From positions 925,105 to 989,104 of the forward strand of contig CT978603.1 of assembly GCA_000063525.1 (NCBI GenBank): DNA of 64,000 nucleotides. Reading direction: 5' to 3'. Under the pieces are notes generated by a model that did no database searches, was not told the DNA's origin, and was given only the letters and a program-made list of their open reading frames with translations. Numbering within the stretch: position 1 is the stretch's first letter; each line of letters opens with the position of its first letter. The translations under genes and the position numbers were made by a program. This document shows, in pieces, positions 1 to 64,000 of the stretch. Origin of the DNA: Synechococcus sp. RCC307 (GTDB lineage Bacteria > Cyanobacteriota > Cyanobacteriia > PCC-6307 > Cyanobiaceae).

Positions 1-428
1 CATGGCCAGGTCGCTGGCCACAGCATCAACAGCAGGGCGGCAAATTGCAGCACCGTTTTGGCTTTAGCGCTGGTCGAGGCCGGTCCTCCGCTGCTCAGAC
101 CGCTGCGCCAGCCGGTGATCAGCAATTCGCGTGCCAACAGCAACCAGATGGCCCAGAGCGGCAGCACCTGATCAGCTGCGAGCCAGAGCAGGGCCGCGCT
201 GATCAGAATTTTGTCGGTGAGCGGATCGAGCCGTGCCCCCCAGCTGCTGCCACCACCGGCCCGCCGTGCCAGCCAACCATCGGCTGCATCGCTAAGACCG
301 CCCAGCACCAGCAGCCACCAGGCCAAGGCGGCGTGTCCTGCCATCAACGCGATCAGCAAGGGCAGGCCGAGCACGGCCCGCATCACCGTGAGCCCATCGG
401 CCCATTGACGCAGACGGACAGATCTCAT
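1..428 (-). CDS. pgsA: CDP-alcohol phosphatidyltransferase (PgsA-type), C-terminus cut by window edge
   Basis: The reading frame starts at ATG 428 and runs off the left edge, so about 142 residues are visible. It carries the complete CDP-alcohol phosphatidyltransferase signature D-x2-D-G-x2-A-R-x8-G-x3-D-x3-D, at D47, D50-G51, A54-R55, G64, D68 and D72, between hydrophobic segments. Enzymes of this family transfer a phosphatidyl group from CDP-diacylglycerol to an alcohol in the inner membrane. The likely product here is phosphatidylglycerol phosphate, the essential first step to the PG needed in thylakoids. The exact alcohol acceptor is inferred from similarity to PgsA, not proven. It is divergent from the CBS-domain gene 35 bp away. 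Confidence 0.85.
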   Translation of the reverse strand, partial: MRSVRLRQWADGLTVMRAVLGLPLLIALMAGHAALAWWLLVLGGLSDAADGWLARRAGGGSSWGARLDPLTDKILISAALLWLAADQVLPLWAIWLLLARELLITGWRSGLSSGGPASTSAKAKTVLQFAALLLMLWPATWP

Positions 429-463
429 CACCGCAGCACAATGGGAACAGACGGGATCAGCCC

Positions 464-931
464 ATGGTGGTGCAGCGCTTGGTGTCGGAGGTGATGACCC
501 GGCCGGTGATCAGCGTGACGCCGCAGACACCATTGCAGGAGGCCGTCAAATTGCTGAGCGAGCACCACATCAGCGGTTTACCCGTGGTGGATGGGGGCAA
601 GCTCGTTGGTGAACTCAGTGAGCAGCAGCTGATGGCCCGTGAAACGGGCTTCGATGCTGGCCCTTACGTGATGCTGCTCGACAGCGTGATCTACCTGAAA
701 AACCCCCTGCAGTGGGACAAGGAAGTGCACCAGGTGCTGGGCAACAGCGTGGGTGAGCTGATGGCTGGCCACCCCCACACCTGCAAGCCAGATCTGGCCT
801 TGCCAGCGGCAGCCAAGCTGCTGCAGGACCGCCGCACCCAGAGGCTGTTTGTGGTGGACGCCCAGCAGGCCTTGGTGGGTGTGCTCACCCGCGGCGATGT
901 GGTGCGTGCTTTGGCCGAAGCTGGCGCTTAG
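464..931 (+). CDS. Two-CBS-domain protein
   Basis: This 155-residue protein consists of two CBS modules (about residues 5-60 and 97-152) joined by a linker. The first begins VSEVMTRPVISVTP and the second ends VGVLTRGDVVRAL, both typical CBS edges. CBS pairs bind adenosine nucleotides or similar ligands and regulate partner proteins. Free-standing forms are common in cyanobacteria, some acting on thioredoxin or photosynthetic partners. No catalytic domain is attached, so the target is unknown. The stop overlaps the stop of the convergent minus-strand gene by a few bases. Confidence 0.85.
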   Translation: MVVQRLVSEVMTRPVISVTPQTPLQEAVKLLSEHHISGLPVVDGGKLVGELSEQQLMARETGFDAGPYVMLLDSVIYLKNPLQWDKEVHQVLGNSVGELMAGHPHTCKPDLALPAAAKLLQDRRTQRLFVVDAQQALVGVLTRGDVVRALAEAGA

Positions 932-2436
932 CGCAAGATCGGCAGAGATGAAGGCTCTGCCCAATTGTTCGCTTGAGGCGGCAGGGCAGGCGGCAACACG
1001 GGCAGCTCTGGTGCGTTTAGGTCGAGATCGGGTTCGATGATCGGGAAGCCGTAGGGGTCGTAGGCGTCAAGTTCAGGAAGTGCAGGCGCTTCGCTGAAGG
1101 TTTCTGGGGAGGGCAGATCCGGCGGCAGCGGCGCTGGCATCACCGGCGTTTGCAGATCATTGAGATCCCTGGGGATCGCCGGGGCAATTGGGGCCTGTTT
1201 CAGCTCGGTGGGGTCGGCGGTGATCGGTGGTTCGCGGAATGGCGCACCACTGGATGGGCGCGTTGGGCTTGGCGTTTTGCTGGGGCTCCAAATCAAGCGA
1301 GCCAGGGGCACCACGCCTTGCTCCATGAGGCGATTGAATCCGGCCAAGGCGCGATCAGCGAGTTGTCCACTGAAGTCCATGCCGCAGGCGATCGGATTGC
1401 TGCAACCGGCTTGTGTGCCCAGTGGGCTGAGGTTGGCCAGCAAATTGCCCTGAAGGTTGTAGGAGCGGCGCTCGAGTTTGAGCATGTAGGGCACATGCAC
1501 AAAGCTGGTGGCCCCGCCGCTAATCCAGTTGGCGTCTTCCTCGGTGAAGCCCTTGACGCCGGGAATGATGAAGCGGCTCTTGGAGGCGTGGTCGGGCATG
1601 TAGGCCGCCACCAAACCGCGGCTGCGAGCCATGGCCTTGGTTTGCTCGAGGGTGAGACCGTCGCGGCTCATGAACACCTCCAGCCGGCCGTCATCGCGGA
1701 GGCCCATGACCATGCGGATGCGCGGCAGGTAGTAGCGGATGCGCTGGCCCATGCTGACGCTGTAAGCGCCTTTGTAACCGCTGGGAGCTGTGGCGAGATC
1801 GTTGTAGAGCTCGTGCAAACCACCGATGAAGGTTTCATAGCGGCGTGCCCGCTCTGGCGTTAATTCGCCGTAGCCGAAATCAACCTTGCCCCGGTAGTTG
1901 ATGCCGATGAAGGCACGCTGCAGGGAGGCTGAGCGGTTGCGGGCTCGCCAGACCCGGTTGCCCAGCTTGATGTCGCCCAATGGGACGGTTTCTTCGCGGC
2001 CGTCATCGCTGTAGTGGCGCTCATACATCGGGCCGCTCACGAAAGCCAAGCTGCCTCCATCGGCATAGGCGTCTTGTTCGCGGTCCCAGCCTTCAAACAG
2101 ATCGAACTGCACCTTGCGCGGATCGAAATCGAGGGCGTAAACGTCTTTGTCAGGCAGATACCGGAAGCTGTCGCTCACCATCGGCGCCAGCAGCCTGCTG
2201 TCGCTCTCTGGAGTCACTGGCTCCCGCTTGGGGTTTGTGGGGGCAATCGCAATCAAAAAGGTGAGGCCGGCCAGGGGCACCCCCAGGGCACTCCAGAGCA
2301 GCCAGCGCCAGGTGCGCGGCGCGGTGGGAGCTGCAATCGAGCCTTGTTCGGCCTGCTTTAGGCGCGCGGACGCCACGCGCGACGTCGCGGGCTGCCGTTC
2401 GGCAGTGGCAGCACTGTTTCGTCCGCGACGACCCAT
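928..2436 (-). CDS. Membrane-anchored conserved protein of unknown function, paralogue of the gene at 7834-8748
   Basis: The 502-residue product has a basic N-terminus, one membrane segment (about residues 45-66), a globular domain (about 85-330) and a long Pro-rich C-terminal tail. The globular part shares many exact blocks with the protein at 7834-8748, including a GGLH block, RDDGRLEV/RDDGRLEL, PDHASKSR followed by IIPG, and a closing MLKL. The two are clear paralogues. I cannot assign an enzyme family. The start overlaps the end of pdeM by 79 nt, so a later start (GTG near 2376) is possible. It lies co-directionally just downstream of the ligase-helicase-pdeM operon and could be cotranscribed. 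Confidence 0.75.
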   Translation of the reverse strand: MGRRGRNSAATAERQPATSRVASARLKQAEQGSIAAPTAPRTWRWLLWSALGVPLAGLTFLIAIAPTNPKREPVTPESDSRLLAPMVSDSFRYLPDKDVYALDFDPRKVQFDLFEGWDREQDAYADGGSLAFVSGPMYERHYSDDGREETVPLGDIKLGNRVWRARNRSASLQRAFIGINYRGKVDFGYGELTPERARRYETFIGGLHELYNDLATAPSGYKGAYSVSMGQRIRYYLPRIRMVMGLRDDGRLEVFMSRDGLTLEQTKAMARSRGLVAAYMPDHASKSRFIIPGVKGFTEEDANWISGGATSFVHVPYMLKLERRSYNLQGNLLANLSPLGTQAGCSNPIACGMDFSGQLADRALAGFNRLMEQGVVPLARLIWSPSKTPSPTRPSSGAPFREPPITADPTELKQAPIAPAIPRDLNDLQTPVMPAPLPPDLPSPETFSEAPALPELDAYDPYGFPIIEPDLDLNAPELPVLPPALPPQANNWAEPSSLPILR

Positions 2437-3032
2437 TGCTCAGATGACCTGTCAGCAGGGAACCCGCCAGTCAAACAACCGAAGGCTGGTAAAACCAGCC
2501 GCGGAATTGATCTGACTAGCGAAAAGCAGGGTAAGCGCATTTGATCGCTCGTCTGTCTCAAGATGGACACAGGATGCAAGTGGCCGCAGATATTGAGCTG
2601 CCCCTCCGGCGGTATCTCGGGCTCATGGCTCAGCCATAACCCCTGCCTGGACAGGGGTGGTTGGCCCTGCAGCTGGCCGAGGCGGCGGCGGCGGTCATGG
2701 TTGCCCTCTACCCAGGTGATGGGGTAATTCAGCGAGCCCAGCAGGGCCACCACCCGCTCCTCGAGCTTCCCTGACACCGCTTTGGGGTGGTGAACCAGAT
2801 CGCCCAGGACGATCAACTCAGCCGGTTGCCAGCGCTGGCTCAGTTGGGCGATGCGCTCCAAGTTCGCCCGTTCACCGTCACTGGGGATGGCGATGCCGTG
2901 GGCCTGCAAGTGATCGGCTTTGCCCAGGTGCACATCGGCAATGAGCAACAGCCGCTGCTGCTCCACCCACAGGGCTTTCTCCGGCAAAAACACCAGGGTT
3001 TGCCCATTCCATTGGAGGCTGTTGACGCTCAC
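2358..3032 (-). CDS. pdeM: Ligase-associated DNA damage response metallophosphoesterase PdeM
   Basis: This is a calcineurin-like phosphoesterase with the full metal-binding set: D33-x-H35 (DVHLGK), G77-D78 (GDLVHH), G110-N-H-D113 (GNHDR), H136 and G150-H-L-H153. The fold hydrolyses phosphodiester bonds with two metal ions. In this genomic setting the family is known as PdeM, the endonuclease partner of the ligase-associated DNA damage response. It starts at GTG 3032, overlapping the stop of the channel-like gene as GTGA, which suggests translational coupling. Helicase and ligase genes lie upstream in the same operon. Confidence 0.88.
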   Translation of the reverse strand: MSVNSLQWNGQTLVFLPEKALWVEQQRLLLIADVHLGKADHLQAHGIAIPSDGERANLERIAQLSQRWQPAELIVLGDLVHHPKAVSGKLEERVVALLGSLNYPITWVEGNHDRRRRLGQLQGQPPLSRQGLWLSHEPEIPPEGQLNICGHLHPVSILRQTSDQMRLPCFSLVRSIPRLVLPAFGCLTGGFPADRSSEQWVVADETVLPLPNGSPRRRAWRPRA

Positions 3033-3730
3033 CCCTCGTTGCTGCCCGTGTGCAAGCCGATCATGCGCGAGACGAACACCACCAGGAACACCTGACTGAC
3101 ATAGGACTGGAAGTAATTGATCAGCTGGGCTGTGGTGGTGTTGACCGTGATCGGTCCGCCAAGGGTGGTGGTGCTGCCCATGCTCAGAAACAGCAGTTGA
3201 GAGTGATGCTTCATCTCCGGCAGGAAGTTGTAGGCGCCGGGGTGCAGCTGATGGTTGATGGCGTGCAGCTCAAAGCCAATCACGATCACCGTGGCATAGC
3301 AGATGATGATGCCGAAGAGCACATCGGCGTTGATCGTTTCAATCCTCCAGATCCTGTAGAGGATGCGAACAAGAACCAGTGTTGAGATAGCTGTAAGGAC
3401 GGCATACACCAGCACATGAATGCCAAGGTTGGCGCCATAGCCAATCGGTGCCAGCTGCAGCAATAGCCAGAGCAGAAGCACGAGCGTGAAGATGTGGCGA
3501 TAGAGGGCAATCAATCGCGGACGCTCACCGCTGAGCTTCAGACCCACATAGCGATTGAAGAACTGCAGTGGTGCGAGCAGCATGAACAGCAGCACATCAC
3601 CGGTGAGCTCAGTGGCATCGGGGAAAGCGATTCCGAGCAGGAACAACTCCACCGTCATTAACACGGCGAGATGTTGAAACCGCAGTCCCTCAACGCGGGG
3701 GAGGAAGTCGTTGAGTAAGGGAGATCTCAA
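3029..3730 (-). CDS. Two-TM-pore ion-channel-like membrane protein inside the DNA repair operon
   Basis: The 233-residue protein is highly hydrophobic with about five to six membrane segments. The last third (about 150-225) has the helix-pore-helix layout of the Ion_trans_2 superfamily, ending in a helix with SRMIGL. The selectivity filter, normally T-x-G-Y-G, reads T188-T-L-G-G192 here, so potassium selectivity is doubtful. It begins at TTG 3730, overlapping the helicase stop, and its stop overlaps the pdeM start. It is thus translationally locked between two DNA repair genes. A channel here is not part of the usual ligase-associated module. Function is inferred from layout only. Confidence 0.7.
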   Translation of the reverse strand: MRSPLLNDFLPRVEGLRFQHLAVLMTVELFLLGIAFPDATELTGDVLLFMLLAPLQFFNRYVGLKLSGERPRLIALYRHIFTLVLLLWLLLQLAPIGYGANLGIHVLVYAVLTAISTLVLVRILYRIWRIETINADVLFGIIICYATVIVIGFELHAINHQLHPGAYNFLPEMKHHSQLLFLSMGSTTTLGGPITVNTTTAQLINYFQSYVSQVFLVVFVSRMIGLHTGSNEG

Positions 3731-6171
3731 GCTTCGAGACGTTCCGCTTCCTTCATCATGCGTTGCACTCGCTCGAGCACGCTTTCGTTGCTCATCCGGT
3801 TGTTGAGGCGCTCCACCAAGAGTGGAAAGGCCAAGGGCCCCGGCCTGGGGGTGTTGATGTGAATGAACTCCTGGCCTCCAGCCCGCTCGAGGGCCTGCTG
3901 CAGGCGGGAGAGCTCGAGCTGATCATCGAGCACTTCACGGCGCGCTTGTTGCAACAACAGATTCGCTGGCTCGTGCTTTTCAAACACGTCAAAGAGCAGT
4001 GACGCACTGATCTGCAGCTGTCCTGTGCTTTTGCTGGAGCCGGGGTAGCCCCGGTTCATCAGCCCGGCGATTTGGGCGATGGCGCGGAAGCGGCGACGCC
4101 GCAGCTCCGAGAGATTCAGCGCTGCTTCAAGGTCGTCTTCCAGGTTGCTGCAGTCGAGCAGCTCGGCTTGGTGATCTTCGAGCAGTTCCGCCATGGGGTA
4201 GCTGCGCGGCGCCAACAGCTCAAAGCCGTAGTCGTTCACCGAAACGGTGATCGTGCCGCGCTCAATGCGGGTGAGCCGTGCCGCCCAGAGAAAGCCAACA
4301 CCTTCATGGACAAAGCGGCCTTCAAAGGGATAGGCAAAGAGGTGGCTCCCCTCTCGGGTGCGACAGGTTTCCACCAGCAGCTGATCGGCTTGTGGCAACA
4401 CCGAGAGATCCTGCTGCCTCGTCAACAGTGGTTGCAGCGCCTGCAGTTCTGGGGTGTCGAGTTCGCCGCGGCTGGCCTTGGCGACCTCATGGCGCAGGTG
4501 GTGGGTGAGCAAATCCGAGAGGGCCATCTGGCCGCCAGCCCAGGCGGGAACCGTGCTGCTTTTGCGCGTGCTGAGCTTCACGTAGGCCGTCATGTCGCGC
4601 AGGCGCACGAATTCCAGTTGACGCCCGGAGAAGAAGAACACGTCCTTGGGCTTGAGCTGGCTGATGAAGGTCTCCTCCACATGGCCCAACACAGCCCCGC
4701 GCACAAAGCGCACCGTGATCGCGGGCGCCGCCGTGATCGTGCCGATGTTGAAGCGATGCAGCCGCGCCAAGGTGGTGCTGCTGATCCGGTAGCAGTTGCT
4801 GTCCCCATCCCAGAGCAGCTTGCGGTAGTTGGGATAGGCCCCAAGGCAATCGCCGCCCTGCTCGAGAAAGCGCAGGCACCACTGCCATTGGCTTGAGCTC
4901 AGGCCAGCAAAGGCCGCTGCTGATTGCACCGCCGCCAAGGTGGCCTCGGGTTCAAAGCCAGGGCCGCACGCCAGGCTCGTGAGGTGTTGCAGCAAGACAT
5001 CCAAAGGCGCTTGTGGTGGTTTGCGCTGCTCCACCAAACCCTCGGAGAGCCCACGCCGCACGGCGCTCACTTCCAACAGCTCGAGCGCATTGGTGGGCAT
5101 GAACAGCACCTGGGAGGTGCCGCCAGGCAGGTGGGCTGAGCGGCCCGCCCGCTGCAACAAACGCGCCAAGTTTTTGGGGCTGCCGATTTGCACCACCCGC
5201 TCCACCGGTTGAAAGTCAACGCCGAGATCCAGCGAGCTGGTGCACACCACCCAGCGAATGTCTCCAGCCTTCACGGCTGCTTCGATCGCTTCGCGTTCGC
5301 TGCGGTCGATGGCGCTGTGGTGCAACGCCAAGGCCCCATCCATCTCGGGGCAGGCAAAGCGCAGGCACTGATACCAACGCTCCGATTGGTTTCGGGTGTT
5401 GGTGAACAGCAGCGTGCTGATTCCCGGGTGCATGGCTCCCACGAGCTCTTCGTACATGCGCAAGCCCAGGTGGCCGGCCCAAGGGAAGCCGTCGATGCTG
5501 TCGGGCAGCAGGCTGCGGATCTCGGTGCTGCGACTGGGGGCACCGCCAATGATCAAGGGGTTGCTCCCGATCCCGAGCGCATGGGTTGCGGCCTGCTGGA
5601 GATTGCCGATGGTGGCGCTGATGGCCCAGGTTTGAAGCGCGGGCCGCTGCTGCCGCAGCCAGCTCAGGCACAGCTCACATTGGCTGCCGCGTTTGCTGCC
5701 CATCAGCTCGTGCCATTCATCGAGCACCACGGCATCGAGTTGGCCGAAGAGCTCCTCGGCTTTGCGGTTGCAAAGCAGCAGCGTCAGCGATTCGGGCGTG
5801 GTGATCAGGATGTGCGGCGGCGCTTTGAGTTGCTTGCTGCGCTCGGTGCTGCTGCTGTCGCCATTGCGAATGCCAACCCGCAGCGGCCAGCCCATGGCTT
5901 CGATGGGTTCAGAAATCGCCAGGGCTAGATCCCTGCTGAGGGCGCGAAGCGGCGTGATGTAGAGCAGGCGCAACCCTTTAGGGGCAGGGCTCTCTTCCAG
6001 CATCCGCGCGATCGGTCCCATCACGGCGGCAAAGGTTTTCCCAGATCCCGTTGGCACTTGGATCAGCCCGCTTTGACCCTCTAGGTAGGCCTGCCAGCAG
6101 CGCCGTTGGAAGGGCAGTGGCGTCCAGCCCTGGGCTTCAAACCACGCTTCGATCGGCTGCAGAGTTGTCAT
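3727..6171 (-). CDS. Ligase-associated Lhr-type DExH box helicase
   Basis: The 814-residue superfamily 2 helicase has Walker A PTGSGKT at residues 40-46, a DEWH box near residue 150, and the domain-2 motifs TSSLDLGVDF and QRAGRSAHLPG. A long C-terminal region typical of Lhr proteins follows. Such helicases unwind DNA using ATP; the ligase-associated type belongs to a conserved DNA damage response set with a ligase, a PdeM nuclease and often an MBL exonuclease. ATG 6171 overlaps the ligase stop as ATGA, and the 3' end overlaps the channel-like gene by 4 bp. Confidence 0.92.
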   Translation of the reverse strand: MTTLQPIEAWFEAQGWTPLPFQRRCWQAYLEGQSGLIQVPTGSGKTFAAVMGPIARMLEESPAPKGLRLLYITPLRALSRDLALAISEPIEAMGWPLRVGIRNGDSSSTERSKQLKAPPHILITTPESLTLLLCNRKAEELFGQLDAVVLDEWHELMGSKRGSQCELCLSWLRQQRPALQTWAISATIGNLQQAATHALGIGSNPLIIGGAPSRSTEIRSLLPDSIDGFPWAGHLGLRMYEELVGAMHPGISTLLFTNTRNQSERWYQCLRFACPEMDGALALHHSAIDRSEREAIEAAVKAGDIRWVVCTSSLDLGVDFQPVERVVQIGSPKNLARLLQRAGRSAHLPGGTSQVLFMPTNALELLEVSAVRRGLSEGLVEQRKPPQAPLDVLLQHLTSLACGPGFEPEATLAAVQSAAAFAGLSSSQWQWCLRFLEQGGDCLGAYPNYRKLLWDGDSNCYRISSTTLARLHRFNIGTITAAPAITVRFVRGAVLGHVEETFISQLKPKDVFFFSGRQLEFVRLRDMTAYVKLSTRKSSTVPAWAGGQMALSDLLTHHLRHEVAKASRGELDTPELQALQPLLTRQQDLSVLPQADQLLVETCRTREGSHLFAYPFEGRFVHEGVGFLWAARLTRIERGTITVSVNDYGFELLAPRSYPMAELLEDHQAELLDCSNLEDDLEAALNLSELRRRRFRAIAQIAGLMNRGYPGSSKSTGQLQISASLLFDVFEKHEPANLLLQQARREVLDDQLELSRLQQALERAGGQEFIHINTPRPGPLAFPLLVERLNNRMSNESVLERVQRMMKEAERLEA

Positions 6172-7775
6172 TGCTGCAGCAATGCCTCCGCGGTTTGCAG
6201 CGTGTCGGCTTCGCCGGCAGGTTTGTCCTGGCGCCAGCGCAGGATGCGCGGAAAGCGCACCGCGATTCCGGATTTGTGGCGGCTTGAGGCATGGATCCCC
6301 TCAAAGCCAATTTCAAACACCTGTTCCGGTTTCACGGCTCGCACCGGGCCAAAGCGCTGCAGGGTGTTGCGGCGGATCCAGCGGTCGAGTTCATTGATCT
6401 CTTGATCGTTGAGGCCGGAGTAGGCCTTGGCAAAGGTCACCAGCTGGGGGGTGAGCTCAGCATTCCAAAGCGCAAAGGTGTAGTCGGTGAACAGGTTGGC
6501 GCGCCGCCCGCTGCCGGCTTGGGCATAGATCAGCACGGCATCCAGGCTGAGGGGATCGAGCTTGTGCTTCCACCAATGCCCTCGCTTGCGCCCCTCCAGG
6601 TAGGGGGAGTCCAACGCCTTGAGCATCAATCCTTCGGCGGCATGGGTCCGGGCCTGTGATCGCCACTGCTCCAGGGCCTCCCAGCTCGCGATCGTCAACG
6701 TTGCCGACAGCCGCAGGTTGCCGGTCCAGTTCTGGGCCATGGCCTCGAGCTGTTGGCGCCGTTGCCGCAGCGGTTGGCTTCTGAGGTCCTCGCCACCGGC
6801 TTCGAGTAGGTCGTAGCTGATTAAGGCCGCGGGGCAATCGGCTAGCAAGCTGCGGCCTGGACTCTTGCGGCCAAGCCGGCGTTGCAGTGAGCCGAAGTCT
6901 TGTGGTTGATCACCGCCGGTTGGCCACACCAGCAGCTCGCCATCGAGCACGGTGCCGTCGCTGAGCTGCTCAGCCAGCTGCACCACATCGGGGAAGGATT
7001 GATTGATCAGCTCCTCGCCGCGGCTCCAAAGAAAAACCTCACCCTGCCGGCGGATCAGTTGGGCGCGAATGCCATCCCACTTCCACTCCGTTTGCCAGTG
7101 ATCGGCTTGCCATGGCGGGGCGTTGCCTTTGTCCCAGGGGCTGGCCAGAAAAAATGGATAGGGGCGACCAGGCGGCGGACCACCAGCTTCGGCTTCTGAA
7201 CTGATCAGTTGCTCAAAGGTGGCTGCGCTTGGCTCGATGCCGCCCATCAAGCGCTGGGCGATGGTGCTGGGCTCCACGCCAGCTGCCCCCGCCAGGGCTT
7301 TCTGCACCAAACCGCTGCTGACCCCCACGCGAAAGCCACCACTTAGCAGCTTGCTCAGCAAGTAAATGTCGTCTTGGCAGAGCCCATCCCAAAGCGCCGC
7401 CAATGCCTTGTCTTGCCGCTCGCTATCGAGTGCCGCCAGGTCAGGCAGGCTGCACTCCATCCATTGATGCAGTGGTTGGTCGACGGCCTGCTTGTTGCCA
7501 GCCGGCAGCGTGAGAGCAACCGTTTCAGCGCTATCACCCACTTGGGCATGGCAGTCGTCAAACAGCCATGGCGGCAGGCCGCTGAGCTGCTGGGCCACCT
7601 GCCGTAGGCGCCGGCCAGTGATCAGACGCCGGCGGCGTTTGCCCAGCAACAACTCCAGTCCCCAAGCGGCATCAGCTGCTGGCGCTTGCCTGAAATAGTT
7701 CTCCAGCAGTTGCTGCTTGGCGCTGGTGCCCGTGGTGCGATCGAGCCCTTGCAACAGCTGTTGAAAGCGCCGCAT
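6168..7775 (-). CDS. lig: ATP-dependent DNA ligase, ligase-associated damage response type
   Basis: The 535-residue enzyme has an N-terminal DNA-binding domain (about 1-200) and a nucleotidyltransferase core with the AMP-accepting lysine K232 in the motif W-K-W-D-G. An OB-fold C-terminus follows. It seals nicks with ATP, unlike the replicative NAD-dependent LigA. The neighbours mark it as the ligase of the ligase-associated DNA damage response set. It is the first gene of the four-gene operon. Its promoter must sit in the short divergent gap before 7834. The MBL-fold exonuclease often found in this set is absent locally. Confidence 0.92.
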   Translation of the reverse strand: MRRFQQLLQGLDRTTGTSAKQQLLENYFRQAPAADAAWGLELLLGKRRRRLITGRRLRQVAQQLSGLPPWLFDDCHAQVGDSAETVALTLPAGNKQAVDQPLHQWMECSLPDLAALDSERQDKALAALWDGLCQDDIYLLSKLLSGGFRVGVSSGLVQKALAGAAGVEPSTIAQRLMGGIEPSAATFEQLISSEAEAGGPPPGRPYPFFLASPWDKGNAPPWQADHWQTEWKWDGIRAQLIRRQGEVFLWSRGEELINQSFPDVVQLAEQLSDGTVLDGELLVWPTGGDQPQDFGSLQRRLGRKSPGRSLLADCPAALISYDLLEAGGEDLRSQPLRQRRQQLEAMAQNWTGNLRLSATLTIASWEALEQWRSQARTHAAEGLMLKALDSPYLEGRKRGHWWKHKLDPLSLDAVLIYAQAGSGRRANLFTDYTFALWNAELTPQLVTFAKAYSGLNDQEINELDRWIRRNTLQRFGPVRAVKPEQVFEIGFEGIHASSRHKSGIAVRFPRILRWRQDKPAGEADTLQTAEALLQQ

Positions 7776-7833
7776 TAGCCGCTGCAGATCACTGAGATCT
7801 CACCACAATGAAACGAGCAACCGCGTTGGGGTG

Positions 7834-8748
7834 ATGGGCCGCAGCCTGGCCGTGCTTCTTGCTCTCGCCGGTGCGGTGGTTGGCGCGGCTGCCCTGTGGC
7901 CACTGCCCCAGGAGCCGGAGCCGCTGAGTTGGGACCCTCCGCCAGAGCTAATCCCCCCCCAACCCATTGTTCTGCCACCGGCGCGTGAGCAGCTGGTGGA
8001 GTTTCTACCGGATCAGAGCATCCGACTGTTGCGCCCGACTGGCAGAGAGATCACGGTGCGTTACTCCGCTGTGGTGGCCGATCCTCGATGGGTTGATTTG
8101 GCCTTTTACGGCGGTTGGGAGCGGGAACTGGAAGCCAATGAAGACAGCAGTGCTTTGGCCTTTGTCACAGGGCCCACCTATGAGCGGCAGCAGGGATTCA
8201 ACGATTTAGGGATCGCCCTGCACGGAGATCTGGTGCTGGCCAATGGCCAGTGGGATGCCGGCAACCGCGCCGCTGCCCGTCAGCGCGCCTACTGGGCAAT
8301 TACCACGGGTGGTGAGCTGGAGTTTGGCTATGGGCGACTGCCCCGGGAAGACTCCAGCCGCTACCGGATCTTTGTGGGCGGCTTGCATGCGTTCCACCAC
8401 AGCGAGGCTGTGCCGCCTGAGAGCTACAAGGGCGTTTATCAAGGCATGACCTTGGCGGATGTGCGCATCGTCTATGCCTGGCGAGACGATGGCCGCTTGG
8501 AGCTGCTGGAAACAGCGGATGGACTGCTGTTTAGCGATCTGGAGTTGCTGGTGAAAGCCCGCGGTTTCCGCGCCGCTTATTTGCCTGATCACGCCTCAAA
8601 ATCACGGCTGATCATTCCTGGTCAGAAGTTGTGGAGTGACGAGCAGGCCCTCTGGGTGAGCGGGGGCCGCCTCGACATCATCCCGCTGCCCTTCATGCTG
8701 AAGCTGCAACCCAGCCGCGCTTGGTATGAGGCCTCCAATCGGCTCTGA
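7834..8748 (+). CDS. Exported or membrane-anchored protein of unknown function, paralogue of 928-2436
   Basis: The 304-residue protein has an N-terminal membrane segment or signal (about residues 3-22) and one globular domain. It matches the protein at 928-2436 over most of its length, with shared blocks such as GGLH, RDDGRLEL, PDHASKSR plus IIPG, and MLKL. It lacks that protein's Pro-rich tail. ATG 7834 is preferred; a GTG lies one codon upstream. It is divergent from the DNA ligase gene, so the two paralogues bracket the whole repair operon. No family function is known to me. Confidence 0.75.
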   Translation: MGRSLAVLLALAGAVVGAAALWPLPQEPEPLSWDPPPELIPPQPIVLPPAREQLVEFLPDQSIRLLRPTGREITVRYSAVVADPRWVDLAFYGGWERELEANEDSSALAFVTGPTYERQQGFNDLGIALHGDLVLANGQWDAGNRAAARQRAYWAITTGGELEFGYGRLPREDSSRYRIFVGGLHAFHHSEAVPPESYKGVYQGMTLADVRIVYAWRDDGRLELLETADGLLFSDLELLVKARGFRAAYLPDHASKSRLIIPGQKLWSDEQALWVSGGRLDIIPLPFMLKLQPSRAWYEASNRL

Positions 8749-9007
8749 ATTTCGGCTTTATTTCGAGCGCACCCTTGGCGTGGGGTGTGGGGTGGGTGTT
8801 GTGCTGGCGCTGCCTGGTGTGCTGTTGGCGCTACTGGTGCTGTTCTGGGCACCGGCGCTGAACCTGGTCAGCCGCAGCGAGCACAAACAATGGCAACGCT
8901 GCACCGCTGAGCATGGCCAAGGCCTCAAAGGTTTGGTTCCGGGCCATCTGGAGCGCAAGTGCGGTGCCGAGCCGCCGCGATTCGTTTGGCAGGCCGATCA
9001 GCCTTGA
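8726..9007 (+). CDS. Small membrane protein
   Basis: This 93-residue protein has one strong hydrophobic stretch (about residues 17-45) followed by a soluble Cys-containing tail. Its ATG lies inside the end of the preceding gene (23-nt overlap), which suggests a shared transcript. The stop abuts the stop of the convergent exported-protein gene. No family recognised. Confidence 0.55.
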   Translation: MRPPIGSEFRLYFERTLGVGCGVGVVLALPGVLLALLVLFWAPALNLVSRSEHKQWQRCTAEHGQGLKGLVPGHLERKCGAEPPRFVWQADQP

Positions 9008-9766
9008 TCAGCGGCTCACCCGTTCAAGTAACCCCAGCGTTAGGTCCTTTGCTTCCTGTTGGAGGTAGATGTAGCCCCGTCCTCCAGTGAGCACAACAGC
9101 GCTGTAGTTGTAAGTGGTTCCTTTGCTGTCGGTTTCTTGTAGGCGAGCAACACAATCCGCGCGCACTTGCAGTTGCCCGCTGTAGGTGGCCTGCTCACCT
9201 TGGCCGGCATAACTGGAGAAGGCCTGGCCGCGAACAGTGCCATCGCTCCATTCTTCGCGCTGCACAACAGCATTGGGACGCCAGCTCCTGCCATCCCAAC
9301 TCAATCCACGCTGTTGGCTCAGCACAACGCCGTCGAGATCAGAGGCCCGGCAACTCTGTTTTCCTTGTTGAAACCAGCGACTGCTGAAGACGGCTTCTGG
9401 TTGCATTGCCAGGCTGTAAGTGGGTTCACCACTGGGATTGAGTACGGCAATGCTGCTTGCGATGCTCGACGTGAGCGGACGCCTCACGACGGCTTTGCAG
9501 GTGTTTTGAGCTTGATAGGTGCCGCTGTAATTCTGAGACTGGAAGTCCTGGCCAGATCGTTGAAAGGCAATCCCTTCGATGCGGCCATCGGGGAGCCATT
9601 CCTCAACGATCAAATGGGCCGTGGGTTTCTGAGCCACCAGCCCTTCTCCCATCACCACATAGCGACCTGGTTTCGGTGGTGAACAGGCCTCGGTGGTTTT
9701 TGCTTGTAGTGGAGCAGGAATCAGCAGGCTCAGCGCCAAGCCCAGCACCCAAGCTTTCCTTTGCAT
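9008..9766 (-). CDS. Exported protein of unknown function
   Basis: I place the start at ATG 9766, which gives 252 residues with a clear signal peptide ending near Ala-Gln-Ala (residues 1-21). A longer open frame reaches 10096 but lacks that signal at its N-terminus. The mature part is rich in Gly, Ser and Gln, has about four Cys, and shows repeated Y-S-G-x-Y/L patterns suggesting beta structure. The ATG overlaps the stop of the upstream small membrane gene as ATGA. It is probably periplasmic; function unknown. Confidence 0.65.
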   Translation of the reverse strand: MQRKAWVLGLALSLLIPAPLQAKTTEACSPPKPGRYVVMGEGLVAQKPTAHLIVEEWLPDGRIEGIAFQRSGQDFQSQNYSGTYQAQNTCKAVVRRPLTSSIASSIAVLNPSGEPTYSLAMQPEAVFSSRWFQQGKQSCRASDLDGVVLSQQRGLSWDGRSWRPNAVVQREEWSDGTVRGQAFSSYAGQGEQATYSGQLQVRADCVARLQETDSKGTTYNYSAVVLTGGRGYIYLQQEAKDLTLGLLERVSR

Positions 9767-9915
9767 CAGCGGCACACTTCGCTGGTTTCTTCGTTGGGTG
9801 TGCTGAGCGGGCCGCAGTTGAACCAACGCACAAAACGCACCTCGATATCGGTGCAAGCGACCATCACGCCCAGGATCAAGAGCAGGACCCCGATGATTGG
9901 CAAGGTGCGATTCAT
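9766..9915 (-). CDS. Small membrane protein coupled to the exported protein
   Basis: The 49-residue product starts with one membrane helix (MNRTLPIIG then a Leu/Val run) and ends in a short polar tail with two Cys. An alternative ATG at 9939 adds eight residues. Its TGA overlaps the next gene's ATG, a layout typical of translational coupling. No homologue recognised. Confidence 0.5.
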   Translation of the reverse strand: MNRTLPIIGVLLLILGVMVACTDIEVRFVRWFNCGPLSTPNEETSEVCR

Positions 9916-9976
9916 CGGCAACCAAACAAGCCTTTCCATGCTGGCGCTTTGGCCTAGGCGCCGCCACCAGGCCGTG
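9911..9976 (+). repeat. Direct repeat copy 1 beside corA
   Basis: About 60 nt here match 11286-11351 in the same orientation at roughly three of four positions. Both copies share the core ACAAGCCT, then a CATGCTG block and GCGCCACCA or a near variant. The two copies flank corA. Confidence 0.6.
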
Positions 9977-9983
9977 TGAATGC

Positions 9984-11147
9984 CTAACGCATCCCCGTCC
10001 AGTCCTGGAACCATCCCCGTTTCCAAAGCCAATAAAGCTGAAGCAACGAGATTGCCAGCATGAAAGCCATGCATATCGGATAGCCGTAATAGGCATCCAA
10101 CTCAGGCATATTCCAAGGTGATTTCTCCGGATTGAAGTTCATTCCGTAGACCCCAGCGATAAATGTGAGTGGAACGAAGATGCTGGAGATAATGGTGAGC
10201 ACCTTCATCACTTGGTTCATGCGATTGCTGATGCTGGCCATGTAACTGGTGGTGACCCCATCACATTGATGACGCAGCAATTCAGCTGTTTCAAAGACAA
10301 CCTCGACATGGGTCGTCACTTCGCGAAAACTGCGGATCGCTTCGCGATCAAGAATCCGCTTGCTTTGACGCATGAGCACAATGAGTTGACTACGCAGCGG
10401 CCAGATCATTGCTCGCGCATGCCTGAGAGTTGAGCGAATCTCATAGGCCTGGCGCAAGACCCGTGGCGTAGGCCGTCGCAGGGTGGCCTCCTCGAGATAG
10501 TCAAGTTGGTCAGCCAGCTGCTCGAGCAAGGGCAGCATTTGATCGAGCACCTCATCCACTAGAAAAAAGAAGATGTCATCGAGTTGGCCATAACCCGGAG
10601 GAGGCTGAAGTTGTTCCATCCAGTGCGTGAGCTCCGGAAAGGCCAATGGCCTCGGAACCTCCTCAATGGTGAGCACCAAATTGGACTGCAGCACAATGCC
10701 AACTTGCTCACTGATCAGTTGGCAGGAAGCACCCATCTCAAAGCGGTGAGTCACCACCTGCAGTGACTCACCCAAGACATCCACCCTGGTGCGCTGAGGT
10801 GTTTCCACTAAGGCCGGGTGGAGTTCCGCAGGAACTTCCAGCAGTGCTAAGACCTGCTCAATCAGCTGCGGATCACCAAGACCCTGGACACGCAACCAAA
10901 GCGGAGCTCCTCCTTGTTTGAGGTCTTCTAGCTGCTCAAGGTTGAGATTGGCGCGACGTTGCAATCCATCTGGGTGAAAGATGAGTGCCTCAAGTCGGGT
11001 TGGCGCAATGCCGCCATGCACAAACAGTGGGCCAGGCAAATCGCCCGGGCGTTCTGATAGGCGATGAGGTTTCAGCGCACCACTGGAGCGGCGCAACCTC
11101 GAACCTTTGATGGTGTTTGACAACTTGGAGGTAATGCCGTGTTGCAT
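9984..11147 (-). CDS. corA: CorA-family magnesium/divalent cation transporter
   Basis: The 387-residue protein has a large cytoplasmic N-terminal domain with a coiled-coil-rich region (about 180-320) and two C-terminal membrane helices separated by the signature YGMNF. The GMN motif at the end of the first helix forms the pore entrance in CorA channels, which work as pentamers for Mg2+ uptake. Length and order are normal for the family. The gene is flanked by a diverged direct repeat. The start at ATG 11147 has no competing evidence. Confidence 0.92.
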   Translation of the reverse strand: MQHGITSKLSNTIKGSRLRRSSGALKPHRLSERPGDLPGPLFVHGGIAPTRLEALIFHPDGLQRRANLNLEQLEDLKQGGAPLWLRVQGLGDPQLIEQVLALLEVPAELHPALVETPQRTRVDVLGESLQVVTHRFEMGASCQLISEQVGIVLQSNLVLTIEEVPRPLAFPELTHWMEQLQPPPGYGQLDDIFFFLVDEVLDQMLPLLEQLADQLDYLEEATLRRPTPRVLRQAYEIRSTLRHARAMIWPLRSQLIVLMRQSKRILDREAIRSFREVTTHVEVVFETAELLRHQCDGVTTSYMASISNRMNQVMKVLTIISSIFVPLTFIAGVYGMNFNPEKSPWNMPELDAYYGYPICMAFMLAISLLQLYWLWKRGWFQDWTGMR

Positions 11148-11285
11148 TTCCTCACTCCACCGTGTGGTTGTTAGCCAAGTTGCCCGGTTGACCCCTATTC
11201 ATGTCGCCTCGGGCAGCACTGTGATGAGTCGGAGGCTGCATCGCAATCAGAGTGGACGGCAGGATGCCGACCACAAGCCATGTGC

Positions 11286-11351
11286 AATCCATCGGTCACC
11301 CAACAAGCCTCTTCATGCTGACCTTTTGGCTGAGGCAGCGCCACCACAATC
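11286..11351 (+). repeat. Direct repeat copy 2 beside corA
   Basis: This is the second copy of the roughly 60-nt element at 9911-9976, same orientation, between corA and the broken PiT-like gene. Confidence 0.6.
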
Positions 11352-11354
11352 GCT

Positions 11355-12339
11355 TTAGCCCAATGCTTTGAGGGGCTGAATGGCGAGGGCCACGATCAGG
11401 CTCACGACAATGCCAACCCCTGCTTTGAACAGATCACTACCCAACACTTTGTAGAGAGGCTGACGGTCACTCAACTTCAACCGGATCCGAACCGCGATCT
11501 CGCGTCCAGCAAGCAATCCAAGGAAGACCCAGGTGGTGCTTAACGGGAATTGGGTGATGTTGGCTTTCCAGAACAGAACGCATCCAAAGAGGAAGTCGAT
11601 CACCGTGGCTGAGCGCAGATCGTTGGTGTTGATCTTGCTGCGCAACACGCCTTGGATGGGACCACCGCCAATCCAAACCAAGACGCAAAGGCCAATGCAC
11701 AGCATGAGAGCCGACAACGCCATTTCGCCAAAGCTCAGCTGGCGCGGTAAGTAGACATAGATATTGGCCATGTCTTGCACCAGCCATTGGCCATTGGCTC
11801 CATAGCCAACCGGTTGAGAGCCACTGCAGTGCAAACCAGTAGTTCTTGACCTCTGTTCCCTCTTGATGACTGCGTAGAACCTTTTTCTCCAGGATCCACA
11901 TCAGCAATCCATAAACCACCAAGGCCAGCACGAAGGCCATGACGTAGCCAGAGAGGGAGTTGAGCACCAATTTGGTGGCGTTCTTGGGCTCAAAAGCTGA
12001 AAGCACCAAAAAGGAGGTACTCACAGGCGCCCCCCATTGGGTCAAAGCCAGAACGGCAATGGGGGGGAGGAGATAGACCCAAGTGAAGTTGTCTGGCTGG
12101 GGAAATTTCTCGAGCCGTCCCCAGGCCGGATCCCCCAGGCCGCCGCCAGCGGGATGCAGGAACCAGCCGATGAGCAACACAGCAGCAGCGACTCCGCAGA
12201 TGAACAACATCTGCAGGGCCTTGGGGGTACGGCCCTTGTTACTGGACAGGTAGGTGCCGAGAGTTTGGAGTGAGTCGTTGGCTACGACCGAATAGGCCGC
12301 CAACAGAAAACCAATGATCTGAAAGGCGTTGGCGTCCAC
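11355..12339 (-). pseudogene. PiT-like phosphate permease gene broken by a frameshift
   Basis: Two minus-strand frames together encode one polytopic membrane protein. The N-terminal part begins at GTG 12339 and carries a VANDSLQTLGT and later a GAPVSTSFL block. The C-terminal part ends at 11355 and carries TNDLRSATV and PLSTTWVFLG. Such paired ND...T and P-x-S-T-S/T repeats are the hallmark of the PiT inorganic phosphate permease family. The frame breaks at 11784-11797, where seven bases (CCATTGG on the + strand) are duplicated in tandem. Removing one copy restores a continuous reading ...WSQWLVQDMANIY. It is a true mutation, a phase-variable site or a sequencing error. Confidence 0.8.
11784..11797. 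repeat. 7-bp tandem duplication causing the frameshift
   Basis: CCATTGG occurs twice in direct succession. Deleting either unit rejoins the two halves of the PiT-like permease in frame. Confidence 0.85.
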
Positions 12340-12413
12340 GCTCCAATCTCAACCACTCCCTTCTAAACCGTTGACGTGGTGGTGGTGTTATTCAAGCTTT
12401 CTTGACCAGCTCT

Positions 12414-12548
12414 TTACCCCCTCATTACCAGGGCTGTGGCCGTTGTGGTGGCTGGTTCCAGCTGCGGTGGGTCGTGGAGGGTTGGTATCAAGGCCGCCCC
12501 CAGTCCGAATCCCAGAGCAAACACAACCAGACCTTTGACGAGCTTCAT
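12414..12548 (-). CDS. Small single-helix membrane or exported peptide
   Basis: The 44-residue peptide begins MKLVKGLVVFALGFGLGAAL, one Gly-rich membrane helix or uncleaved signal, followed by a short Pro/Thr tail. It uses ATG 12548. It is isolated between the PiT-like gene and a long non-coding stretch. No family recognised. Confidence 0.5.
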   Translation of the reverse strand: MKLVKGLVVFALGFGLGAALIPTLHDPPQLEPATTTATALVMRG

Positions 12549-12643
12549 GGTTCTCTCTTCAGCTGTCTTGGTCCTACGAAGACCGTTGCCCCAACTCAAG
12601 AACGGTTAACCGCTCGGCATGTTCGGTTGTCCCTCAACAGCAC

Positions 12644-12672
12644 AAAACCCGGAGCTGTTGACCCCGGGCTTT
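12644..12672. terminator. Hairpin, possible bidirectional terminator
   Basis: AAAACCCGG pairs with CCGGGCTTT across an 11-nt loop. A short T stretch follows on the minus strand and a weak one on the plus strand. Confidence 0.4.
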
Positions 12673-12831
12673 GGTGAATGCAATTCGGAACTGCCGGCGC
12701 TGGCCTCCTGGGGCCATGGGATCCAGAGGGGTCTCCAAAAGCCCGGGGGCACCTGTGGCGGTGCGTCGGGGTGGCTGATCAGCCTGAAGACCTGAAATCG
12801 GATGAAACTGTTGGAGCAGGGGGCCGGATCG

Positions 12832-12873
12832 TCAGCGCGCTCCTGGCATCTGCTGCGGCGGGGTGTCGTCCAT
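12832..12873 (-). CDS. Tiny ORF of the MDDTPP family, copy 1
   Basis: ATG 12873 is preceded at 7 nt by AGGAGGG and opens a 13-codon frame, MDDTPPQQMPGAR, ending in TGA. Two more copies with the same order of signals lie at 35585-35626 and 46518-46562. All three are followed by the block CCTGCTCCAACAGT, here at 12807-12820 on the opposite strand reading. The copies differ at many bases but keep SD, ATG, D-T-P-P and the downstream block. I read this as a conserved micro-ORF or leader element in an otherwise gene-free gap (12549-13079). Whether the peptide or the RNA matters is unknown. Confidence 0.5.
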   Translation of the reverse strand: MDDTPPQQMPGAR

Positions 12874-13079
12874 TGCTGGGCCCTCCTGAATCGGAAAGCG
12901 GAACGGAGAAGTGGTGCTGGAGCGCCTGAGGTTCAACTCAGTTCCAACCGCTCCTCCGTGTCCACATGCTCAATCTGGTCTCGCATGTGCCATGTCACAA
13001 GCCGTTCTTAACCCAGCTTCTTGCTTCTTAGCTGTCCTTCATTGTTGAAGCGCCAGCTTTGCCTCCCCCGTTGTTTGGT

Positions 13080-13556
13080 ATGGCCCGTCCCAGCCTTTAT
13101 CTGGCCTCTCCCTATGGCTTCGCGCCGCAATGGAAAGAGCAGCTTTTGCCGCAGTTCTGCCAGGCCCTTGAGTCATTAGGTGCCGATGTGTGGGAGCCCT
13201 TTGAGCGCAACAACCAAATTGATCTGAGCAAGCCTGGTTGGGCTTATCAGGTGGCATGCGCGGATGTGCGTGACGTGGAGCAGGCCGATGGATTTTTTGC
13301 GATCGTCAATGGAACGCCCCCCGATGAGGGGGTGATGGTGGAGCTGGGAATCGCCATTGCGCTCCACAAGCCGATTTTTTTGTTTCGAGATGATTTCCGG
13401 GTCTGCAGCGATTCTGAGGACTACCCGCTCAACCTGATGCTGTTTGCCGGCCTGCCTGAACACAGCTGGCGCGACCACTTCTACAGCTCCATCGCCGACT
13501 TGGCTGATCCAGCCAAAGCCTTGGTGCGCTGGCTCAGCTCTGCTGGCGCTCGCTGA
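13080..13556 (+). CDS. Nucleoside 2-deoxyribosyltransferase-like protein
   Basis: Starting at ATG 13080 the product has 158 residues. It opens with LYLASPYGF, matching the family's Y-x-A-x-P-F type start, followed by an acidic block DVRDVEQADGFFAIV and DEGVMVELGIA. The last contains the conserved acidic residue that attacks the deoxyribose. The family swaps bases on deoxynucleosides or cleaves nucleotides during salvage. Substrate cannot be told from sequence. Its 3' end overlaps a small convergent gene by 23 nt. Confidence 0.75.
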   Translation: MARPSLYLASPYGFAPQWKEQLLPQFCQALESLGADVWEPFERNNQIDLSKPGWAYQVACADVRDVEQADGFFAIVNGTPPDEGVMVELGIAIALHKPIFLFRDDFRVCSDSEDYPLNLMLFAGLPEHSWRDHFYSSIADLADPAKALVRWLSSAGAR

Positions 13557-13683
13557 GGTCGGCCAGCAGGTTCAGCAGGGTGTCGAGTTCGCGCACTTCG
13601 CAGTAGCGATCCCAGTTATCGCAAGTGATGACGCTGCGAAATTCCCGGAAGGCCTCCAAGACTTCAGTGAACTCCTCTTCCAT
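13534..13683 (-). CDS. Small acidic protein, 49 residues
   Basis: ATG 13683 opens a frame beginning MEEEFTEVLEAFREF, with an RW-less helical acidic body and two Cys in a short span (TCDNWDRYC). It ends inside the 3' end of the convergent deoxyribosyltransferase gene. The amphipathic pattern and clean frame support a real protein. Function unknown. Confidence 0.55.
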   Translation of the reverse strand: MEEEFTEVLEAFREFRSVITCDNWDRYCEVRELDTLLNLLADLSERQQS

Positions 13684-13704
13684 TGCCCTGTTTGGCAGCT
13701 GTTT

Positions 13705-14061
13705 TTATTCAACAGCTGCGTCGCAGGCGATGAGTTGAGCGCGCCCAGCGCCTTGGCGCAGCTTGAAGCCCGGATGCTGTGGGTCATTGAGATCCCACCA
13801 CCACTTGCCATCGCTGAAGCTGGGTGCTCCTGCGTTATTCGTGCGTGGCAGCTGTAGATGCAAATCACGCCACTCCAGCACCACAAACGACCCAGGAACA
13901 GTGCCATCGACACTATTGGGAATGCCGATGGCATCCACAGCTCCGCGATCGATCCTGGCGGTCAAGGCATCACCGTCGCAGACGTAGGAGCTGGCTTGGG
14001 CGCGCCAGGATGGGGCGATCACAAGTGACAGCAGCAACACCAGGTGAAGGACGACACGCAT
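13705..14061 (-). CDS. Small exported protein
   Basis: From ATG 14061 the 118-residue product has a signal peptide (about residues 1-22, ending near Ala-Gln-Ala). A mature domain follows with two Cys, at an early YVCDGD and a late LIACDA, that could form one disulfide. Two adjacent Trp and a DLNDPQHPGF stretch are also notable. It is divergent from the DCC-family gene and the two starts overlap by 18 nt, so their promoters must lie inside each other's coding regions. Function unknown. Confidence 0.65.
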   Translation of the reverse strand: MRVVLHLVLLLSLVIAPSWRAQASSYVCDGDALTARIDRGAVDAIGIPNSVDGTVPGSFVVLEWRDLHLQLPRTNNAGAPSFSDGKWWWDLNDPQHPGFKLRQGAGRAQLIACDAAVE

Positions 14062-14436
14062 GGGCCAGTGCTCGTTTACGACGGGGGATGCCCCTTTTGT
14101 TCTCACTTTGCCGAACTCAGTGAGCTGCGCGGCGGCATTGCTGGCCTGATCATTCGCGATGGCCGCGCTGACCATGCCTTGCGTCAATCGTTAGCTCAGC
14201 GCGGTTGTCATCTTCGTGATGGTGCTGTGGTGATCGACGGTGATCAATTGCTGCATGGCTCTGAGGCCATCCATTGGATGGCCCAGCGGCTTCAGCCCAG
14301 TTCACCGCTGCTGCAATTGCTGATCCCGCTGTTTGGTCAAAACCAGCGCGCTGGCGCCCTCTATCCCTTCTTGCTGGTGGCACGGCGCGCCGCACTGGCA
14401 CTGCGCGGGCTCCCAGTTGACCCGGATTCCCGCTAA
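14044..14436 (+). CDS. DCC-family thiol-disulfide oxidoreductase-like protein (DUF393)
   Basis: The 130-residue protein has the family signature near its N-terminus, YDGGCPFC (residues 12-19), with the redox C-x2-C. Basic and hydrophobic helices typical of DUF393 follow. The start is a GTG (14044). Family members are small thioredoxin-fold proteins of uncertain substrate, often linked with membrane or respiratory proteins. The prohibitin gene follows 24 nt downstream in the same direction, so the two may be cotranscribed. Confidence 0.85.
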   Translation: MKDDTHGPVLVYDGGCPFCSHFAELSELRGGIAGLIIRDGRADHALRQSLAQRGCHLRDGAVVIDGDQLLHGSEAIHWMAQRLQPSSPLLQLLIPLFGQNQRAGALYPFLLVARRAALALRGLPVDPDSR

Positions 14437-14460
14437 GAGAGGGGCACTGCTACAGATTTC

Positions 14461-15264
14461 ATGCAAAGCCCGATGCGATCGGCCAGCCCTCAGGGTCCAG
14501 AGACCGGGTTGGTGGCGATCGTGGCCATTGGCTTGGCAACGTTGTTGCTGCTTGCTCAAGCGCTGTTCATCGTTCCCGCTGGAGAAGTGGCGGTGATCAC
14601 AACCCTGGGCAAGGTGAGCGGCTTGCCCAGGCAGCCGGGTTTAAATATCAAATTGCCCCTGGTGCAGCAGGCCTGGCCCTTCAGCATCCGCACCCAGGTG
14701 CGGCCCGAGGACTTTGCAACGCTCACCAAGGACCTGCAGGTGATCCAGGCCACGGCCACGATCAAATACGCCCTGCGCGCTGATGAAGCCGGCCGCGTCT
14801 ACAGCACGATTGCCAGCAATGACCGCGATGTCTATCCCCGCATCATTCAGCCGTCGTTACTGAAGGCCCTGAAGTCGGTGTTCTCCCAGTACGAGCTGGT
14901 GACAATCGCTTCGGAATGGAATGACATTTCATCCTTGGTGGAGCGCACTGTCGCTGAGGAGCTCGACAAATTCGACTACGTCGAAGTGCGCGGCCTGGAC
15001 CTGACCGGTCTTGAGATCGCTGAGGAATACCGCGCGGCGATTGAGCAAAAACAAATTGCTGAGCAGCAACTGCTGCGGGCGCAAACCGAGGTGAAGATCG
15101 CTGAGCAGGAGGCTCTGCGTTACGACACCTTGAACAAGAGCCTGGATGATCAGGTTCTCTACAAGCTGTTCTTGGATAAGTGGGATGGCGTCACCCAGGT
15201 CGTCCCTGGGTTGCCGGGAAGTGGTTCTGGTGGAACGCCTCCGGTGATTGTGGGGCGTCGTTAA
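14461..15264 (+). CDS. Prohibitin/SPFH-family membrane protein
   Basis: The 267-residue protein has one N-terminal membrane helix (about 17-39), an SPFH/band-7 domain (about 40-200) and a charged coiled-coil (about 195-235). A Gly-rich tail ends in GTPPVIVGRR. Prohibitins form large ring assemblies in membranes and act as scaffolds, in cyanobacteria often at thylakoid or plasma membrane. The last 111 bases recur as an 85 percent identical fragment at 16666-16776, and the last 24 bases in variant form at 18789-18812, so this gene's 3' end is a duplication hot spot. Confidence 0.9.
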   Translation: MQSPMRSASPQGPETGLVAIVAIGLATLLLLAQALFIVPAGEVAVITTLGKVSGLPRQPGLNIKLPLVQQAWPFSIRTQVRPEDFATLTKDLQVIQATATIKYALRADEAGRVYSTIASNDRDVYPRIIQPSLLKALKSVFSQYELVTIASEWNDISSLVERTVAEELDKFDYVEVRGLDLTGLEIAEEYRAAIEQKQIAEQQLLRAQTEVKIAEQEALRYDTLNKSLDDQVLYKLFLDKWDGVTQVVPGLPGSGSGGTPPVIVGRR

Positions 15265-15423
15265 TGCTCCACTGACGGTCAGGGATCCGTCAGCGAAATC
15301 TTGCCCCTGCGTAGCCCTCTGCGTGCACTTTTAAGCACCTGTCCATTTGGTGTGGCGACTCCCGTTTGGGTGAATTGCACCGCGCCTACAACAGAGGGGA
15401 AACCGTGAACTCTGACAAACCCA

Positions 15424-15585
15424 ATGGATTGGCTGATTAAACCGATCAGAGCTGTCGTCTTGGCAGACCGTGATGCCTACTTCTGGATCAAAGACCGACT
15501 CAAGCTGGGTGAATACCAGATGGCCGCATTGGTCTGGTTCTCAGCCTGCATCTTTGGATTCCTGCTCGGCTGGTGGCTGACCTAG
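15424..15585 (+). CDS. Small membrane protein, 53 residues
   Basis: From ATG 15424 the frame reads MDWLIKPIRAVVLADRDAYF and ends in a hydrophobic helix FGFLLGWWLT. The amphipathic N-terminus plus a C-terminal membrane anchor is a common pattern for small cyanobacterial membrane proteins. It is preceded by a 160-nt gap after prohibitin. No family recognised. Confidence 0.6.
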   Translation: MDWLIKPIRAVVLADRDAYFWIKDRLKLGEYQMAALVWFSACIFGFLLGWWLT

Positions 15586-15638
15586 CCGAACGGTTAGCGG
15601 CGCCTGCTGGGGTCTTGCGGTTCCGCCGCGCTTTTGCG

Positions 15639-15788
15639 CTACACGCAACCTGTGCATCCTCTGTCGGAGCCTGTTTCCTCTTGGTCCCTTAGCTGTTGAG
15701 GTGGCCGTTTCCACCATTGCAATTTGGGTTGAGCGCTAACTGTCGCTATCAGCGGAAACACGATCAGTCCCAGCGGAATGAATGCCAT
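15639..15788 (-). CDS. Possible small membrane protein
   Basis: ATG 15788 opens 49 codons beginning MAFIPLGLIVFPLIATVSAQ, one hydrophobic segment, then a polar tail. An upstream in-frame start at 15845 is possible. No strong ribosome site and no homologue recognised. Confidence 0.38.
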   Translation of the reverse strand: MAFIPLGLIVFPLIATVSAQPKLQWWKRPPQQLRDQEETGSDRGCTGCV

Positions 15789-15941
15789 GTCATCTCCATT
15801 GGCTATCCATGTCTTGGCCTGACAGCCAGCATGCTTTCTCCCCATGACTGGTGATTTGATGATGAGACTTTTCTGAGTCAGCGGCGCCTGATTAGATCCT
15901 GCGGTTCAGGCTCAGGGCCACGCGCCAAATGCCGCTAGTGC

Positions 15942-16214
15942 TCAGCTGTACACCTTGCCAATCAGCGGACCAGCCTGCTCGTCGGTGAAAACAGGGCTCA
16001 CCTTCCAGTCCAGGTATTCAGCCCACTCCGCGGCATGCTCATAACAAACGGCGGCATCATCGGTCTCAACAAGAATCCAGCCCTCGACTGAACCTGGCGC
16101 ATGGAAGCGCTTCCAAGAAGTGCAAACAGGAAATGGAGCGCCGGTAGCCATGAACTGACGGGCGGCTTTCTCGTGATAGCCGGTCTTGAACTGCCAGTGC
16201 ATTAGGAAGGTCAT
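15942..16214 (-). CDS. DUF3303-like small protein
   Basis: I choose ATG 16214, giving 90 residues beginning MTFLMHWQFKTGYHEKAARQ; an upstream in-frame ATG at 16319 would add 35 residues of poor quality. The sequence features SWKRFHAPGSVEGW and YEHAAEWAEYL, which I associate with the DUF3303 family of marine picocyanobacteria, a small ferredoxin-like-fold group of unknown role. It lies between the prohibitin gene and its 3' fragment. Confidence 0.6.
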   Translation of the reverse strand: MTFLMHWQFKTGYHEKAARQFMATGAPFPVCTSWKRFHAPGSVEGWILVETDDAAVCYEHAAEWAEYLDWKVSPVFTDEQAGPLIGKVYS

Positions 16215-16556
16215 GAGAAGCCCTGAGGGGCCTTTCACCTTGCACTCCAAGGAAGCTATTACGCGGTGACCCGGGACACCTTGAATGCACGCAATATGTG
16301 CATCAACCAAACGTTCCAACGCACAGCCATAAAAGCCATTGCCGAAGCAGGGGCCGTGGGGAGTTGCGCCTGTACTGCTGCGCCACGGCCTGGACAGATC
16401 AGAAGGTCAGGCACTTCCACACCAGCGCAACACCAGCGATGCAACCGACGATCGCAATAGAAGGATCCATGACAGAGGGGGAAATCGGACTCAACGCTGG
16501 CGCGGCCGATGACGCTCCAGTGGTTCGGTTCACCGCCCAGCTGCCATCAGCGTCTC

Positions 16557-16615
16557 TGCGTACGCCACACCAATGGTGTGTCAGCCCTGCGTACAGCTCG
16601 GCGTACGCCGTACGC
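16557..16615. repeat. Cluster of palindromes with repeated GCGTAC cores
   Basis: Four GTAC tetramers fall within 54 bp. They include a perfect 10-bp palindrome GGCGTACGCC (16600-16609) and a hairpin CACACC-aat-GGTGTG (16566-16580). The cluster lies 50 bp before the prohibitin 3' fragment. Confidence 0.55.
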
Positions 16616-16665
16616 ACAGCAGCACCAAGCTTCAGTGCTGGACTGGCTTCATCAGCGAATAACCG

Positions 16666-16776
16666 GTCCTCTACAAGCTGTTCTTGGATAAGTGGGATGG
16701 CATTACCCAGTTGGTCCCTGGACTGCCCGGAAGCGGGGGTGCTGGAACGCCTCCGGTGATTGTGGGCAGGCGATAA
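16666..16776 (+). pseudogene. Orphan 3' fragment of the prohibitin gene
   Basis: These 111 bases align without gaps to the last 111 bases of the prohibitin gene (15154-15264), 94 identical. They encode VLYKLFLDKWDGITQLVPG up to a GTPPVIVGRR end and stop. Most differences are silent. A TAA codon sits in frame two codons upstream, so the piece cannot be translated as part of a larger protein. No other prohibitin sequence precedes it. This looks like a duplicated gene end rather than a decayed full gene. Confidence 0.85.
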
Positions 16777-16793
16777 CGCCGTGATCGAGCCTG

Positions 16794-17042
16794 TTATTCA
16801 TCCTCTGGCCACCACTCTTCAGGTGACCACATCGGTGAGCAGGGTGGTGGCAGCAATGGAGCCAGCCTCAGCATCTCAGCGTGAGTCATGCCGACGTCGT
16901 CGGAGAACACGGCGACAAGCTCTCTATCCAACACATGTTCGATGCCGTGGTGCAGGGCGGCCTGCCGTGACTCGGCGCGACAAGGACAAAGCCTGTAGCG
17001 ATCTCCGACCCGGTATGCCAGCCAGAAGAGTTTGTTTCCCAA
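16794..17042 (-). CDS. Small protein of unknown function
   Basis: The 82-residue frame from ATG 17042 begins MGNKLFWLAYRVGDRYRLCP and ends in a Pro/Trp-rich acidic tail. It has an ordered middle region (HHGIEHVLDRELVAVF). It converges on the prohibitin fragment. Coding seems more likely than not, but no family is recognised. Confidence 0.45.
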   Translation of the reverse strand: MGNKLFWLAYRVGDRYRLCPCRAESRQAALHHGIEHVLDRELVAVFSDDVGMTHAEMLRLAPLLPPPCSPMWSPEEWWPEDE

Positions 17043-17164
17043 GGCCCCTGCTCACCACGCAGCAGTTTTTCCTGAATCCTTGGATTGGGTGGATCTCCTA
17101 GACGCCACGACGTGCGTGTTCTGGATGACATCCATCCTGAGGAGTGGAGCAGGGGCTATAGGGC

Positions 17165-17368
17165 TCAACTCTGGTTGTTGTTGAGCTGCTTCAACGTTTC
17201 GATGTTGCTGTGGTGGTCGTGTTGTCGCGCTGGCTTGCTGTTGGGCTGAGGGTGTTGCTCATTGCCTGAAGCCTGACCAAGGGGTTCCTTGGGGCGTGTC
17301 TCTGGGTTCAGTCGTTCCGTTGTCGCTTTGTCAGGACGGCGTCCTGCTTGATGGTGTTCGTTGCTCAT
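17165..17368 (-). CDS. Small hydrophilic Asn/Gln/His-rich protein
   Basis: The 67-residue product is polar and low in complexity, with no hydrophobic core (for example LKQLNNNQS at its end). Its ATG overlaps the stop of the upstream small gene as ATGA, indicating coupled translation. Probably disordered. No family recognised. Confidence 0.5.
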   Translation of the reverse strand: MSNEHHQAGRRPDKATTERLNPETRPKEPLGQASGNEQHPQPNSKPARQHDHHSNIETLKQLNNNQS

Positions 17369-17577
17369 GGCTGACGAAATTGGGCTGGACCCTGCTCATT
17401 GAGCAAGGCGTTGGTTTCTGCGTTGATGGCCTCAAGAGGTAGATCCTGGGGATCAACGGATGGATGGTTGACCGCCCGATTTCGGGTCACCTCCACGGAG
17501 AGATTGCGCGGTTCGGGATGCTCTGGGTGATGGGCTTGATCACCGCTGTGACGGCGCCCATCTTGTGATTGATTCAT
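17365..17577 (-). CDS. Small polar protein coupled to the next gene
   Basis: From ATG 17577 the 70-residue product begins MNQSQDGRRHSGDQAHHPEH; a longer open frame reaches 17676 but would start inside a terminator. It is hydrophilic with His and Asn clusters. It shares a transcript with the gene at 17165-17368 through a 4-nt overlap. Function unknown. Confidence 0.5.
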   Translation of the reverse strand: MNQSQDGRRHSGDQAHHPEHPEPRNLSVEVTRNRAVNHPSVDPQDLPLEAINAETNALLNEQGPAQFRQP

Positions 17578-17642
17578 GAGCCAGATGCCTAGGGCCACTT
17601 CTTGCTTAAACCCCTGGTCCCAAGCCGGTATTAAGTGGCTAA

Positions 17643-17676
17643 AAACAAAATTGGCCCCTGCTGCGGCAGGGGCCAA
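17643..17676 (-). terminator. Intrinsic terminator for the lipoprotein gene
   Basis: The perfect 11-bp stem TTGGCCCCTGC / GCAGGGGCCAA has a 4-nt loop and is followed by TTTTGTTTTT on the minus strand. It lies about 35 nt past the stop of the small lipoprotein. Confidence 0.85.
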
Positions 17677-17709
17677 AAGGTCACAACGCTGAACGTGTGG
17701 TGGCTGCGC

Positions 17710-17874
17710 CTATTGATCGGCCTTGTAAGGCTCCTTGATCATCTCGTCGAGCGACTTTTCACTGGCCTGCTCGGTTTGAGACGGTGCTGGGCTTTCAGAT
17801 TTGGGCGCTTCGCTCTTGGTTCCACAGGAAACAAGCAGAATGCTGCCGATCAAAGCGAAGAAAATGCGTTTCAT
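17710..17874 (-). CDS. Small lipoprotein, 54 residues
   Basis: The frame from ATG 17874 begins MKRIFFALIGSILLVSCGTK, a short signal ending in the lipobox L-V-S-C, so Cys17 is probably lipid-modified. The rest is a polar Ser/Glu/Pro linker and a short helix ending YKADQ. A strong terminator follows. Probably tethered to a membrane facing the periplasm or thylakoid lumen. Function unknown. Confidence 0.7.
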   Translation of the reverse strand: MKRIFFALIGSILLVSCGTKSEAPKSESPAPSQTEQASEKSLDEMIKEPYKADQ

Positions 17875-17911
17875 CGGATGTCATGGTCCGTTGCGCGCGC
17901 AGCTAAGGCCA

Positions 17912-18139
17912 TCAATCTTGATCTGACCGGTCGTGCAGCGAACCAGGTGATGGTGGTTTAAAGCACCAGCGCCTGTGCAACTCCTGTTTCAGTTGTGCGA
18001 TCGCTGCATGATGGAGCCGTTGCGCTTTTTGCTCTCGTCTGCGAATTCGGTAGAGCTCCATCGCTGGTGGTAGCGATGCCTGCTCACTCGTCACCGGGGT
18101 GTCGATCACCACTGTCAATTCCGCCGAGCTGGAGGCCAT
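17912..18139 (-). CDS. Possible small protein
   Basis: From ATG 18139 the frame gives 75 residues with a helical basic stretch (LYRIRRREQKAQRLHHAAIA). A GTG at 18169 would add ten residues. It sits upstream of, and in line with, the lipoprotein gene. No family recognised and no clear ribosome site. Confidence 0.4.
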   Translation of the reverse strand: MASSSAELTVVIDTPVTSEQASLPPAMELYRIRRREQKAQRLHHAAIAQLKQELHRRWCFKPPSPGSLHDRSDQD

Positions 18140-18332
18140 GGCTTTTGAGAGCACCGCATCAATGAACACTCAGAGCTTGCCTGAGCTGGCCAAATTGGCT
18201 GGTTCCCTGGTCCAGGAATCACTGTGTTGCTGAACACCGGATGCCCCTGCCCGGAGCGTTTATTAAGTGGGGATAAAAAAACCACGCATCAAATAAATTT
18301 GATCCAAACTGTTCATTCTGAACGGTTTGCTG

Positions 18333-18575
18333 ATGAGCTTCGTCACCGTGTCCACCGCCTCGTCCTGCGCCGAGTCGGTGCTTGTGGACCCAGACACTGG
18401 CGTTGCAGCTGTCGCCTTTAAGGAGGGAATGTCATACCTCTACAAAAACGTGAGCTTGCAATCCATCCAAACGCTGCTCAAGCAGAGCCATGGTTCTGTT
18501 GATGGCTGGGTGAACGACAACCTCAGGCAGCCCAGCGTGTCTTGCACGCTCCTGTGCAAGGGGCGCTCTTGCTAG
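18333..18575 (+). CDS. KTSC-like small protein
   Basis: The 80-residue protein begins at ATG 18333. Its core DPDTGVAAVAFKEGMSYLY, followed by N-V-S-x2-S-I-Q-T-L-L and a late Gly-Trp-Val-Asn, resembles the KTSC domain, a small fold found alone or next to RNA-processing enzymes in bacteria. The tail carries several Cys. The match is by eye to the pattern x-Y-D-P-x-L-x-V-x-F-x2-G-x2-Y-x-Y, so the call is tentative. Confidence 0.55.
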   Translation: MSFVTVSTASSCAESVLVDPDTGVAAVAFKEGMSYLYKNVSLQSIQTLLKQSHGSVDGWVNDNLRQPSVSCTLLCKGRSC

Positions 18576-18586
18576 CGCTTCATGCT

Positions 18587-18697
18587 TCAAATCTGGTTGA
18601 GGGTTGTCGCCCGCGCGCCGTCGTTAGCCATCAAGGTGATGAAGTGACGTAGCCCCAGGGCGAAGGCAGCTCCAGCGATTGCAGTGATGAGGGTCAT
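18587..18697 (-). CDS. Small membrane peptide, 36 residues
   Basis: ATG 18697 is preceded by GGAGAAAG and opens MTLITAIAGAAFALGLRHFI, one Ala-rich membrane helix, then a polar tail ending TLNQI. It converges on the KTSC-like gene 12 nt away. Short, but the ribosome site and hydrophobic pattern support it. Confidence 0.5.
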   Translation of the reverse strand: MTLITAIAGAAFALGLRHFITLMANDGARATTLNQI

Positions 18698-18788
18698 GGG
18701 TCTTTCTCCGATGCCTTCACCGTCGCTCTGGCGCTGCCATCAGCGGATCCCCTAAAGGAGGGAAAGCTGGCTTTGCATGCCCCCCGGT

Positions 18789-18812
18789 CCGGTGATTGTG
18801 GGCGGGCGGTAA
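18789..18812 (+). pseudogene. Short remnant of the prohibitin gene end
   Basis: The 24 bases encode PVIVGGR plus stop, matching the terminal codons of the prohibitin gene and of its fragment at 16666-16776; the first 15 bases are identical to the latter. Preceding bases do not align. It may be the third copy of the same duplicated end or chance. Confidence 0.45.
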
Positions 18813-19200
18813 TCCACTGTTGAAAAATTAAAAGCAGTCATCAGCATCGAGGCATTCCATCGGCATGCTGAAAGCAGAAGGTGACTCACGAGGTGACCAA
18901 GAGTTTCTGCTGCTCGACTGCTCGAGCATCACTTGATTCGTCTGCGTTCTGGTACGACGATGCCTTGCCCCATGGCTACCTAACGCCGATGGAGAAGGAG
19001 TGGTTTTATTGGCGTGACTGCGCTCGCCAGCGCGCTGATCGAGCGCTATCGCCTTGGAATCCAGTTCGTTATTGAACAGCAGCTGAGCTCGCTCAAACAA
19101 AAGCACTGGCTGCGCTCAGCAGCAGCGCAGCACCAGCGACGTAGGCCCAGATCTTTTCAGCGTTCAAACGAGTCTTGGCAGCTTTTGTTCCACAGAACAA
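18813..19200. other. Gene-poor stretch
   Basis: Several open frames cross here but none shows a ribosome site, a recognisable domain or protein-like composition. I see no strong hairpin. Confidence 0.4.
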
Positions 19201-19392
19201 CTAGCGGCGGCCTTCTGCTGTGGTCAGCCTGGTTGGCCCAATTGTCAGCGGGTGCAAACGCCAACGAGCTGGCGAATCCAAACCCAAAAAAAGGGTGCCC
19301 ATGCTCAGAGCACCCCAGGTATCCCACTCAACGCACGACTCCCACTCCTGGGAGCGTTCCTTCAAGCTATGTTCGCGGGGATACAAAGCCAT
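19201..19392 (-). CDS. Doubtful small protein containing a terminator-like hairpin
   Basis: A 63-codon frame from ATG 19392 includes the plausible hydrophobic piece WGALSMGTLFLGLD. However, GGGTGC / GCACCC (19293-19315), with a T7 run on the minus strand, looks like an intrinsic terminator inside it. Either the frame is real and the hairpin fortuitous, or a short RNA ends here. Confidence 0.3.
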   Translation of the reverse strand: MALYPREHSLKERSQEWESCVEWDTWGALSMGTLFLGLDSPARWRLHPLTIGPTRLTTAEGRR

Positions 19393-19460
19393 CAGCAGAA
19401 ATACGCATGACGGGAGTGCCGAGGTGCGCTTAGGTTTCGAAACCCTCACCAGGAAGAGCC

Positions 19461-19535
19461 ATGGTCAGCACCCTTCCCGCGATCGCTTGTTGTTCGCTGT
19501 TGCTGCTTCTGGTGATCAGCTCACAGCACTTTTGA
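19461..19535 (+). CDS. Possible 24-residue membrane peptide
   Basis: AGGAAG lies 4 nt before ATG 19461, which opens MVSTLPAIACC, then a Leu run and SSQHF. A single helix with a good ribosome site, but too short to be sure. Confidence 0.3.
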   Translation: MVSTLPAIACCSLLLLLVISSQHF

Positions 19536-19539
19536 TGCT

Positions 19540-19848
19540 TTAGAAGGCATACGCCTCAGGCTCGCTATCCGTTGCCACCCCGCTGGCTTGTTTGCGTAGG
19601 TCTTCAGCTTCTTGGCAGCGATCAGCGGTTCCCTGCTCGCAATCCAGCATCAGCACAGTCCAGCGTTTGCACTGTTCTGAATCGCTATGGCAAACGCGAT
19701 TGGCTCCGCGAATCGTGAGCAAGGGGTCATGCAGTTGCTGATGGCTCAACACGATCTCTGGCGGCTTGCTCACTGAGTTGGCGCAAGCCGACAAGAGCAA
19801 AACGGCAACTGCCGCGGTGAGCGTTGGCGCGGTTGGTTTTATTTCCAA
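19540..19848 (-). CDS. Small lipoprotein
   Basis: The 102-residue product has a signal with lipobox LLLSAC (Cys22) and a mature part with three more Cys (in NRVCHSDSEQC and LDCEQG), enough for disulfides. The start is TTG 19848, overlapping the end of the upstream small gene by 10 nt, which suggests coupling; no ATG start gives a better signal. Probably periplasmic or luminal. Function unknown. Confidence 0.6.
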   Translation of the reverse strand: MEIKPTAPTLTAAVAVLLLSACANSVSKPPEIVLSHQQLHDPLLTIRGANRVCHSDSEQCKRWTVLMLDCEQGTADRCQEAEDLRKQASGVATDSEPEAYAF

Positions 19849-19988
19849 GTGGACAGCAGCTTGATCTCATCAGCCACCTTGGAGGCGTTGTGGAAATGCT
19901 TCACAGCTTCCTTACGGCCAGTGGCGCACTCGGCTTTGTGCATCAAGCGCACGTATTGGTTTTTGAGGTTGGAGAGTTTCTTTTGCAT
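19839..19988 (-). CDS. Small basic helical protein
   Basis: From ATG 19988 the 49-residue protein begins MQKKLSNLKNQYVRLMHKAE and is Lys/His-rich and helical throughout. A TTG at 20099 would add 37 residues. Its stop overlaps the start of the lipoprotein gene. I recall similar small proteins in marine Synechococcus but know no function. Confidence 0.55.
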   Translation of the reverse strand: MQKKLSNLKNQYVRLMHKAECATGRKEAVKHFHNASKVADEIKLLSTWK

Positions 19989-20141
19989 CTGCTGGTCTCT
20001 CGCTGTACGTCGGTTAATGCTTTGTGTTTTATAGGCCGAAATGTTTTGACCGTCAGAAAAGTGGCCCTTCCAGGGTTGATGCTTTCTGTTTAATTCCAAA
20101 TCTGTCGTCAGGCTGTCGGGAAAGCCGAATGACTGTGGTGG

Positions 20142-20291
20142 TTATTGCCGCCCCACCATGCGAATGCGTTCGGCTTCCAGCTTGATCAGTTGACGACGGG
20201 CTTCGCGGCCCAAATCACTCTCAGGGCCGTGCTGCAGTAGGCGCGCTCGCCAGCGAGCGATCACGCGATCGTGGAGCTCAAGCTCGCTCAT
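20142..20291 (-). CDS. Small RW-HG family protein, member A
   Basis: ATG 20291 opens a 49-residue basic helical protein. Its centre RWRARLLQHGPES, then LGREARRQL, matches two other tiny proteins in this window: 47870-48037 (RWKARLVLHGPAS) and 38323-38463 (RWNSRQDIHGVES). The shared pattern is I-x-R-W-x2-R-x3-H-G-x2-S-x2-G-R-x-A. This repeated pattern is good evidence for coding. Function unknown; no hydrophobic segment, so probably cytosolic. Confidence 0.7.
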   Translation of the reverse strand: MSELELHDRVIARWRARLLQHGPESDLGREARRQLIKLEAERIRMVGRQ

Positions 20292-20331
20292 TGGCTCGCC
20301 CTAATCAGAACAAGCTAGGGCGATCACTTCG

Positions 20332-20553
20332 TTATTGATGGCGCTCCATCTCTATGGCGTTGTCGTGGAGACGCTTTTCGTGCTCGTGCTCCTTGGCCCA
20401 GCCCTCTTGCAGATGAGCGCTGCTCACCTCTGGTTCGCCATCGCCTTGCTTGCCCTCAGCGATCTGTAGATCGTGCAATTTCTTGTCGTGGGCGTGGTGC
20501 TTGGCCCAAGCCTGGAAATCGCCATCGGCTCCAGCTGGTTTGAAATCAGCCAT
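20332..20553 (-). CDS. Small His/Glu-rich hydrophilic protein
   Basis: The 73-residue protein contains an internal repeat: WAKHHAHDKKLHDLQIAEGK and WAKEHEHEKRLHDNAIEMER. The duplicated unit W-A-K-x-H-x-H-x-K-x-L-H-D with regular His spacing could bind metal, but that is inference. No signal peptide. ATG 20553. Confidence 0.65.
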   Translation of the reverse strand: MADFKPAGADGDFQAWAKHHAHDKKLHDLQIAEGKQGDGEPEVSSAHLQEGWAKEHEHEKRLHDNAIEMERHQ

Positions 20554-20598
20554 GACAGCGCTGCAAATGCTTCGGTCTTAACCCAGCTCGCCAGCTGC

Positions 20599-20829
20599 TT
20601 ACCAGCTGACGCTGCCGCCACGGCCGTTGGGGCCGTTCATGTTGACCGAGCCATTGCGGCCAGGATTCACCTTCACCTTGGATCCGCCACCGCCTTGGAC
20701 TTTGACGCCACCGCGATTGACGTTGACCGAACCGCCATTGCCATTTTTGACCTTCACCCCAGCCAGCGCTGGTGCGGCCATGGTCATGGTCAGCAGCGAT
20801 GCGCAAGCCAGAGCGGAGAAAATTTTCAT
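20599..20829 (-). CDS. Exported Gly/Asn-rich repeat protein
   Basis: The 76-residue product has a signal peptide (about residues 1-23, ending ALA) and a mature part made of short G-G-x-V-x-V and N-G/N-R repeats, low complexity and basic. It resembles the exported protein at 37587-37820 in design, though not closely in sequence. Probably an extracytoplasmic beta-rich peptide. Function unknown. Confidence 0.65.
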   Translation of the reverse strand: MKIFSALACASLLTMTMAAPALAGVKVKNGNGGSVNVNRGGVKVQGGGGSKVKVNPGRNGSVNMNGPNGRGGSVSW

Positions 20830-20988
20830 GGTTGGTCGTTACCTCGCCTTTTTGGTAGCCATAGCAACTTGTGGTGAGAGGTGAGCAGTGATTTCTAGAG
20901 GTGCTGTTAGTCATTCCTGGAAGGAATTTCTCAGCGGTCTTTCAGCTGCCTCGACGCACAGCACTCGCACAATCAGGCACATCACCGG

Positions 20989-21486
20989 ATGGAAGGCGTT
21001 GTGCTGGCTGTGTTGACTTCGTTGCTTGCAGCGGCGTTGCCTTGGCAACCAACTGAATTGGTGCTCGAACGCAGCAAACGGCAACTGCGGGTGATTCAAA
21101 ACGGCCGCCAAATTGCCAGTTATCCCGTGGCGGTGGGGCGCGCCACCAATCCCACACCACTGGGCACCCACCGGGTGCATCGCCTCGAGAAAGATCCCAT
21201 CTGGAGCAGCCCCTGGCGCAAAAGGCAGGTGGCGGCATCAGCCACTGGGCCCTTAGGAACCCGCTGGATTGGTTTTTGGTATCGCTGCGGCAAGCGCAGC
21301 TCCACCGATCGCCGGCCGCCGCGGTTTGAAGCCGACAACTGCCGCGAGATTGGATTTCACGGCACCGGCAAGCTCAGCAGCATTGGCCAGGCGGCCACCT
21401 TTGGTTGCGTGCGTTTGCGCAATCAAGACGCTATTTCCCTCTTTGATCTCGTCAAAGAGGGCGACATCGTGCGTGTGGTGCCCTAG
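20989..21486 (+). CDS. L,D-transpeptidase (YkuD family)
   Basis: The 165-residue protein has a hydrophobic N-terminus and a YkuD domain with the catalytic region FHGTGK followed by ATFGCVRLRN. The Cys in G-C-V-R is the nucleophile and the upstream His belongs to the active site; this family usually shows S-H-G-C, here T-F-G-C. These enzymes make 3-3 cross-links in peptidoglycan or attach lipoproteins in the periplasm. It abuts the convergent small membrane gene. Confidence 0.88.
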   Translation: MEGVVLAVLTSLLAAALPWQPTELVLERSKRQLRVIQNGRQIASYPVAVGRATNPTPLGTHRVHRLEKDPIWSSPWRKRQVAASATGPLGTRWIGFWYRCGKRSSTDRRPPRFEADNCREIGFHGTGKLSSIGQAATFGCVRLRNQDAISLFDLVKEGDIVRVVP

Positions 21487-21618
21487 TTAGGCGGCCGCGC
21501 TGCGGCGTTGCTGCAGGCCCCAAGCCACAGCACCGGCGCTGATCACCACCAGCGCGCCACTGGTGACCAAGAAGCTGAGGGTGAGCACCAGGCCCACAAC
21601 ACTGCCGAGGAACGACAT
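21487..21618 (-). CDS. Small membrane protein, 43 residues
   Basis: From ATG 21618 the frame begins MSFLGSVVGLVLTLSFLVTS, continues hydrophobic and ends in QQRRSAAA, so it has one long or two short helices. A longer open frame to 21732 is less likely. No family recognised. Confidence 0.55.
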   Translation of the reverse strand: MSFLGSVVGLVLTLSFLVTSGALVVISAGAVAWGLQQRRSAAA

Positions 21619-21784
21619 CTTCACGCGCAGCAATTGGCTTTTGATCAGCAAGATCAGCAACAAGCCAACGGTGGCTTTTAGGCCAGCCACCTTGGCGGCC
21701 AGCAGCGGGGTCAGAGGGCAGGGCAACAACATCGGCAGCGCGGCGTGGCCCCGTGATTCTGGCGAGCGTTTGTTCGCATCGTGA

Positions 21785-22471
21785 TCAGGGTTTGCGCCAG
21801 ATCACCGCTTTGCGGCGGTTGGGATACATCTCAGTGCACATGGAGCAGACGCGGCCATCACAGCCGCGGGCGGTGCAGAACTCCCGGCCCCAAAAAATGA
21901 TCTGCAGATGCAGGCGGTTCCAGTGCTCTTTGGGGAACAGCCGTTTGAGGTCGGCTTCCGTTTGAGCCACGCTGTCGCCATTGCTGAGGCCCCAGCGCTG
22001 GGCCAGCCGGTGGATATGGGTGTCCACGGGAAAGGCCGGTACGCCAAAGGCCTGCGACATCACCACGCTGGCTGTTTTGTGTCCCACTCCGGGCAGGGCT
22101 TCGAGGGCCTCAAAGCTGCCTGGCACCTCGCCCCCATGGCGTTCCAGCAGCAACTCAGCCAAGCGTTTGACGTTCTTGGCCTTGGTTTTGGCCAGACCCA
22201 GTTGGCGGATCAAGCCGAGGATCTCCGCTTCGCTTAATGCCGCCATCGCCGCTGGATTGGGGCCAGCGGCAAACAGGGCCGGCGTGACCTCATTGACCTT
22301 CTTGTCGGTGCATTGGGCGCTGAGCAGCACAGCGATCAGCAGCGTGAAGGCATCGCTGTGATCCAACGGGATGGGTGTTTCGGGGTACTGCTCATTCAGC
22401 CGGCGGATGATCGTTTCAACGCGTTCCTGCTTCTTCACGGATGCGGCCAAGAGGCGCCAATCTGGCGGCAT
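21785..22471 (-). CDS. nth: Endonuclease III (Nth)
   Basis: The 228-residue base-excision-repair glycosylase/lyase has the helix-hairpin-helix GVGHKTA with its catalytic Lys and the following VDTHIHR with its Asp. It removes oxidised pyrimidines and nicks DNA. The C-terminal Cys cluster reads C-x4-C-x4-C-x2-C, not the classical C-x6-C-x2-C-x5-C, so the iron-sulfur site is a variant. ATG 22471 overlaps the divergent FAD gene's open frame; a start at GTG 22438 is an alternative. Confidence 0.92.
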   Translation of the reverse strand: MPPDWRLLAASVKKQERVETIIRRLNEQYPETPIPLDHSDAFTLLIAVLLSAQCTDKKVNEVTPALFAAGPNPAAMAALSEAEILGLIRQLGLAKTKAKNVKRLAELLLERHGGEVPGSFEALEALPGVGHKTASVVMSQAFGVPAFPVDTHIHRLAQRWGLSNGDSVAQTEADLKRLFPKEHWNRLHLQIIFWGREFCTARGCDGRVCSMCTEMYPNRRKAVIWRKP

Positions 22472-22485
22472 CCTCGCGGAACACC

Positions 22486-24015
22486 GTGGCCAGCAAAACC
22501 GGCGTGATCGTCATCGGTAGCGGTATTGGCGGGCTCTGCTGCGCCGGACTGCTGGCTCGCGGTGGCAAGGAGGTGGTGGTGCTTGAGGCCCACAGCAAGC
22601 CCGGTGGTGCGGCCCACGGATTTGGCAAGACCTATCACTACGAATCCGGCCCCTCGCTATGGAGTGGTTTGGGCCGCTGGCCCAGTAGCAATCCCCTGGC
22701 CCAGATCCTGCGGGCCCTCGGCCAGGAACTGGAGGTGATCGAATATCGCGATTGGGATGTGTTGTTCCCGGAAGGGCATCTGCGCATTGGTGTGGGCAAC
22801 GCCGACTTCGAAGCGGTGGTGCAGCAGTTGCGGGGGGCCGCGGCGGTGGCGGAATGGCAACGCTTCATGCAGGTTTTGCAGCCGATTGCAGCTGCTGCCG
22901 ATGCCTTGCCGCTGTTAGCGCTTCGCCCAGGAGCCGATGTGATGGCCCAGCTGCTGCGCCGCGGCGGACAGCTGTTGCCGCACCTGGCGTCAATGCGCCA
23001 TCTCGGTGGTGCCTTTGGTCCTTTGGTGGATCAGCACCTGCGTGATCCTTTTCTGCGCCATTGGGCGGATTTGCTCTGTTTTTTGATCAGCGGTCTACCG
23101 ATGGGCGGCACCAATGCCGCAGCTATGGCCACGTTGTTTGGTCAGTGGTTTGAACCCGATGCCTGTTTGGATTTCCCTAAAGGCGGCAGCAAGGCTGTGG
23201 TGATGGCTTTGGTGCGCGGTTTGGAAGCCCATGGCGGTGAGCTGCGTCTGCGCAGCCGCGTCAAGCGCGTGCTGCTCGATGGGGAGCGCGCCATTGGCGT
23301 TGAGCTGGAGAGCGGAGAGCAGATCCACGCCGAGCATGTGGTGAGCAATGCCGATGTGTGGAGCACGCTCAAGCTGCTGCCCGAGGGGGTGGCGCGGCGC
23401 TGGCAGCGGCAACGGGGCGCCACACCAGCCTGCGGTTCGTTTTTGCATTTGCATCTGGGCTTCGATGCCACGGGTCTGGACGACCTACCGATTCACACGG
23501 TGTGGGTGGGGGACTGGGAGCGCGGCATCACCGCCGAACGCAACGCTGTTGTGGTGTCGATTCCTTCTGTCCTGGATCCCTCCATGGCACCAGCTGGCCG
23601 CCACGTGCTGCATGCCTACACGCCAGCCAATGAGCCCTGGGAGCTTTGGCAGGGCCTTGAGCGCGATAGCCCTGACTATCAGCAGTTGCGCCGTGAGCGC
23701 TGTCAGGTGTTTTGGGATGTGTTGGAGCAGCGCATTCCAGACATTCGCCAGCGCTGCGATGTGGTGATGGAAGGAACGCCTCTCACCCACCGACGTTTTC
23801 TCAACGTTCACAACGGCAGCTATGGGCCAGCGCTACCAGCCAATGAGGGTCTCTTCCCTGGTGTGACCACACCGCTCAAACAGTTTTGGATGTGTGGCTC
23901 CAGCACCTTCCCTGGCATTGGTATTCCTCCGGTGGCCGCTAGTGGCGCCTTGGCAGCCCACGGAATCCTGGGCCGTCAGAACCAACAGGAACTGCTGGAG
24001 AGCCTTGGTTTGTAG
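22486..24015 (+). CDS. Carotenoid isomerase-like FAD-dependent oxidoreductase
   Basis: The FAD-binding Rossmann motif VIVIGSGIGGLCCA lies at the very N-terminus if translation starts at GTG 22486; an ATG at 22441 would add 15 residues and overlap nth. A late GIGIPPVAASG motif is typical of phytoene desaturase/CrtISO-type enzymes. About 509 residues is normal. The family isomerises or desaturates polyenes or acts on related lipids. It is distinct in detail from bona fide CrtI, so the substrate is uncertain. Confidence 0.8.
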   Translation: MASKTGVIVIGSGIGGLCCAGLLARGGKEVVVLEAHSKPGGAAHGFGKTYHYESGPSLWSGLGRWPSSNPLAQILRALGQELEVIEYRDWDVLFPEGHLRIGVGNADFEAVVQQLRGAAAVAEWQRFMQVLQPIAAAADALPLLALRPGADVMAQLLRRGGQLLPHLASMRHLGGAFGPLVDQHLRDPFLRHWADLLCFLISGLPMGGTNAAAMATLFGQWFEPDACLDFPKGGSKAVVMALVRGLEAHGGELRLRSRVKRVLLDGERAIGVELESGEQIHAEHVVSNADVWSTLKLLPEGVARRWQRQRGATPACGSFLHLHLGFDATGLDDLPIHTVWVGDWERGITAERNAVVVSIPSVLDPSMAPAGRHVLHAYTPANEPWELWQGLERDSPDYQQLRRERCQVFWDVLEQRIPDIRQRCDVVMEGTPLTHRRFLNVHNGSYGPALPANEGLFPGVTTPLKQFWMCGSSTFPGIGIPPVAASGALAAHGILGRQNQQELLESLGL

Positions 24016-24021
24016 CGGGGT

Positions 24022-24150
24022 TTAGTGCTGGTGCTCGACGCCGACCTCATCGCTGGCGTCGTGGTTCGGATGGGCACTGACCGAAACAGGCAGCAGCAGG
24101 GCAGCCAGGGCAAACGTTGCGCAGAGAAAGCGGAACACGACTTGGGTCAA
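24022..24150 (-). CDS. Small exported His-rich peptide
   Basis: The frame from TTG 24150 (or GTG 24138) gives 38-42 residues: a signal peptide with LAALLLPVSVSA, then a short mature part HPNHDASDEVGVEHQH. The four His and several acids could bind a metal. No ATG exists in frame. It converges on the FAD gene 7 nt away. Real coding is likely given the textbook signal. Confidence 0.5.
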   Translation of the reverse strand: MTQVVFRFLCATFALAALLLPVSVSAHPNHDASDEVGVEHQH

Positions 24151-24280
24151 TACACCTTTCGACCATACCGATTCACTGGCCGCTTGACCGTTCATCGGGC
24201 GCTTGTTGGCGGCGACCCACCATGAGGGGCTTTCGGCTCAGTGCATGTGCCGGCATGATGCGGCCACTGATTGCTGCCGT

Positions 24281-24580
24281 ATGCGCCTGTTTGTGATGCG
24301 TGCTGCTGCAGCCAGCTTGCTGATGGCGGCCCCTGCGGCCGCCATGCCTGGGTTCGACAAACTGCAAATCAGCCTTGAGGGGCAGGCCCAAGGGTGGCTG
24401 CAAGCCACCTGCACCTACTACGGCCTGGGCTGGTTGGAGCCCGACAAAGCCACCCAGTCGCTGAGGCGTTTGGTCCTGTTAATCGGCAAAGATTTGGGGC
24501 ATCAAGCGGCTGTGGAAGCCAAAGCAGCAGCGCTCAAGCGCGATCCTGGTTGCCAATCGGTGTGGCCAGATTCCCTTTGA
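24281..24580 (+). CDS. Small exported protein
   Basis: From ATG 24281 the 99-residue product has a signal peptide (about 1-20, ending AAAMPG). A mature helical domain contains two Cys (ATCTYYGLGWLEPDK and DPGCQSVW). An earlier in-frame start at 24203 lacks signal character. Function unknown. Confidence 0.65.
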   Translation: MRLFVMRAAAASLLMAAPAAAMPGFDKLQISLEGQAQGWLQATCTYYGLGWLEPDKATQSLRRLVLLIGKDLGHQAAVEAKAAALKRDPGCQSVWPDSL

Positions 24581-24668
24581 GTGCATGAGTCTTAGCTGGC
24601 ACAGGACAGATTTTTCTTGCGTCAGAGGGAAGATTTCTTAGGTTGCGGTTGCCAAAGGCAGTCGTTCC

Positions 24669-24812
24669 ATGAACCGCGTTCAGCAGTTCCTGTCTGTTGC
24701 CCTGTTCGTCGTGGCAGCCACCCAGATCGCGATCGGGGTTGTGAGCTCCACCACGAACGCTGCTACTGGCAATCCTGTCGATCCATCTGATTTGTCGAGC
24801 AACTCGCGCTGA
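24669..24812 (+). CDS. Small membrane-anchored peptide, 47 residues
   Basis: ATG 24669 opens MNRVQQFLSVALFVVAATQI and a helix of about 22 residues, followed by a polar Ser/Asn/Pro tail. It precedes the bicarbonate transporter gene by 106 nt in the same direction. No family recognised. Confidence 0.55.
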   Translation: MNRVQQFLSVALFVVAATQIAIGVVSSTTNAATGNPVDPSDLSSNSR

Positions 24813-24918
24813 ATCGTTGCCGTTGTTACCAAATCGCCTCCTAATCCAGGGGAGAGCCGGTTGATCCTTGCCATCTCAATCTTGGCGTCGTCAGGATTCA
24901 GCAACTAGCGCCGCTGCG

Positions 24919-26610
24919 ATGCGCTCTCCTTTTCAAGTGCCACCTGAGGTGCGCGGCCGTCGGTCCAGCCGCCTGTGGCACAACACCTGGTTGAGTAACT
25001 GGCGCGGTGATGTCACCGGCGGATTAACAACGGCCGTGGTGGCCTTGCCGCTGGCCATGGCCTTTGGCGCTACCTCCGGCGCCGGTGCGATTGCGGGGCT
25101 ATGGGGTGCCATTGCCCTGGGCTTGATTGCAGCTCCATTGGGGGGCACCCCGGCCCAGGTTTCAGGTCCCACCGGTCCGATGACCGTGATCATGGCGGGC
25201 ATCATCGCCACGATGGTGCAGCGCTATGGCCCAGGCGCAGGCCTGGCGTTGGCCTTCACCGTGGCCCTGGTGGCCGGCCTGTTCCAGGTGATCTTCGGGT
25301 TGCTGCGCCTCGGCCAATACATCGTGCAGATGCCCTATTCGGTGATCTCCGGCTTCATGTCGGGCATCGGCGGGATTGTGCTGGTGCTGCAGCTGCCGGT
25401 GTTGATGGGGTTGGACCTTGGCGGCTCGGTGCCGGGGATCTTGAGCGGCCTCTGGCAGGAATTGCCGCAGTTCAACCCCTTTGCCCTGTTGATTGGTGCG
25501 CTCACCTTCGCGGTGGTGCGTCTCTACCCCAAGCGCTTCAACGCCGTGTTGCCCTCGCCGCTGGTGGCGCTGGTGGGGGTCACGGCTTTGAGCTTGCTAT
25601 TGCCCATCGATGCCCTGCCGCGCTTGGGCGAGATTCCCCAGGGATTCCCGCAGCTGCGCTGGCCGCAGTTGGCCTTGGGTGATCTGCGCATGCTGGGCGG
25701 TTATGCCCTCACCCTGGCGGTGTTGGGCTCGATCGATTCGCTGCTCACCTCGCTGGTAGCCGACAACATCACCCGCACCCAGCACAACTCTGATCGTGAG
25801 TTGATTGGTCAGGGCCTAGGGAATATGGGTGCTGCGCTGTTGGGAGGCCTGCCCGGCGCTGGCGCCACGATGCGCACCGTCACCAACGTGCAAGCCGGAG
25901 GTCGTACGCCGCTTTCGGGCGTGGTGCATTCGCTGGTGTTGCTGGTGGTCACCCTCGGTGCTGGCGGCTTGGCCTCAGTCATCCCAATGGCGGTGCTGGC
26001 CGGAATCCTGGTGAACGTTGGCATCGAGATCGTTGATTGGAATTTCCTGCGCCGCGCGCCCCGGCTATCGGCCCGTGCCACCGCCTTGATGTGGCTTGTG
26101 TTGCTCCTCACGATCTTCTGGGATCTGGTGACAGCGGTGGTGGTGGGAGTGTTTGTGGCCAATGTGCTCACCATCAAGGGCCTCACCACGGCGCTTGAGC
26201 GCAAGACCCAGCGTTTTGAGGGCGGCCACCGTTACGACAACCTCAACGATGAGGAGCAGGGGCTGTTGGAGCGGCTCGGCACTGATGTGGTGTTGCTCAG
26301 CCTGCAGGGGCCGTTGAGTTTTGGCGCGAGCCGCTACCTCACCCAATTGCTGAATGTGTCGGCGGCCTACCGCACGATCCTGTTGGACCTCAGCGCCGTG
26401 AGCTATTTGGGGGTGACGGCTTCCTTGGCGATTGATTCGCTCTGCCGTGATGCCGGCAAGCAGGGCCGGCAGGTGGTGATTGCTGTGGTCGACCCCCTGC
26501 AGCGGGAGCGGCTCAAGCGCTTGCAATTGGAGCGCTCCTGTCCGGTGCGTTTTTTGCGCGGCCGGCGTGAAGCCCTCGATCTGCTTTCGGCTGAAGCCGC
26601 TTCAGCTTGA
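24919..26610 (+). CDS. bicA: SulP-family anion transporter, BicA-like bicarbonate transporter
   Basis: From ATG 24919 the product has 563 residues: a polytopic core of about 10-14 helices (about 30-420) and a C-terminal cytosolic STAS domain (about 440-550). The N-terminal region GDVTGGLTTAVVALPLAMAF and GPTGPMTVIMAGIIA are typical SulP signatures and close in style to cyanobacterial BicA, a low-affinity sodium-dependent bicarbonate importer feeding the carbon-concentrating mechanism. Sulfate transport cannot be excluded from sequence alone. Confidence 0.85.
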   Translation: MRSPFQVPPEVRGRRSSRLWHNTWLSNWRGDVTGGLTTAVVALPLAMAFGATSGAGAIAGLWGAIALGLIAAPLGGTPAQVSGPTGPMTVIMAGIIATMVQRYGPGAGLALAFTVALVAGLFQVIFGLLRLGQYIVQMPYSVISGFMSGIGGIVLVLQLPVLMGLDLGGSVPGILSGLWQELPQFNPFALLIGALTFAVVRLYPKRFNAVLPSPLVALVGVTALSLLLPIDALPRLGEIPQGFPQLRWPQLALGDLRMLGGYALTLAVLGSIDSLLTSLVADNITRTQHNSDRELIGQGLGNMGAALLGGLPGAGATMRTVTNVQAGGRTPLSGVVHSLVLLVVTLGAGGLASVIPMAVLAGILVNVGIEIVDWNFLRRAPRLSARATALMWLVLLLTIFWDLVTAVVVGVFVANVLTIKGLTTALERKTQRFEGGHRYDNLNDEEQGLLERLGTDVVLLSLQGPLSFGASRYLTQLLNVSAAYRTILLDLSAVSYLGVTASLAIDSLCRDAGKQGRQVVIAVVDPLQRERLKRLQLERSCPVRFLRGRREALDLLSAEAASA

Positions 26611-26643
26611 GCTGCCAGGATCAAAGCAGATCGTTCTCCTGCC

Positions 26644-27126
26644 ATGAGCCTCGACGCTGACGCCAAGAAGGTGCTGCTGCGCAAGATCCCCCACGGCCTG
26701 TTCATCTGCGGCGTGGCCGAAGGCGATGTGGTCAATGGCTTTACGGCCAGCTGGGTCACCCAGGGCTCGTTTGAGCCGCCATTGGTGGTGATGGCGGTGC
26801 GGGCCGACAGCACCAGCAACGGCATGATCCAGCGCACGGGCAAGTTTTCGCTCAACGTGCTGGCGGCTGATCAAAAAGATCTGGCCGCTGTGTTCTTCAA
26901 GCCGCAACAAGGCGTTGGCGGACGCTTTGACGCTGCCCCCTACAAACTCGGCGAACACGGGTTGCCGATCCTGGATGACGGCTTGGGTGGGGTGGAGTGC
27001 GCCGTGGTCGGCCAGGTCGCCCATGGCGATCACACCGTGTTTGTCGGTGAGGTCAAGAGCGCTCAGCTGCACCGTGATGCCGCCGCCTTGGAGCTCAGCA
27101 GCACTGGCTGGAACTACGGCGGCTAA
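26644..27126 (+). CDS. Flavin reductase-like FMN-binding protein
   Basis: The 160-residue protein begins with a short helix, then PHGLFICGVAEGDVVNGFTA and a WVTQGSFEPPLVV block. This is the FMN-binding split-barrel pattern of the Flavin_Reduct family, in which N-G-F/M-T-A-S/W binds flavin. Such proteins reduce FMN with NAD(P)H or serve as flavoprotein partners. It lies 33 nt after bicA and overlaps the convergent GH57 gene by 4 nt. Confidence 0.85.
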   Translation: MSLDADAKKVLLRKIPHGLFICGVAEGDVVNGFTASWVTQGSFEPPLVVMAVRADSTSNGMIQRTGKFSLNVLAADQKDLAAVFFKPQQGVGGRFDAAPYKLGEHGLPILDDGLGGVECAVVGQVAHGDHTVFVGEVKSAQLHRDAAALELSSTGWNYGG

Positions 27127-28559
27127 GCCGCTGCATCAAGGCCCATCAAGGCTTCACCACGGGCAAAGATCGCTTGGGCGTAGTCGGTCCAGATGCCCTG
27201 GCCCCAATAGCGAAAGCAGCTGGTCTCTAGCAGCAACACATGCAGCAGCGCTTGGTGATAGCTGGGGCTGCTGCTGTTGAGCTCCCCGAAACGGCGATGG
27301 AATTGCGCGCTGAGCTGCTTCATCGGCTCCAGCACGTTGCTGTAGCCCTCCACCCAACTGATGCTGTTGGTCCAGGAGGCCCCCTCCATCGCAAAGTGGC
27401 TATCGCCGGCTTTCACTGCCGTGATGGCAGCGCTGACAGCATCAGCCCCACGGGCATCGCCCAGCTGCTCAAACAAGCGGGCTTGACCCACCGCCTGAAT
27501 GGCGGGGTAATCGGCAGGCTCAAGGCCTGAGGCCTCGACCCACTCGAGGTATTCGCTGCCATTGATGGCGGCCGTGTTTGGGCTGTCATCCCGCTGGCGG
27601 CGGTTGGCCTGCTCAAAGGCGGCGGGGAATTCGTTCATCATCACGCCACCGTTTTCGCCATCGGCGATTTGGGCCACCAGCGAGGGCAGCTGCTGCTGGC
27701 CAAATGACTGGCGGCCGAGGCTGAGGGCCTCGTAGTAGGGCTGCATCTGGCCCACCAATTTGGTGTCGGAGCCCTGGGTTTTGATCAAGGCGGGGATGCT
27801 GAGCTCTTCCCCCTGGCTGTTGCGCGCCACCAAGCGGTTGGGTCCATATTTCTGCCCGCCCGTGAGTGCCGTGCCATCGGGCTGCTCAACGCTGTGCTCC
27901 TGCACCAGCAGCCAGCGGTAGCCCGATTCGAGCAGGGCCTCGATGAGCGCGTAGAGGGTGTCGGGGTGATTGGGCAGATGCATCTCCGGCAGCGAAAAGC
28001 CCTTCACCCGGGCTAAGGCGTCTGCGCCGAATAGATCGAAGAACTGGTGCTGCCAAGCGCTGATTTGGAGATGTAAATCCGGGATTGGCGTCGATGGCGC
28101 GACGGCATGGCTCCAAAAGGTGCCCAGCCATTCGATATGCCGTTGCATCAGCGCATCGGTGGCCAAAAAATTGAGGGCAGCGCTGATGTCGCTGCGGCCC
28201 ATCTGACCAACGCCCCAGAGCAGGTTGCCGGAATAATCCAGCATCATTCGGGGGTTGCAGCCTTCGGCGATCAGTTGCGGCAGCAGATCGGCTAAGCGCC
28301 GGTAGCACTGGGCAAAGGGCTCGGCGTTGTGGTTGTCGCCCTCGCCTGGGTGCTCCGCCATGTATTGGAGATGGGAGATGAAGGCGCCATCGGGGCCAGC
28401 CGGCACCGTGGGCTGGTGCATGTGCAAGGCGCAACTAAATCCCGACTGGAGCTGACTCCAGTTGATATTGCTTTGCTCAAGCCAGAGATTGCCCTGTTGG
28501 TGCGTGGCCTGGTGGATCGCTGCTTCGTAGCCGCAGATCGGTGGATCGAAGCGTTGCAT
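27123..28559 (-). CDS. Glycoside hydrolase family 57-like protein
   Basis: From ATG 28559 the product has 478 residues; the open frame extends to a GTG at 28718 but that would overlap the divergent small gene. It contains the GH57 hallmark ALHMHQPTVP near residue 60 and further conserved-looking blocks (SLPEMHLPNHPDTL; GENGGVMMNEFPAAF). Family members are amylases, branching enzymes or related alpha-glucan enzymes acting in the cytosol. The exact activity is unclear; a role in glycogen metabolism is a guess. Confidence 0.82.
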   Translation of the reverse strand: MQRFDPPICGYEAAIHQATHQQGNLWLEQSNINWSQLQSGFSCALHMHQPTVPAGPDGAFISHLQYMAEHPGEGDNHNAEPFAQCYRRLADLLPQLIAEGCNPRMMLDYSGNLLWGVGQMGRSDISAALNFLATDALMQRHIEWLGTFWSHAVAPSTPIPDLHLQISAWQHQFFDLFGADALARVKGFSLPEMHLPNHPDTLYALIEALLESGYRWLLVQEHSVEQPDGTALTGGQKYGPNRLVARNSQGEELSIPALIKTQGSDTKLVGQMQPYYEALSLGRQSFGQQQLPSLVAQIADGENGGVMMNEFPAAFEQANRRQRDDSPNTAAINGSEYLEWVEASGLEPADYPAIQAVGQARLFEQLGDARGADAVSAAITAVKAGDSHFAMEGASWTNSISWVEGYSNVLEPMKQLSAQFHRRFGELNSSSPSYHQALLHVLLLETSCFRYWGQGIWTDYAQAIFARGEALMGLDAAA

Positions 28560-28635
28560 GTCAGGGGCCGAAAACAGCTGGGCTTGCCCCGTCGTAGCGG
28601 GCCCGGTAAACCCTCTGCAATGCGCCACCCTCGCC

Positions 28636-28803
28636 ATGGCTGAATTGATCCGTTTGAACACATTTCGCCAAGGCATCTCCCGCGCTGTGGAGATCCCGGT
28701 GGAAGACCTTGAGCGCACCCGAGAGGAGTTGATTGCTGAGGGTTGCCTGGTGTGGCCAGTGGCCGATCAGACCAGTCGCAGCATGAATCAACAGGCGGCA
28801 TGA
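28636..28803 (+). CDS. Small protein, 55 residues
   Basis: ATG 28636 opens MAELIRLNTFRQGISRAVEI followed by a helical VEDLERTREELIAEGC segment and a polar tail. It is divergent from the GH57 gene and 24 nt ahead of the ferredoxin-MBL gene, with which it could be cotranscribed. No family recognised. Confidence 0.55.
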   Translation: MAELIRLNTFRQGISRAVEIPVEDLERTREELIAEGCLVWPVADQTSRSMNQQAA

Positions 28804-28827
28804 GCCCAGCCTTGTCAGCATGGGTCC

Positions 28828-29700
28828 ATGGCCCGTGCTGTTGCTGACAACGTTTCAGGACCGTTTTTTGTCAATGAGCGCTGCATTGATTGCGGCACCT
28901 GCTGGACGTTTGACCCTGAGCACTACGGCGCCGCGGCTGAGACGGCTTGTGTGCATCGTCAACCGAGCGGAGCTGAGGCGCAGCGCCAAGCGCTTCTAGC
29001 TCTGCAAGCCTGTCCGGTTGCGGCGATTGAAACCAGCCCTGAGCTGCTGCGGCAAACCCCCGCAGATGGTTTTCCGGCGTTGATCACCACCGCCGGAGAT
29101 GCCGAGATCTTTTATTGCGGCTGGGCTTCGCGCAAAAGCTTTGGTGCCCGCAGTTGGTTGGTGAAGCGCCCTGCGGGGAATGTGTTGATCGATGTGCCCC
29201 GCTGGAGTGCCCCCTTGGCTCGCCGGCTTCAATCCATGGGGGGCGTGAGCGCGATGGTGTTGACCCACCGCGACGACGTGGCCGATCACCAGCGTTGGGT
29301 CCAGGCCTTGGGATGCCCGCGCTGGATTCATCAAGCTGATGGTGATGCGGCACCCGAGGCGGAGCATCAGCTCAACGGCAGCGATGCCGAAACCATTGCT
29401 CCTGGCCTGCAGTTGATTCCAACACCGGGGCACACGGCAGGTTCGCTCTGCGCCGTCTTGGGTGAGGCCCGCTGCGTGTTGTTTAGTGGTGATCACCTCT
29501 GGTGGAACGCCGAGCAGCAGGTGTTGGTGTGCTCCAAGCACTACTGCTGGTGGAATTTCGAGGAGCAAATCCGCTCGCTCAAAAAGCTGCAGGATCTTGA
29601 TGTGGCTTGGCTGCTGCCGGGCCATGGCCACCGCCATCGGTTTGCGCCAGGCCAGTGGCAGCAGGCGGTGCAGCAAACCCTGGCCTGGGTTCAACGCTGA
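28828..29700 (+). CDS. Fusion of a ferredoxin-like domain and an MBL-fold hydrolase
   Basis: The 290-residue protein has an N-terminal iron-sulfur domain (about 10-70) with C-I-D-C-G-T-C and a later A-C-P-V, a single-cluster ferredoxin pattern. An MBL-fold domain (about 85-285) follows with THRDDVADH, PGHTAGS, FSGDHLWW and PGHGHRH metal ligands. Similar fusions are known in cyanobacteria and plants. The MBL part probably binds two metals and hydrolyses a thioester or similar, while the cluster suggests redox control. The substrate is unknown. The 3' end overlaps the convergent DUF924 gene. Confidence 0.85.
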   Translation: MARAVADNVSGPFFVNERCIDCGTCWTFDPEHYGAAAETACVHRQPSGAEAQRQALLALQACPVAAIETSPELLRQTPADGFPALITTAGDAEIFYCGWASRKSFGARSWLVKRPAGNVLIDVPRWSAPLARRLQSMGGVSAMVLTHRDDVADHQRWVQALGCPRWIHQADGDAAPEAEHQLNGSDAETIAPGLQLIPTPGHTAGSLCAVLGEARCVLFSGDHLWWNAEQQVLVCSKHYCWWNFEEQIRSLKKLQDLDVAWLLPGHGHRHRFAPGQWQQAVQQTLAWVQR

Positions 29701-30203
29701 CGCCGGCGCCGGTAGTGCCCATGGCGCTGCAACTCCATCAAGTTGGCCCTGGCCACATCAGCGGTGCCGCTATCGGCGAAGCGCTCCAGTAACGGGATTG
29801 CTTGCTCCACAACAGCCGCGTTCTCGCTGTGCAGCATCGGCATCAACCAAAACTGACGCCGCACTCGCTGCGGTTCGGCTTTGATCCAACCGTTGGCGAG
29901 TGCTCGCTGGCTGAGCGCCAGAGCGTGGACATCGCCGCTGTAGGCCTGGGGCTTGCCGCGATACACCTGCCGCGTGAATTGATCGAGCAGCAACACCAAG
30001 GCCAGGGCTTGATCGCTCTCTTGCTCCCAACTCGCCAGCTGGCCTGCAAGGGCTGATGCCACCAGGACGCCAAAGCGCGCTCTGATCAAGGCATCAAAGG
30101 CATCACGCTGGCGAAACCACTGCCAGGGACGGCAGTCTTCAAACCAGAAGTGCAGAACAGCCTTTGCCCCGATGGGGTCGGTGTTGGTTTGTGGATGTAG
30201 CAA
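29691..30203 (-). CDS. DUF924 family protein
   Basis: The 170-residue protein starts at TTG 30203 and has the family marks LHFWFEDCRPWQWF, LLLDQFTRQVYRG and a following D-x2-A-L. DUF924 proteins are helical, TPR-like and widespread; no biochemical role is established. It is convergent with the ferredoxin-MBL gene (10-nt overlap). Confidence 0.85.
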   Translation of the reverse strand: MLHPQTNTDPIGAKAVLHFWFEDCRPWQWFRQRDAFDALIRARFGVLVASALAGQLASWEQESDQALALVLLLDQFTRQVYRGKPQAYSGDVHALALSQRALANGWIKAEPQRVRRQFWLMPMLHSENAAVVEQAIPLLERFADSGTADVARANLMELQRHGHYRRRRQR

Positions 30204-30254
30204 CCGCGCCAGGGCAACTTTTTCGTTAGAAGACAGCTAATTAGCGGTAACACC

Positions 30255-30377
30255 ATGACAGTTGAGCAGGGCTTACTCGTCTTTTTGGCCACTGGCGCAG
30301 CCTTAACCACCCTGATAGCCCGCAGTTGGGCGATGCGATTCGCCTCTCAACAACAGGTGAGCGATCAAGCGTCCTGA
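30255..30377 (+). CDS. Small membrane protein, 40 residues
   Basis: ATG 30255 opens MTVEQGLLVFLATGAALTTL, one membrane helix, then a basic-polar tail (RSWAMRFASQQQ). Divergent from the DUF924 gene. No family recognised. Confidence 0.5.
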   Translation: MTVEQGLLVFLATGAALTTLIARSWAMRFASQQQVSDQAS

Positions 30378-30885
30378 TCGTTTCTGGATTGATCGGGGCA
30401 ATGCTGGGGTCCATGGCGCACATCACCGCAATGATCCGGAGTTGATCGGTGGTCGAGAGTTCGCCATTGTTCTCCCACTTCATGCAGCGAGGAAAATTGC
30501 TCAATTTCGCCTTGACGATCGTGAGCTTCTTTCCCCGTGCATGCCGGCGGGCATTCAAAGGGTGTGGATCAGCAGCAGGCCAATCAGGCGAAACACGCAG
30601 TGCGTGAAGCGAGCGCGGTCTTCAACCTGCTCTTCCAGGATCAAAAAGCTCAGCTCGTCATTCCTTGGAAGCTTTTACTCAACTGTTCAAGAGCTTCATC
30701 GCCGGTTGGCTGGTGCTGCGTTTGTAAATGCATGTCACCTTCAGGGGGCAGGCCAAGGCATGGATTGGAGGGTGTTTGCCATCGGTGATCACAGAACCGA
30801 TGCTTTCGGAAAATGCAAAGTCGAGCGTCATGGCAATGGTGCCTGCCGGATGCTCCAAACCTAGAAATCCTCTGGCAGCGGTCAA

Positions 30886-30903
30886 TACCCCTAAATGGGG
30901 GTA
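30886..30903. promoter_or_regulatory. G-tract palindrome TACCCC-N5-GGGGGTA, operator-like
   Basis: TACCCCTAAATGGGGGTA is a near-perfect inverted repeat. Similar sites occur at 45054-45071 and 45185-45199. The form resembles CsoR/RcnR-type metal sensor operators, an inference only. A terminator follows 84 nt later. Confidence 0.45.
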
Positions 30904-30986
30904 GTGGGGTGCCCCATCGTTGTTTGAGTGTTGTGTGGCGTTCAGACGAACGCAGTCAACGCTCGATGGCGTGTATGGATTCATTG

Positions 30987-31012
30987 GCCCCCAACGGTTT
31001 GGGGGCTTTTTT
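30987..31012 (+). terminator. Intrinsic terminator
   Basis: GCCCCCAA pairs with TTGGGGGC around a 4-nt loop and is followed by T6. Confidence 0.85.
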
Positions 31013-31172
31013 GTCATGCATCAACGGGTGTTGTTGCTGACAGCCATGGCCTATTGAGACTGCTGATCACATCAAATCCGCGTGAATCATTACAGAGTGT
31101 TTTCGTTCCACTTCCCTTGGCGCTCAGGTCGATGGTCGGGCGTAGACCAATTGCATCGTCGAGGGAAAAGAG

Positions 31173-31388
31173 ATGGTTGTTGATCAATCTGATGTTCCGC
31201 TTGGTCAAGCTGAGGAGCATCAAGCGCAATCTGAGCCGCTACAGATGCCCTATGAGCATGGTTGCGTGATTGTGCGGGAACATGCCAACACGTTTCGCGT
31301 CAGGCATCAGCGCTTTCCAGGGCGTCATTGGGAAACCAATGACCTCAATACGGCACGCATGATTTGTGATGAATTGAATTGCGAATAG
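31173..31388 (+). CDS. Small protein of unknown function
   Basis: ATG 31173 follows GGGAAAAGAG and opens a 71-residue protein with a polar N-terminal third and an ordered C-terminal part (HGCVIVREHANTFRVRHQRF, then a WETNDLNTARMICDELNCE end). The latter looks like a small alpha/beta domain. No family recognised. Confidence 0.55.
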   Translation: MVVDQSDVPLGQAEEHQAQSEPLQMPYEHGCVIVREHANTFRVRHQRFPGRHWETNDLNTARMICDELNCE

Positions 31389-31440
31389 ACCTCAGTTGAG
31401 GGCTTGCGCTGCCGATCTCGATCCATTGATTCGGGGTTTT

Positions 31441-31851
31441 ATGACACTTATCCAGTGCTTCTATGCTGGCAATCTCCACTGCCGAGCCAAGCATCTTCCA
31501 TCGGCTTCCATCATCAATACTGATGCGCCGCCTGATCATGATGGAAACGGCGAAGGCTTTGCCCCGACAGACCTTCTTGCCAGTTCTTTGGGTACTTGCA
31601 TCCTCACGGTGATGGGGATCCATTCGCGCCGAAAGGGCTGGGACCTGGGCCGGGCCCATGCATTGGTTCGCAAAACGATGAGCGCAGAGCAACCCAGGAA
31701 AATTGAGAGCCTCGATGTGGATGTTCACTTGCCACCTGGCTTGACTGCTGAGCAAATCGTGTTTTTGAAACAGGCTGCTCAGGATTGTCCGGTGATGAGG
31801 AGTTTGTCAGATGACCTTGTGGTTCATCTCAAATGGATTGTGGAGGTCTAG
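31441..31851 (+). CDS. OsmC/Ohr-family peroxiredoxin-like protein
   Basis: From ATG 31441 the 136-residue product shows the OsmC pattern: a TDAPPDHDG start, FAPTDLLASSLGTC with the first redox Cys, and QDCPVMRSL with the second. OsmC proteins reduce organic hydroperoxides using paired Cys. Length is normal. An earlier in-frame start at 31396 is unlikely. The next gene follows after a good ribosome site. Confidence 0.88.
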   Translation: MTLIQCFYAGNLHCRAKHLPSASIINTDAPPDHDGNGEGFAPTDLLASSLGTCILTVMGIHSRRKGWDLGRAHALVRKTMSAEQPRKIESLDVDVHLPPGLTAEQIVFLKQAAQDCPVMRSLSDDLVVHLKWIVEV

Positions 31852-31884
31852 AAGTTTCCCCATCGTTTGTGAAAAGGAGGATGT

Positions 31885-32415
31885 ATGCGTCTGATATTTA
31901 TTCCAATTCATGTGTTTCGTGAAACACCAGCTGTCACTTTCTTTGATGCCAGTGTTGAAGGCAGTAATGGCACCGATGTGGTCGCTCACCACGGTGCTGC
32001 TATTTCGCCACCCGATGATCTCAATGGCGAACAATATTATGTTCATCAACACCAGATTGATCACAACCTGGTCTTAGAGGGTGGTCGTATCTACACCCTG
32101 CTCAATCCTCAATGGGACCAGCCGCACCATGTCATTCATTTGATTCGAGCCATGGGGGCGCTGCAAATCCCGATTGGCACGTTCCATCGCTCGGTGTCCG
32201 CTGAAAGCGGCAGCGTGGTGCTGAACCAATCCATTCGTGATCAGGCGTAAGATTTCGCCACGGAGTTCATTCCGGTCTCCTTGCATGGGAACCGCGCACT
32301 TCAAGCGGCCCGCGCCCAGACGCCCTGGGTGTGGACGTTTCGCGATGGCCACATCTGCCGTTCTCTCGGCCTTGAGGGGGGTGTGGGTGCCAGCTGCTTG
32401 CCGGTGACGGTTTGA
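31885..32415 (+). pseudogene. Cupin-like protein gene interrupted by an in-frame TAA
   Basis: A ribosome site AAAGGAGG precedes ATG 31885, which opens 121 codons with a cupin-like core (HQHQIDHNLVLEGGRIY and GTFHRSVSAESGSVV). Codon 122 is TAA (32248-32250). The same frame then continues for 54 protein-like codons (for example TPWVWTFRDGHICRSLGLEG) to a TGA at 32413-32415. The natural protein was probably about 176 residues. It is a recent nonsense mutation, a sequencing error or recoding. His spacing suggests a metal site. Function unknown. Confidence 0.65.
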
Positions 32416-32513
32416 GTGGTTCCAGCTGGTCATCCCGCTGATCTTGAAATGCTTCGGGGGGTTTTATTCCGCCCCCTGACGACTCTGGATACTGTCGCGC
32501 TGAGGGCTCCGTT

Positions 32514-33311
32514 GTGTTGCCTCCAGCTGCTTGGAAAGCCATGGGATTTCGCTATCTCGATCAGATCGCCAGCCGTCAGCACATTCAGCAGTTTCTTGAG
32601 CTCGCTGATTTGGCTGCCGGTGGCGGCGATTCAGCTGAAAACGTTTTTCGGCTGTCGCACCGCCTGCGCGACTCCAAGCCGATGCGCTTGTGTGAGCGCG
32701 TCTTGCAGCGTGACCCGGCGTCTGCTGCCTTGATTGCTGAGCGCCGTTTGGTGGGCCCCTATGACCTCGATGCCCTCAAGGCCTGCCCCAAAGGCAGCTT
32801 GGGCCACACCTATGCGGTGGTGATGGAAACCATCGGCTACGACATCAACTTTTTCCCCGATCCGGCCTATTTCGCCAACCTGGAAACCGACGCCGACTAC
32901 ATCAACTACCGGGTGTACGCGACCCACGACATCCACCACATCCTCAGCGGCTTCAGCCTCGACAATTTTGGCGAAACCGGAGTGATCAGCATCAGCGTTG
33001 GCCAGTTCAACCACCCGGGCTTGGGGTTTGTTGATTTGATTGATCTGCTGCTTCAGTTCCTGCTTAATGAAACGCCTTTCGATGAGGCCACCAGTGCCAA
33101 GCAGCAGGCCCATACAGCTGGTTATGTGTTCCACATGATTGGCCATGGACTGGAGATGGCGGCCCAGGCCAAGCCGCTGTTCCCGGTGCTATGGGAGGAG
33201 CGCTTTGAGCAGGATCTCGAGGACCTGCGCAACGAGCTCGGGATTCAGGCGGTGCGTGAAGGGGCGTTTAGCTGGTATTCCAACCAAGAGATTGCAGCCG
33301 CTCTAGGCTGA
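32514..33311 (+). CDS. Coq4-family protein
   Basis: The 265-residue protein begins at GTG 32514 (or ATG 32541) and carries the Coq4 region GSLGHTYAVVMETIGYDINF followed by THDIHHILSGF. Its H-D-x2-H binds zinc in the eukaryotic family, where Coq4 supports ubiquinone synthesis. Cyanobacteria make plastoquinone instead, so the role here may be in quinone or another lipid pathway; that is inference. No other quinone gene is nearby. Confidence 0.82.
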   Translation: MLPPAAWKAMGFRYLDQIASRQHIQQFLELADLAAGGGDSAENVFRLSHRLRDSKPMRLCERVLQRDPASAALIAERRLVGPYDLDALKACPKGSLGHTYAVVMETIGYDINFFPDPAYFANLETDADYINYRVYATHDIHHILSGFSLDNFGETGVISISVGQFNHPGLGFVDLIDLLLQFLLNETPFDEATSAKQQAHTAGYVFHMIGHGLEMAAQAKPLFPVLWEERFEQDLEDLRNELGIQAVREGAFSWYSNQEIAAALG

Positions 33312-33403
33312 TCCCAGTAACTGCTTAGACCGTTCTCAGCTCATTTGGATTGACTTCGATCAACCCAAAAACCTTGGATCAAACCAAGAGAGGAGGGAGA
33401 GAG

Positions 33404-33574
33404 ATGAATCGCGAGGCTGTGATCGAATTTGTGCTCGAGCACTACAAGGCTGAAAACCATGGCCGCGTCGACTACGACGAATGCTTTGGTGATCACCTGG
33501 AGTGTTTGTCTGACGACAGTCTGTTGGCTTGCTTGGCTTGGTACGAAGGGGAGGACTGGCTGGATCAGGTCTGA
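33404..33574 (+). CDS. Small acidic protein, 56 residues
   Basis: ATG 33404 is preceded by the strong site GAGGAGGGAGAG. The product begins MNREAVIEFVLEHYKAENHG and ends in an acidic Trp/Leu-rich tail (SLLACLAWYEGEDWLDQV). It looks like a compact helical protein. No family recognised. Confidence 0.65.
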   Translation: MNREAVIEFVLEHYKAENHGRVDYDECFGDHLECLSDDSLLACLAWYEGEDWLDQV

Positions 33575-33622
33575 AGCCCAGGCTCGCAGAGCTGCTAGGC
33601 CTAGGGCTGGTGTGGTGTTTTG

Positions 33623-33955
33623 ATGCTTCCTGCTTGGTCTTTGCTGCTCCTGGCGATTGCCGCTGAGGTGATCGGCACCTCGTGCCTGAAGCTCTCCGAT
33701 GGTTTCAGCCGATTGTGGCCATCTGTTGTGGTGTTGCTGGCCTACAGCACGTCGATGCTGTTGCTATCGCGGGTGGTGCAGACCATTCCCTTAGGCATCA
33801 CCTATGCCCTGTGGAGCGGCATCGGAATTGTGGCCATCGTGCTAGTCGGCGTGTTCGTCTACAGGCAAGTTCCAACCCCAACCCAGTTGTCAGGCATGGC
33901 ATTGATCACAGCAGGGGTGGTGATGGTGAATATCACAGGCCAGCTCAAGGGCTGA
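33623..33955 (+). CDS. Small multidrug resistance (SMR) family transporter
   Basis: The 110-residue, four-helix protein has the SMR hallmarks: a Glu in the first helix (LAIAAEVIGTSCLKLS), Y-A-L-W-S-G-I-G in the third helix (ITYALWSGIGIV) and a final ITAGVVMVN. SMR proteins export cationic toxicants or guanidinium using proton exchange, as antiparallel dimers. Length is normal; substrate not deducible. Confidence 0.88.
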   Translation: MLPAWSLLLLAIAAEVIGTSCLKLSDGFSRLWPSVVVLLAYSTSMLLLSRVVQTIPLGITYALWSGIGIVAIVLVGVFVYRQVPTPTQLSGMALITAGVVMVNITGQLKG

Positions 33956-33989
33956 GGTTTTGTACAATTGCTCGTGAAACATGTAGCTT

Positions 33990-34214
33990 TTGAAACTTTC
34001 CCTTGGCGGGATATTTTTTAATGTTGATCTATTCAAAGAACTCGTAAGCGTGTTTGATTTCGCCGTCGAGTGGCCCAGAGTGGCAATTGAAATGTGTTGC
34101 GTGACGGGGGCCATTATTTTGGGTAGACGCTTTCAAGAAGCCTCGTTTTTTGCCGCAACCTTTTTGATCGGGCTCACGATTGTTGAGTTGTTCCTCGGTT
34201 TTGTTGTTGATTGA
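33990..34214 (+). CDS. Small membrane protein
   Basis: The 74-residue frame from TTG 33990 has two hydrophobic segments (about 36-48 and 52-73) with a charged link GRRFQEASF. The stop directly abuts the stop of the convergent gene at 34215. The start is uncertain because no ATG precedes the ordered part. No family recognised. Confidence 0.45.
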   Translation: MKLSLGGIFFNVDLFKELVSVFDFAVEWPRVAIEMCCVTGAIILGRRFQEASFFAATFLIGLTIVELFLGFVVD

Positions 34215-34370
34215 TCAGCTGTTGACGTCGCCTGTAGAGAGTCGTTGTTTGATCTCAGCCATGACTTGATTGGCTTGCTCGCTGATCACATGGGCTTGCT
34301 GTGCATCAGCGATGAAGTCCGCTTCATATTTCAGCCAGTGGTAGCGGCGTTGCAATTGCTCGATCGTCAT
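34215..34370 (-). CDS. Small helical protein, 51 residues
   Basis: From ATG 34370 the product begins MTIEQLQRRYHWLKYEADFI and continues as one long amphipathic helix rich in Gln and Ala (ISEQANQVMAEIKQRL), likely a coiled coil. No signal or membrane segment. No family recognised. Confidence 0.6.
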   Translation of the reverse strand: MTIEQLQRRYHWLKYEADFIADAQQAHVISEQANQVMAEIKQRLSTGDVNS

Positions 34371-34456
34371 CACCAACGTTGAAAGCTGATGAAACGATGG
34401 CGCGGCGACTCAGGGCTCTGTGGTTCGGGTTTCCCCCTCTCCATTACACAGAGCGT

Positions 34457-34723
34457 TTAGAAAATTCCTAGAGGTCCCTTTTTCTTTTTGCAGTAGCCGG
34501 CTCCAATGTTCATCCAGCCTGGCTTGCAGGGTTGGCCATGGGTTGGAGCCACTTCGTAGTCCACCGGTGACACGCATGTCGTCCCCAGGGTGTTGACGTA
34601 GCCCAGTGGACACTGGTCGTGCCCTGCCGCCTTGGGGATCTCTTTTTGAGCCAGTCCAGGCATGGGGGCTACCAGGAGGATTCCCGCGACACCCATCAGC
34701 ACTGACCGCATTGGTTTCCTCAT
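34457..34723 (-). CDS. Small exported Cys-containing protein
   Basis: From ATG 34723 the 88-residue product has a signal peptide (about residues 1-25, ending GLAQ). The mature domain has four Cys in two similar units (DQCPLGYVNTLGTTCVSP and QPCKPGWMNIGAGYCKKK), so probably two disulfides. The pattern C-P-L/x-G-x-x-N-x3-x-C repeats twice. Function unknown; periplasmic or secreted. Confidence 0.65.
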   Translation of the reverse strand: MRKPMRSVLMGVAGILLVAPMPGLAQKEIPKAAGHDQCPLGYVNTLGTTCVSPVDYEVAPTHGQPCKPGWMNIGAGYCKKKKGPLGIF

Positions 34724-34781
34724 GGCTTGAACGGCAGCAGTGGTGTCGGCGTCACTAGAACTGAAGGGCATCTGCTGCTCA

Positions 34782-34949
34782 ATGGTTAAAGCCAAATCCG
34801 AAGCCGAGAGTCCTGAGTGGCACCGCGCTCAGATTGAGGCCTGCCTCGAGCGATTGAAGTCGCCCAGTCTCACGGAGGAAGGCCTTGAGCTGTGGGAGGG
34901 CTATTTGCTGCACCATCAGCAGCGCCTCAAGCAATTAGAAGGTCGTTAA
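34782..34949 (+). CDS. Small protein, 55 residues
   Basis: ATG 34782 opens MVKAKSEAESPEWHRAQIEA, an amphipathic helical protein ending HHQQRLKQLEGR. It is divergent from the exported Cys protein. After its TAA the same frame continues for about 41 codons containing a membrane-helix-like stretch (LVGIFCLGIGVVGFFVCL), so an extended or readthrough form is conceivable. Confidence 0.6.
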   Translation: MVKAKSEAESPEWHRAQIEACLERLKSPSLTEEGLELWEGYLLHHQQRLKQLEGR

Positions 34950-35049
34950 GCGGCTGCCTTGGTTGGCATCTTCTGCCTTGGTATCGGCGTCGTCGGCTTT
35001 TTTGTCTGCCTCAATCGACCTCCAAACAAGCTTGGCTTGTTCCAACAGA

Positions 35050-35070
35050 AAACCCCCCGTTCAGGGGGGC
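35050..35070 (-). terminator. Intrinsic terminator for the gene at 35096-35260
   Basis: CCCCCC / GGGGGG with a 5-nt loop is followed by TTTT on the minus strand, 26 nt after the stop. Confidence 0.75.
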
Positions 35071-35095
35071 GGTGAGTGATCTTGGCTGCCGGCTA

Positions 35096-35260
35096 TCAAG
35101 CCGCTGAAATGCTCAGTGGTGCGGCAGGGAAGCTCGTGGGCATTGGATCAGGCTGGCCTTCAGCAATGGCCTTGGCGCGTTTGTACATGAAGCTGTTGGT
35201 TGCGCCTTGGGCCTCCATCGCGGCGGCAACAACAGCCCAATTGCGAATTTCGGTGGTCAT
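35096..35260 (-). CDS. Small protein, 54 residues
   Basis: From ATG 35260 the product begins MTTEIRNWAVVAAAMEAQGA and ends in a Pro/Ala-rich tail. The N-terminal helix is amphipathic rather than membrane-like. A terminator follows closely. No family recognised. Confidence 0.6.
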   Translation of the reverse strand: MTTEIRNWAVVAAAMEAQGATNSFMYKRAKAIAEGQPDPMPTSFPAAPLSISAA

Positions 35261-35368
35261 GGTCAACAAGCAATGGATGGCAACACCATCGCCAACCTGC
35301 TGAGTTCGCTGTGCGGGAAATACCCGTACCCATGACTCACCCACAGCCCATGGATCTGGCTGGTAGCA

Positions 35369-35400
35369 GAAAGCCGCCCCTCAAGGGAGGAGCGGCTTTC
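35369..35400. terminator. Perfect hairpin GAAAGCCGC / GCGGCTTTC
   Basis: A 9-bp stem with a 14-nt loop; short T runs lie on both strands, so it may end transcripts from either side. Confidence 0.5.
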
Positions 35401-35584
35401 GTGATGGCTGATTGGGCAGCGTCTGGTCAAAGGCGAACCTGGGGCCAAGGGTCCAGGTGTATCGGGCGGACTCCTATGGGGCACCTCAACGATGCAGAGG
35501 AGTGGCGCTGAATCGACGTCCAGTCGGTGGTCAACTCAGCTCCTCGCCCACGCTTTGTGGAGACTGTTGGAGCAGGCGCCTCGC

Positions 35585-35626
35585 TCAGAGTGCTGCGGTT
35601 GATGTCTCAGGTGGCGTGTCGTCCAT
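35585..35626 (-). CDS. Tiny ORF of the MDDTPP family, copy 2
   Basis: GGAGG lies 6 nt before ATG 35626, which opens MDDTPPETSTAAL and stops at TGA. The conserved post-stop block CCTGCTCCAACAGT follows (35563-35576). It shares order and spacing with copies at 12832-12873 and 46518-46562. Confidence 0.5.
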   Translation of the reverse strand: MDDTPPETSTAAL

Positions 35627-35850
35627 TGGGCGCCTCCGTGTTCGATGCCCATACTTTTGCCCTGCCGGTGGTCAAAGGCAATGCGCCTTAATGCCGATGG
35701 ACTTAGCCGCCGGCCTTGATCAGATTGGGGTGCCGTTTGCTTGGCGGCAAGCCGAACGCAGCTGTTCGGTTCGTCCCCTGCACAAACCAGCTCAGCTCTT
35801 GGAGACTGACAGCAGTTCGGCAACGAGACTCCGAGCTTTCATGAGGGTCA

Positions 35851-35883
35851 AACGCTTCGGGTTGCTCCCGGAGCGTTTTTTTT
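35851..35883 (+). terminator. Intrinsic terminator
   Basis: AACGCTTCGGG pairs imperfectly with CCCGGAGCGTT and is followed by a T8 run. No clear gene ends just upstream, so a non-coding transcript is possible. Confidence 0.75.
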
Positions 35884-36233
35884 CGGGAGCATCAGTTTTT
35901 GAATCTCGTCGTTTTGATTTTTTCGTAACTCCTGGGTTAGTTCGAGTCCGTCATGGTCGGCCCAGAAGCAAGACGTTTTCTTGCACTGCCGAGGTTGCCC
36001 ATGGCTACCGCTGCGTTCACAAGCAAGGTTTTGGCAGGTGCGGAGTCGGTGAAACCAAAACCAGCAGCTCCGCTCAAGCGCCCGGTTTGGCCACCTGCTC
36101 CTTCGGTGCTGAATCGGCGTCAGTGGGAATCCGAGTTCGACGCTCCGATTGAGTTGTCGTCCTGATAGGGACTGCTCGCCCAGTTCCCCAGCGGCTCTGG
36201 GCGAGCTAGTAAGCCTTTATTGCCTCGGTCTTG

Positions 36234-36548
36234 ATGCAGCACTATCTGATTGTTTGGTCGTTCCCCACCGTGGATGGGGCTTGGGAGTCCTGCCCGGGGT
36301 TTGCTGAGTACATCAATGCCGGAGCGCCTGGAGATCGTTTTGATGGCTTTGAACTGAAGTACCGCGTTTGTGAGCCGGTCAGCGGTAGTGGTGTAGCCAT
36401 CGCTGTCGCCAGCGACATCGGCAAGGTGTGGGCGCACCTGGGTCCTTGGATCAAGGGGTTTGGGATTCAGTTCGAGGTCACGGCGGTGGTTAGTGATGCT
36501 GAATTTGCGGCCATGTGGCCGGCGGTTGAGGCTGCAGCAGCTGATTAA
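36234..36548 (+). CDS. DUF3303-like small protein, paralogue of 44135-44449
   Basis: The 104-residue protein begins MQHYLIVWSFPTVDG and shares order and motifs with the protein at 44135-44449: an N-terminal strand, F-x-x-Y-I-N, a D-x-F-x-G-F-E-L block (GDRFDGFELKYRV versus NDCFEGFELLHRV) and L-x-P-W. The family looks like a small alpha/beta-barrel type domain seen in marine picocyanobacteria. Function unknown. Confidence 0.65.
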   Translation: MQHYLIVWSFPTVDGAWESCPGFAEYINAGAPGDRFDGFELKYRVCEPVSGSGVAIAVASDIGKVWAHLGPWIKGFGIQFEVTAVVSDAEFAAMWPAVEAAAAD

Positions 36549-36560
36549 CGGCAAACCATG

Positions 36561-36590
36561 AAAAAGCACCTGCCCCATCAGGCAGGTGCT
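36561..36590 (-). terminator. Perfect 10-bp hairpin, minus-strand terminator
   Basis: AGCACCTGCC / GGCAGGTGCT with a 6-nt loop is followed by T5 on the minus strand. It closely resembles the terminator at 43958-43991. The T run is on the wrong side for the plus gene just before it, so it probably ends a minus-strand RNA. Confidence 0.6.
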
Positions 36591-36634
36591 CCCTCACTAC
36601 CGGGTGGTGTCCCGCACCAGCCTCGGCCGACACT

Positions 36635-36683
36635 CACATAGACCCAAGGAGTGCCTGAGCACGGTCTATGTGCACGGCACTCC
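36635..36683. repeat. Two interlocked perfect inverted repeats (pseudoknot geometry)
   Basis: CACATAGACC (36635-36644) pairs with GGTCTATGTG (36663-36672), and GGAGTGCC (36648-36655) pairs with GGCACTCC (36676-36683). The order A-B-A'-B' means the stems interlock, as in an H-type pseudoknot or a two-state switch. It lies upstream of the small gene at 36782. Confidence 0.75.
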
Positions 36684-36781
36684 ATCGACATGAGCACAAA
36701 CGCCTAGGTGCCTGGGTGTCGTTATCTCTTCTTAAGCCCAAAAAAAAGACTCCTAGTGTTGATGGAGTCGCAAGACCACCC

Positions 36782-36982
36782 ATGCCAAGTCGTGCTGAGC
36801 GATGGGTTGTGATGGATACCTCGGCTTCGATTGATGGCAGCTATCAGGAGGTCGCTTGCTGTTACTCGTCTGACGATGCCTTTCACTACATCGACATCCA
36901 CTGCGATGAGGACAGCCACATTGAAGATAAGTCGGTTAAGCCCCAGGCCCGTTTCAGATCGGCCCCTGGTGATCAGCTGTAA
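36782..36982 (+). CDS. Small protein, 66 residues
   Basis: I place the start at ATG 36782; a longer open frame to 36668 runs through the interlocked repeats. The product begins MPSRAERWVVMDTSASIDGS and has an ordered region with VACCYSSDDAFHYIDIHCDE, including three Cys and acidic residues that could bind metal. No family recognised. Confidence 0.5.
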   Translation: MPSRAERWVVMDTSASIDGSYQEVACCYSSDDAFHYIDIHCDEDSHIEDKSVKPQARFRSAPGDQL

Positions 36983-37025
36983 ACCAGCATGAACAGCCCT
37001 GTGAGGCCAGGGCCGGCTGGTTGGC

Positions 37026-37526
37026 ATGGATAAAGCTGAGAGGGTGCAGCAGCTGTGCAGCGAGCACAGTCAGGAATTGAAGGGTTTGGCGCTCGATGTC
37101 TGCAGCCATGGCCGCTGGGACATGAACCTTCCAGTGGCTGTGATCGATGCGCGCAAGACGCCCCATCGCTTTCACATCTCAGCGGTGGGCACCATCGGCA
37201 ATATTTTGCGGGTGTCCACCACGGCCGATAACCCGTTGATGCAGCAGCTCTTTGAGCTCTATGAACAGCAAGGCTCGGATGCTGCTCTTGAGCACATGCT
37301 CAACGATGAGCAGAACGGCGATGAATTCGCCCAACTCTTTGAGACCTACAAAGAGGAGCGTCGCCTCGGTTCACCGCTGTGGTCAGCATCGGATGCCGCC
37401 GGTTTTGTGGTGAAGTCGAAAGAGGCGTTTGATGATCAAGAGCTCGCCATCGTTGCTCTGCTCCCTGGTAATCCCTACGACCTGGTGTCGTTTGGGATTC
37501 CCTGGGCTTTTTATGGCGGTCGGTAG
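37026..37526 (+). CDS. Conserved-looking cytosolic protein, 166 residues
   Basis: The protein begins MDKAERVQQLCSEHSQELKG and shows alternating helices and strands with no signal or membrane segment. Central YEQQGSDAALEHMLNDEQNG and a C-terminal PLWSASDAAGFVVKSKEAFD suggest one compact domain. Good coding character over full length. I do not recognise the family. Confidence 0.6.
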   Translation: MDKAERVQQLCSEHSQELKGLALDVCSHGRWDMNLPVAVIDARKTPHRFHISAVGTIGNILRVSTTADNPLMQQLFELYEQQGSDAALEHMLNDEQNGDEFAQLFETYKEERRLGSPLWSASDAAGFVVKSKEAFDDQELAIVALLPGNPYDLVSFGIPWAFYGGR

Positions 37527-37550
37527 AACGCTATGGCGTATTCGCAAGCC

Positions 37551-37579
37551 AACAAAAAGCCCCCGCGGTGGCGGGGGCT
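37551..37579 (-). terminator. Intrinsic terminator for the gene at 37587-37820
   Basis: AGCCCCCGC / GCGGGGGCT, 9-bp perfect stem with a 4-nt loop, is followed by TTTTTGTT on the minus strand. Confidence 0.85.
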
Positions 37580-37586
37580 GTGAGCT

Positions 37587-37820
37587 TCAGCGGTAGACGC
37601 GCACCCGGGTGCCTGCCGGACCTTGCACGCGTACGGCAGCACCACCGGTGTTGCCGTTGACGCGCACATCAACGTTGCGGCGTGGGGACACATGCACATT
37701 GCGGCTGGCGCAGACCTGACGGCCGTTTTCCCAGTAGCAAACGGTGTTGGCCTGAGCTGGGGTGGCTGTGGCCGTGAGGCCAAGGCCGGCTAGCGCAGCG
37801 ATGGCAAAAAGTTTGGTCAT
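37587..37820 (-). CDS. Small exported basic protein
   Basis: From ATG 37820 the 77-residue product begins MTKLFAIAALAGLGLTATAT, a signal peptide ending AQA. The mature part has a Cys pair (NTVCYWENGRQVC) and V-x-V-x-G-N-T-G-G beta-like repeats. It resembles the exported Gly/Asn-rich protein at 20599-20829 in design. A strong terminator follows 8 nt after the stop. Function unknown. Confidence 0.65.
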   Translation of the reverse strand: MTKLFAIAALAGLGLTATATPAQANTVCYWENGRQVCASRNVHVSPRRNVDVRVNGNTGGAAVRVQGPAGTRVRVYR

Positions 37821-37904
37821 CTCAGAGAGGAGCTCAAGAGCTGCCCCCACCCTGCATTTCCTTCCCTGAAATGAATGGACCCTTTAGGAAAATCTTGGGG
37901 AGGC

Positions 37905-38144
37905 CTAGATCGCGCCGCCATTGCAGAAGCGCACAGCCGCTGCAGTGGTTTTTCCCTCGGCAATCACCTCATCGACGCAGTTGTTGAAGGCTTTGCTCTC
38001 CTGCTTGATCGAGCAGAGCCCCAGAGCAATGGCGGCGAGCGAGATGGCGGAGACAACGGTGGCTGAGATCTGAATCACGCCATAGGCCAGCATCGCCTTT
38101 TTCTTGCCGCCGCAGTCTTTTTTATTGCTGGTGTCTTCTGACAT
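37905..38144 (-). CDS. Small membrane protein with polar ends
   Basis: The 79-residue protein has a polar Lys-rich N-terminus, one strong membrane segment (YGVIQISATVVSAISLAAIA, residues 21-40) and a soluble tail with spaced Cys (LCSIKQ, NNCVDEV, RFCNGG) suggestive of disulfides or metal binding. No family recognised. Confidence 0.6.
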   Translation of the reverse strand: MSEDTSNKKDCGGKKKAMLAYGVIQISATVVSAISLAAIALGLCSIKQESKAFNNCVDEVIAEGKTTAAAVRFCNGGAI

Positions 38145-38322
38145 CGAATCAAAAATCTCTGCCCAAACGGTATGAACCGCTTCCTTGCTGCAGCCGCCTG
38201 GCTCAGGAGGGATAACCGCCCCGGCCAGTAATTTCGCTGGCCAGGCGTATGGAGAGATTCCTGCGAAGCATCGATTGCTGGGTTGGCTGCCCGTACGGTC
38301 TGGTCAGTGACGCTCTGGCCTC

Positions 38323-38463
38323 ATGACTGAACGAGATCTGCTGGATCGGCTGATCCACCGCTGGAACTCCCGGCAAGACATTCATGGCGTTGAAAGCCCT
38401 GCTGGCCGCAAAGCCGCTGAGATGCTTCCGATCCTGGAGGCCCGTAAGGAAGCCCTGAAATAA
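38323..38463 (+). CDS. Small RW-HG family protein, member C
   Basis: ATG 38323 opens a 46-residue basic helical protein with RWNSRQDIHGVES followed by AGRKAAEML. It matches the pattern of the proteins at 20142-20291 and 47870-48037. No hydrophobic segment. Function unknown. Confidence 0.65.
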   Translation: MTERDLLDRLIHRWNSRQDIHGVESPAGRKAAEMLPILEARKEALK

Positions 38464-38595
38464 CTGGCTTCGGCTGGATTTTGAATGTCCCCTTGGCATC
38501 ACTGGATGCTGAGGGGTTTTTTAGTGCCTGCTTTCAGCATTCCAACGGCAGACGATTAATGGGTGCTAGCTTCCGCCCCCCTGAACTGAAATCCA

Positions 38596-38895
38596 GTGCT
38601 GTTGAGCATCTTTGGGGCATTGTTCGCAGTGCTCAACTTCGTTCAGGTGCCCCAGTGGGATGTCGATTGGAAACAGTGTTCGGTGAACGTGCCTGACACC
38701 GCCTGCCACTGGTATGTGGTTGATCCCGACAACACCTTTGGCAAGGGCTTTAGCTGGATCACCGCGCCCAGGTTTGATCCTGAGGGAGTTCGCGACATTG
38801 CGCTGCAGCGGCAGGCCACCGAAGCCCAGGGCTACAGAACAACCGTGGCCTGGATGGACTCTGGTTCTGATGTGCCCTACGGCGACGACTACTAA
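38596..38895 (+). CDS. Small membrane-anchored protein
   Basis: The 99-residue frame from GTG 38596 starts with a hydrophobic segment (LLSIFGALFAVLNFV). A polar domain follows with two Cys (WKQCSVNVPDTACHW) and an ordered tail ending SDVPYGDDY. Probably anchored with the domain outside. An ATG start is not available. Function unknown. Confidence 0.55.
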   Translation: MLLSIFGALFAVLNFVQVPQWDVDWKQCSVNVPDTACHWYVVDPDNTFGKGFSWITAPRFDPEGVRDIALQRQATEAQGYRTTVAWMDSGSDVPYGDDY

Positions 38896-38957
38896 GCCGT
38901 TAGGTCTTCATCTGCAGGGCATTAGGTTCGGCTCCTCTTTGCTGTGATCACGCAGAT

Positions 38958-39344
38958 ATGGCCGATAACCCTTATTTGGTTTGTCTGGCGCTGATCGAGC
39001 AAAACGGTCAACGGCGTTTACCTCTTGGCGGCAAAGGTCTCCAGCAATCCATCCCTGCCGGTAGCGATCCAGGAGCCGATGGGCATGCGCTCGCCCTCGA
39101 TCTGTTGCTGAGGCTGTGGCAGCAGAGCGACGACGGAGCCATTCAGCGCGCGCAGGGACTGCAAAGCCTGCTGTTGCTTGAGCTGCCGATGGACTGTTTT
39201 CTCGAAACATTGCCGCAGCTGAAGCAGGCCTGGCTGCGCACTGGAAACACCCAAGCGCTCATGGATGGTTTGCGCCAACTCACCGCTCAGGGTTGGACCT
39301 TGGCAACAGCCAAGTTCTCGCAGCCAACATTTACTTCTTGGTGA
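38958..39344 (+). CDS. Conserved-looking soluble protein, 128 residues
   Basis: ATG 38958 opens MADNPYLVCLALIEQNGQRR. The protein is helical and Leu-rich throughout with good coding character (for example ALALDLLLRLWQQSDDGAIQ and MDCFLETLPQLKQAWLRTGN). No signal or membrane segment. No family recognised. Confidence 0.6.
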   Translation: MADNPYLVCLALIEQNGQRRLPLGGKGLQQSIPAGSDPGADGHALALDLLLRLWQQSDDGAIQRAQGLQSLLLLELPMDCFLETLPQLKQAWLRTGNTQALMDGLRQLTAQGWTLATAKFSQPTFTSW

Positions 39345-39492
39345 GCGCTGAGTAGTTCTGCTCAGGTGTTTTGTATCCACATGAACTTATGACCGAGTTG
39401 TCTGGCTCCGAAGCGTCGATTGGAGGTGGACATGGGTCTGGCACCCGTCGAGGTGGGCGGGTGCTTTCCCTCATTCATTCGAACAACCCTTC

Positions 39493-39735
39493 TCAACGCC
39501 GTGCGAGGTGTTGTGGTGGTTCTGGTTCGGGGCGGTAAGGCAAGCGCTCGATGATCCAGCTTGGGCAGATATTCATCACGTGGCAGTCGACCTCGCGGCA
39601 GACCTGCACAAAGTTGGGATCGCTGGTTCTCGCCCCGCCTTCGACGTAGAGCACTTGCGCCAAATAGGCCTTCTCACGCGGCGGGTTAACCGCGACAACA
39701 TCACCTACCTGGACATCGAGAAAGATCGGCCGCAT
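39493..39735 (-). CDS. Small conserved-looking protein, 80 residues
   Basis: The protein begins MRPIFLDVQVGDVVAVNPPR. A beta-rich VAVNPP...LAQVLYVEGGARTSDP section looks like a small SH3-like or KOW-like barrel, followed by two Cys (QVCREVDCHVMNIC). It lies just downstream of the gene at 39760-39966 on the same strand. Family not identified. Confidence 0.6.
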   Translation of the reverse strand: MRPIFLDVQVGDVVAVNPPREKAYLAQVLYVEGGARTSDPNFVQVCREVDCHVMNICPSWIIERLPYRPEPEPPQHLARR

Positions 39736-39759
39736 GCGCTGACTCCAGAGGTTTTCACG

Positions 39760-39966
39760 TTAGTACATGCGTACTGAAAAAGAAGTGGTGCCCAGGGGCT
39801 CCGAACCCTCACCCCTGGGACTTGCCTGCCACCAGAGGCCAGGCGGCAGGGTGTTGGCAGTGACGACCGTTTCTGCCGAACGCGACAACCTTGGCTCAGG
39901 CGTCGCGATTGGCCTGTACTGGATGAGAAGCGGGGCTGTGGCCAATGACTCCCTTGGCTGTGCCAT
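39760..39966 (-). CDS. Possible small protein, 68 residues
   Basis: From ATG 39966 the frame begins MAQPRESLATAPLLIQYRPI and continues protein-like to FSVRMY. It contains the perfect inverted repeat CCCAGGGG / CCCCTGGG (39791-39819). Position ahead of the gene at 39493-39735 suggests a two-gene unit. Not certain. Confidence 0.42.
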   Translation of the reverse strand: MAQPRESLATAPLLIQYRPIATPEPRLSRSAETVVTANTLPPGLWWQASPRGEGSEPLGTTSFSVRMY

Positions 39967-40027
39967 GGCTGGCTGATCAGGCTTGGTGCCAGCCATGGGA
40001 GAGGATGAGCCAAGGCCTGGTGGCTGG

Positions 40028-40420
40028 ATGAAGCTGCTGTTGATCACTGCCCTTGCTCTGCTGAGTGCTGCACCGGCCACGCGAGCCCAGCCTGATCACT
40101 TCACCGTTTACAAGCCTTGGGGCCAAGGCGAACCGGTGGCTCGCGATTGGTTTTTGCGCACAGAGCCAAGCGGGATCGTTGTGATCCGATCGGATGTCTT
40201 CCCCGATCGTCTCAACGGGCGCAACACCACCTACATCAAAAAGTTCAACTGCAAAACCAAGAAATATCTTGTCCACCAGCGCTATCTGAACGAAGAGCTG
40301 CACTGGACTGAGATTGATTCGGTCTGGACCTGGAAGGACGTGCTGCTGCCTGATGACGCCGACCATCTCCAGTGGGTCTGCAGTTGGTCCAAGCCAGAGG
40401 CTGAGACCAATCCAAGTTGA
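40028..40420 (+). CDS. Exported protein, 130 residues
   Basis: From ATG 40028 the product has a signal peptide MKLLLITALALLSAAPATRA. The mature domain is rich in aromatic residues with a WFLRTEPSGIVVIRSDVFPD section and two Cys (KKFNCKTKKY and LQWVCSWSK). Probably periplasmic. Family not recognised. Confidence 0.65.
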   Translation: MKLLLITALALLSAAPATRAQPDHFTVYKPWGQGEPVARDWFLRTEPSGIVVIRSDVFPDRLNGRNTTYIKKFNCKTKKYLVHQRYLNEELHWTEIDSVWTWKDVLLPDDADHLQWVCSWSKPEAETNPS

Positions 40421-40468
40421 GCCTGCTGAGCGCCTGATCGAGCAGGGGCTCAGCCGATACTGCAGCGA

Positions 40469-40723
40469 TTAACGGCGAGGTTGACGGGGCTCGGCTTTGT
40501 TGACGCGGATGTAGCGGCCCATCCACTCGACGTCTTGGAGATCATCAATGGCCTTTTGCTCGTCGGCTTCGCTGGCCATGTCGACAAAGCCAAAGCCGCG
40601 CTTGCGTCCGGTCTCGCGATCCAGCGGCAGGCTGCATTTCTTGACCGCGCCATATTCGGCGAAAAGGCTATGGAGATCTTCTTGTTCGCAATCCCAAGAC
40701 AGATTGCCGATGTAAATGGTCAA
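40469..40723 (-). CDS. RNA-binding protein with a single RRM domain
   Basis: The 84-residue protein is one RRM: RNP2 IYIGNL at residues 3-8 and RNP1 KRGFGFVDM near residues 41-49, followed by a short Arg/Pro tail. Such cyanobacterial Rbp proteins bind RNA, are often cold- or stress-responsive, and some localise mRNAs to the thylakoid. The start is TTG 40723; no ATG fits the RRM better. Monocistronic by position. Confidence 0.92.
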   Translation of the reverse strand: MTIYIGNLSWDCEQEDLHSLFAEYGAVKKCSLPLDRETGRKRGFGFVDMASEADEQKAIDDLQDVEWMGRYIRVNKAEPRQPRR

Positions 40724-40829
40724 AAGAAAAGGCCTGTTTGATCACCAACCTTGCCACGGGGCGCACTCAGCTGAGTGCATCAGGAGATGGTTGTGATGCT
40801 GGTCTCATCCCTGCAAGCCCTTGAGCAGC

Positions 40830-41054
40830 TCAGGCTGCGGCTTGTTCATAGGTGTCTCGAAGCGCTTTTTCTTGCAGCTGTTGAACGGCTGATAAGGCTT
40901 CATGGGCTGGCCAGCCATGGGTGTCCATCAGCTCTTTGACCAGCGAGTCGGGGGTGTCTGCAATCGAGGCGTTGAGGTCGGCCACCACTTGGCTGTCCCT
41001 GGCCAGTGCCGTAAGCCGAAGCGCTCGGAGCTGCTGCTGGTTCGGCTGTTTCAT
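40830..41054 (-). CDS. Small helical protein, 74 residues
   Basis: From ATG 41054 the product begins MKQPNQQQLRALRLTALARD and is helical with a mid SIADTPDSLVKELMDTHGWP. It lies 65 nt after the small exported gene at 41120-41323 on the same strand and might share its transcript. Family not recognised. Confidence 0.6.
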   Translation of the reverse strand: MKQPNQQQLRALRLTALARDSQVVADLNASIADTPDSLVKELMDTHGWPAHEALSAVQQLQEKALRDTYEQAAA

Positions 41055-41119
41055 GCGGGCAGTCTGCACGTTTGCCCGTGCCCTCGGCGGTTCGCTGGAA
41101 GCCACGGCCTGGATTTCGG

Positions 41120-41323
41120 TCAGGAATTTTTTCCGGAGAGCCCCTGACGCATCAAGGGTGCGAACTCGTCTTGAAAGCAAGTGGCTCCTGGGAAGGGGCC
41201 GATGCCAGGTACCTGAGCGCAATCAGAGCTGGCTATCGCTGGAGCGAAGAAACCAGCTAGCGACCACAGTGCGGCGGAGATGCCGATCGCTGTACCGAAA
41301 ACAGTTTTTTGATAGCGGGTCAT
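41120..41323 (-). CDS. Small exported protein with a conserved leader
   Basis: ATG 41323 opens MTRYQKTVFGTAIGISAALW, a signal peptide ending near AIAS, then a short mature part with two Cys (SDCAQVPGIGPFPGATC). A 30-nt element shared with the gene at 42260-42427 lies exactly 17 nt upstream. Mature size is about 36 residues. Function unknown. Confidence 0.65.
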   Translation of the reverse strand: MTRYQKTVFGTAIGISAALWSLAGFFAPAIASSDCAQVPGIGPFPGATCFQDEFAPLMRQGLSGKNS

Positions 41324-41340
41324 GGCAGTGGGTTGGTGGT

Positions 41341-41370
41341 GGGATGTCTCCCTGACACCAGCACCATCTC
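41341..41370 (-). promoter_or_regulatory. 30-nt leader element with GGGAGACATCCC hairpin
   Basis: Read on the minus strand it contains GGGA-GACA-TCCC. It matches 42445-42474 at 27 of 30 bases and ends 17 nt before the start codon, as does the other copy. Probably a 5' UTR element. Confidence 0.6.
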
Positions 41371-41561
41371 CATTGAGTTTTTGAGCGACTGGTCAGGCTG
41401 TGGTCAGCCATCGCAGCAGTTCTGGTGAAAATCGAGTGAACGAGTTGGCGGTGAGCTTTGGTGAATGACTGCAACGCTTTGGCCGCGCTTTCCACAGCCA
41501 AGAGGACAGGCTTTTAAAACTGCTCCTGTCGGCAGTAACCAGCCGACCAAACGTCGAAGTG

Positions 41562-41592
41562 ACGCTCTGGGCGGCCCCTAGGGCGTTTTTTA
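41562..41592 (+). terminator. Intrinsic terminator
   Basis: ACGCTCTGGG...CCTAGGGCGT hairpin followed by T6; same style as the one at 48984-49014. Confidence 0.7.
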
Positions 41593-41611
41593 TTGGCTCG
41601 CCCGCAGACAT

Positions 41612-41639
41612 AAAAAAGGGTGGCTTCCCACGGCCACCC
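41612..41639 (-). terminator. Intrinsic terminator
   Basis: GGGTGG / CCACCC with a 10-nt loop followed by T6 on the minus strand. Confidence 0.65.
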
Positions 41640-41747
41640 TCGAAGAACGTCTGGAATGCATCCCCGGCTATCACCCCAGGGATGTGACGGATTGTAAACT
41701 AGGTTTTTGATTGGTCGTGGCGCGCCATTCCAACGGCTTGTCGCCCA

Positions 41748-41775
41748 TAAAAAGAGGGCAGAACCACCCGCCCTC
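41748..41775 (-). terminator. Intrinsic terminator
   Basis: GAGGGC / GCCCTC with a 10-nt loop followed by TTTTTA on the minus strand; it probably ends a transcript from the gene at 41849-42049. Confidence 0.65.
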
Positions 41776-41848
41776 ACGAACTCATGCTCATCCCCAGTAG
41801 GAGCAGATGATCTGAGCCGGTGCAAGGGGTCTCAGCTTGTCTTCTGCA

Positions 41849-42049
41849 TCACCAAGTGTGTCTAGCTCTGGTGAGCTCGCTCCAGGCTCCGTGATCTCCG
41901 TCGCAGAGAGCCTTCCAGTGCTGCTCGATCAGTTGGCCCGCTCTTAAGCGGTGCAGGTCGTTCTTTGGTGAGATCCCAATTGAATTCGTGGTATCCGACC
42001 GACCAACGCAAGCCTGCTGGTACACCGAGATCAGTGACGGGAAAGCCAT
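41849..42049 (-). CDS. Possible small protein, 66 residues
   Basis: From ATG 42049 the frame begins MAFPSLISVYQQACVG and ends with a plausible helical tail LRAGQLIEQHWKALCDGDHG. A terminator lies 74 nt beyond the stop. Its ATG shares the CATG with the divergent gene at 42048, which is unusual, so one of the two may start elsewhere. Confidence 0.4.
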   Translation of the reverse strand: MAFPSLISVYQQACVGRSDTTNSIGISPKNDLHRLRAGQLIEQHWKALCDGDHGAWSELTRARHTW

Positions 42050-42263
42050 GCTCTGCCAGCTGAAGCGCAAACGCGCCTATTCCCGTTCAGGGTTTTTACG
42101 TTCCAGCGATTCGCAGGGCTCGATGGCGGCTCGGATCAAACGCTTTAGTCGTGATCCGGTGGAGATCGCAGCTCAGGTGCTCGACCTGCCCGCCTCGGAA
42201 GTCAAAACGAGCTACGCCGTGACCCGCACGTTTTCTGTGGGAGCCGAGCCCCGCTTTCGCTAG
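42048..42263 (+). CDS. Possible small basic protein, 71 residues
   Basis: The frame from ATG 42048 begins MLCQLKRKRAYSRSGFLRSS. A later ordered part (ARIKRFSRDPVEIAAQVLDL) may start at an internal ATG (42122). Its stop overlaps the stop of the convergent exported-protein gene. Family not recognised. Confidence 0.42.
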   Translation: MLCQLKRKRAYSRSGFLRSSDSQGSMAARIKRFSRDPVEIAAQVLDLPASEVKTSYAVTRTFSVGAEPRFR

Positions 42264-42427
42264 CGCAGGAAGGCCTGAACGCGGGCAGCAGGGTCGACAA
42301 CGTGAGCTTCCGGCAGCCCGGAGTAGGTAGCTGGTTTGGCTGGGTTGGCCATGGCATTGGCGGCCCCGAGCAAGAGCACGGCAACAGCTCCAACAGCAAG
42401 GATTTGATTGGCGTTCCAAGCGGTCAT
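42260..42427 (-). CDS. Small exported or anchored protein with a conserved leader
   Basis: From ATG 42427 the 55-residue product begins MTAWNANQILAVGAVAVLLL, a signal ending near AMAN, then a short tail ending VQAFLR. The 30-nt leader element shared with the gene at 41120-41323 lies 17 nt upstream. The two proteins are not obviously homologous beyond the signal, so the shared piece is the UTR. Function unknown. Confidence 0.6.
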   Translation of the reverse strand: MTAWNANQILAVGAVAVLLLGAANAMANPAKPATYSGLPEAHVVDPAARVQAFLR

Positions 42428-42444
42428 CGGATAGAGCGGGTTGT

Positions 42445-42474
42445 GGGATCTCTCCCGGACACCTGCACCATCTC
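42445..42474 (-). promoter_or_regulatory. 30-nt leader element, second copy
   Basis: Minus strand contains GGGA-GAGA-TCCC. It matches 41341-41370 at 27 of 30 positions and is likewise 17 nt from the start codon. Confidence 0.6.
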
Positions 42475-42545
42475 TGCTGCTGTTGTGAGCTTTTGGTTGC
42501 TGCTTGGTCAGCACTCAGTGCCGATCTGGTGAAGAGCTGGTGAGC

Positions 42546-42776
42546 TCACCAGCAGCCGGCGATCTTCCCCAGCATGTTGGAGACATAACCCGGCTCAACA
42601 GGACCCACTGTTTTGACGCCATCGCGTCCTGCCGCCGCACCAACGCCAATACGGCAGAAGTAGATCCAGTAATTGCCCTTTGAGGTGCCCGTCTTGGCGC
42701 CCAGCAGCAGTGCCGTCGTCACGACTCCCAGCACGAGAGCAAACGGGATCAGCAGCACGAGCACGCGTTTGGCCAT
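42546..42776 (-). CDS. Small membrane-anchored protein, 76 residues
   Basis: ATG 42776 opens MAKRVLVLLIPFALVLGVVT and a strong membrane helix, then a polar domain with two Cys (IYFCRIGVGAAAGRDG and KIAGCW). Probably an N-terminal anchor with a small outward domain. Family not recognised. Confidence 0.6.
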   Translation of the reverse strand: MAKRVLVLLIPFALVLGVVTTALLLGAKTGTSKGNYWIYFCRIGVGAAAGRDGVKTVGPVEPGYVSNMLGKIAGCW

Positions 42777-43145
42777 TGGCGCTGAAGCAACCACCTGTGG
42801 ATGCTCGCAGCTTCTTGAACGCTGTGCAGTTCAAACCGTTTGTTTTGCTGTGGACTTCAAGCCACTCTTTGAACGATTGCCTACACAGCGGTGCTGTGCC
42901 AGCAGGCATGGCCCATGAGCCTGGTTGGTAGCGGCGGGCACCTGGTTCATTCCGCTCATGCGGTCGCACCATTCCATCTCGTCGCCGTTGGCACCAAAAC
43001 AACGGTTCTTGGTGGGTAGATCTGCGGCCCAAGGCTGGGGTGTCAGTTGTTGGCTCTAATGCAGCCGTCGCTGCAAATGGTCGGCCCGAGCTGGATTTAG
43101 GAACGGAGCAACTCCCACATCCCCTCCCCATAGCTCGTATTTCCC
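42777..43145. other. Gene-poor stretch
   Basis: About 370 nt without a supported gene. A minus frame starting at 42908 has protein-like residues (SFKEWLEVHSKTNGLNC) but runs into the next gene in another frame, so it may be a decayed gene. Confidence 0.35.
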
Positions 43146-43316
43146 ATGAGTAGCCAATCCCAACGCCGCTTCGTGATCAAGGAGGAAGCCATCGACGACA
43201 GCGGCGAATGCGCTTTTTTTATTGAGTACGTCGCCAGTGGTGATCGGGTCAGGGTTGATATCAAAGACCTTGCCGATCCGTTTTATTTGCACAGCCTTGG
43301 CACTGTCGATTGGTGA
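43146..43316 (+). CDS. Small protein, 56 residues
   Basis: ATG 43146 opens MSSQSQRRFVIKEEAIDDSG. A beta-rich ordered body follows (FFIEYVASGDRVRVDIKDLA) ending LGTVDW. It uses a run of seven T (A-F-F-I codons), a possible slippage point. No signal or membrane segment. Family not recognised. Confidence 0.6.
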   Translation: MSSQSQRRFVIKEEAIDDSGECAFFIEYVASGDRVRVDIKDLADPFYLHSLGTVDW

Positions 43317-43387
43317 CAGCGCGTCCCTACTTGCGGCTTCGTCGGCGTCAGCAACGCGGTCCGCTCCTCTTCCATTGGCGAAGCCGC

Positions 43388-43525
43388 TCAGCGGTTTTTG
43401 CGTTGCACAGCCACCCCACCCCGCCGTTGTGGGTGAATGGCCAATTGGTGCGGCTTGGCACTCCCCATCGGCGCAAGCTCCATCCATAAGACGGCGACCT
43501 CTCTTGGTTCGGCGCTCCACTGCAT
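43388..43525 (-). CDS. Possible small protein, 45 residues
   Basis: From ATG 43525 the frame begins MQWSAEPREVAVLWMELAPM and ends basic (GGVAVQRKNR). Longer start at 43573 possible. Weak evidence; it lies in a 300-nt gap between supported genes. Confidence 0.3.
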   Translation of the reverse strand: MQWSAEPREVAVLWMELAPMGSAKPHQLAIHPQRRGGVAVQRKNR

Positions 43526-43621
43526 GGGCCTGGGGTGCGGGCGCGGCAGGAACGCTGTCACAGCCATCACCACCCCTGCAGCGGCCTAGATGCTTCACTC
43601 CGCGGGCAGTGTTTTGATTGC

Positions 43622-43894
43622 ATGGAAACCACCGTCTGGACCTTCAGCCTCAGCGTTCCTTTTGCGCAGTGGGCCGCGATCTACGACAGCGACGATGTGG
43701 CCAAGATGCATGCAGCCGTTGGCATCAAGAGCCTCTATCGCGGTGTCAGCAAAGAGGACCCCAGCAAGGTTTGCGCGGTGCAACAAGGCCCGGTTGGCGT
43801 GGCGAAAAAGCTCTTTGAAGAGAACAAAGAGATGATCCGCGGTGCCGGCCACGTGATCGAAAGCACGGTGATCAGCGCGTATAGCGACAGCTGA
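43622..43894 (+). CDS. DUF3764-like small protein
   Basis: From ATG 43622 the 90-residue product begins METTVWTFSLSVPFAQWAAI and contains LYRGVSKEDPSKV and GHVIESTVISAY, which I associate with DUF3764, a small ferredoxin-like-fold family of marine picocyanobacteria. No catalytic residues stand out. Function unknown. The neighbouring minus gene at 44135-44449 belongs to another small family of the same clade. Confidence 0.7.
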   Translation: METTVWTFSLSVPFAQWAAIYDSDDVAKMHAAVGIKSLYRGVSKEDPSKVCAVQQGPVGVAKKLFEENKEMIRGAGHVIESTVISAYSDS

Positions 43895-43957
43895 GCTCTC
43901 AAAGGGCCTCTTCGTTTGGGGGAGGCCTTAAGGCTCTTGTGACGTTGACAACGGCAC

Positions 43958-43991
43958 AAAAAAAGCACCTGCTTCATCACAAAGCAGGTGC
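43958..43991 (-). terminator. Intrinsic terminator for the gene at 44135-44449
   Basis: GCACCTGC / GCAGGTGC with an 11-nt loop and a T7 run on the minus strand, about 145 nt past the stop. The stem matches that at 36561-36590. Confidence 0.75.
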
Positions 43992-44134
43992 CCCTCAACG
44001 CGACGGGACTTGAACTTCCTCCCCGTCAGGCACTCCCTTATCCCTGGCAGGAGAAACAGGGAACGCTTGAGTCGGTTCTAAGCACCCACAGCTGTAGTGC
44101 GCCTGAGCAGAAGCGCCGTTGCGGCATGTGTTGA

Positions 44135-44449
44135 TCAGGCGTCCATCTGGGCAAACAGCACCTTGTGGTTGGCCACCACGTCGGCATCGCTGATGGCGGG
44201 GGTGATGTCCATCTCAACGCCGAATTGAGCACGCCAAGGAGCCAGGTGCTTGAACAGCTCGGCAGTTCCGTTGGCTTTCATCAGGGCAACCACTTGGCCT
44301 TGGCCGGGCAGGTGAACGCGATGCAGCAGTTCAAAACCTTCAAAGCAATCGTTGAGGCAGCCGCCATCGAAGTAGTTGATGAATTCGCGGTAGCCGGCGA
44401 GCTGGCAATCGATGTCGGGGAAGGTTCCGATTACGCAGTAGAGCTGCAT
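44135..44449 (-). CDS. DUF3303-like small protein, paralogue of 36234-36548
   Basis: The 104-residue protein begins MQLYCVIGTFPDIDCQLAGY and shares the block FEGFELLHRV plus a later L-A-P-W with the protein at 36234-36548. Predicted as a compact alpha/beta domain with no signal. Its long 3' region before the terminator has no second gene. Function unknown. Confidence 0.65.
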   Translation of the reverse strand: MQLYCVIGTFPDIDCQLAGYREFINYFDGGCLNDCFEGFELLHRVHLPGQGQVVALMKANGTAELFKHLAPWRAQFGVEMDITPAISDADVVANHKVLFAQMDA

Positions 44450-44599
44450 GGCAAAAAAGCAGGTGGCGGGACCCTATGGCCGCAACGCTGATCGCCGCAG
44501 TGTTCTGGCTCACCTTTGCTGGTGTGATGGGCAGCACCGCTTTTTGAACATTGCTGCTGCTTGGTTGGTGGGACACTCCACCGGTTTCTGGCGCTGTTG

Positions 44600-44941
44600 A
44601 TGGCTTCCAAGTTCTTCGTTGTTCACCACGAGTTTCGAGCTGGCAAAGCTCAGCTTTGGTGGCAAAGCGCTCAAGCCGCCATGGCTCCTGGTGGCGGCTG
44701 GGACGAGGCTGTTGCCAAGAACCTGGACGCTGGCTTCTACAACCATTGCTTTTGCCCGATCTCTCCTGAGGGGCCGGCCTACTGCATCTGGGAAGTGCGT
44801 GAGGGCATCAGTGCTGAGCAGTTTCAGGAGTTCATCGACGGCCCTAACGGGGTGAATTTCGGGCTGGGCGCTTGGATGAATATCTGCCGCGAAATCAACC
44901 TGGAACTGGCTGGCACTCCCCCATACCCCCGGAAGTTCTGA
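44600..44941 (+). CDS. Small conserved-looking protein, 113 residues
   Basis: From ATG 44600 the product begins MASKFFVVHHEFRAGKAQLW and continues with AGFYNHCFCPISPEGPAYCI and EFIDGPNGVNFGLGAWMNIC. It has several Cys and His near each other, so metal binding is conceivable. I recall similar proteins in marine Synechococcus but no known role. Confidence 0.65.
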   Translation: MASKFFVVHHEFRAGKAQLWWQSAQAAMAPGGGWDEAVAKNLDAGFYNHCFCPISPEGPAYCIWEVREGISAEQFQEFIDGPNGVNFGLGAWMNICREINLELAGTPPYPRKF

Positions 44942-45024
44942 GTGGCCCTTCCTCTGGCACACGAGCCAGCACCCCAACCAGCCTCCGGGGGATGCTCCTA
45001 GCCGTCATCTGGAAGCGGTGTGAT

Positions 45025-45071
45025 CTCCCCCCGACTGATCTCTCAGGGGGGTGGTCCCCATCTGGGGGTAG
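45025..45071. promoter_or_regulatory. Two adjacent G/C-tract inverted repeats, second is operator-like
   Basis: CCCCCC...GGGGGG (45027-45052) is followed by GTCCCCATCTGGGGGTAG (45054-45071), similar to the palindrome at 30886-30903. A terminator lies about 70-100 nt downstream. Confidence 0.45.
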
Positions 45072-45139
45072 TCCTTTTGAGGCACCCGGTTAGATGATCA
45101 AAAGAAGCCCTCCGGCAGGAGAGCGGATCGACGTCACGA

Positions 45140-45169
45140 CCCCCCAGAGCTGTAACTGGGGTTTTTTTT
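45140..45169 (+). terminator. Intrinsic terminator
   Basis: CCCCAG / CTGGGG with an 8-nt loop followed by T8. Together with the upstream palindrome it could delimit a roughly 100-nt RNA. Confidence 0.8.
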
Positions 45170-45184
45170 ATGGCTTCTGCTTGG

Positions 45185-45199
45185 CCCCCATACGGGGGT
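45185..45199. promoter_or_regulatory. Operator-like palindrome CCCCCATACGGGGGTA
   Basis: A near-perfect inverted repeat 55 nt before the gene at 45254; it resembles the sites at 30886 and 45054. Confidence 0.45.
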
Positions 45200-45253
45200 A
45201 TCGATTTGTCTCTGTCAGTTGGGAGATTGGACCGGTGAGGGAGGGAGGCGACC

Positions 45254-45457
45254 ATGGCACCTTCGGCCATCCAGGACATTCGGGTTGGAAACACCTCGTT
45301 GCAGTGGTCTGCTGATGGGTCGTTGTCTGAGTACGACCATCAGGCCTTGATGGAGCGTTTGTGCGCGGTGGATCCTGAATTGGCTCAAAGCGAAGCTTGC
45401 AACGAGCGGAACGATGGGCCATTCAGCGCTGATGCTTCAGCCCAGAGAGCTCTGTGA
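45254..45457 (+). CDS. Small acidic protein, 67 residues
   Basis: ATG 45254 follows GGGAGGGAGG, a strong ribosome site. The product begins MAPSAIQDIRVGNTSLQWSA with an ordered helical region (LMERLCAVDPELAQSEACNE) and two Cys. An operator-like palindrome lies upstream. Family not recognised. Confidence 0.55.
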   Translation: MAPSAIQDIRVGNTSLQWSADGSLSEYDHQALMERLCAVDPELAQSEACNERNDGPFSADASAQRAL

Positions 45458-45510
45458 TCTGTCCCCATTGGGGTGATGCTCAGGGCAGCTCGGCTTGGGC
45501 GTTGGGGGAG

Positions 45511-45771
45511 TTATGTCCAAAGACCGCCACCGAGATCCCTGCTGGCTAAACGCGTGAGGTCGGCATCAATGACTTCCCTTGCTCCCAACAGCGAATGAGC
45601 TTGGGCAATGAAGGTGGTGCCATCAGCGTCAGGCCCCCAAATCTCGTATTGGTTGGTGGTGATGCCATCAATGCTGATCACGCGCGGCTCGGGGTTCAGC
45701 GTCACGGTGTAGCCGCGATGAATCCACTGGCATGCATCCATGCCATCGCCTTTGAGCTTGATTTTTTTCAT
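45511..45771 (-). CDS. Small protein, 86 residues
   Basis: From ATG 45771 the product begins MKKIKLKGDGMDACQWIHRG and continues with a beta-rich GYTVTLNPEPRVISIDGITT and NQYEIWGPDADG, ending LASRDLGGGLWT. It looks like a compact domain. No signal. Family not recognised. Confidence 0.6.
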   Translation of the reverse strand: MKKIKLKGDGMDACQWIHRGYTVTLNPEPRVISIDGITTNQYEIWGPDADGTTFIAQAHSLLGAREVIDADLTRLASRDLGGGLWT

Positions 45772-46091
45772 TGATGACCAAGGGAGAACCGAGAGCACAG
45801 CCCACGCAGTCAGCGCGCTTCCCTTAGGGCGAGGAAGAAGACCCTCGCCGAGTCATCCACTGGTGGCAGCTTGATCCCGAGACGGGTTGCTGTCATGAGA
45901 AAAATTGCCCCAGTTCTTCTCGATTGATTAGGGGGAGCGGTTCTCCCCCTCACCCCGAGGTCATGGGCCATAGAGCAAAACCCGCATGACCTGTTTGGGC
46001 CTAGGCGTTGTCTAGAGAGGTCAATCCCGCAGATCTATGGGAAGAAATGCCGTTAAGGACTTTGATGGCGCTGTTGGGCCAGCCATGGGAG
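45772..46091. other. Gene-poor stretch with one hairpin
   Basis: AGGGGGAG / CTCCCCCT (45930-45950) is a perfect 8-bp stem without a T run. I see no protein gene with support. Confidence 0.4.
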
Positions 46092-46280
46092 TTAGCCCTG
46101 GCTGAGGACGTCCTCATCAAACGGCAAAGCCTTGGCCTTGCGATCAATCCAGATGCCTTGGCCATCCCTGGCAAACCAAATGAACCAGAGCGCAGGGACC
46201 AAAAGCAGATAGGGGAACTTCAGGCAGATGGCTGTCAAAGCCAGCCTGATCACAAGGTTTTGGATCTGCTTCTTGGTCAT
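46092..46280 (-). CDS. Small membrane protein, 62 residues
   Basis: ATG 46280 opens MTKKQIQNLVIRLALTAICL, then a helix LLLVPALWFIWFARDG and a basic-acidic tail ending DVLSQG. One or two membrane segments. The opposing plus frame is of lower quality. Family not recognised. Confidence 0.6.
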   Translation of the reverse strand: MTKKQIQNLVIRLALTAICLKFPYLLLVPALWFIWFARDGQGIWIDRKAKALPFDEDVLSQG

Positions 46281-46869
46281 GGGCTGGCACCTCTAAAAAA
46301 TAAGAAGGCCGCCCCTCCAGCAGAAGAGACGACCTAGGCAGAAGCGACTTGGCTATGGCTCCCTGGGGCCATGACATCTAGGTGTGCAGTTGATGTGACT
46401 CCTGAGGGCACCACACGGTGCAGATGGAGTGTTCTCAACCCATGGCATCAGCCAGGAGTTTTGAAGAGAACCAACCTCACGAATAAAGGGAAACTGTTGG
46501 AGCAGGGGCCAATTCAGTCAGGCTGCTTCCTGGATTCGCTGGGGTGGAGTGTCGGCCGTCATGCGTTCCTCCGATCTCGATGGCATTACTTTCCAACGGC
46601 TCAGGTTTTTTCGCATCGGTGAAAACGCGCATTGCCTTTTGAGGAGAAAAAACCTTCAGTGGGAACGGCGTGCTCAAACCTTGATGGGATGCAGCCGTTG
46701 CTGATGCCTGATCAGCACAGCGCTGAAGCAATGCGGCACCAACTGCTCTAAGATCACATCGGTTTGGTAATCCAGGAATAAGAACTGACCAGCTTCTGAC
46801 CGCCTAATACCTCAGCGACACTCGACCGACGTCCATTCACTCGTTTTCAAACACCAGTCCAAGACACGT
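46281..46869. other. Gene-poor stretch containing tiny 46518-46562 ORF
   Basis: About 590 nt with no supported protein gene apart from the third MDDTPP-family copy. Long open frames lack signals. Confidence 0.4.
46518..46562 (-). CDS. Tiny ORF of the MDDTPP family, copy 3
   Basis: GGAGG lies 5 nt before ATG 46562, which opens the 14-codon frame MTADTPPQRIQEAA. The post-stop block CCTGCTCCAACAGT follows on the minus strand (46493-46506). Same arrangement as 12832-12873 and 35585-35626. Confidence 0.5.
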   Translation of the reverse strand: MTADTPPQRIQEAA

Positions 46870-47049
46870 ATGACCCTGAAACAACTGAAGAGTTCCTATG
46901 CAGATTTGCTGCTGGAGATCGATGCTGCTGGCGGCAGAAAAGATGGTCTGCATCTCATTCGTAAAGCCGACAAAATCCTCGCCTCCATTCACGCGATGGA
47001 GCAGCGATGCCTAACGCCGACCTGGGAAGAAATCTTGGGTGAGCGCTGA
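46870..47049 (+). CDS. Small helical protein, 59 residues
   Basis: ATG 46870 opens MTLKQLKSSYADLLLEIDAA and the product is helical with a mid Gly-Gly hinge, ending PTWEEILGER. Good amphipathic pattern. No signal. Family not recognised. Confidence 0.6.
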   Translation: MTLKQLKSSYADLLLEIDAAGGRKDGLHLIRKADKILASIHAMEQRCLTPTWEEILGER

Positions 47050-47224
47050 ATCAGCAGCAATCAACTCATCACTGACAAAAAAAGCCCCGTCGAATTGCGG
47101 AGCCCTGTGGGTGTGTGAGGTTGCAGCCACTCATGCACAGCTGCTTGAGAGCAATAGCCACGACCACCAACGCTCTCCATATTTCCAACCGGCTTTCAGC
47201 AGATTGCGTGGCTAGACCAAAGGC

Positions 47225-47383
47225 ATGGACTACACCACCACCAAGCTTCCACGCGTTGGCAGTAAGGCCTATCAGCAAGAAAGGGCAGCCGAACGTGCCG
47301 CCACCTTGAAGCTGGAAGACCAGTTGCTGAAGCAAGCACGCATCAAAGCTGGTGTTCCAGACCCCGCCCAATACATGTGGTGA
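47225..47383 (+). CDS. Small basic helical protein, 52 residues
   Basis: ATG 47225 opens MDYTTTKLPRVGSKAYQQER, a Lys/Arg/Ala-rich helical protein ending DPAQYMW. The opposing frame is a weaker candidate. Family not recognised. Confidence 0.55.
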   Translation: MDYTTTKLPRVGSKAYQQERAAERAATLKLEDQLLKQARIKAGVPDPAQYMW

Positions 47384-47869
47384 TCCTTGAGACATGGGAC
47401 CTCTTCACTGCCCCATCTGCATTGGCCTCGGTCTGCTCAGCGTGACCAGAACATTGGCCTGGCTTGGCTTGGGGCGATTGATGATGTCAGCTCAACCAAG
47501 CCAGGGTCCCGAGCTGGATCAGCTGACTTTCTGTGATCTAAAGCCCTGATCAGCGCTGGCTACCACAGTGAAGACAGACGCCTTCAGGCCTTGCTGATCC
47601 TCTCGGCCAAACAGGCGCTTCTGAAAACCATCAGTTCTGTGATGGTGATGTTTTCGCTTTTGGCCTGGAGTGCGTTTTCGCTCAAGCTAATTCTTGGTTT
47701 GATCGTCCAGGCCCAGGCTTAATGACTTGGCTCTGGCCGATCGACATCGGCGAGTCCTTGTCTCTCCAATTGCCTGCAAGACGTTCGGATAACCACCCCA
47801 AAACGATCCATAGGCTGCAGGGATGGCCTTAACTCCCTACGTTGAATGTTCCTCCGTGATCGCTAGCCA
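47384..47869. other. Gene-poor stretch
   Basis: About 490 nt. A 26-codon frame from ATG 47642 could encode a membrane peptide (MVMFSLLAWSAFSLKLILGL), but no clear ribosome site precedes it. Nothing else stands out. Confidence 0.35.
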
Positions 47870-48037
47870 GTGGAGCCACCCACCAAAAAGAGCATCACTG
47901 AATCAGCTGAGGTCACCGAGCAGGTGATTGAACGCTGGAAGGCGCGTTTGGTGTTGCATGGCCCAGCCAGCGAGTTAGGCCGGATGGCCCGCCATCAGCT
48001 GCGCCTCTGGGAAGACCGCAAAACCAAATTGGCTTGA
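47870..48037 (+). CDS. Small RW-HG family protein, member B
   Basis: The frame from GTG 47870 gives 55 residues with RWKARLVLHGPAS then LGRMARHQL, matching the proteins at 20142-20291 and 38323-38463. It is basic and helical with no hydrophobic segment. Members A and B are the closest pair. Function unknown. Confidence 0.65.
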   Translation: MEPPTKKSITESAEVTEQVIERWKARLVLHGPASELGRMARHQLRLWEDRKTKLA

Positions 48038-48156
48038 GCCTGAGGCACAGAGCATCTCGTGTGAATGGAAGCTTGTCTGAAGCGCAGCTAGCTGGGCTAA
48101 CGGCTCTGGATACCTTCTGATTGGTTTCCAGCGATGCGCCCTTGCCCAAGCTCCCG

Positions 48157-48630
48157 ATGCAGCTGCCGCCAAGCAAGCTCATGTTGCGGGTGGTTCGCGT
48201 GCTGATTTGGCTCTTGGCGTTCTCTTTTTTGATTGCCGAGGGCAAGGAATATCTGAAGTTGCGGCAACTCACCCATGTGGCGGTGTTCACCCTGCTGTTC
48301 TTCCTCGCCAACTACCAGCTGAATGTCGCCAGGTTTGCGAAAGACCAGCTGATTGCAGCACGGTCCAAACTGGCGAGCACGTTGATGTTTCTGGCCTCAA
48401 TGTTTTCGATCATTGAGACGGGAATCGATCAAGTGATTGCTAGTTACTGCACAACGGCTGATGGAAGCTCGATTCAGCTTTCGCCGACAGCCATTTCCCT
48501 CTGCTCATTGGTTTGGCTTGCAGGGGTGGTGATGGTGATTCTGGCGGTGGCTTCTTTTGAAGAGTTCTTGCCGACATTGAACAGCGACTGGCTTCAGCTG
48601 GAGAAAGCTCGAGCCACCCCACCCAGTTGA
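48157..48630 (+). CDS. Polytopic membrane protein of unknown function
   Basis: From ATG 48157 the 157-residue product has about four hydrophobic segments (around 9-27, 35-55, 72-90 and 115-135) and a polar C-terminus. A TTG at 48121 would add 12 residues. The soluble loop contains SYCTTADGSSIQLSPTA. Family not recognised; inner or thylakoid membrane. Confidence 0.65.
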   Translation: MQLPPSKLMLRVVRVLIWLLAFSFLIAEGKEYLKLRQLTHVAVFTLLFFLANYQLNVARFAKDQLIAARSKLASTLMFLASMFSIIETGIDQVIASYCTTADGSSIQLSPTAISLCSLVWLAGVVMVILAVASFEEFLPTLNSDWLQLEKARATPPS

Positions 48631-49097
48631 CATCGGCTCAGCCGCATAAGCCTCGGTTTCCTTAATCACCCATGTGCCCCTCGAGACAGGGCAGTCCGGT
48701 CTGGACCGCTTAGGACGATTGGCAGCGCCGTCTTGGTATCTGCGAGGCCAGGCCAGCGCCGGGGGTGTTTGACGTGTTGGCCCCCGATCAATCCCCAACG
48801 CAATGGATGAGGCACCACTGCCTTTGCGCCGGCTGATGGTGTCCTGCTTCTTGAGCTTGGAGGACTTAGCGGGATCTTTACCGATCAATCACCAGGCCAT
48901 TGCCAAAAGGCTGCTGAGCAGCCGTAGACCGGAGAGGTGGATCGGAAGCAAGCAGCCGATTCACACGACTGATCGGACATCTGACGCTCTGGGGGCTTCC
49001 AGGGCGTTTTTTTTGCCTTGTTGAGGGGCCTGGCCGCCAGCGTGGCGCCACAGGTTTTTCTCCCTACGCTTCAAAAGTGCCTGGGAGATGAGCGCCG
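48631..49097. other. Gene-poor stretch with one terminator
   Basis: A frame from ATG 48803 runs through the terminator at 48984-49014, so it is doubtful. No other supported gene. Confidence 0.4.
48984..49014 (+). terminator. Intrinsic terminator
   Basis: ACGCTCTGG pairs with CCAGGGCGT (one G-T pair) around a short loop, followed by T8. Confidence 0.8.
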
Positions 49098-49457
49098 ATG
49101 TTCAGCGGTTTGACCGATCTGGCGATGCGCCGCACTCCGTTGCAAGCCCTGGGGTTCTATCTCGCCTACAGCTTTGGACTGGTGATCGTTTTGGCCATCT
49201 TGGGTGCTGTGGTCGGCACCGTGGCTGGCCTGGTGTTTGGTGATGTCGCGATGGCGGTCAACAAAGCGATGACAGCCTTTGGGGCGATCTCAGCCATTGT
49301 TCTTTGTGGTGTCTTGGCAACCACCATCGCCCGCAAGCGCAACCTGCTCAGCGGCATCAATTTGGTGTTGCTTGTGCTGAGTTGGACCGGTCCTTTCCTC
49401 GGCGTTTTCATCGGCATGGCTCCCGTTGCGATCCTTGCCGCCCAACGCTCTGAATAG
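49098..49457 (+). CDS. Membrane protein, 119 residues
   Basis: ATG 49098 opens MFSGLTDLAMRRTPLQALGF; four hydrophobic stretches follow, with a basic loop (TTIARKRNLLSG) before the last two. The pattern suggests a four-helix inner membrane protein with positive-inside loops. Family not recognised. Confidence 0.65.
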   Translation: MFSGLTDLAMRRTPLQALGFYLAYSFGLVIVLAILGAVVGTVAGLVFGDVAMAVNKAMTAFGAISAIVLCGVLATTIARKRNLLSGINLVLLVLSWTGPFLGVFIGMAPVAILAAQRSE

Positions 49458-49510
49458 CTGATCAATTCCGGGGTGGTTCTGCGCCCTGGCGTTGTTTCGG
49501 CCCAAGCCGA

Positions 49511-49639
49511 TCAGTTGTTGATGGCTGGCTGGCAAGAGATCGTGCACTGCGCCTGAACGGGCTGGGCCGGTGGTGCGATGGCTAGGAGAAGGAGCAGCTG
49601 CACCAGTGCGGCGATGCGCTGGGGTTTGATCTGTGTCAT
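49511..49639 (-). CDS. Small exported peptide, 42 residues
   Basis: ATG 49639 opens MTQIKPQRIAALVQLLLLLA, a signal ending near PVQAQ, then a short mature part with a C-T-I-S-C motif. Mature length is only about 12 residues. Its start lies 4 nt after the stop of the upstream gene on the same strand. Confidence 0.5.
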   Translation of the reverse strand: MTQIKPQRIAALVQLLLLLAIAPPAQPVQAQCTISCQPAINN

Positions 49640-49642
49640 GGC

Positions 49643-49747
49643 TCAGTGCTGGGTTGTGTCCCCAGGGATCTGCTTGAGCAGTCGATAGGCGTAAGCCGTG
49701 GCGCCAAAGGCGAAGGCCACGCCAGCGGTGAATCCAAAGACGAACAT
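49643..49747 (-). CDS. Small membrane peptide, 34 residues
   Basis: ATG 49747 opens MFVFGFTAGVAFAFGATAYA, a Gly/Ala/Phe-rich membrane helix, then a short basic tail. It is directly upstream of the exported peptide gene and likely shares its transcript. Family not recognised. Confidence 0.5.
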   Translation of the reverse strand: MFVFGFTAGVAFAFGATAYAYRLLKQIPGDTTQH

Positions 49748-49822
49748 CGGTCTTTCTCGGCTGTTTCCAGCGTCGCGGCTGTCGATGGTTCACCGCTTCC
49801 CCCGTTTGGGTGAATGGGTGGC

Positions 49823-49969
49823 TCAGTCTTCGCTGGTGTCGGAGCTGGCGTGTCCGTGGTGGGGTTGGTCTTCGATAACCCCGTCTTCGGTCGGATCAAA
49901 GGCGCCGTATTCATCCTCATGGCGCCGGAGATAGTCCGCAAGGTCTTCAGGCGTTATCGATACGGTCAC
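49823..49969 (-). CDS. Small acidic protein, 48 residues
   Basis: The frame from GTG 49969 (TTG 49981 is an alternative) opens TVSITPEDLADYLRRHEDEY after the start residue. It continues acidic with a His-rich end (HHGHASSDTSED). The good protein-like composition supports coding on this strand rather than the competing plus frame. Family not recognised. Confidence 0.5.
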   Translation of the reverse strand: MTVSITPEDLADYLRRHEDEYGAFDPTEDGVIEDQPHHGHASSDTSED

Positions 49970-50107
49970 GAGAGAGCTCTCAAGCCTGCAACTTCACCTT
50001 TGCGCAGCTGGCGCCATAAACAAGGGGTTCAGCTGCATGAACAAATGTTTGGGGGGCCGGGGAATTTCCTTTGGCCAGCGCATTGTTGTCCCCTCTGGAG
50101 GAAGCGG

Positions 50108-50290
50108 ATGAGACGACCGATCAAGCTCACCAGCCCACCAGAAGGCTTTGAGTACTACCGGGTCTGCGATCCAGAAGGCGATTGCTACGTCGTCAGGGGA
50201 CTGCACAAAGTTCAGCGACTCATTGCGGAGATGCCTGAACTGATCGTCACCAAGATGCCCTCTCACTGGAGAGCCGAAGCCGCAGCGTGA
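50108..50290 (+). CDS. Small basic protein, 60 residues
   Basis: ATG 50108 is preceded by GGAGGAAG. The product begins MRRPIKLTSPPEGFEYYRVC with an ordered YVVRGLHKVQRLIAEMPELI, ending AEAAA. Two Cys (YRVCDPEGDC). Family not recognised. Confidence 0.6.
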   Translation: MRRPIKLTSPPEGFEYYRVCDPEGDCYVVRGLHKVQRLIAEMPELIVTKMPSHWRAEAAA

Positions 50291-50318
50291 TCATTTGCTC
50301 CGCAGCCCTTCTCTTGCC

Positions 50319-50534
50319 TCAGTGATATTCGCCGGGGTGCTCCTGCTTCGACACGGTCACCCGGCCCACCTTCTGGCCGGAGAAGCGCAGCAGCTCATCA
50401 CCTGAAAATTCAAAGCCCAGGCCAAAGGCAATGCGGGCCACGTCATCAGCTGTGGAGGCGGCCAGCACCTGCTGCTTGAGGCTCTCCTCTTGCTGCATCT
50501 TGCGCAGGAATGCCTTGAGTTGATCGAGGGCCAC
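50319..50534 (-). CDS. Nif11-family small protein
   Basis: The 71-residue product starts at GTG 50534 and reads MALDQLKAFLRKMQQEESLK with STADDVARIAFGLGFEFSGD, the Nif11 helical domain. In other cyanobacteria Nif11 domains serve as leaders of lanthipeptide (prochlorosin) precursors. Here there is no Gly-Gly-type cleavage site and no Cys core, and no synthetase lies nearby. A stand-alone Nif11 protein is likelier. Function unknown. Confidence 0.85.
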   Translation of the reverse strand: MALDQLKAFLRKMQQEESLKQQVLAASTADDVARIAFGLGFEFSGDELLRFSGQKVGRVTVSKQEHPGEYH

Positions 50535-50611
50535 GAGGTGCTCGGCAGTGGGGGGATCATCGCTGATGGCAGCGATGCGCCAGCATCAGCCCATTGATCA
50601 AACGCGCATCG

Positions 50612-50836
50612 ATGGGTTTGCAGCTGCAATCCGCTGAGTTCCTCCACGACGACGGCATCACCTATTGCATCCGCCGCGAGACCCTCGAGCAGGACTTCAC
50701 CATCTACGAAAAGCGCGGTGAGGAATGGGTTGATTGCGGCCTGGATCAGGCCGTGAAAGACGTGAACTTCGCTGAGTTCAAGCGGCTGGGCCTGTTGATC
50801 AAAAAGATCATGGATGCCGATCAGTGGCTCGCCTAA
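50612..50836 (+). CDS. Small cytosolic protein, 74 residues
   Basis: From ATG 50612 (ATG 50594 adds six residues) the product begins MGLQLQSAEFLHDDGITYCI. An ordered YEKRGEEWVDCGLDQAVKDV and a helical end (RLGLLIKKIMDADQWLA) follow. Good protein character. Family not recognised. Confidence 0.6.
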   Translation: MGLQLQSAEFLHDDGITYCIRRETLEQDFTIYEKRGEEWVDCGLDQAVKDVNFAEFKRLGLLIKKIMDADQWLA

Positions 50837-50852
50837 GGCGCTGCCCCTGAGC

Positions 50853-51092
50853 TCATTTGTGGCATTGGGCGCGAAAGCGATTTGAAGGGTTGGTGGCGCT
50901 GTGTTTGGTCTTGCGCCCGCTCACCCGTTTGCGCCACATCTTGAACGAGGAGGCTTTCATCTCTTGGCGCATCAGCTCGATCACCTCCTGTTCTGAAAGC
51001 CCGAATTGGTATTCGATCGCTTCAAAGGTTGTGCGGTCTTCCCAGGCCATCTCGATGATGCGATCGAGCTCATCGGGTTCAAAGCTGCGCAT
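50853..51092 (-). CDS. TIGR03643 (DUF2805) family protein
   Basis: The 79-residue protein begins MRSFEPDELDRIIEMAWEDR and has RTTFEAIEYQFGLSEQEVIE then MRQEMKASSFKMWRKRVSGR, the signature of TIGR03643, a helix-turn-helix-like small family whose role is unknown. Length is normal. It starts 4 nt after the stop of the P450 gene and is probably cotranscribed with it. Confidence 0.88.
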   Translation of the reverse strand: MRSFEPDELDRIIEMAWEDRTTFEAIEYQFGLSEQEVIELMRQEMKASSFKMWRKRVSGRKTKHSATNPSNRFRAQCHK

Positions 51093-51096
51093 GGCT

Positions 51097-52416
51097 CTAT
51101 CGCTCTGTTGCGGTAACCATCAGCCCGCTGCGTGGTGTGGGGCTGGGCACCAGCTGCAGCGCTAAATCCTGATCCGGCACCAGTTGCAGCTGCACCTTCT
51201 GCAGCAAGCCCACGGCCATCAGCCGGATCTCCAGTTCAGCCAGCGCTTTACCGAGGCACACCCGTTCGCCGCCGCCAAAGGGCAGCAGGGTTTGCTCAAA
51301 GGAGCCATCGAGATGGCGCTGCGGGCGGAATTCGCTCAAATCGGTGCCGCTGGTGGCGGCGGTTGGCGTCAGCGCCACCTGGATCACGCTGTTTTCAGGC
51401 ACCGCCACATCAGCCAGCTCAATCGCTTGCTTGCTGCGGCGAAAGAAGCCGCCCACCGGTGGTGTTTGCCGCATCACCTCCAGCACCGTGGCATCCAATT
51501 TTTCGGATTGCGGTGATGTGGCCGCTGGCCAAGGGGAGGCCATCACATCGCTGCTGAGCCACTCCATCACCTCGGGATGCAGCAGCAAAGCGCGGAACAG
51601 GCAGCTCAGCGATGAGGCGGTGGTTTCGTAGCCGGCAAAGAGAAGCAGCAGCAGTTGTTCCGCCAGATCGTCGTCATCCAGCGGGATGCCGGCTTCATCA
51701 AGGCCGCCGCTGATCAGATCCAGCCCGCCTTGGTTGCTGCCCTCTTGGAGCACCGCCTTGATGCGGTTCAGCAGCCGCTGGCGCGCGCCCATGGCTTTGG
51801 CAAAAGGGGTGCCGGGAATCGCCAAGGGAATAGAAAACAGGGCCTTGGTCCAGATCTCAAAATCTGCGAACAGCGCCTCCCTGCTTTCGCTATCGAGGCC
51901 CAGCACCGTGGTGGCAATCACGGCAAAGGCAAAGCGGCGCATGCGCCCGGCCAAGGACACCGGGCCATCAGCATTGATCAGCTCATCGGCGAGCTCATCC
52001 ACCAGGCCAATGATCGATGGCGTGTAGCGGGCGAGCGCTGCGCTGGAGAACAGCTGGCCCACCACGCGCCGGCGGGCTTTATGGCCGGCTCCGCTGCGGT
52101 TGGCCAATGAGCGGCTGCCCAGCAGTTTTTTCACGCTCTCCGGCCACCAGCCCTCTAAAGAGTCGCTTTGGCTGAACAGATCATTGATGGCCCGTTCACC
52201 TCGGATGAACACGATCGGCTGGGCCAGCAGCTTGGTGGCGAAGACATCGCCATAGGTTTCAAAGCGCCGCTGGGCAAAGCCCGGATCACCAAAGAAATCG
52301 AGGGTTTCCTTCAGGCCGCTCAGCGCACCGGTGTTGGGCAGAGGCTTGGCAGGCATGGACCCAGAGCGCGCAAGCGAACAAGTTATCGATTCCGCCTGCT
52401 CCGCTGACGCTGACAT
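51097..52416 (-). CDS. Cytochrome P450, CYP120-like
   Basis: The 439-residue enzyme has the I-helix oxygen-binding A-G-Y-E-T-T (LLLLLFAGYETTASSL), the E-x2-R motif (LEVMR) and the heme-binding F-G-G-G-E-R-V-C-L-G. Order and size are standard. The cyanobacterial CYP120 group hydroxylates retinoids in Synechocystis; the substrate here is only inferred. Start may be ATG 52416 or, closer to the family's usual N-terminus, ATG 52356. Electron partners are not in the window. Confidence 0.92.
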   Translation of the reverse strand: MSASAEQAESITCSLARSGSMPAKPLPNTGALSGLKETLDFFGDPGFAQRRFETYGDVFATKLLAQPIVFIRGERAINDLFSQSDSLEGWWPESVKKLLGSRSLANRSGAGHKARRRVVGQLFSSAALARYTPSIIGLVDELADELINADGPVSLAGRMRRFAFAVIATTVLGLDSESREALFADFEIWTKALFSIPLAIPGTPFAKAMGARQRLLNRIKAVLQEGSNQGGLDLISGGLDEAGIPLDDDDLAEQLLLLLFAGYETTASSLSCLFRALLLHPEVMEWLSSDVMASPWPAATSPQSEKLDATVLEVMRQTPPVGGFFRRSKQAIELADVAVPENSVIQVALTPTAATSGTDLSEFRPQRHLDGSFEQTLLPFGGGERVCLGKALAELEIRLMAVGLLQKVQLQLVPDQDLALQLVPSPTPRSGLMVTATER

Positions 52417-52443
52417 CAGAGCGCCAGCTGGCTAGCTGTCGTG

Positions 52444-52719
52444 ATGGATACACGCAGGGCCATGGAATTGAAGTTGCTGGTAATGGTTGTGGTGGCGCAC
52501 GTTGCCAGCGCTTTTTTCAGCAAAACCATCGCCGGGCAGAAAGCCCGCAGCAGCAAGAATTGGTTCTGGGCGGGGTTGATCTTTGGTCCGCTCGGTTTGA
52601 TCGCTGCGGTGGGTTTGGCCGACCGCCATCAGATCGTGTATCTGCGCCATTTGGCTGAAACCCAGGGCTATGAGCCGCGCCACAAGTGCGGCGGCAAAGC
52701 CAAGCGAGATTCGGATTAA
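52444..52719 (+). CDS. Small membrane protein, 91 residues
   Basis: From ATG 52444 the product has two hydrophobic segments (about 7-24 and 41-59), then a polar Lys/Arg-rich C-terminus with GYEPRHKCGGK. Divergent from the P450 gene by 27 nt. The C-terminal lysines suggest a cytosolic end. Family not recognised. Confidence 0.6.
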   Translation: MDTRRAMELKLLVMVVVAHVASAFFSKTIAGQKARSSKNWFWAGLIFGPLGLIAAVGLADRHQIVYLRHLAETQGYEPRHKCGGKAKRDSD

Positions 52720-52723
52720 GCGA

Positions 52724-52882
52724 TCACAGCCTTGGGGAGCTGATCGCTTCGTGTTGCCACAGCTGCGGCAAGGGGAACGCCCGGTTGTCGATGCCGCGGT
52801 TGGGCATGACAACTTGGTCGTAGACGATGAAGGCGTAAAGGCCGAAGCTCAAGCAAAGCGTGGCTGAAAACCAGGTCTGCAC
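52724..52882 (-). CDS. Small membrane protein, 52 residues
   Basis: The frame from GTG 52882 opens with a hydrophobic N-terminal half (FSATLCLSFGLYAFIV) and continues with a polar YDQVVMPNRGIDNRAFPL and PQLWQHEAI. No ATG precedes it. The sequence is protein-like across its length. It converges on the membrane gene at 52444-52719 with a 4-nt gap. Family not recognised. Confidence 0.5.
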   Translation of the reverse strand: MQTWFSATLCLSFGLYAFIVYDQVVMPNRGIDNRAFPLPQLWQHEAISSPRL

Positions 52883-52933
52883 GTGTTGTTGCTAGCCCGG
52901 CCAGTCTGTTGTGATCGCCTCTAGGAACAAGGC

Positions 52934-53560
52934 TTAGGCAGATTCAGACACACCTACAACTGAGGCGAAGGGGTCGCAGTCGGCATCGCGCTGCCAGGTG
53001 TATTCCGCGAAGTTGGCCGCCTGCTCGGCCGCCTGCTCGCTCACCAACTTGGCAATCACCGCCAGCGCCATATCAATCCCAGCCGACACGCCCGATGAGC
53101 TGAAGATCTTGCCGTCTTCCACCCAGCGCGCTTGCTGTTGCCACTGCACCTTCTCGCTTTGGGCGCTCGCCCAGGCAAAGGCCAGCTTGTTGCTGGTGGC
53201 GCGCAGGCCATCGAGCACCCCCGCTTTGGCCAGCAGGGCGCTGCCAGTGCACACCGAAGCCACCAGTTCAGCCAGCTGGGAGCGCTCGTTGAGCCAATCC
53301 AGCAGCACGGGGTTGTTCACCTCTCTCCTGGTGCCGATGCCGCCTGGCACCAGCAACACGTCGATGGCTGGAGCCGACTGGAACGAATCGTCGCAGACAC
53401 TTTTGGGGCCTTGGCGGCTGGCCACCACGCCGCCGGTTTCAGAGATCAAGCGGATCTCGAAATGTTCAGCCGCCAGGCCAAACATCTCCAGCGGGCCAAA
53501 CACATCGAGCAGTTCAAAGCCCTCAAACAGCACCACGCCAAGGGTTCGTTTGCTTCCCAT
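52934..53560 (-). CDS. DJ-1/PfpI superfamily protein
   Basis: The 208-residue protein has the nucleophile elbow VASVCTGSALLAKAG with Cys, an early FEGFELLD containing the supporting Glu, and a late SSGVSAGIDMAL. It is closest in style to isonitrile-hydratase/ThiJ-type members lacking an added DNA-binding domain. These enzymes act as deglycases, hydrolases or redox sensors. It lies 12 nt downstream of selO on the same strand. Confidence 0.88.
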   Translation of the reverse strand: MGSKRTLGVVLFEGFELLDVFGPLEMFGLAAEHFEIRLISETGGVVASRQGPKSVCDDSFQSAPAIDVLLVPGGIGTRREVNNPVLLDWLNERSQLAELVASVCTGSALLAKAGVLDGLRATSNKLAFAWASAQSEKVQWQQQARWVEDGKIFSSSGVSAGIDMALAVIAKLVSEQAAEQAANFAEYTWQRDADCDPFASVVGVSESA

Positions 53561-53571
53561 CGCTCTGCCGC

Positions 53572-55245
53572 TTACGACGAGCAGCTGTAGTGCGACACGC
53601 CGCCGGCGTTGAAGAACTCGCGCGGTTTGAGCTGGTCGTAGCGCGCCAGCTCAGCCGGCGGTGCTTCATAGGGCGTGCTGAACACCTGCTGCAGTTCCTT
53701 GATCAAGGTGGTGTCGCCTTCTCTGGCCTGCTCATAGGCCGGAGCCACCAGCCATTCCCGCCAGGTGATCGCTGGGTTGGCGCGTTTCATCGCCGCTGAG
53801 GCGCCATCGAGATTGCCTTGGCTCTCCAGCAGTTCGCGCCAGCGCTGCAGCCAACTGCTCCACTTGCCATCGAGCTCCTCCGTGCTGCCGGCGTAGAAGC
53901 TGGCTTTGAGCGGTTCGATCGTGTCTGGGATCTCGGAGAGCTGGCGGAAAAAGATCGTGTAATCGAGTTTGGAGGCCAGCATCAGCCCCAGCAGCTCTTG
54001 GGCAAGCTCAGGGGCTGGGGTGCTCAGGCCCAGCTTGCTGGCCCACATCCCGTTGATCGCCTCGGCCATCGCCTCGCCAAAGCCATCGCGCACGGCATCA
54101 AGCTCGGCTTCTGCTGTTGTGTTATCCGCCAGCAGCGGCCGCAGGGCCTTCCAGAACATCTGGTAGTTGGCTTCTGCCGCTGATGGTTGGTTGAAGAAAC
54201 AGAAGTGCTCGCCGCCGCCGGTCCAAGGCTGGAAGCGCAGATCAAACAGTTCGCAGAAGCCAAAGGGGCCGTAGTCGAGCGTGAAGCCGCCGGCGGCGCA
54301 GTTGTCGCTGTTGAAGTTGCCTTGGCAGTAGCCAACCCTGATCCAGTTGGCGACTAGGGCCGTGAGCCGTCCGCGGAACAACCGCGCCAGCTCCAACACC
54401 TGATCGGCAAACGGCAGGTTGGGATCGATCTCGCCTTGGTAGTTGCGCTCGATCAGGTGCTCCACGATCATCCGCAGCTCGTTCATGGCTTCGGGGTGGG
54501 CGTTGCTGCGGGCGCGGCGGGCGAAGAGCTCCAGCTGGCCAACGCGCAAAAACGATGGGGCCACCCGGGTGCTGATCGCTGCTGGGTTGTCCACATAGAT
54601 GTCGGGATCAAACGAGCGTGAGTTCTCCGAATACCAAGGCCGCCGCACGTTTTCGGCGCGCGACATGTAGAGCGTCAGTGAGCGCGAGGTGGGCACGCCC
54701 AACGCATGCATCAGCTCTTGGGCCAGAAACTCCCGCACGCTGGAGCGCAGCACAGCGCGGCCATCAGCGCCCCGGCAATAGGGGGTGGGGCCGCCGCCCT
54801 TGAGCTGCATCTCCCAGCGTTTGCCATTGAAGACGCCTTCAAAAATTGAGATCGCCCGGCCATCGCCATAGCCATTGCCCGTGCCAAAGGGGCATTGCTG
54901 GATGTATTCGGTGCCGTAGATCGAGAGGGCATAGCCCGTGGCCCAGCCGTAGGGCCGCATGGCTCCAGTGGCCACGCGGCTATCGCCACTGAAGAGCCGT
55001 TGAAACTGCGCGTCTTGGGCCAAGGCGTCGCTGAGGCCCAGCTCCTTGAACAGCTCGCTGCTGTGGGCCAGGTATTCCGGTTCCGGGATCGCCGTTGGCG
55101 TCACCGGCACGAAGTGGCCGGAATACACCTGCCTGGGCTCATGGTCATCCCCATCGCTACTGGCCTGCGGGTCGGCCCGCAGCGTCTTCATCAATGAGTA
55201 GTCGGCCTGTTGGCTGAATTCAGCGAAGCTGGTGGTGGTTGGCAC
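53572..55245 (-). CDS. selO: SelO/YdiU protein adenylyltransferase
   Basis: The 557-residue pseudokinase shows [37 protein letters not shown] and [20 protein letters not shown], hallmark SelO regions whose metal-binding Asn and Asp lie in N-x-D-N. SelO transfers AMP from ATP to hydroxyl residues of proteins during oxidative stress. It ends in -C-S-S, the position where eukaryotic SelO holds selenocysteine. The start is GTG 55245; an ATG at 55191 is possible. Followed closely by the DJ-1/PfpI gene. Confidence 0.92.
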
Positions 55246-55288
55246 AGAGTTGCTGGGTATCGGCCTGCCGCCTTTGCATCATCGGCGA

Positions 55289-55987
55289 TTAGAACCGGAT
55301 GCCGCTGCGGTTGGCGCTGGCGGGTTGGTTGATCGGCACCCAGGGCCGCCAGTGCTTCACCGCAAAGCGTTGTTCCGGTTTGGGGATGCCATGGGCGGTT
55401 GGTTTGAGCTGGGTGCGCCAGCCGCTGGTCCACTTGATCATCACGCTGCCGTTGTCCCGCAGCGTCCAGGAACCATCTGAGACCTTGTCGATGTTGTTGA
55501 AGGCCATTCCTGAGGAGGTGAGCACCGCCAGATAGGGCGGCTTCTCGCTTTGGGTGGGCTCGAGTTTGTAGGCCCCCACCCACCCCATCACCGGGCTGGT
55601 GAGCTGCACGGCTGTGCTCTCAGTCGTGAGCCCGCTGCCTGGTTTCCACGACCACTGCACCGCTCCAGCTGGACCCACTTGGATCGTGTCGATCCAGCCA
55701 TCGGTGTACGTGGAGCGGATCCCATTGCCCCAGGTCTGCCAACTGCCGCGCTGCAAGAGCTGGTCGCTCGCCATTCGGTGGGGCCGTCCCAGATTGGGAT
55801 GGCGTTTGCCGGTCACCGTCAATGAGCTGCCATCAGGCCACAGGATCAGGTTGAACGGCACGTTGTCTTCATCAACGAGCACCCAGGTGCCCATCATCCA
55901 GTCGGCATTGGGTTGGGGGAAGACGGCACGCAATAAAACCGCTCCCACCAGCAGTCCAGCCGCGGGTTTCAACCAAGAGAGGCCCAT
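55289..55987 (-). CDS. Exported or anchored protein, 232 residues
   Basis: From ATG 55987 the product begins MGLSWLKPAAGLLVGAVLLR, one hydrophobic anchor or signal. A beta-rich domain follows with W-M-M-G-T-W-V-L and L-x-V-T-G-K-R, reminiscent of small lipocalin-like or TIGR-type stress domains. No specific motif identified. A longer open frame to 56338 overlaps the divergent FAD gene and is unlikely. Function unknown. Confidence 0.6.
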   Translation of the reverse strand: MGLSWLKPAAGLLVGAVLLRAVFPQPNADWMMGTWVLVDEDNVPFNLILWPDGSSLTVTGKRHPNLGRPHRMASDQLLQRGSWQTWGNGIRSTYTDGWIDTIQVGPAGAVQWSWKPGSGLTTESTAVQLTSPVMGWVGAYKLEPTQSEKPPYLAVLTSSGMAFNNIDKVSDGSWTLRDNGSVMIKWTSGWRTQLKPTAHGIPKPEQRFAVKHWRPWVPINQPASANRSGIRF

Positions 55988-56076
55988 GGCAGCGTTGCTG
56001 GTGGTGTTGATGTAGCAGGGATTCGCAGCGGCTGCCGCCTGCCAAATTGAAGGGTGCTGCTGCTGGTTGCGCCCCC

Positions 56077-57723
56077 GTGATCCGCGTTCACCAGATCGCC
56101 CTGCCGCTGGATCACCCGCCCGAGGCGTTGCCCAAAGCGGTGGCCAAGCGCTTGAAGCTGCCGCTCGAGGCCCTCGGCGAGCTGCAGCTGTTTCGCCGCA
56201 GCGTGGATGCCCGCCACAAGGGCGCCATTGAGCTGGTTTACAGCGTTGATGTGCCGGTGGCCGATGAAGCCGCGGTGCTCGGCAAGCTGCGCCGTGATTC
56301 GCGGGTGATGGCCACCCCCGATCCCTTGGTGCGCCCATCGATCCCGGCGCCTGCTGCCTATGCCAATGGCCGCAGGCCCCGGCCGGTGGTGGTGGGTGCC
56401 GGGCCCTGCGGCTATTTCGCGGCTTTGTTTTTGGCCCAGCAGGGCTACCGGCCGCTTTTGCTGGAGCGCGGCAAGCCGGTGAAGCAGCGCACCGCCGACA
56501 CCTTTGGCTTTTGGAAAGGGCGCCTGCCGTTTAATCCGGCCTCCAATGCCCAGTTCGGTGAAGGCGGAGCGGGCACCTTCTCCGACGGCAAGCTCTATTC
56601 CGGCGTCAAGGAATCCAAGCGCCATGGCCGTTGGGTGTTAGAGGAGCTGGTGGAATCGGGCGCCAATCCCGAAATCCTGGTGCTCAACAAGCCCCACATC
56701 GGCACCTTCAAGCTGGTGGGGGTGGTGCGTCAGCTGCGTCAGCGCATCACCGATCTTGGTGGTGAGGTGCGCTTTGAGCATCACGTCACTGGTGTGGAGC
56801 TATCACCGGGCACACGCCAACTCAAGGCGTTGACCTTGGCCACAGGCGAGCGCATTGAAACCGATGCGGCTGTGTTTGCCGTGGGCCACAGCTCGCGCGA
56901 CACCTTTGCCTTGTTGCATGGCCAGGGCGTGGCGATGGAGCCCAAGCCCTTCTCGATCGGCTTTCGCATCGAGCATCCCCAGCCCTTGATCGATCAGGCC
57001 CGTTGGGGCGAGCACGCCGGCCACCCGATCCTCGGGGCAGCCGATTACAAGCTGGTGCACCACGCCAGCAATGGCCGCAGCGTCTACAGCTTCTGCATGT
57101 GCCCGGGCGGGCTGGTGGTGGGGGCCACCTCAGAAGAGGGCCGGGTGGTCACCAATGGCATGAGCCAATACAGCCGCAATGAACGCAATGCCAATAGCGG
57201 CATCGTTGTGGCGATCACTCCCGACGACTACCCCGGGGGACCCTTGGCTGGTGTTGATTTCCAGCGCGAGCTCGAATCACGCGCCTTTGTGCTGGGAGGC
57301 AGTAACTACAAAGCACCAGCCCAGCGCTTGGCTGATTTCCTGGCCGCCAAGCCCAGCAGCGATCTCGGCAGCGGCCGTCCTTCCTATGCCCCTGGCGTCA
57401 CGCCCACTGATCTCTCAACAGCCCTGCCGGAGTTTGCGATTGAGGCGATCCGCGAGGCCTTGCCCGCCTTTGCCAAACAGATCCCTGGTTTCGATCACCC
57501 CGATGCGGTGCTCACCGGCGTTGAAACCCGCACTAGCTCACCGCTCCGCATTACGCGCGGCATTGATCTGCAGAGCACCAACACCCCAGGGCTCTTCCCG
57601 GCTGGTGAAGGCGCTGGGTTTGCCGGCGGAATCCTTTCAGCTGGCATCGATGGACTACGCGTTGGGGAAGCCGTGGCGCGCCATCTCAGCGGTTTGCTGC
57701 AGGCCCAGCAGGCCAGCCAGTAG
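56077..57723 (+). CDS. FAD-dependent oxidoreductase of the COG2509 type
   Basis: The product from GTG 56077 has 548 residues; a TTG at 56047 would add ten. An N-terminal small domain (about 1-100) precedes a Rossmann FAD motif PVVVGAGPCGYFAALFLAQQ (the G-x-G-x2-G-type start). Later blocks include NAQFGEGGAGTFSDGKLYSG, which closely matches the COG2509 family of uncharacterised FAD-dependent dehydrogenases. Substrate unknown. Flavoprotein by motif. Confidence 0.85.
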   Translation: MIRVHQIALPLDHPPEALPKAVAKRLKLPLEALGELQLFRRSVDARHKGAIELVYSVDVPVADEAAVLGKLRRDSRVMATPDPLVRPSIPAPAAYANGRRPRPVVVGAGPCGYFAALFLAQQGYRPLLLERGKPVKQRTADTFGFWKGRLPFNPASNAQFGEGGAGTFSDGKLYSGVKESKRHGRWVLEELVESGANPEILVLNKPHIGTFKLVGVVRQLRQRITDLGGEVRFEHHVTGVELSPGTRQLKALTLATGERIETDAAVFAVGHSSRDTFALLHGQGVAMEPKPFSIGFRIEHPQPLIDQARWGEHAGHPILGAADYKLVHHASNGRSVYSFCMCPGGLVVGATSEEGRVVTNGMSQYSRNERNANSGIVVAITPDDYPGGPLAGVDFQRELESRAFVLGGSNYKAPAQRLADFLAAKPSSDLGSGRPSYAPGVTPTDLSTALPEFAIEAIREALPAFAKQIPGFDHPDAVLTGVETRTSSPLRITRGIDLQSTNTPGLFPAGEGAGFAGGILSAGIDGLRVGEAVARHLSGLLQAQQASQ

Positions 57724-57860
57724 CGGCTGGATTTTTTGCGCTAGCGCGAGTGTTGTTTGTAAACTGGGTGGAACTGCTCAAGTTCGCCAAAGAGTGATCA
57801 CGGCCACCACCGGTGTGTGTGAGCGCGGCGCACATTGATAGAGCACAACACCTACAGCCG

Positions 57861-57947
57861 ATGGAAATCATTGCTGTGCTTGGAATCATCGGCATCAGTG
57901 CGGCAATCGCCGCGAAGTTGACGCCGACATCAAAACCAGACGCCTGA
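57861..57947 (+). CDS. Possible 28-residue membrane peptide
   Basis: ATG 57861 opens MEIIAVLGIIGISAAIAAKL, one helix, then a short Thr/Ser/Pro tail. Such lone-helix peptides are common in cyanobacteria, but the ribosome site is weak. It lies 10 nt before the TerB-like gene. Confidence 0.38.
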   Translation: MEIIAVLGIIGISAAIAAKLTPTSKPDA

Positions 57948-57957
57948 TCGTGCCCTG

Positions 57958-58383
57958 ATGGATTCCCTTACTGCGTTTGCCGCCATTGGCCTGACGGCTG
58001 TGGCCTGGGATGGTTCGCTCACCCCCGCTGGTGGTCGCGCGTTCCGTCATGCCCTCGACTACCGCGAGCCCTACTGCTCCCTCAATGAGCAAGACATGGT
58101 GGAGTTGATGGATTGCCTGCTGACCCGTCGCCGCGAAATCGGCAACACAGCTCTGATGCTTGAGGCCGCACAAGCCCTCAGCAGCACGCAATCGCTCACG
58201 GCCTACGCCATGGCGTCCGAGTTGATGCGCTCCGATGGCCCCTACGAGGCCGATGAGCGGCGCCACTTGGACCACCTGGCACTGATCCTGTCGATCGCGA
58301 AGCCTGAATCCGATCGCATCGATTCGGTTTTTGATGTGTTGCACAACCGTCTGGCCCTGCGCTCAGAGCTCCAACCGGCTTGA
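57958..58383 (+). CDS. TerB-like helical protein
   Basis: The 141-residue product begins MDSLTAFAAIGLTAVAWDGS and resembles the TerB/TerB-like fold: an AVAWDGSLTP start, a long helical array and DGPYEADERRHLDHLALILS near residues 90-115. In TerB the acidic residues bind metals or phosphate-like ligands. The relation to tellurite resistance is by fold only; no other ter gene is nearby. Confidence 0.7.
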   Translation: MDSLTAFAAIGLTAVAWDGSLTPAGGRAFRHALDYREPYCSLNEQDMVELMDCLLTRRREIGNTALMLEAAQALSSTQSLTAYAMASELMRSDGPYEADERRHLDHLALILSIAKPESDRIDSVFDVLHNRLALRSELQPA

Positions 58384-58402
58384 AGCTGGCTAAACAAGGG
58401 GC

Positions 58403-58591
58403 ATGACCTCTTGGCTCGATTCGCTCCGCTGGCCGGTGGCGTTGGTGATCGTGGTGTGGCTGTTGACGCGCGCTGCGATCAGCATTGCCCGCGCTGGGAT
58501 TCGGGTGGAGATTTTCACGCGCCGGCCGATTCAGATCAAAACAGGTGAGGAGGCGATTGAGGCCAAGGTCACCAAGGTGAAGCTGCTCTGA
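58403..58591 (+). CDS. Small membrane protein, 62 residues
   Basis: ATG 58403 opens MTSWLDSLRWPVALVIVVWL, an N-terminal membrane helix, then a basic soluble tail (VEIFTRRPIQIKTGEEAIEA). It is followed 4 nt later by the HicA-like gene and is probably in one operon with it. Not a HicB antitoxin by sequence. Confidence 0.6.
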   Translation: MTSWLDSLRWPVALVIVVWLLTRAAISIARAGIRVEIFTRRPIQIKTGEEAIEAKVTKVKLL

Positions 58592-58595
58592 GCCC

Positions 58596-58826
58596 ATGAG
58601 CCATCACCACAGCGATGTGCTCAAGCCCAAGGAGGTGGTTCGGATCTTGGAACACCTTGGCTTTGAACATGTGCGCAACCACGGCTCCCATCAGCACTTT
58701 CGCGATGCCAACGGCCGCCACACGGTGGTTCCTGTGCACCCCGGCAGTGATCTGTTGCCCGGCCTCGCCCGGCGGATCGCCAAGGAGATCGGGATGAGCT
58801 TTGAGGAGTTCCTCAGCCACCGCTGA
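58596..58826 (+). CDS. HicA-like protein (YcfA family)
   Basis: The 76-residue protein has the HicA dsRBD-like order: KPKEVVRILEHLGFEHV, then GSHQHFRDANGRHTVVPVHP with the conserved catalytic His, and LARRIAKEIGMSFEEFL. HicA toxins cleave RNA and are normally paired with a HicB antitoxin. No HicB-type frame lies in either neighbour, so it may be an orphan with another role. Length is normal. Confidence 0.85.
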   Translation: MSHHHSDVLKPKEVVRILEHLGFEHVRNHGSHQHFRDANGRHTVVPVHPGSDLLPGLARRIAKEIGMSFEEFLSHR

Positions 58827-58900
58827 GCTCAGCAAGGTTAAGGAAAGGGGCTCAAAAATTAAGAAACTCCCTCACACCTTGTGCCCCGCAGGGGGTCTTC

Positions 58901-58917
58901 GTTAAATAGGATTTAAC
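58901..58917. promoter_or_regulatory. Perfect palindrome GTTAAAT-AGG-ATTTAAC
   Basis: A 7-bp perfect inverted repeat with 3-nt centre, 24 nt upstream of the ATG at 58942; its AT-rich, operator-like placement suggests a transcription factor site. Confidence 0.5.
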
Positions 58918-58941
58918 CAAGCGTCAAACAGGGAGGGGGGT

Positions 58942-59112
58942 ATGCGTAAATCATCGGCCCACTCTCAAGTCCTCCAGCTGGTCAACATCATGCGGATCGA
59001 AGAGAAGGCCCGCAGTTGCACCAACCGTGAAGAAGCTCGCCTGCTCATCCGCGAGAGCGATCAGGCCAAGCGTGCCCTTTGGGGCAGCACTGACTTGAAC
59101 TACGGCTGCTAA
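58942..59112 (+). CDS. Small helical basic protein, 56 residues
   Basis: ATG 58942 follows GGGAGGGGGG. The product begins MRKSSAHSQVLQLVNIMRIE and is amphipathic and helical to LNYGC, with two Cys. An AT-rich palindrome lies upstream. The stop overlaps the terminator shared with ppa. Family not recognised. Confidence 0.65.
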   Translation: MRKSSAHSQVLQLVNIMRIEEKARSCTNREEARLLIRESDQAKRALWGSTDLNYGC

Positions 59113-59140
59113 AAAGCCCACCACCGCAAGGGTGATGGGC
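59111..59140 (-). terminator. Intrinsic terminator for ppa
   Basis: GCCCACCACC pairs with GGTGATGGGC (one mismatch) and is followed by TTTTT on the minus strand. Confidence 0.8.
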
Positions 59141-59162
59141 CAAGACAACACAAACGCTTGGC

Positions 59163-59750
59163 TCAGTTAACGAGCTTGGGAGCGATGATCTCGTCGTAGC
59201 GCTTTTCGCAGTCGCGGATGATCTTCACGGCTTCGTCATTGCCAAAGAAGCCGTTCACGGTGCAGGTGCCGGGCTTCTTCAGATCCTTGTAGTGCTCCCA
59301 GTAGTAGGTGGTCTCTTTGATCCAGTGCTCACCGAGTTGCTCGTAGCTGGTGATGTGATCCATGCGCTTGTCATCGGCCAGCACGCAGATGACCTTGTCG
59401 TCGACCTCGCCGCCATCATCGAATTTCATGATGCCGATGATGCGGGCCTCCACCAAGGAGCCGGGCACCAGGGGTTCGGTGATGCCAACGATCTCCACAT
59501 CGAGCGGGTCGCCGTCCTCATCCCAGGTGCGGGGCAGGCAGCCGTAGGCAAAGGGATAGGCCAGGGAGGAGTAACCAACCCGGTCCAGCTTCAGGTGGCC
59601 GGTTTCAGTGATCAGCTCGTACTTATTGATCGTCATGGAGTTCAGCTCCACGATCACGTTCAAACGCAGCTCGTCGGCATCGGCGAAAGCCGGCAGCACG
59701 TGCAGCAGGTTCAGCATCGTGCGGCTGGGCGCGTGATCGATATTGGCCAT
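59163..59750 (-). CDS. ppa: Soluble inorganic pyrophosphatase
   Basis: The 195-residue enzyme has the family I signature DEDGDPLDV and the surrounding YPFAYGCLPRTW. It hydrolyses pyrophosphate in the cytosol, pulling biosynthetic reactions forward. ATG 59750 is preferred; a later ATG at 59717 is possible. A terminator follows. Monocistronic by position. Confidence 0.93.
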   Translation of the reverse strand: MANIDHAPSRTMLNLLHVLPAFADADELRLNVIVELNSMTINKYELITETGHLKLDRVGYSSLAYPFAYGCLPRTWDEDGDPLDVEIVGITEPLVPGSLVEARIIGIMKFDDGGEVDDKVICVLADDKRMDHITSYEQLGEHWIKETTYYWEHYKDLKKPGTCTVNGFFGNDEAVKIIRDCEKRYDEIIAPKLVN

Positions 59751-59799
59751 CGGTTGGAGCGAGAAGCGCCGGGATCCTACCGGCCGTCTCGAAACAGCC

Positions 59800-59970
59800 T
59801 CAAATCAGCTTGCCGCTGGGCACCTTGGGGCACTCCCGTTGCGGCAGGGCCTTGATGAACTGCTGTTGCAGCAGCAAGCGGTGCTTGAGCATCCGGTTTT
59901 CACGCACCAGCTGGGTGCCAATGGCCACGGCCATTAACACCATCAATACCAACCATGGTCTGCTGCCCAT
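59800..59970 (-). CDS. Small membrane-anchored protein, 56 residues
   Basis: ATG 59970 opens MGSRPWLVLMVLMAVAIGTQ, one helix, then a basic helical part (ENRMLKHRLLLQQQFIKALP) ending SGKLI with one Cys. It lies 12 nt after the stop of the ATP-grasp gene on the same strand. Family not recognised. Confidence 0.55.
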   Translation of the reverse strand: MGSRPWLVLMVLMAVAIGTQLVRENRMLKHRLLLQQQFIKALPQRECPKVPSGKLI

Positions 59971-59982
59971 GGGCGGATCGTA

Positions 59983-61455
59983 TTAGTGATCGCCCAGTAG
60001 GCGCGCTTTGGTGCGCGCATAGACCTGCTCGGCTTCCTGGGCGCTGCGGCCGATGCAGGTCATGCCGAGCTTGCCGTGCTCCGACAGGCAACCAAGCAGA
60101 TGAAAGACGCTGCCGCTTTCACCGAGGGCGTCGTAATGCAGCCCGGCGCCAGCCACTAGATCAATGAGATCCATCGGCAGCAGCCCGCGCAGCCGCGGGT
60201 TGGTGAAGTTGTCGGTGGCCTTGTAGTGCAGTTCGCTGCCGGTGGGGGAGAGAAAACGTCCGCTGTCTTGGCAGAGCCGGCCATTGCTCAGATAGCGCAG
60301 AGCCTGCATCGGGTGGGTGGTGCCGCCTTTGCGCAGGTTCACCTCAATGGCCTGGAGATCCCACTGCTCTCCGAAGCGGCGGGCCAGCCCATCCACGGAG
60401 AAATGATCCAGAGCGCCAAGCTTGGCCAATTCAGCGCCCACAGCCAGGCCCCAACGCTGCAGCTCGCAGCGGTAGTGCTCACGAGCCGGGAACTGGCAGC
60501 CCAGATAGGTCTGCCCGCTGGGGCCACCCAGCAGTTGTTCATGGGTGGAGAGCACTTCCACATGCCCGCCGGGATGGATCATTCCCTGCACGCTCGGTGA
60601 GCTCAGCTCCTCGCCGCCGCTCAGCCACGCCTCCACCAAGGCCCCTTGGCTCACCAGCAGCTCGCGCCAGCCAGCCGCTGGCATGGGCAATTGCTCCAAT
60701 CGCTCGCTGAGTTGCTGCCGCAGGCCAGCCGCATTGCTGCGCTCCAGGCCAGCCAGCTCCAGGGGGGCATTGCCTTCCCCACTGAAACCCTCATTGAGCT
60801 TCACCACAGCACGCTGCAATTCGCTTTCGAGCTCGACGAGTTCGGCGCAGGCTTCCACCAGATCGCTGAAGCTGTGCACCAGCTCTGAGCCAGCGGGATG
60901 GGTGAGCCCGCAGCGGCTGAACAGCTGGCGGCTGCCGGCTTTGCTGCCCCAGTAGGCCAGCGCTGGATCGGTGCCCAACAGCGGCACTTGCAAGGTTTCT
61001 GAGAGCTGGCGCTCCAGCTCGCCAACGTTGAAGCAGCTGATGTAGCTGCGATCCAGGTTGAGCACTTGGCGGATGCGTTGCAGCAGCCGCGGCCGCTCCA
61101 GCAATTTGGCCGCCAAGGGCCTGGGGCTGGCGTCGTCGGTGTCGAAGAGTTTGAGCCGATGGCGTGCATGGGAGATCGGCACGCCGGGCAAGAGCTCCAG
61201 CACCGCATCCACCACCAATTCCGGCAGCAACTTGCTGGTGACAAACACCATGCGCGCTTTGGGCTGCCGTAGCCGAATCAGCTCAAACAGCTGGCGCTCT
61301 TCGTAGTGGTGCACCCCTTGAACCAGGGCAATCTGCTGGGCATCGAGATTCAGCGATGGCACCACCAGCACATCCCAGGGTGCTGGTGATCCATCGACGT
61401 CATCGACATCCGCTGAGAGGCGCTGCTGCAGCTCCGCAAAGCTCAGGGCTGACAT
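59983..61455 (-). CDS. ATP-grasp protein related to peptide ligase PGM1
   Basis: From ATG 61455 (ATG 61479 is an alternative) the product has about 490 residues. An N-terminal region (about 1-170) is followed by an ATP-grasp-like core with AVVKLNEGFSGEGNAPLELA, VEAWLSGGEELSSPSVQGMI and AIEVNLRKGGTTHPMQALRY, the last giving metal-ligand Glu/Asn residues. I associate it with the PGM1-related peptide ligase family, which joins amino acid-like parts using ATP. The product is unknown. Divergent from the sensor kinase gene. Confidence 0.75.
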   Translation of the reverse strand: MSALSFAELQQRLSADVDDVDGSPAPWDVLVVPSLNLDAQQIALVQGVHHYEERQLFELIRLRQPKARMVFVTSKLLPELVVDAVLELLPGVPISHARHRLKLFDTDDASPRPLAAKLLERPRLLQRIRQVLNLDRSYISCFNVGELERQLSETLQVPLLGTDPALAYWGSKAGSRQLFSRCGLTHPAGSELVHSFSDLVEACAELVELESELQRAVVKLNEGFSGEGNAPLELAGLERSNAAGLRQQLSERLEQLPMPAAGWRELLVSQGALVEAWLSGGEELSSPSVQGMIHPGGHVEVLSTHEQLLGGPSGQTYLGCQFPAREHYRCELQRWGLAVGAELAKLGALDHFSVDGLARRFGEQWDLQAIEVNLRKGGTTHPMQALRYLSNGRLCQDSGRFLSPTGSELHYKATDNFTNPRLRGLLPMDLIDLVAGAGLHYDALGESGSVFHLLGCLSEHGKLGMTCIGRSAQEAEQVYARTKARLLGDH

Positions 61456-61552
61456 GGCCGCTGGAAGGCTGGCTCTCATCCTGATCAGGTTTTGCCGTTT
61501 GCGCTTGAAAGCCAGAGCTGACAACAGCGCCTGGGCTGTTGACCATGGAGAG

Positions 61553-62962
61553 ATGACAAGCCAGAGACATTGGCGCGATCGCTTGCTGGGCACCCTCCAG
61601 GGGCAGCTGCAGCTGGCCACTTATGTGACGGTGTTTCTGGGCTTCACCGGAGCCTCCTGCGCGGGGCTCTGGGTGAGCGAGCGAAACCTGTTCCGCCAAC
61701 ACAGCATGGCCGTAGTGCAATCGGCAGCTGGGATTGCTCAGGCCCTGGAGCGGTTGCCGGATCCGCCCAGTCGTCTACGGGTGCAGCAGCAACTCGAGAG
61801 CATCAGCGATAAGCGCACCATTTTTTGGTTTCAACAGAACGATGGCTCGCTGATCTTTCCGCGATCGCCGCTGCAGCCCCCCAGCGCCTACCTGCTGGAG
61901 CGGGCCCAGGCCCAGCCCTCACAGCAGGTGATCACCGATGCCCAACGGCGCTATCTCACCAAAGAGGTGCTGCGCTTGCCCAGTGGGGCCAGTGTTTGGG
62001 CTGCTTGTGATGTGAGCGTTAGCTCGCTGGCCTTCAGCTCCTACATCTCTTGGATGATCCTGATTTGGTCGGTCTGTTTGGTGCTGACCCTCTTGGTGGT
62101 CACTGTGTTGGTGCGGCGCATTGTTCGGCCCTTGCGGCAACTCAGCGAGCTCACCGAAACGGTGACAGCCGACACGTTGCAGAACTCCCACGTGCAGTTC
62201 AGCGCTGCCCCTGAAGAGATCAGCCGCCTGGCGGAGAACTATGAGGAGCTGTTGCAGCGTTTGTCGCTGTCGTGGAGCCATCAACGCCAGTTCGTGAGCG
62301 CTGTGAGCCATGAGCTGCGTACACCGCTCACGATTGTTGGCGGTTACATCAAGCGCACCCTCCGCACCGGAGACACTCTCGAGGCTTCCCAGCGCAAGGG
62401 GTTGCAAACCGCTGAGCAGGAAACCCTGCGCATGCGCCATTTGCTCGATGATTTGCTCGATTTATCCCGCGGTGATTCAGGTCGGCTCAGCGTGAGCCAG
62501 CAGCCGGTGGCGTTGCTGCCGTTGCTGGAGCAGGTGCAGGAGTTGGCCCAGAGCACGCAGCAGCGCAGCATCGTTTTGCTGCTGCCAGATTCCGCTGAGC
62601 TGATCGCCAATGCCGATCCCGATCGCTTGCAGCAGGTGCTGCTGAATTTGATTGAAAATGCCTGTAAGTATTCCGGGCCCCAAGCGCCGGTTGAGCTGGC
62701 CCTGCTGTCATCCCCCGACGAGCTGACGATCGAAGTGCGTGATCAGGGCATTGGGGTGCCGCCTGAGGATCAAGAACGCATCTTTGAGCGCTTCCAGCGC
62801 GCCACCAATGCCCCTGCTGGTGAGGGCTCTGGCTTGGGCTTATCGGTGGTGCGATTGTTGGTGGAGGGCATGGGCGGCCAGGTCAGCCTGCGCAGCCAGC
62901 TCGGCAGAGGCAGTGTGTTCAGCCTGCACCTGCGTCCCGTTGAACGCGCCGATCACACCTGA
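61553..62962 (+). CDS. HAMP-type sensor histidine kinase
   Basis: From ATG 61553 the 469-residue product has two membrane segments (about 20-40 and 162-186) around a periplasmic loop, a HAMP linker, a HisKA domain with SHELRTPL, and a HATPase domain with NLIENACKYSG, DQGIGVPPEDQERIFERF and GSGLGLSVV. It is a complete membrane sensor kinase. No response regulator is adjacent, so its partner is elsewhere. The signal is unknown. Confidence 0.9.
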   Translation: MTSQRHWRDRLLGTLQGQLQLATYVTVFLGFTGASCAGLWVSERNLFRQHSMAVVQSAAGIAQALERLPDPPSRLRVQQQLESISDKRTIFWFQQNDGSLIFPRSPLQPPSAYLLERAQAQPSQQVITDAQRRYLTKEVLRLPSGASVWAACDVSVSSLAFSSYISWMILIWSVCLVLTLLVVTVLVRRIVRPLRQLSELTETVTADTLQNSHVQFSAAPEEISRLAENYEELLQRLSLSWSHQRQFVSAVSHELRTPLTIVGGYIKRTLRTGDTLEASQRKGLQTAEQETLRMRHLLDDLLDLSRGDSGRLSVSQQPVALLPLLEQVQELAQSTQQRSIVLLLPDSAELIANADPDRLQQVLLNLIENACKYSGPQAPVELALLSSPDELTIEVRDQGIGVPPEDQERIFERFQRATNAPAGEGSGLGLSVVRLLVEGMGGQVSLRSQLGRGSVFSLHLRPVERADHT

Positions 62963-63309
62963 TGCTCGCCTACCTCGTTGCCACATCACTGCTGATCCCG
63001 GCCAACCTCTGGGCTGCGATCACCCCGCACCTGCATAGCGAAGTGTCGATGCGGATCCTGCATGGGCTCTCCACGCTGGCGCTGCTGCCGTTGCTCTGGC
63101 AGCTCTGGGTGCGCCGCAAGCAAGATCTGCTCGTTTTCAGCCTGGTGTTGGCGGTGTTTTTGCTGGTGATGGTGGTGGTGAACGGTTGGATCACCTTTAT
63201 GGGGATGGGCGTGCAATTTGGCTGGCTGGATCACATCTTTTTGGCGATCGCCTGCAGCAGCGTGATTGCCTATTTCTTTGCTGAGCCCTCGTTGAGCGAA
63301 GGCGGCTAG
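62962..63309 (+). CDS. Four-helix membrane protein
   Basis: The 115-residue product starts at ATG 62962, overlapping the kinase stop (TGATG), so the two are translationally coupled. Four hydrophobic segments span most of its length. A role in signalling with the kinase is inferred from coupling only. Family not recognised. Confidence 0.65.
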   Translation: MLAYLVATSLLIPANLWAAITPHLHSEVSMRILHGLSTLALLPLLWQLWVRRKQDLLVFSLVLAVFLLVMVVVNGWITFMGMGVQFGWLDHIFLAIACSSVIAYFFAEPSLSEGG

Positions 63310-64000
63310 GCCACCCCGGCGTTCAAGCCGCCGTCATCAGCGGGCCTGGGCCTGCCGTCGGGAAGGGCTGCGAATTGATCACGCCAGTGCTGCACCCAGT
63401 TCTGCTGGCTGTGCTCATAGAGGTGTTGCAGCTCGCCGACGGCAGTGGCGTTGAAATCCACGCGCAGATCCAGCAGCGGGAAATCCAGCTCGCCGCTGAC
63501 CTGCAGCGCTGCTGAGCTGGCCATCGGTGAGCGCCGATCACCACCAGCGGCTTCACCGGCCGCCAGCGCGCTCAACACCCGCCGGCCAATCTTCCAGCTG
63601 GGGTTGCTGTCGCGGAAGGTTTCGGCCATGGCCTCCAGCACCGCTGTGTTCTCGAGCCAATTGCCAGCCACGCTGAAGTTCTCGCCGCAGAGATGGCCGG
63701 CAAAGCCATTGCACTCTCCACCGGTCCAGGCCGATGAGCGCCCCTCGGCGTCCACCAGTTGAATCTGCCGGGCGTTGCGTTGCTCATCGCCTTTGAGCAG
63801 CCATTCGAGGGCTTCATTGGCGCTCAGTCCATTGCCGAGGGCTTCCAGTCCGCGGTGGGCCAGATAAGGGTTGGTGGCGCCTTGGCTGGCAGCAGCTCCA
63901 ATGTTCCTGCGCAGATGAGGAACGGTGGCGCCCACAGCGAGGTGGAACGTCGCCACAGCGACAGCAAATCGACCATTCCCAGGGTCTCGGGCAACGATCG
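63306..64000 (-). CDS. DUF1028 family protein, N-terminus beyond the window
   Basis: The frame continues past the right edge: upstream of the first in-window start-like codon it reads IVARDPGNGRFAVAV without a stop, which matches the family's S-I-V-A-R-D-P start. Conserved features include GATNPYLAHRGLEAL and ECNGFAGHLCGENFSVAGN. DUF1028 proteins have an Ntn-hydrolase-like fold and no settled function. The stop overlaps the convergent membrane gene by 4 nt. Confidence 0.85.
   Translation of the reverse strand, partial: IVARDPGNGRFAVAVATFHLAVGATVPHLRRNIGAAASQGATNPYLAHRGLEALGNGLSANEALEWLLKGDEQRNARQIQLVDAEGRSSAWTGGECNGFAGHLCGENFSVAGNWLENTAVLEAMAETFRDSNPSWKIGRRVLSALAAGEAAGGDRRSPMASSAALQVSGELDFPLLDLRVDFNATAVGELQHLYEHSQQNWVQHWRDQFAALPDGRPRPADDGGLNAGVA

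Follow-up and report, generated by a model that had tools for sequence, protein, structure and literature searches.

Results

Three copies of one element in the window

The window analyzed here is a 64,000-nucleotide stretch of the Synechococcus sp. RCC307 genome, which is a single 2,224,914-bp contig. It carries three micro-ORFs on the minus strand, each with a GGAGG-type ribosome site, and all three lie exactly where the original prediction had placed them. The 14-nt block reported to follow the stop codon, CCTGCTCCAACAGT, is likewise present without change in 3/3 window copies. The shared element anticipated in that prediction exists but is much larger than the 80 nt first assigned to it, extending over ~250-285 nt in the window. 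Individual elements measure ~249-286 nt and, beyond the block, contain a GCAYC...GGUGC hairpin, UGGCCCCAGG and a terminator. Their predicted parts, in window coordinates, are as follows:

12644..12892, minus strand: copy 1, whole predicted transcript, ~249 nt, with the start placed from the family by alignment with 66 copies
12668-12644, minus strand: copy 1, GC hairpin followed by TTTT, found by eye and by script, unflagged by a simple terminator scan
12832..12873, minus strand: copy 1, micro-ORF MDDTPPQQMPGAR including the stop, with an AGGAGG site upstream; part of the 178-copy codon-substitution test
12839..12843, minus strand: copy 1, predicted 5' strand of stem P1, GGAGC, within codons 11-12 (covariation)
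12807..12820, minus strand: copy 1, block CCTGCTCCAACAGT, predicted to pair CCUG..CCA with UGG..CAGG
12707..12716, minus strand: copy 1, TGGCCCCAGG, predicted 3' partner of the block (alignment and structure model)
12687..12691, minus strand: copy 1, predicted 3' strand of P1, GTTCC (alignment and covariation)
35368..35646, minus strand: copy 2, whole predicted transcript, ~280 nt
35585..35626, minus strand: copy 2, micro-ORF MDDTPPETSTAAL including the stop, with a GGAGG site upstream; part of the codon-substitution test
35592..35596, minus strand: copy 2, predicted 5' strand of P1, GCAGC, compensatory with GCTGC
35563..35576, minus strand: copy 2, block CCTGCTCCAACAGT, exact match
35438..35447, minus strand: copy 2, TGGCCCCAGG (alignment)
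35416..35420, minus strand: copy 2, predicted 3' strand of P1, GCTGC (alignment and covariation)
35370..35396, minus strand: copy 2, terminator hairpin GCCGCTCCTCCCTTGAGGGGCGGC plus TTT, unflagged by a simple scan
35675..35704, minus strand: copy 2, upstream imperfect palindrome AAGTCCATCGGCATTAAGGCGCATTGCCTT, at the same position as the palindrome published for Yfr103; possibly a transcription-factor site
46296..46581, minus strand: copy 3, whole predicted transcript, ~286 nt
46518..46562, minus strand: copy 3, micro-ORF MTADTPPQRIQEAA including the stop, with a GGAGG site upstream; part of the codon-substitution test
46525..46529, minus strand: copy 3, predicted 5' strand of P1, GAAGC (alignment and covariation)
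46493..46506, minus strand: copy 3, block CCTGCTCCAACAGT, exact match
46362..46371, minus strand: copy 3, TGGCCCCAGG (alignment)
46341..46345, minus strand: copy 3, predicted 3' strand of P1, GCTTC (alignment and covariation)
46306..46335, minus strand: copy 3, intrinsic terminator AGGTCGTCTCTTCTGCTGGAGGGGCGGCCT plus a T-rich tail (terminator scan)
46612..46638, minus strand: copy 3, upstream palindrome-like element AAGGCAATGCGCGTTTTCACCGATGCG, matched to the upstream motif of the family by visual alignment

A well-supported terminator of its own is found in 2/3 window copies (copies 2 and 3), and scans for sigma-70 consensus promoters gave no match at the three copies. The sites are intergenic, but genes lie close by, a correction to the long gene-free gaps that had been described. 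Three nearby plus-strand genes (13059-13556, 14461-15264 and 32514-33311) match nucleoside 2-deoxyribosyltransferase, Band_7/SPFH and Coq4, respectively, and nothing ties them to the RNA.

A multicopy family in the Cyanobiaceae

With up to two mismatches allowed, the 14-mer alone is expected to give ~0.8 chance matches per window; at least 185 distinct copies, however, share the complete anatomy. The block plus NTC is found in 102 of 300 Cyanobiaceae genomes, and a reversed-pattern control yielded 0 over 300 genomes. Searching the rest of the genome and its relatives, as the original prediction had suggested, uncovered a fourth copy in the same genome and, with R1, a sequence model of the element's 5' part, copies in 103 of 121 high-quality Cyanobiaceae genomes. 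These matches span 29 of 31 genera at 1-10 copies per genome, and the same model gave zero matches in 172 cyanobacterial genomes of other families. Rfam 15 returned no window match at the gathering threshold, and a relaxed E-value produced only chance-level matches in the copies. Viral contigs gave 36 matches to a 17-mer; among the matches listed, none had the ORF or GGCCCCAGG, and thus no phage copies were found. In unrelated bacteria, the 17-mer has many chance matches that lack the rest of the element, and these served as a negative control. That the family is real is near certain, and codon selection, compensatory base pairs and family-wide retention lead us to reject the chance or dead repeat that had been considered at the outset.

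Being multicopy and dispersed, the family could also be a repeat or mobile element spreading among intergenic regions, and we judged this explanation by the extent of the near-identical copies. Near-identical units of 385-478 bp do sit in unrelated flanks, and at one locus (L353, G078:C1:2,267,985-2,268,976) three almost identical copies, each with its own upstream palindrome, form a direct tandem with a 450-bp period. The fourth copy in the RCC307 genome, at 1,307,369, has 99.5% identity over 385 bp with copy 2; the duplicated unit runs from ~100 nt upstream of the predicted start to just beyond the terminator hairpin, has unrelated flanks and is a complete transcription unit. Such a delimited unit speaks against a mobile element, as do loci that stay in place between congeneric genomes (L001/L017 and L002/L018), the single copy kept in some genomes, and the selection on codons and base pairs described below. 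We consider mobility highly unlikely.

Probable correspondence to Yfr103

The element is very probably Yfr103, an identity inferred by comparison with the published description (copy number, range and palindrome). A 2,510,659-bp genome, which we take to be Synechococcus CC9605, has seven strong matches (E <= 1.2e-17) and one weak match (E ~1e-6). Matches also occur in the genomes that we take to be those of published Yfr103 carriers (RCC307, CC9311, WH8109, KORDI-49, SS120, NATL2A and MIT9313), and there were none in the genomes taken as MED4 and MIT9312. In many copies, including window copies 2 and 3, a GGCAAT...ATTGCC-type palindrome is centered ~62 nt before the ATG; it was unrecognized in window copy 1.

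In the available text of the paper on Yfr103 (PMC5069720), seven paralogs of 290-328 nt are described in Synechococcus CC9605, with homologs in RCC307, CC9311, WH8109, KORDI-49, SS120, NATL2A, MIT9303 and MIT9313; high-light Prochlorococcus is not listed. The fold is described there as conserved, and upstream, between -29 and -58 relative to the start site, lies an imperfect palindrome. Yfr103 accounts for 55.2% of CC9605 mdRNA-Seq reads (primary transcripts, Red Sea) in that study and reportedly also ranks first among ncRNAs in other cases. In some ocean cyanobacteria it is reported to be more abundant than any other RNA; it is called non-coding, with an "enigmatic" function. Read against the published palindrome position, ours puts the transcription start ~19 nt before the ATG. 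Measured from that predicted start through the terminator tail, two copies come to ~332 nt, one to ~370 nt and the window copies to ~249-286 nt, which agree only approximately with the published lengths given above. What had been proposed as a new family is therefore a real family, but one whose RNA is very probably the known Yfr103.

Selection on the encoded peptide

A ribosome site, an ATG, TTG or GTG start and an ORF of the form M-(x)-x-D-T-P-P-E..., with a Pro-Pro or Gly-Pro-Thr motif, are kept in 175 of 185 distinct copies, a count that is not the coding test because the motif itself chose the ORF. The coding test instead used nucleotide-aligned columns from 178 copies, with changes counted on the tree. 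Within codons 4-7 (D-T-P-P), there were 20/9/70 changes at codon positions 1/2/3, and synonymous changes outnumbered non-synonymous ones by 62 to 27 (~28% synonymous expected; p ~1e-14 to 1e-16), a bias indicating that the peptide is under selection. Codons 10-11 have no synonymous bias (32 to 155), and codons 12-13 are conserved as RNA: where they vary (GAA/GGA/GCA, then GC/GT), the partner strand varies in step. The peptide is 8-15 residues long across the family, and nine copies end early, after PPE(x). Start codons swap among ATG, TTG and GTG in bacterial fashion, and 158 non-redundant ORFs stop at TGA (149), TAA (6) or TAG (3). On this pattern of substitutions, it is very likely that the ORF is translated and under selection.

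The distance from the Shine-Dalgarno (SD) sequence to the start varies from 2 to 10 nt, and the SD is predicted to be mostly paired (mean unpaired probability 0.17). For ribosome-site accessibility, the 3' domain makes no difference relative to shuffled controls, which gives no support to sequestration of the site by that domain.

Two further proposals concern what follows the stop codon. Because L-L-Q-Q can be read in frame through the block of 3/3 window copies, the TGA might be read through into a longer product. The stop-to-block distance, however, is 9 nt in 42 copies, 10 nt in 85 and 11 nt in 14, with a range of 4-24, so that the frame past the stop is not conserved across the family and is kept in this genome only; we reject readthrough, to which we assign a negligible probability. 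Alternatively, a short ORF ahead of a stem resembles an attenuator, and in one derived class the ORF does precede a gene for a conserved 99-residue protein, as would be expected of a leader peptide controlling a downstream gene by attenuation. Across 174 loci, however, there is no recurring downstream gene family, and copies 2 and 3 are ended by independent terminators, which makes a leader peptide of this kind exceedingly improbable for the main family.

A folded 3' domain closed by the ORF

The architecture was derived from an alignment of 66 copies (A3) together with single-sequence folds. In A3, stem P1 joins the last codons of the ORF to the 3' end of the RNA and closes a folded 3' domain. 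Its pair 65-344 occurs as AU in 45, GC in 13, CG in four and GU in two of the 66 copies, and its pair 68-341 as CG in 51, UA in six and UG in six. In the inner helix (118-124 with 291-296), both strands vary at 6/6 pairs. Taking all named parts of the structure together, 91.6% of cells are paired, compared with 29-48% when it is slid by 1-3 columns, and the covariation score is 0.189 versus 0.115 for shuffled alignments; mutual information is confounded by the relatedness of the copies. RNAalifold on the first alignment returned little structure. In the model, the block pairs with UGGCCCCAGG, and because these pairs (helices 3-4) hardly vary, they give no covariation evidence, and the pairing is based on complementarity and on folds of single sequences.

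Paralogs in which ORF and RNA part company

Several variant classes keep one half of the element without the other. In a mini class of marine Synechococcus (L318 and L395-L397), the ribosome site, the ORF, a P1/P2-type hairpin and the terminator are kept and the central domain is lost; its ORFs are MRDDSPTEQDLEAA, MCDDGPTQQALEAA and MRDDGPTQQNLEAA, and L318 lies at ~1,172,111 in the genome taken as CC9605. The ORF is also found without the RNA domain in L398, L402 and L404, upstream of the gene for the 99-residue protein, an arrangement that suggests the element has been reused as an upstream ORF. The family's promoter region precedes this conserved protein (..SECRSRNDRQTYFSITRSLVQAQF..) at L398, L402, L403, L404 and the weak match in L328, accompanied by the ORF except at L403; neither Pfam nor NCBIfam gave the protein a confident match.

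Conversely, Cyanobium-type copies (L048, L321, L322, L324 and L325, which span several species of one genus) keep the block and the RNA domain and have lost the SD and ORF. Another paralog class (L375-L385, L163 and L394) has the block CCTGCTCCAAC followed by TTTTC, with an intact ORF in other species; in the genome taken as CC9605, both copies of this class are frameshifted (MTAEPHL...); 2/7 copies in that genome have a broken ORF. In a further class (L084, L164, L166, L175 and L316), D-D-G-P-T replaces D-T-P-P, with threonine in place of the second proline. Given GPT or SPT for TPP in such paralogs, the two prolines are not strictly required. Taken together, the ORF-only and RNA-only variants suggest that each half is of value and that neither is indispensable in every paralog.

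These variants bear on two simpler accounts of Yfr103. It could be a very abundant small mRNA whose product is the micropeptide, the 3' fold being a stability or termination element without a function of its own. The selected D-T-P-P codons and the loci that keep the ORF without the RNA domain (L398, L402 and L404) or without the central domain (the mini class) are in line with a small mRNA, but the compensatory changes and near-invariant stretches of the 3' domain far exceed what a stability element needs, and the Cyanobium-type paralogs retain that domain with the ORF gone. We consider this account unlikely. Instead, function could lie with the RNA itself, acting in trans or by binding protein, and the ORF would merely dock ribosomes or be tolerated. 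Strong covariation, ORF-less paralogs in several species, the two frameshifted copies, and the high abundance and ncRNA description in the available text of PMC5069720 all agree with a functional RNA. The synonymous bias in D-T-P-P and the swapping of ATG, TTG and GTG, however, show that the peptide sequence is itself selected, and an RNA-only function is to us decidedly unlikely. The covarying structure and ORF-less paralogs nevertheless point to a separate function at the RNA level.

Discussion

Selected codons, ORFs that look translated and a covarying structure make a dual-function small RNA the best of the options in the original prediction. It seems fairly probable that the element is a self-contained RNA gene and that its transcript serves at once as a messenger and as a structured RNA, with folding coupled to translation. 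Each site would be a Yfr103-family gene with its own promoter region. Ribosomes would load at the GGAGG just past the 5' end and make the 8-15 residue peptide M-(x)-x-D-T-P-P-E..., and the codons after the peptide core would double as the 5' strand of P1, the stem closing the folded 3' domain. Pro-Pro would pause the ribosome with its front edge against P1, a paused state that leaves the domain folded, and a ribosome moving on to the stop codon would open P1. How this very abundant RNA folds, how long it lasts or which partners it has might thereby depend on the state of translation.

The spacing of the element fits this scheme. The second proline codon lies 12 nt from P1 in all but two of 155 copies (153), where the distance is 11 nt. 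This spacing holds although the spacer codons between Pro-Pro and P1 are the most changeable part of the element, and although the SD-to-start and stop-to-block distances vary. Stalling at Pro-Pro occurs with the second proline in the P site, and PPE is among the listed pause sites (PMC4140641, PMC4176338). Protection of mRNA by the ribosome extends to +17, counted from the P site (PMC6238534), and P1 begins at +16 if the second proline is in that site; a ribosome paused in this way would thus touch P1 without opening it. The main alternative is that the fixed 12-nt spacing could be a matter of inheritance, and we regard coupling between the ribosome and P1 as plausible but somewhat doubtful. 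We hypothesize that such coupling acts as a switch. In its fullest form, Yfr103 would be gated by the ribosome, with a ribosome paused at D-T-P-P lying flush against the closing stem and the fold reading out the translation state, possibly proline supply, EF-P activity or ribosome availability, or with the RNA serving as a ribosome reserve or decoy. This fullest form is speculative and somewhat unlikely.

Although the RNA itself is very probably known already, its capacity to encode a peptide and the way in which ORF and structure are linked appear to be new. A literature search for the peptide MDDTPP found no report, and within the literature searched, the new points are that the RNA is very probably translated, that its peptide is under selection and that ORF and fold have nucleotides in common at a fixed spacing. 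A selected micropeptide in almost every copy, locked to the closing stem, turns the function of Yfr103 into a set of specific, testable questions. If translated, it is a very short conserved coding sequence, and the case cautions against calling abundant RNAs non-coding.

The element resembles published Yfr103 in its CC9605 copy number, species range, upstream palindrome and conserved fold. Yfr103 as published is non-coding, and the available text of PMC5069720 makes no mention of a micro-ORF, of selection on it or of its overlap with the closing stem, all three of which are present here. Leader-peptide attenuators likewise place a short ORF with a possible pause motif directly before a stem; in contrast, the element described here is a free-standing transcript with no common downstream gene. 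The cyanobacterial micro-proteins Norf and NsiR6 (PMC5126843) are also small conserved products of short transcripts, but the peptide here is unrelated in sequence, far shorter, embedded in a structured RNA and limited to one family. In the dual-function RNAs SgrS/SgrT and SR1/SR1P (PMC5126843), one RNA likewise combines a small ORF with an RNA part. Their peptides have 43 and 39 residues, whereas those of the present multicopy family have 8-15, and, unlike in either of these RNAs, the last codons of the ORF form one strand of the stem that closes the RNA.
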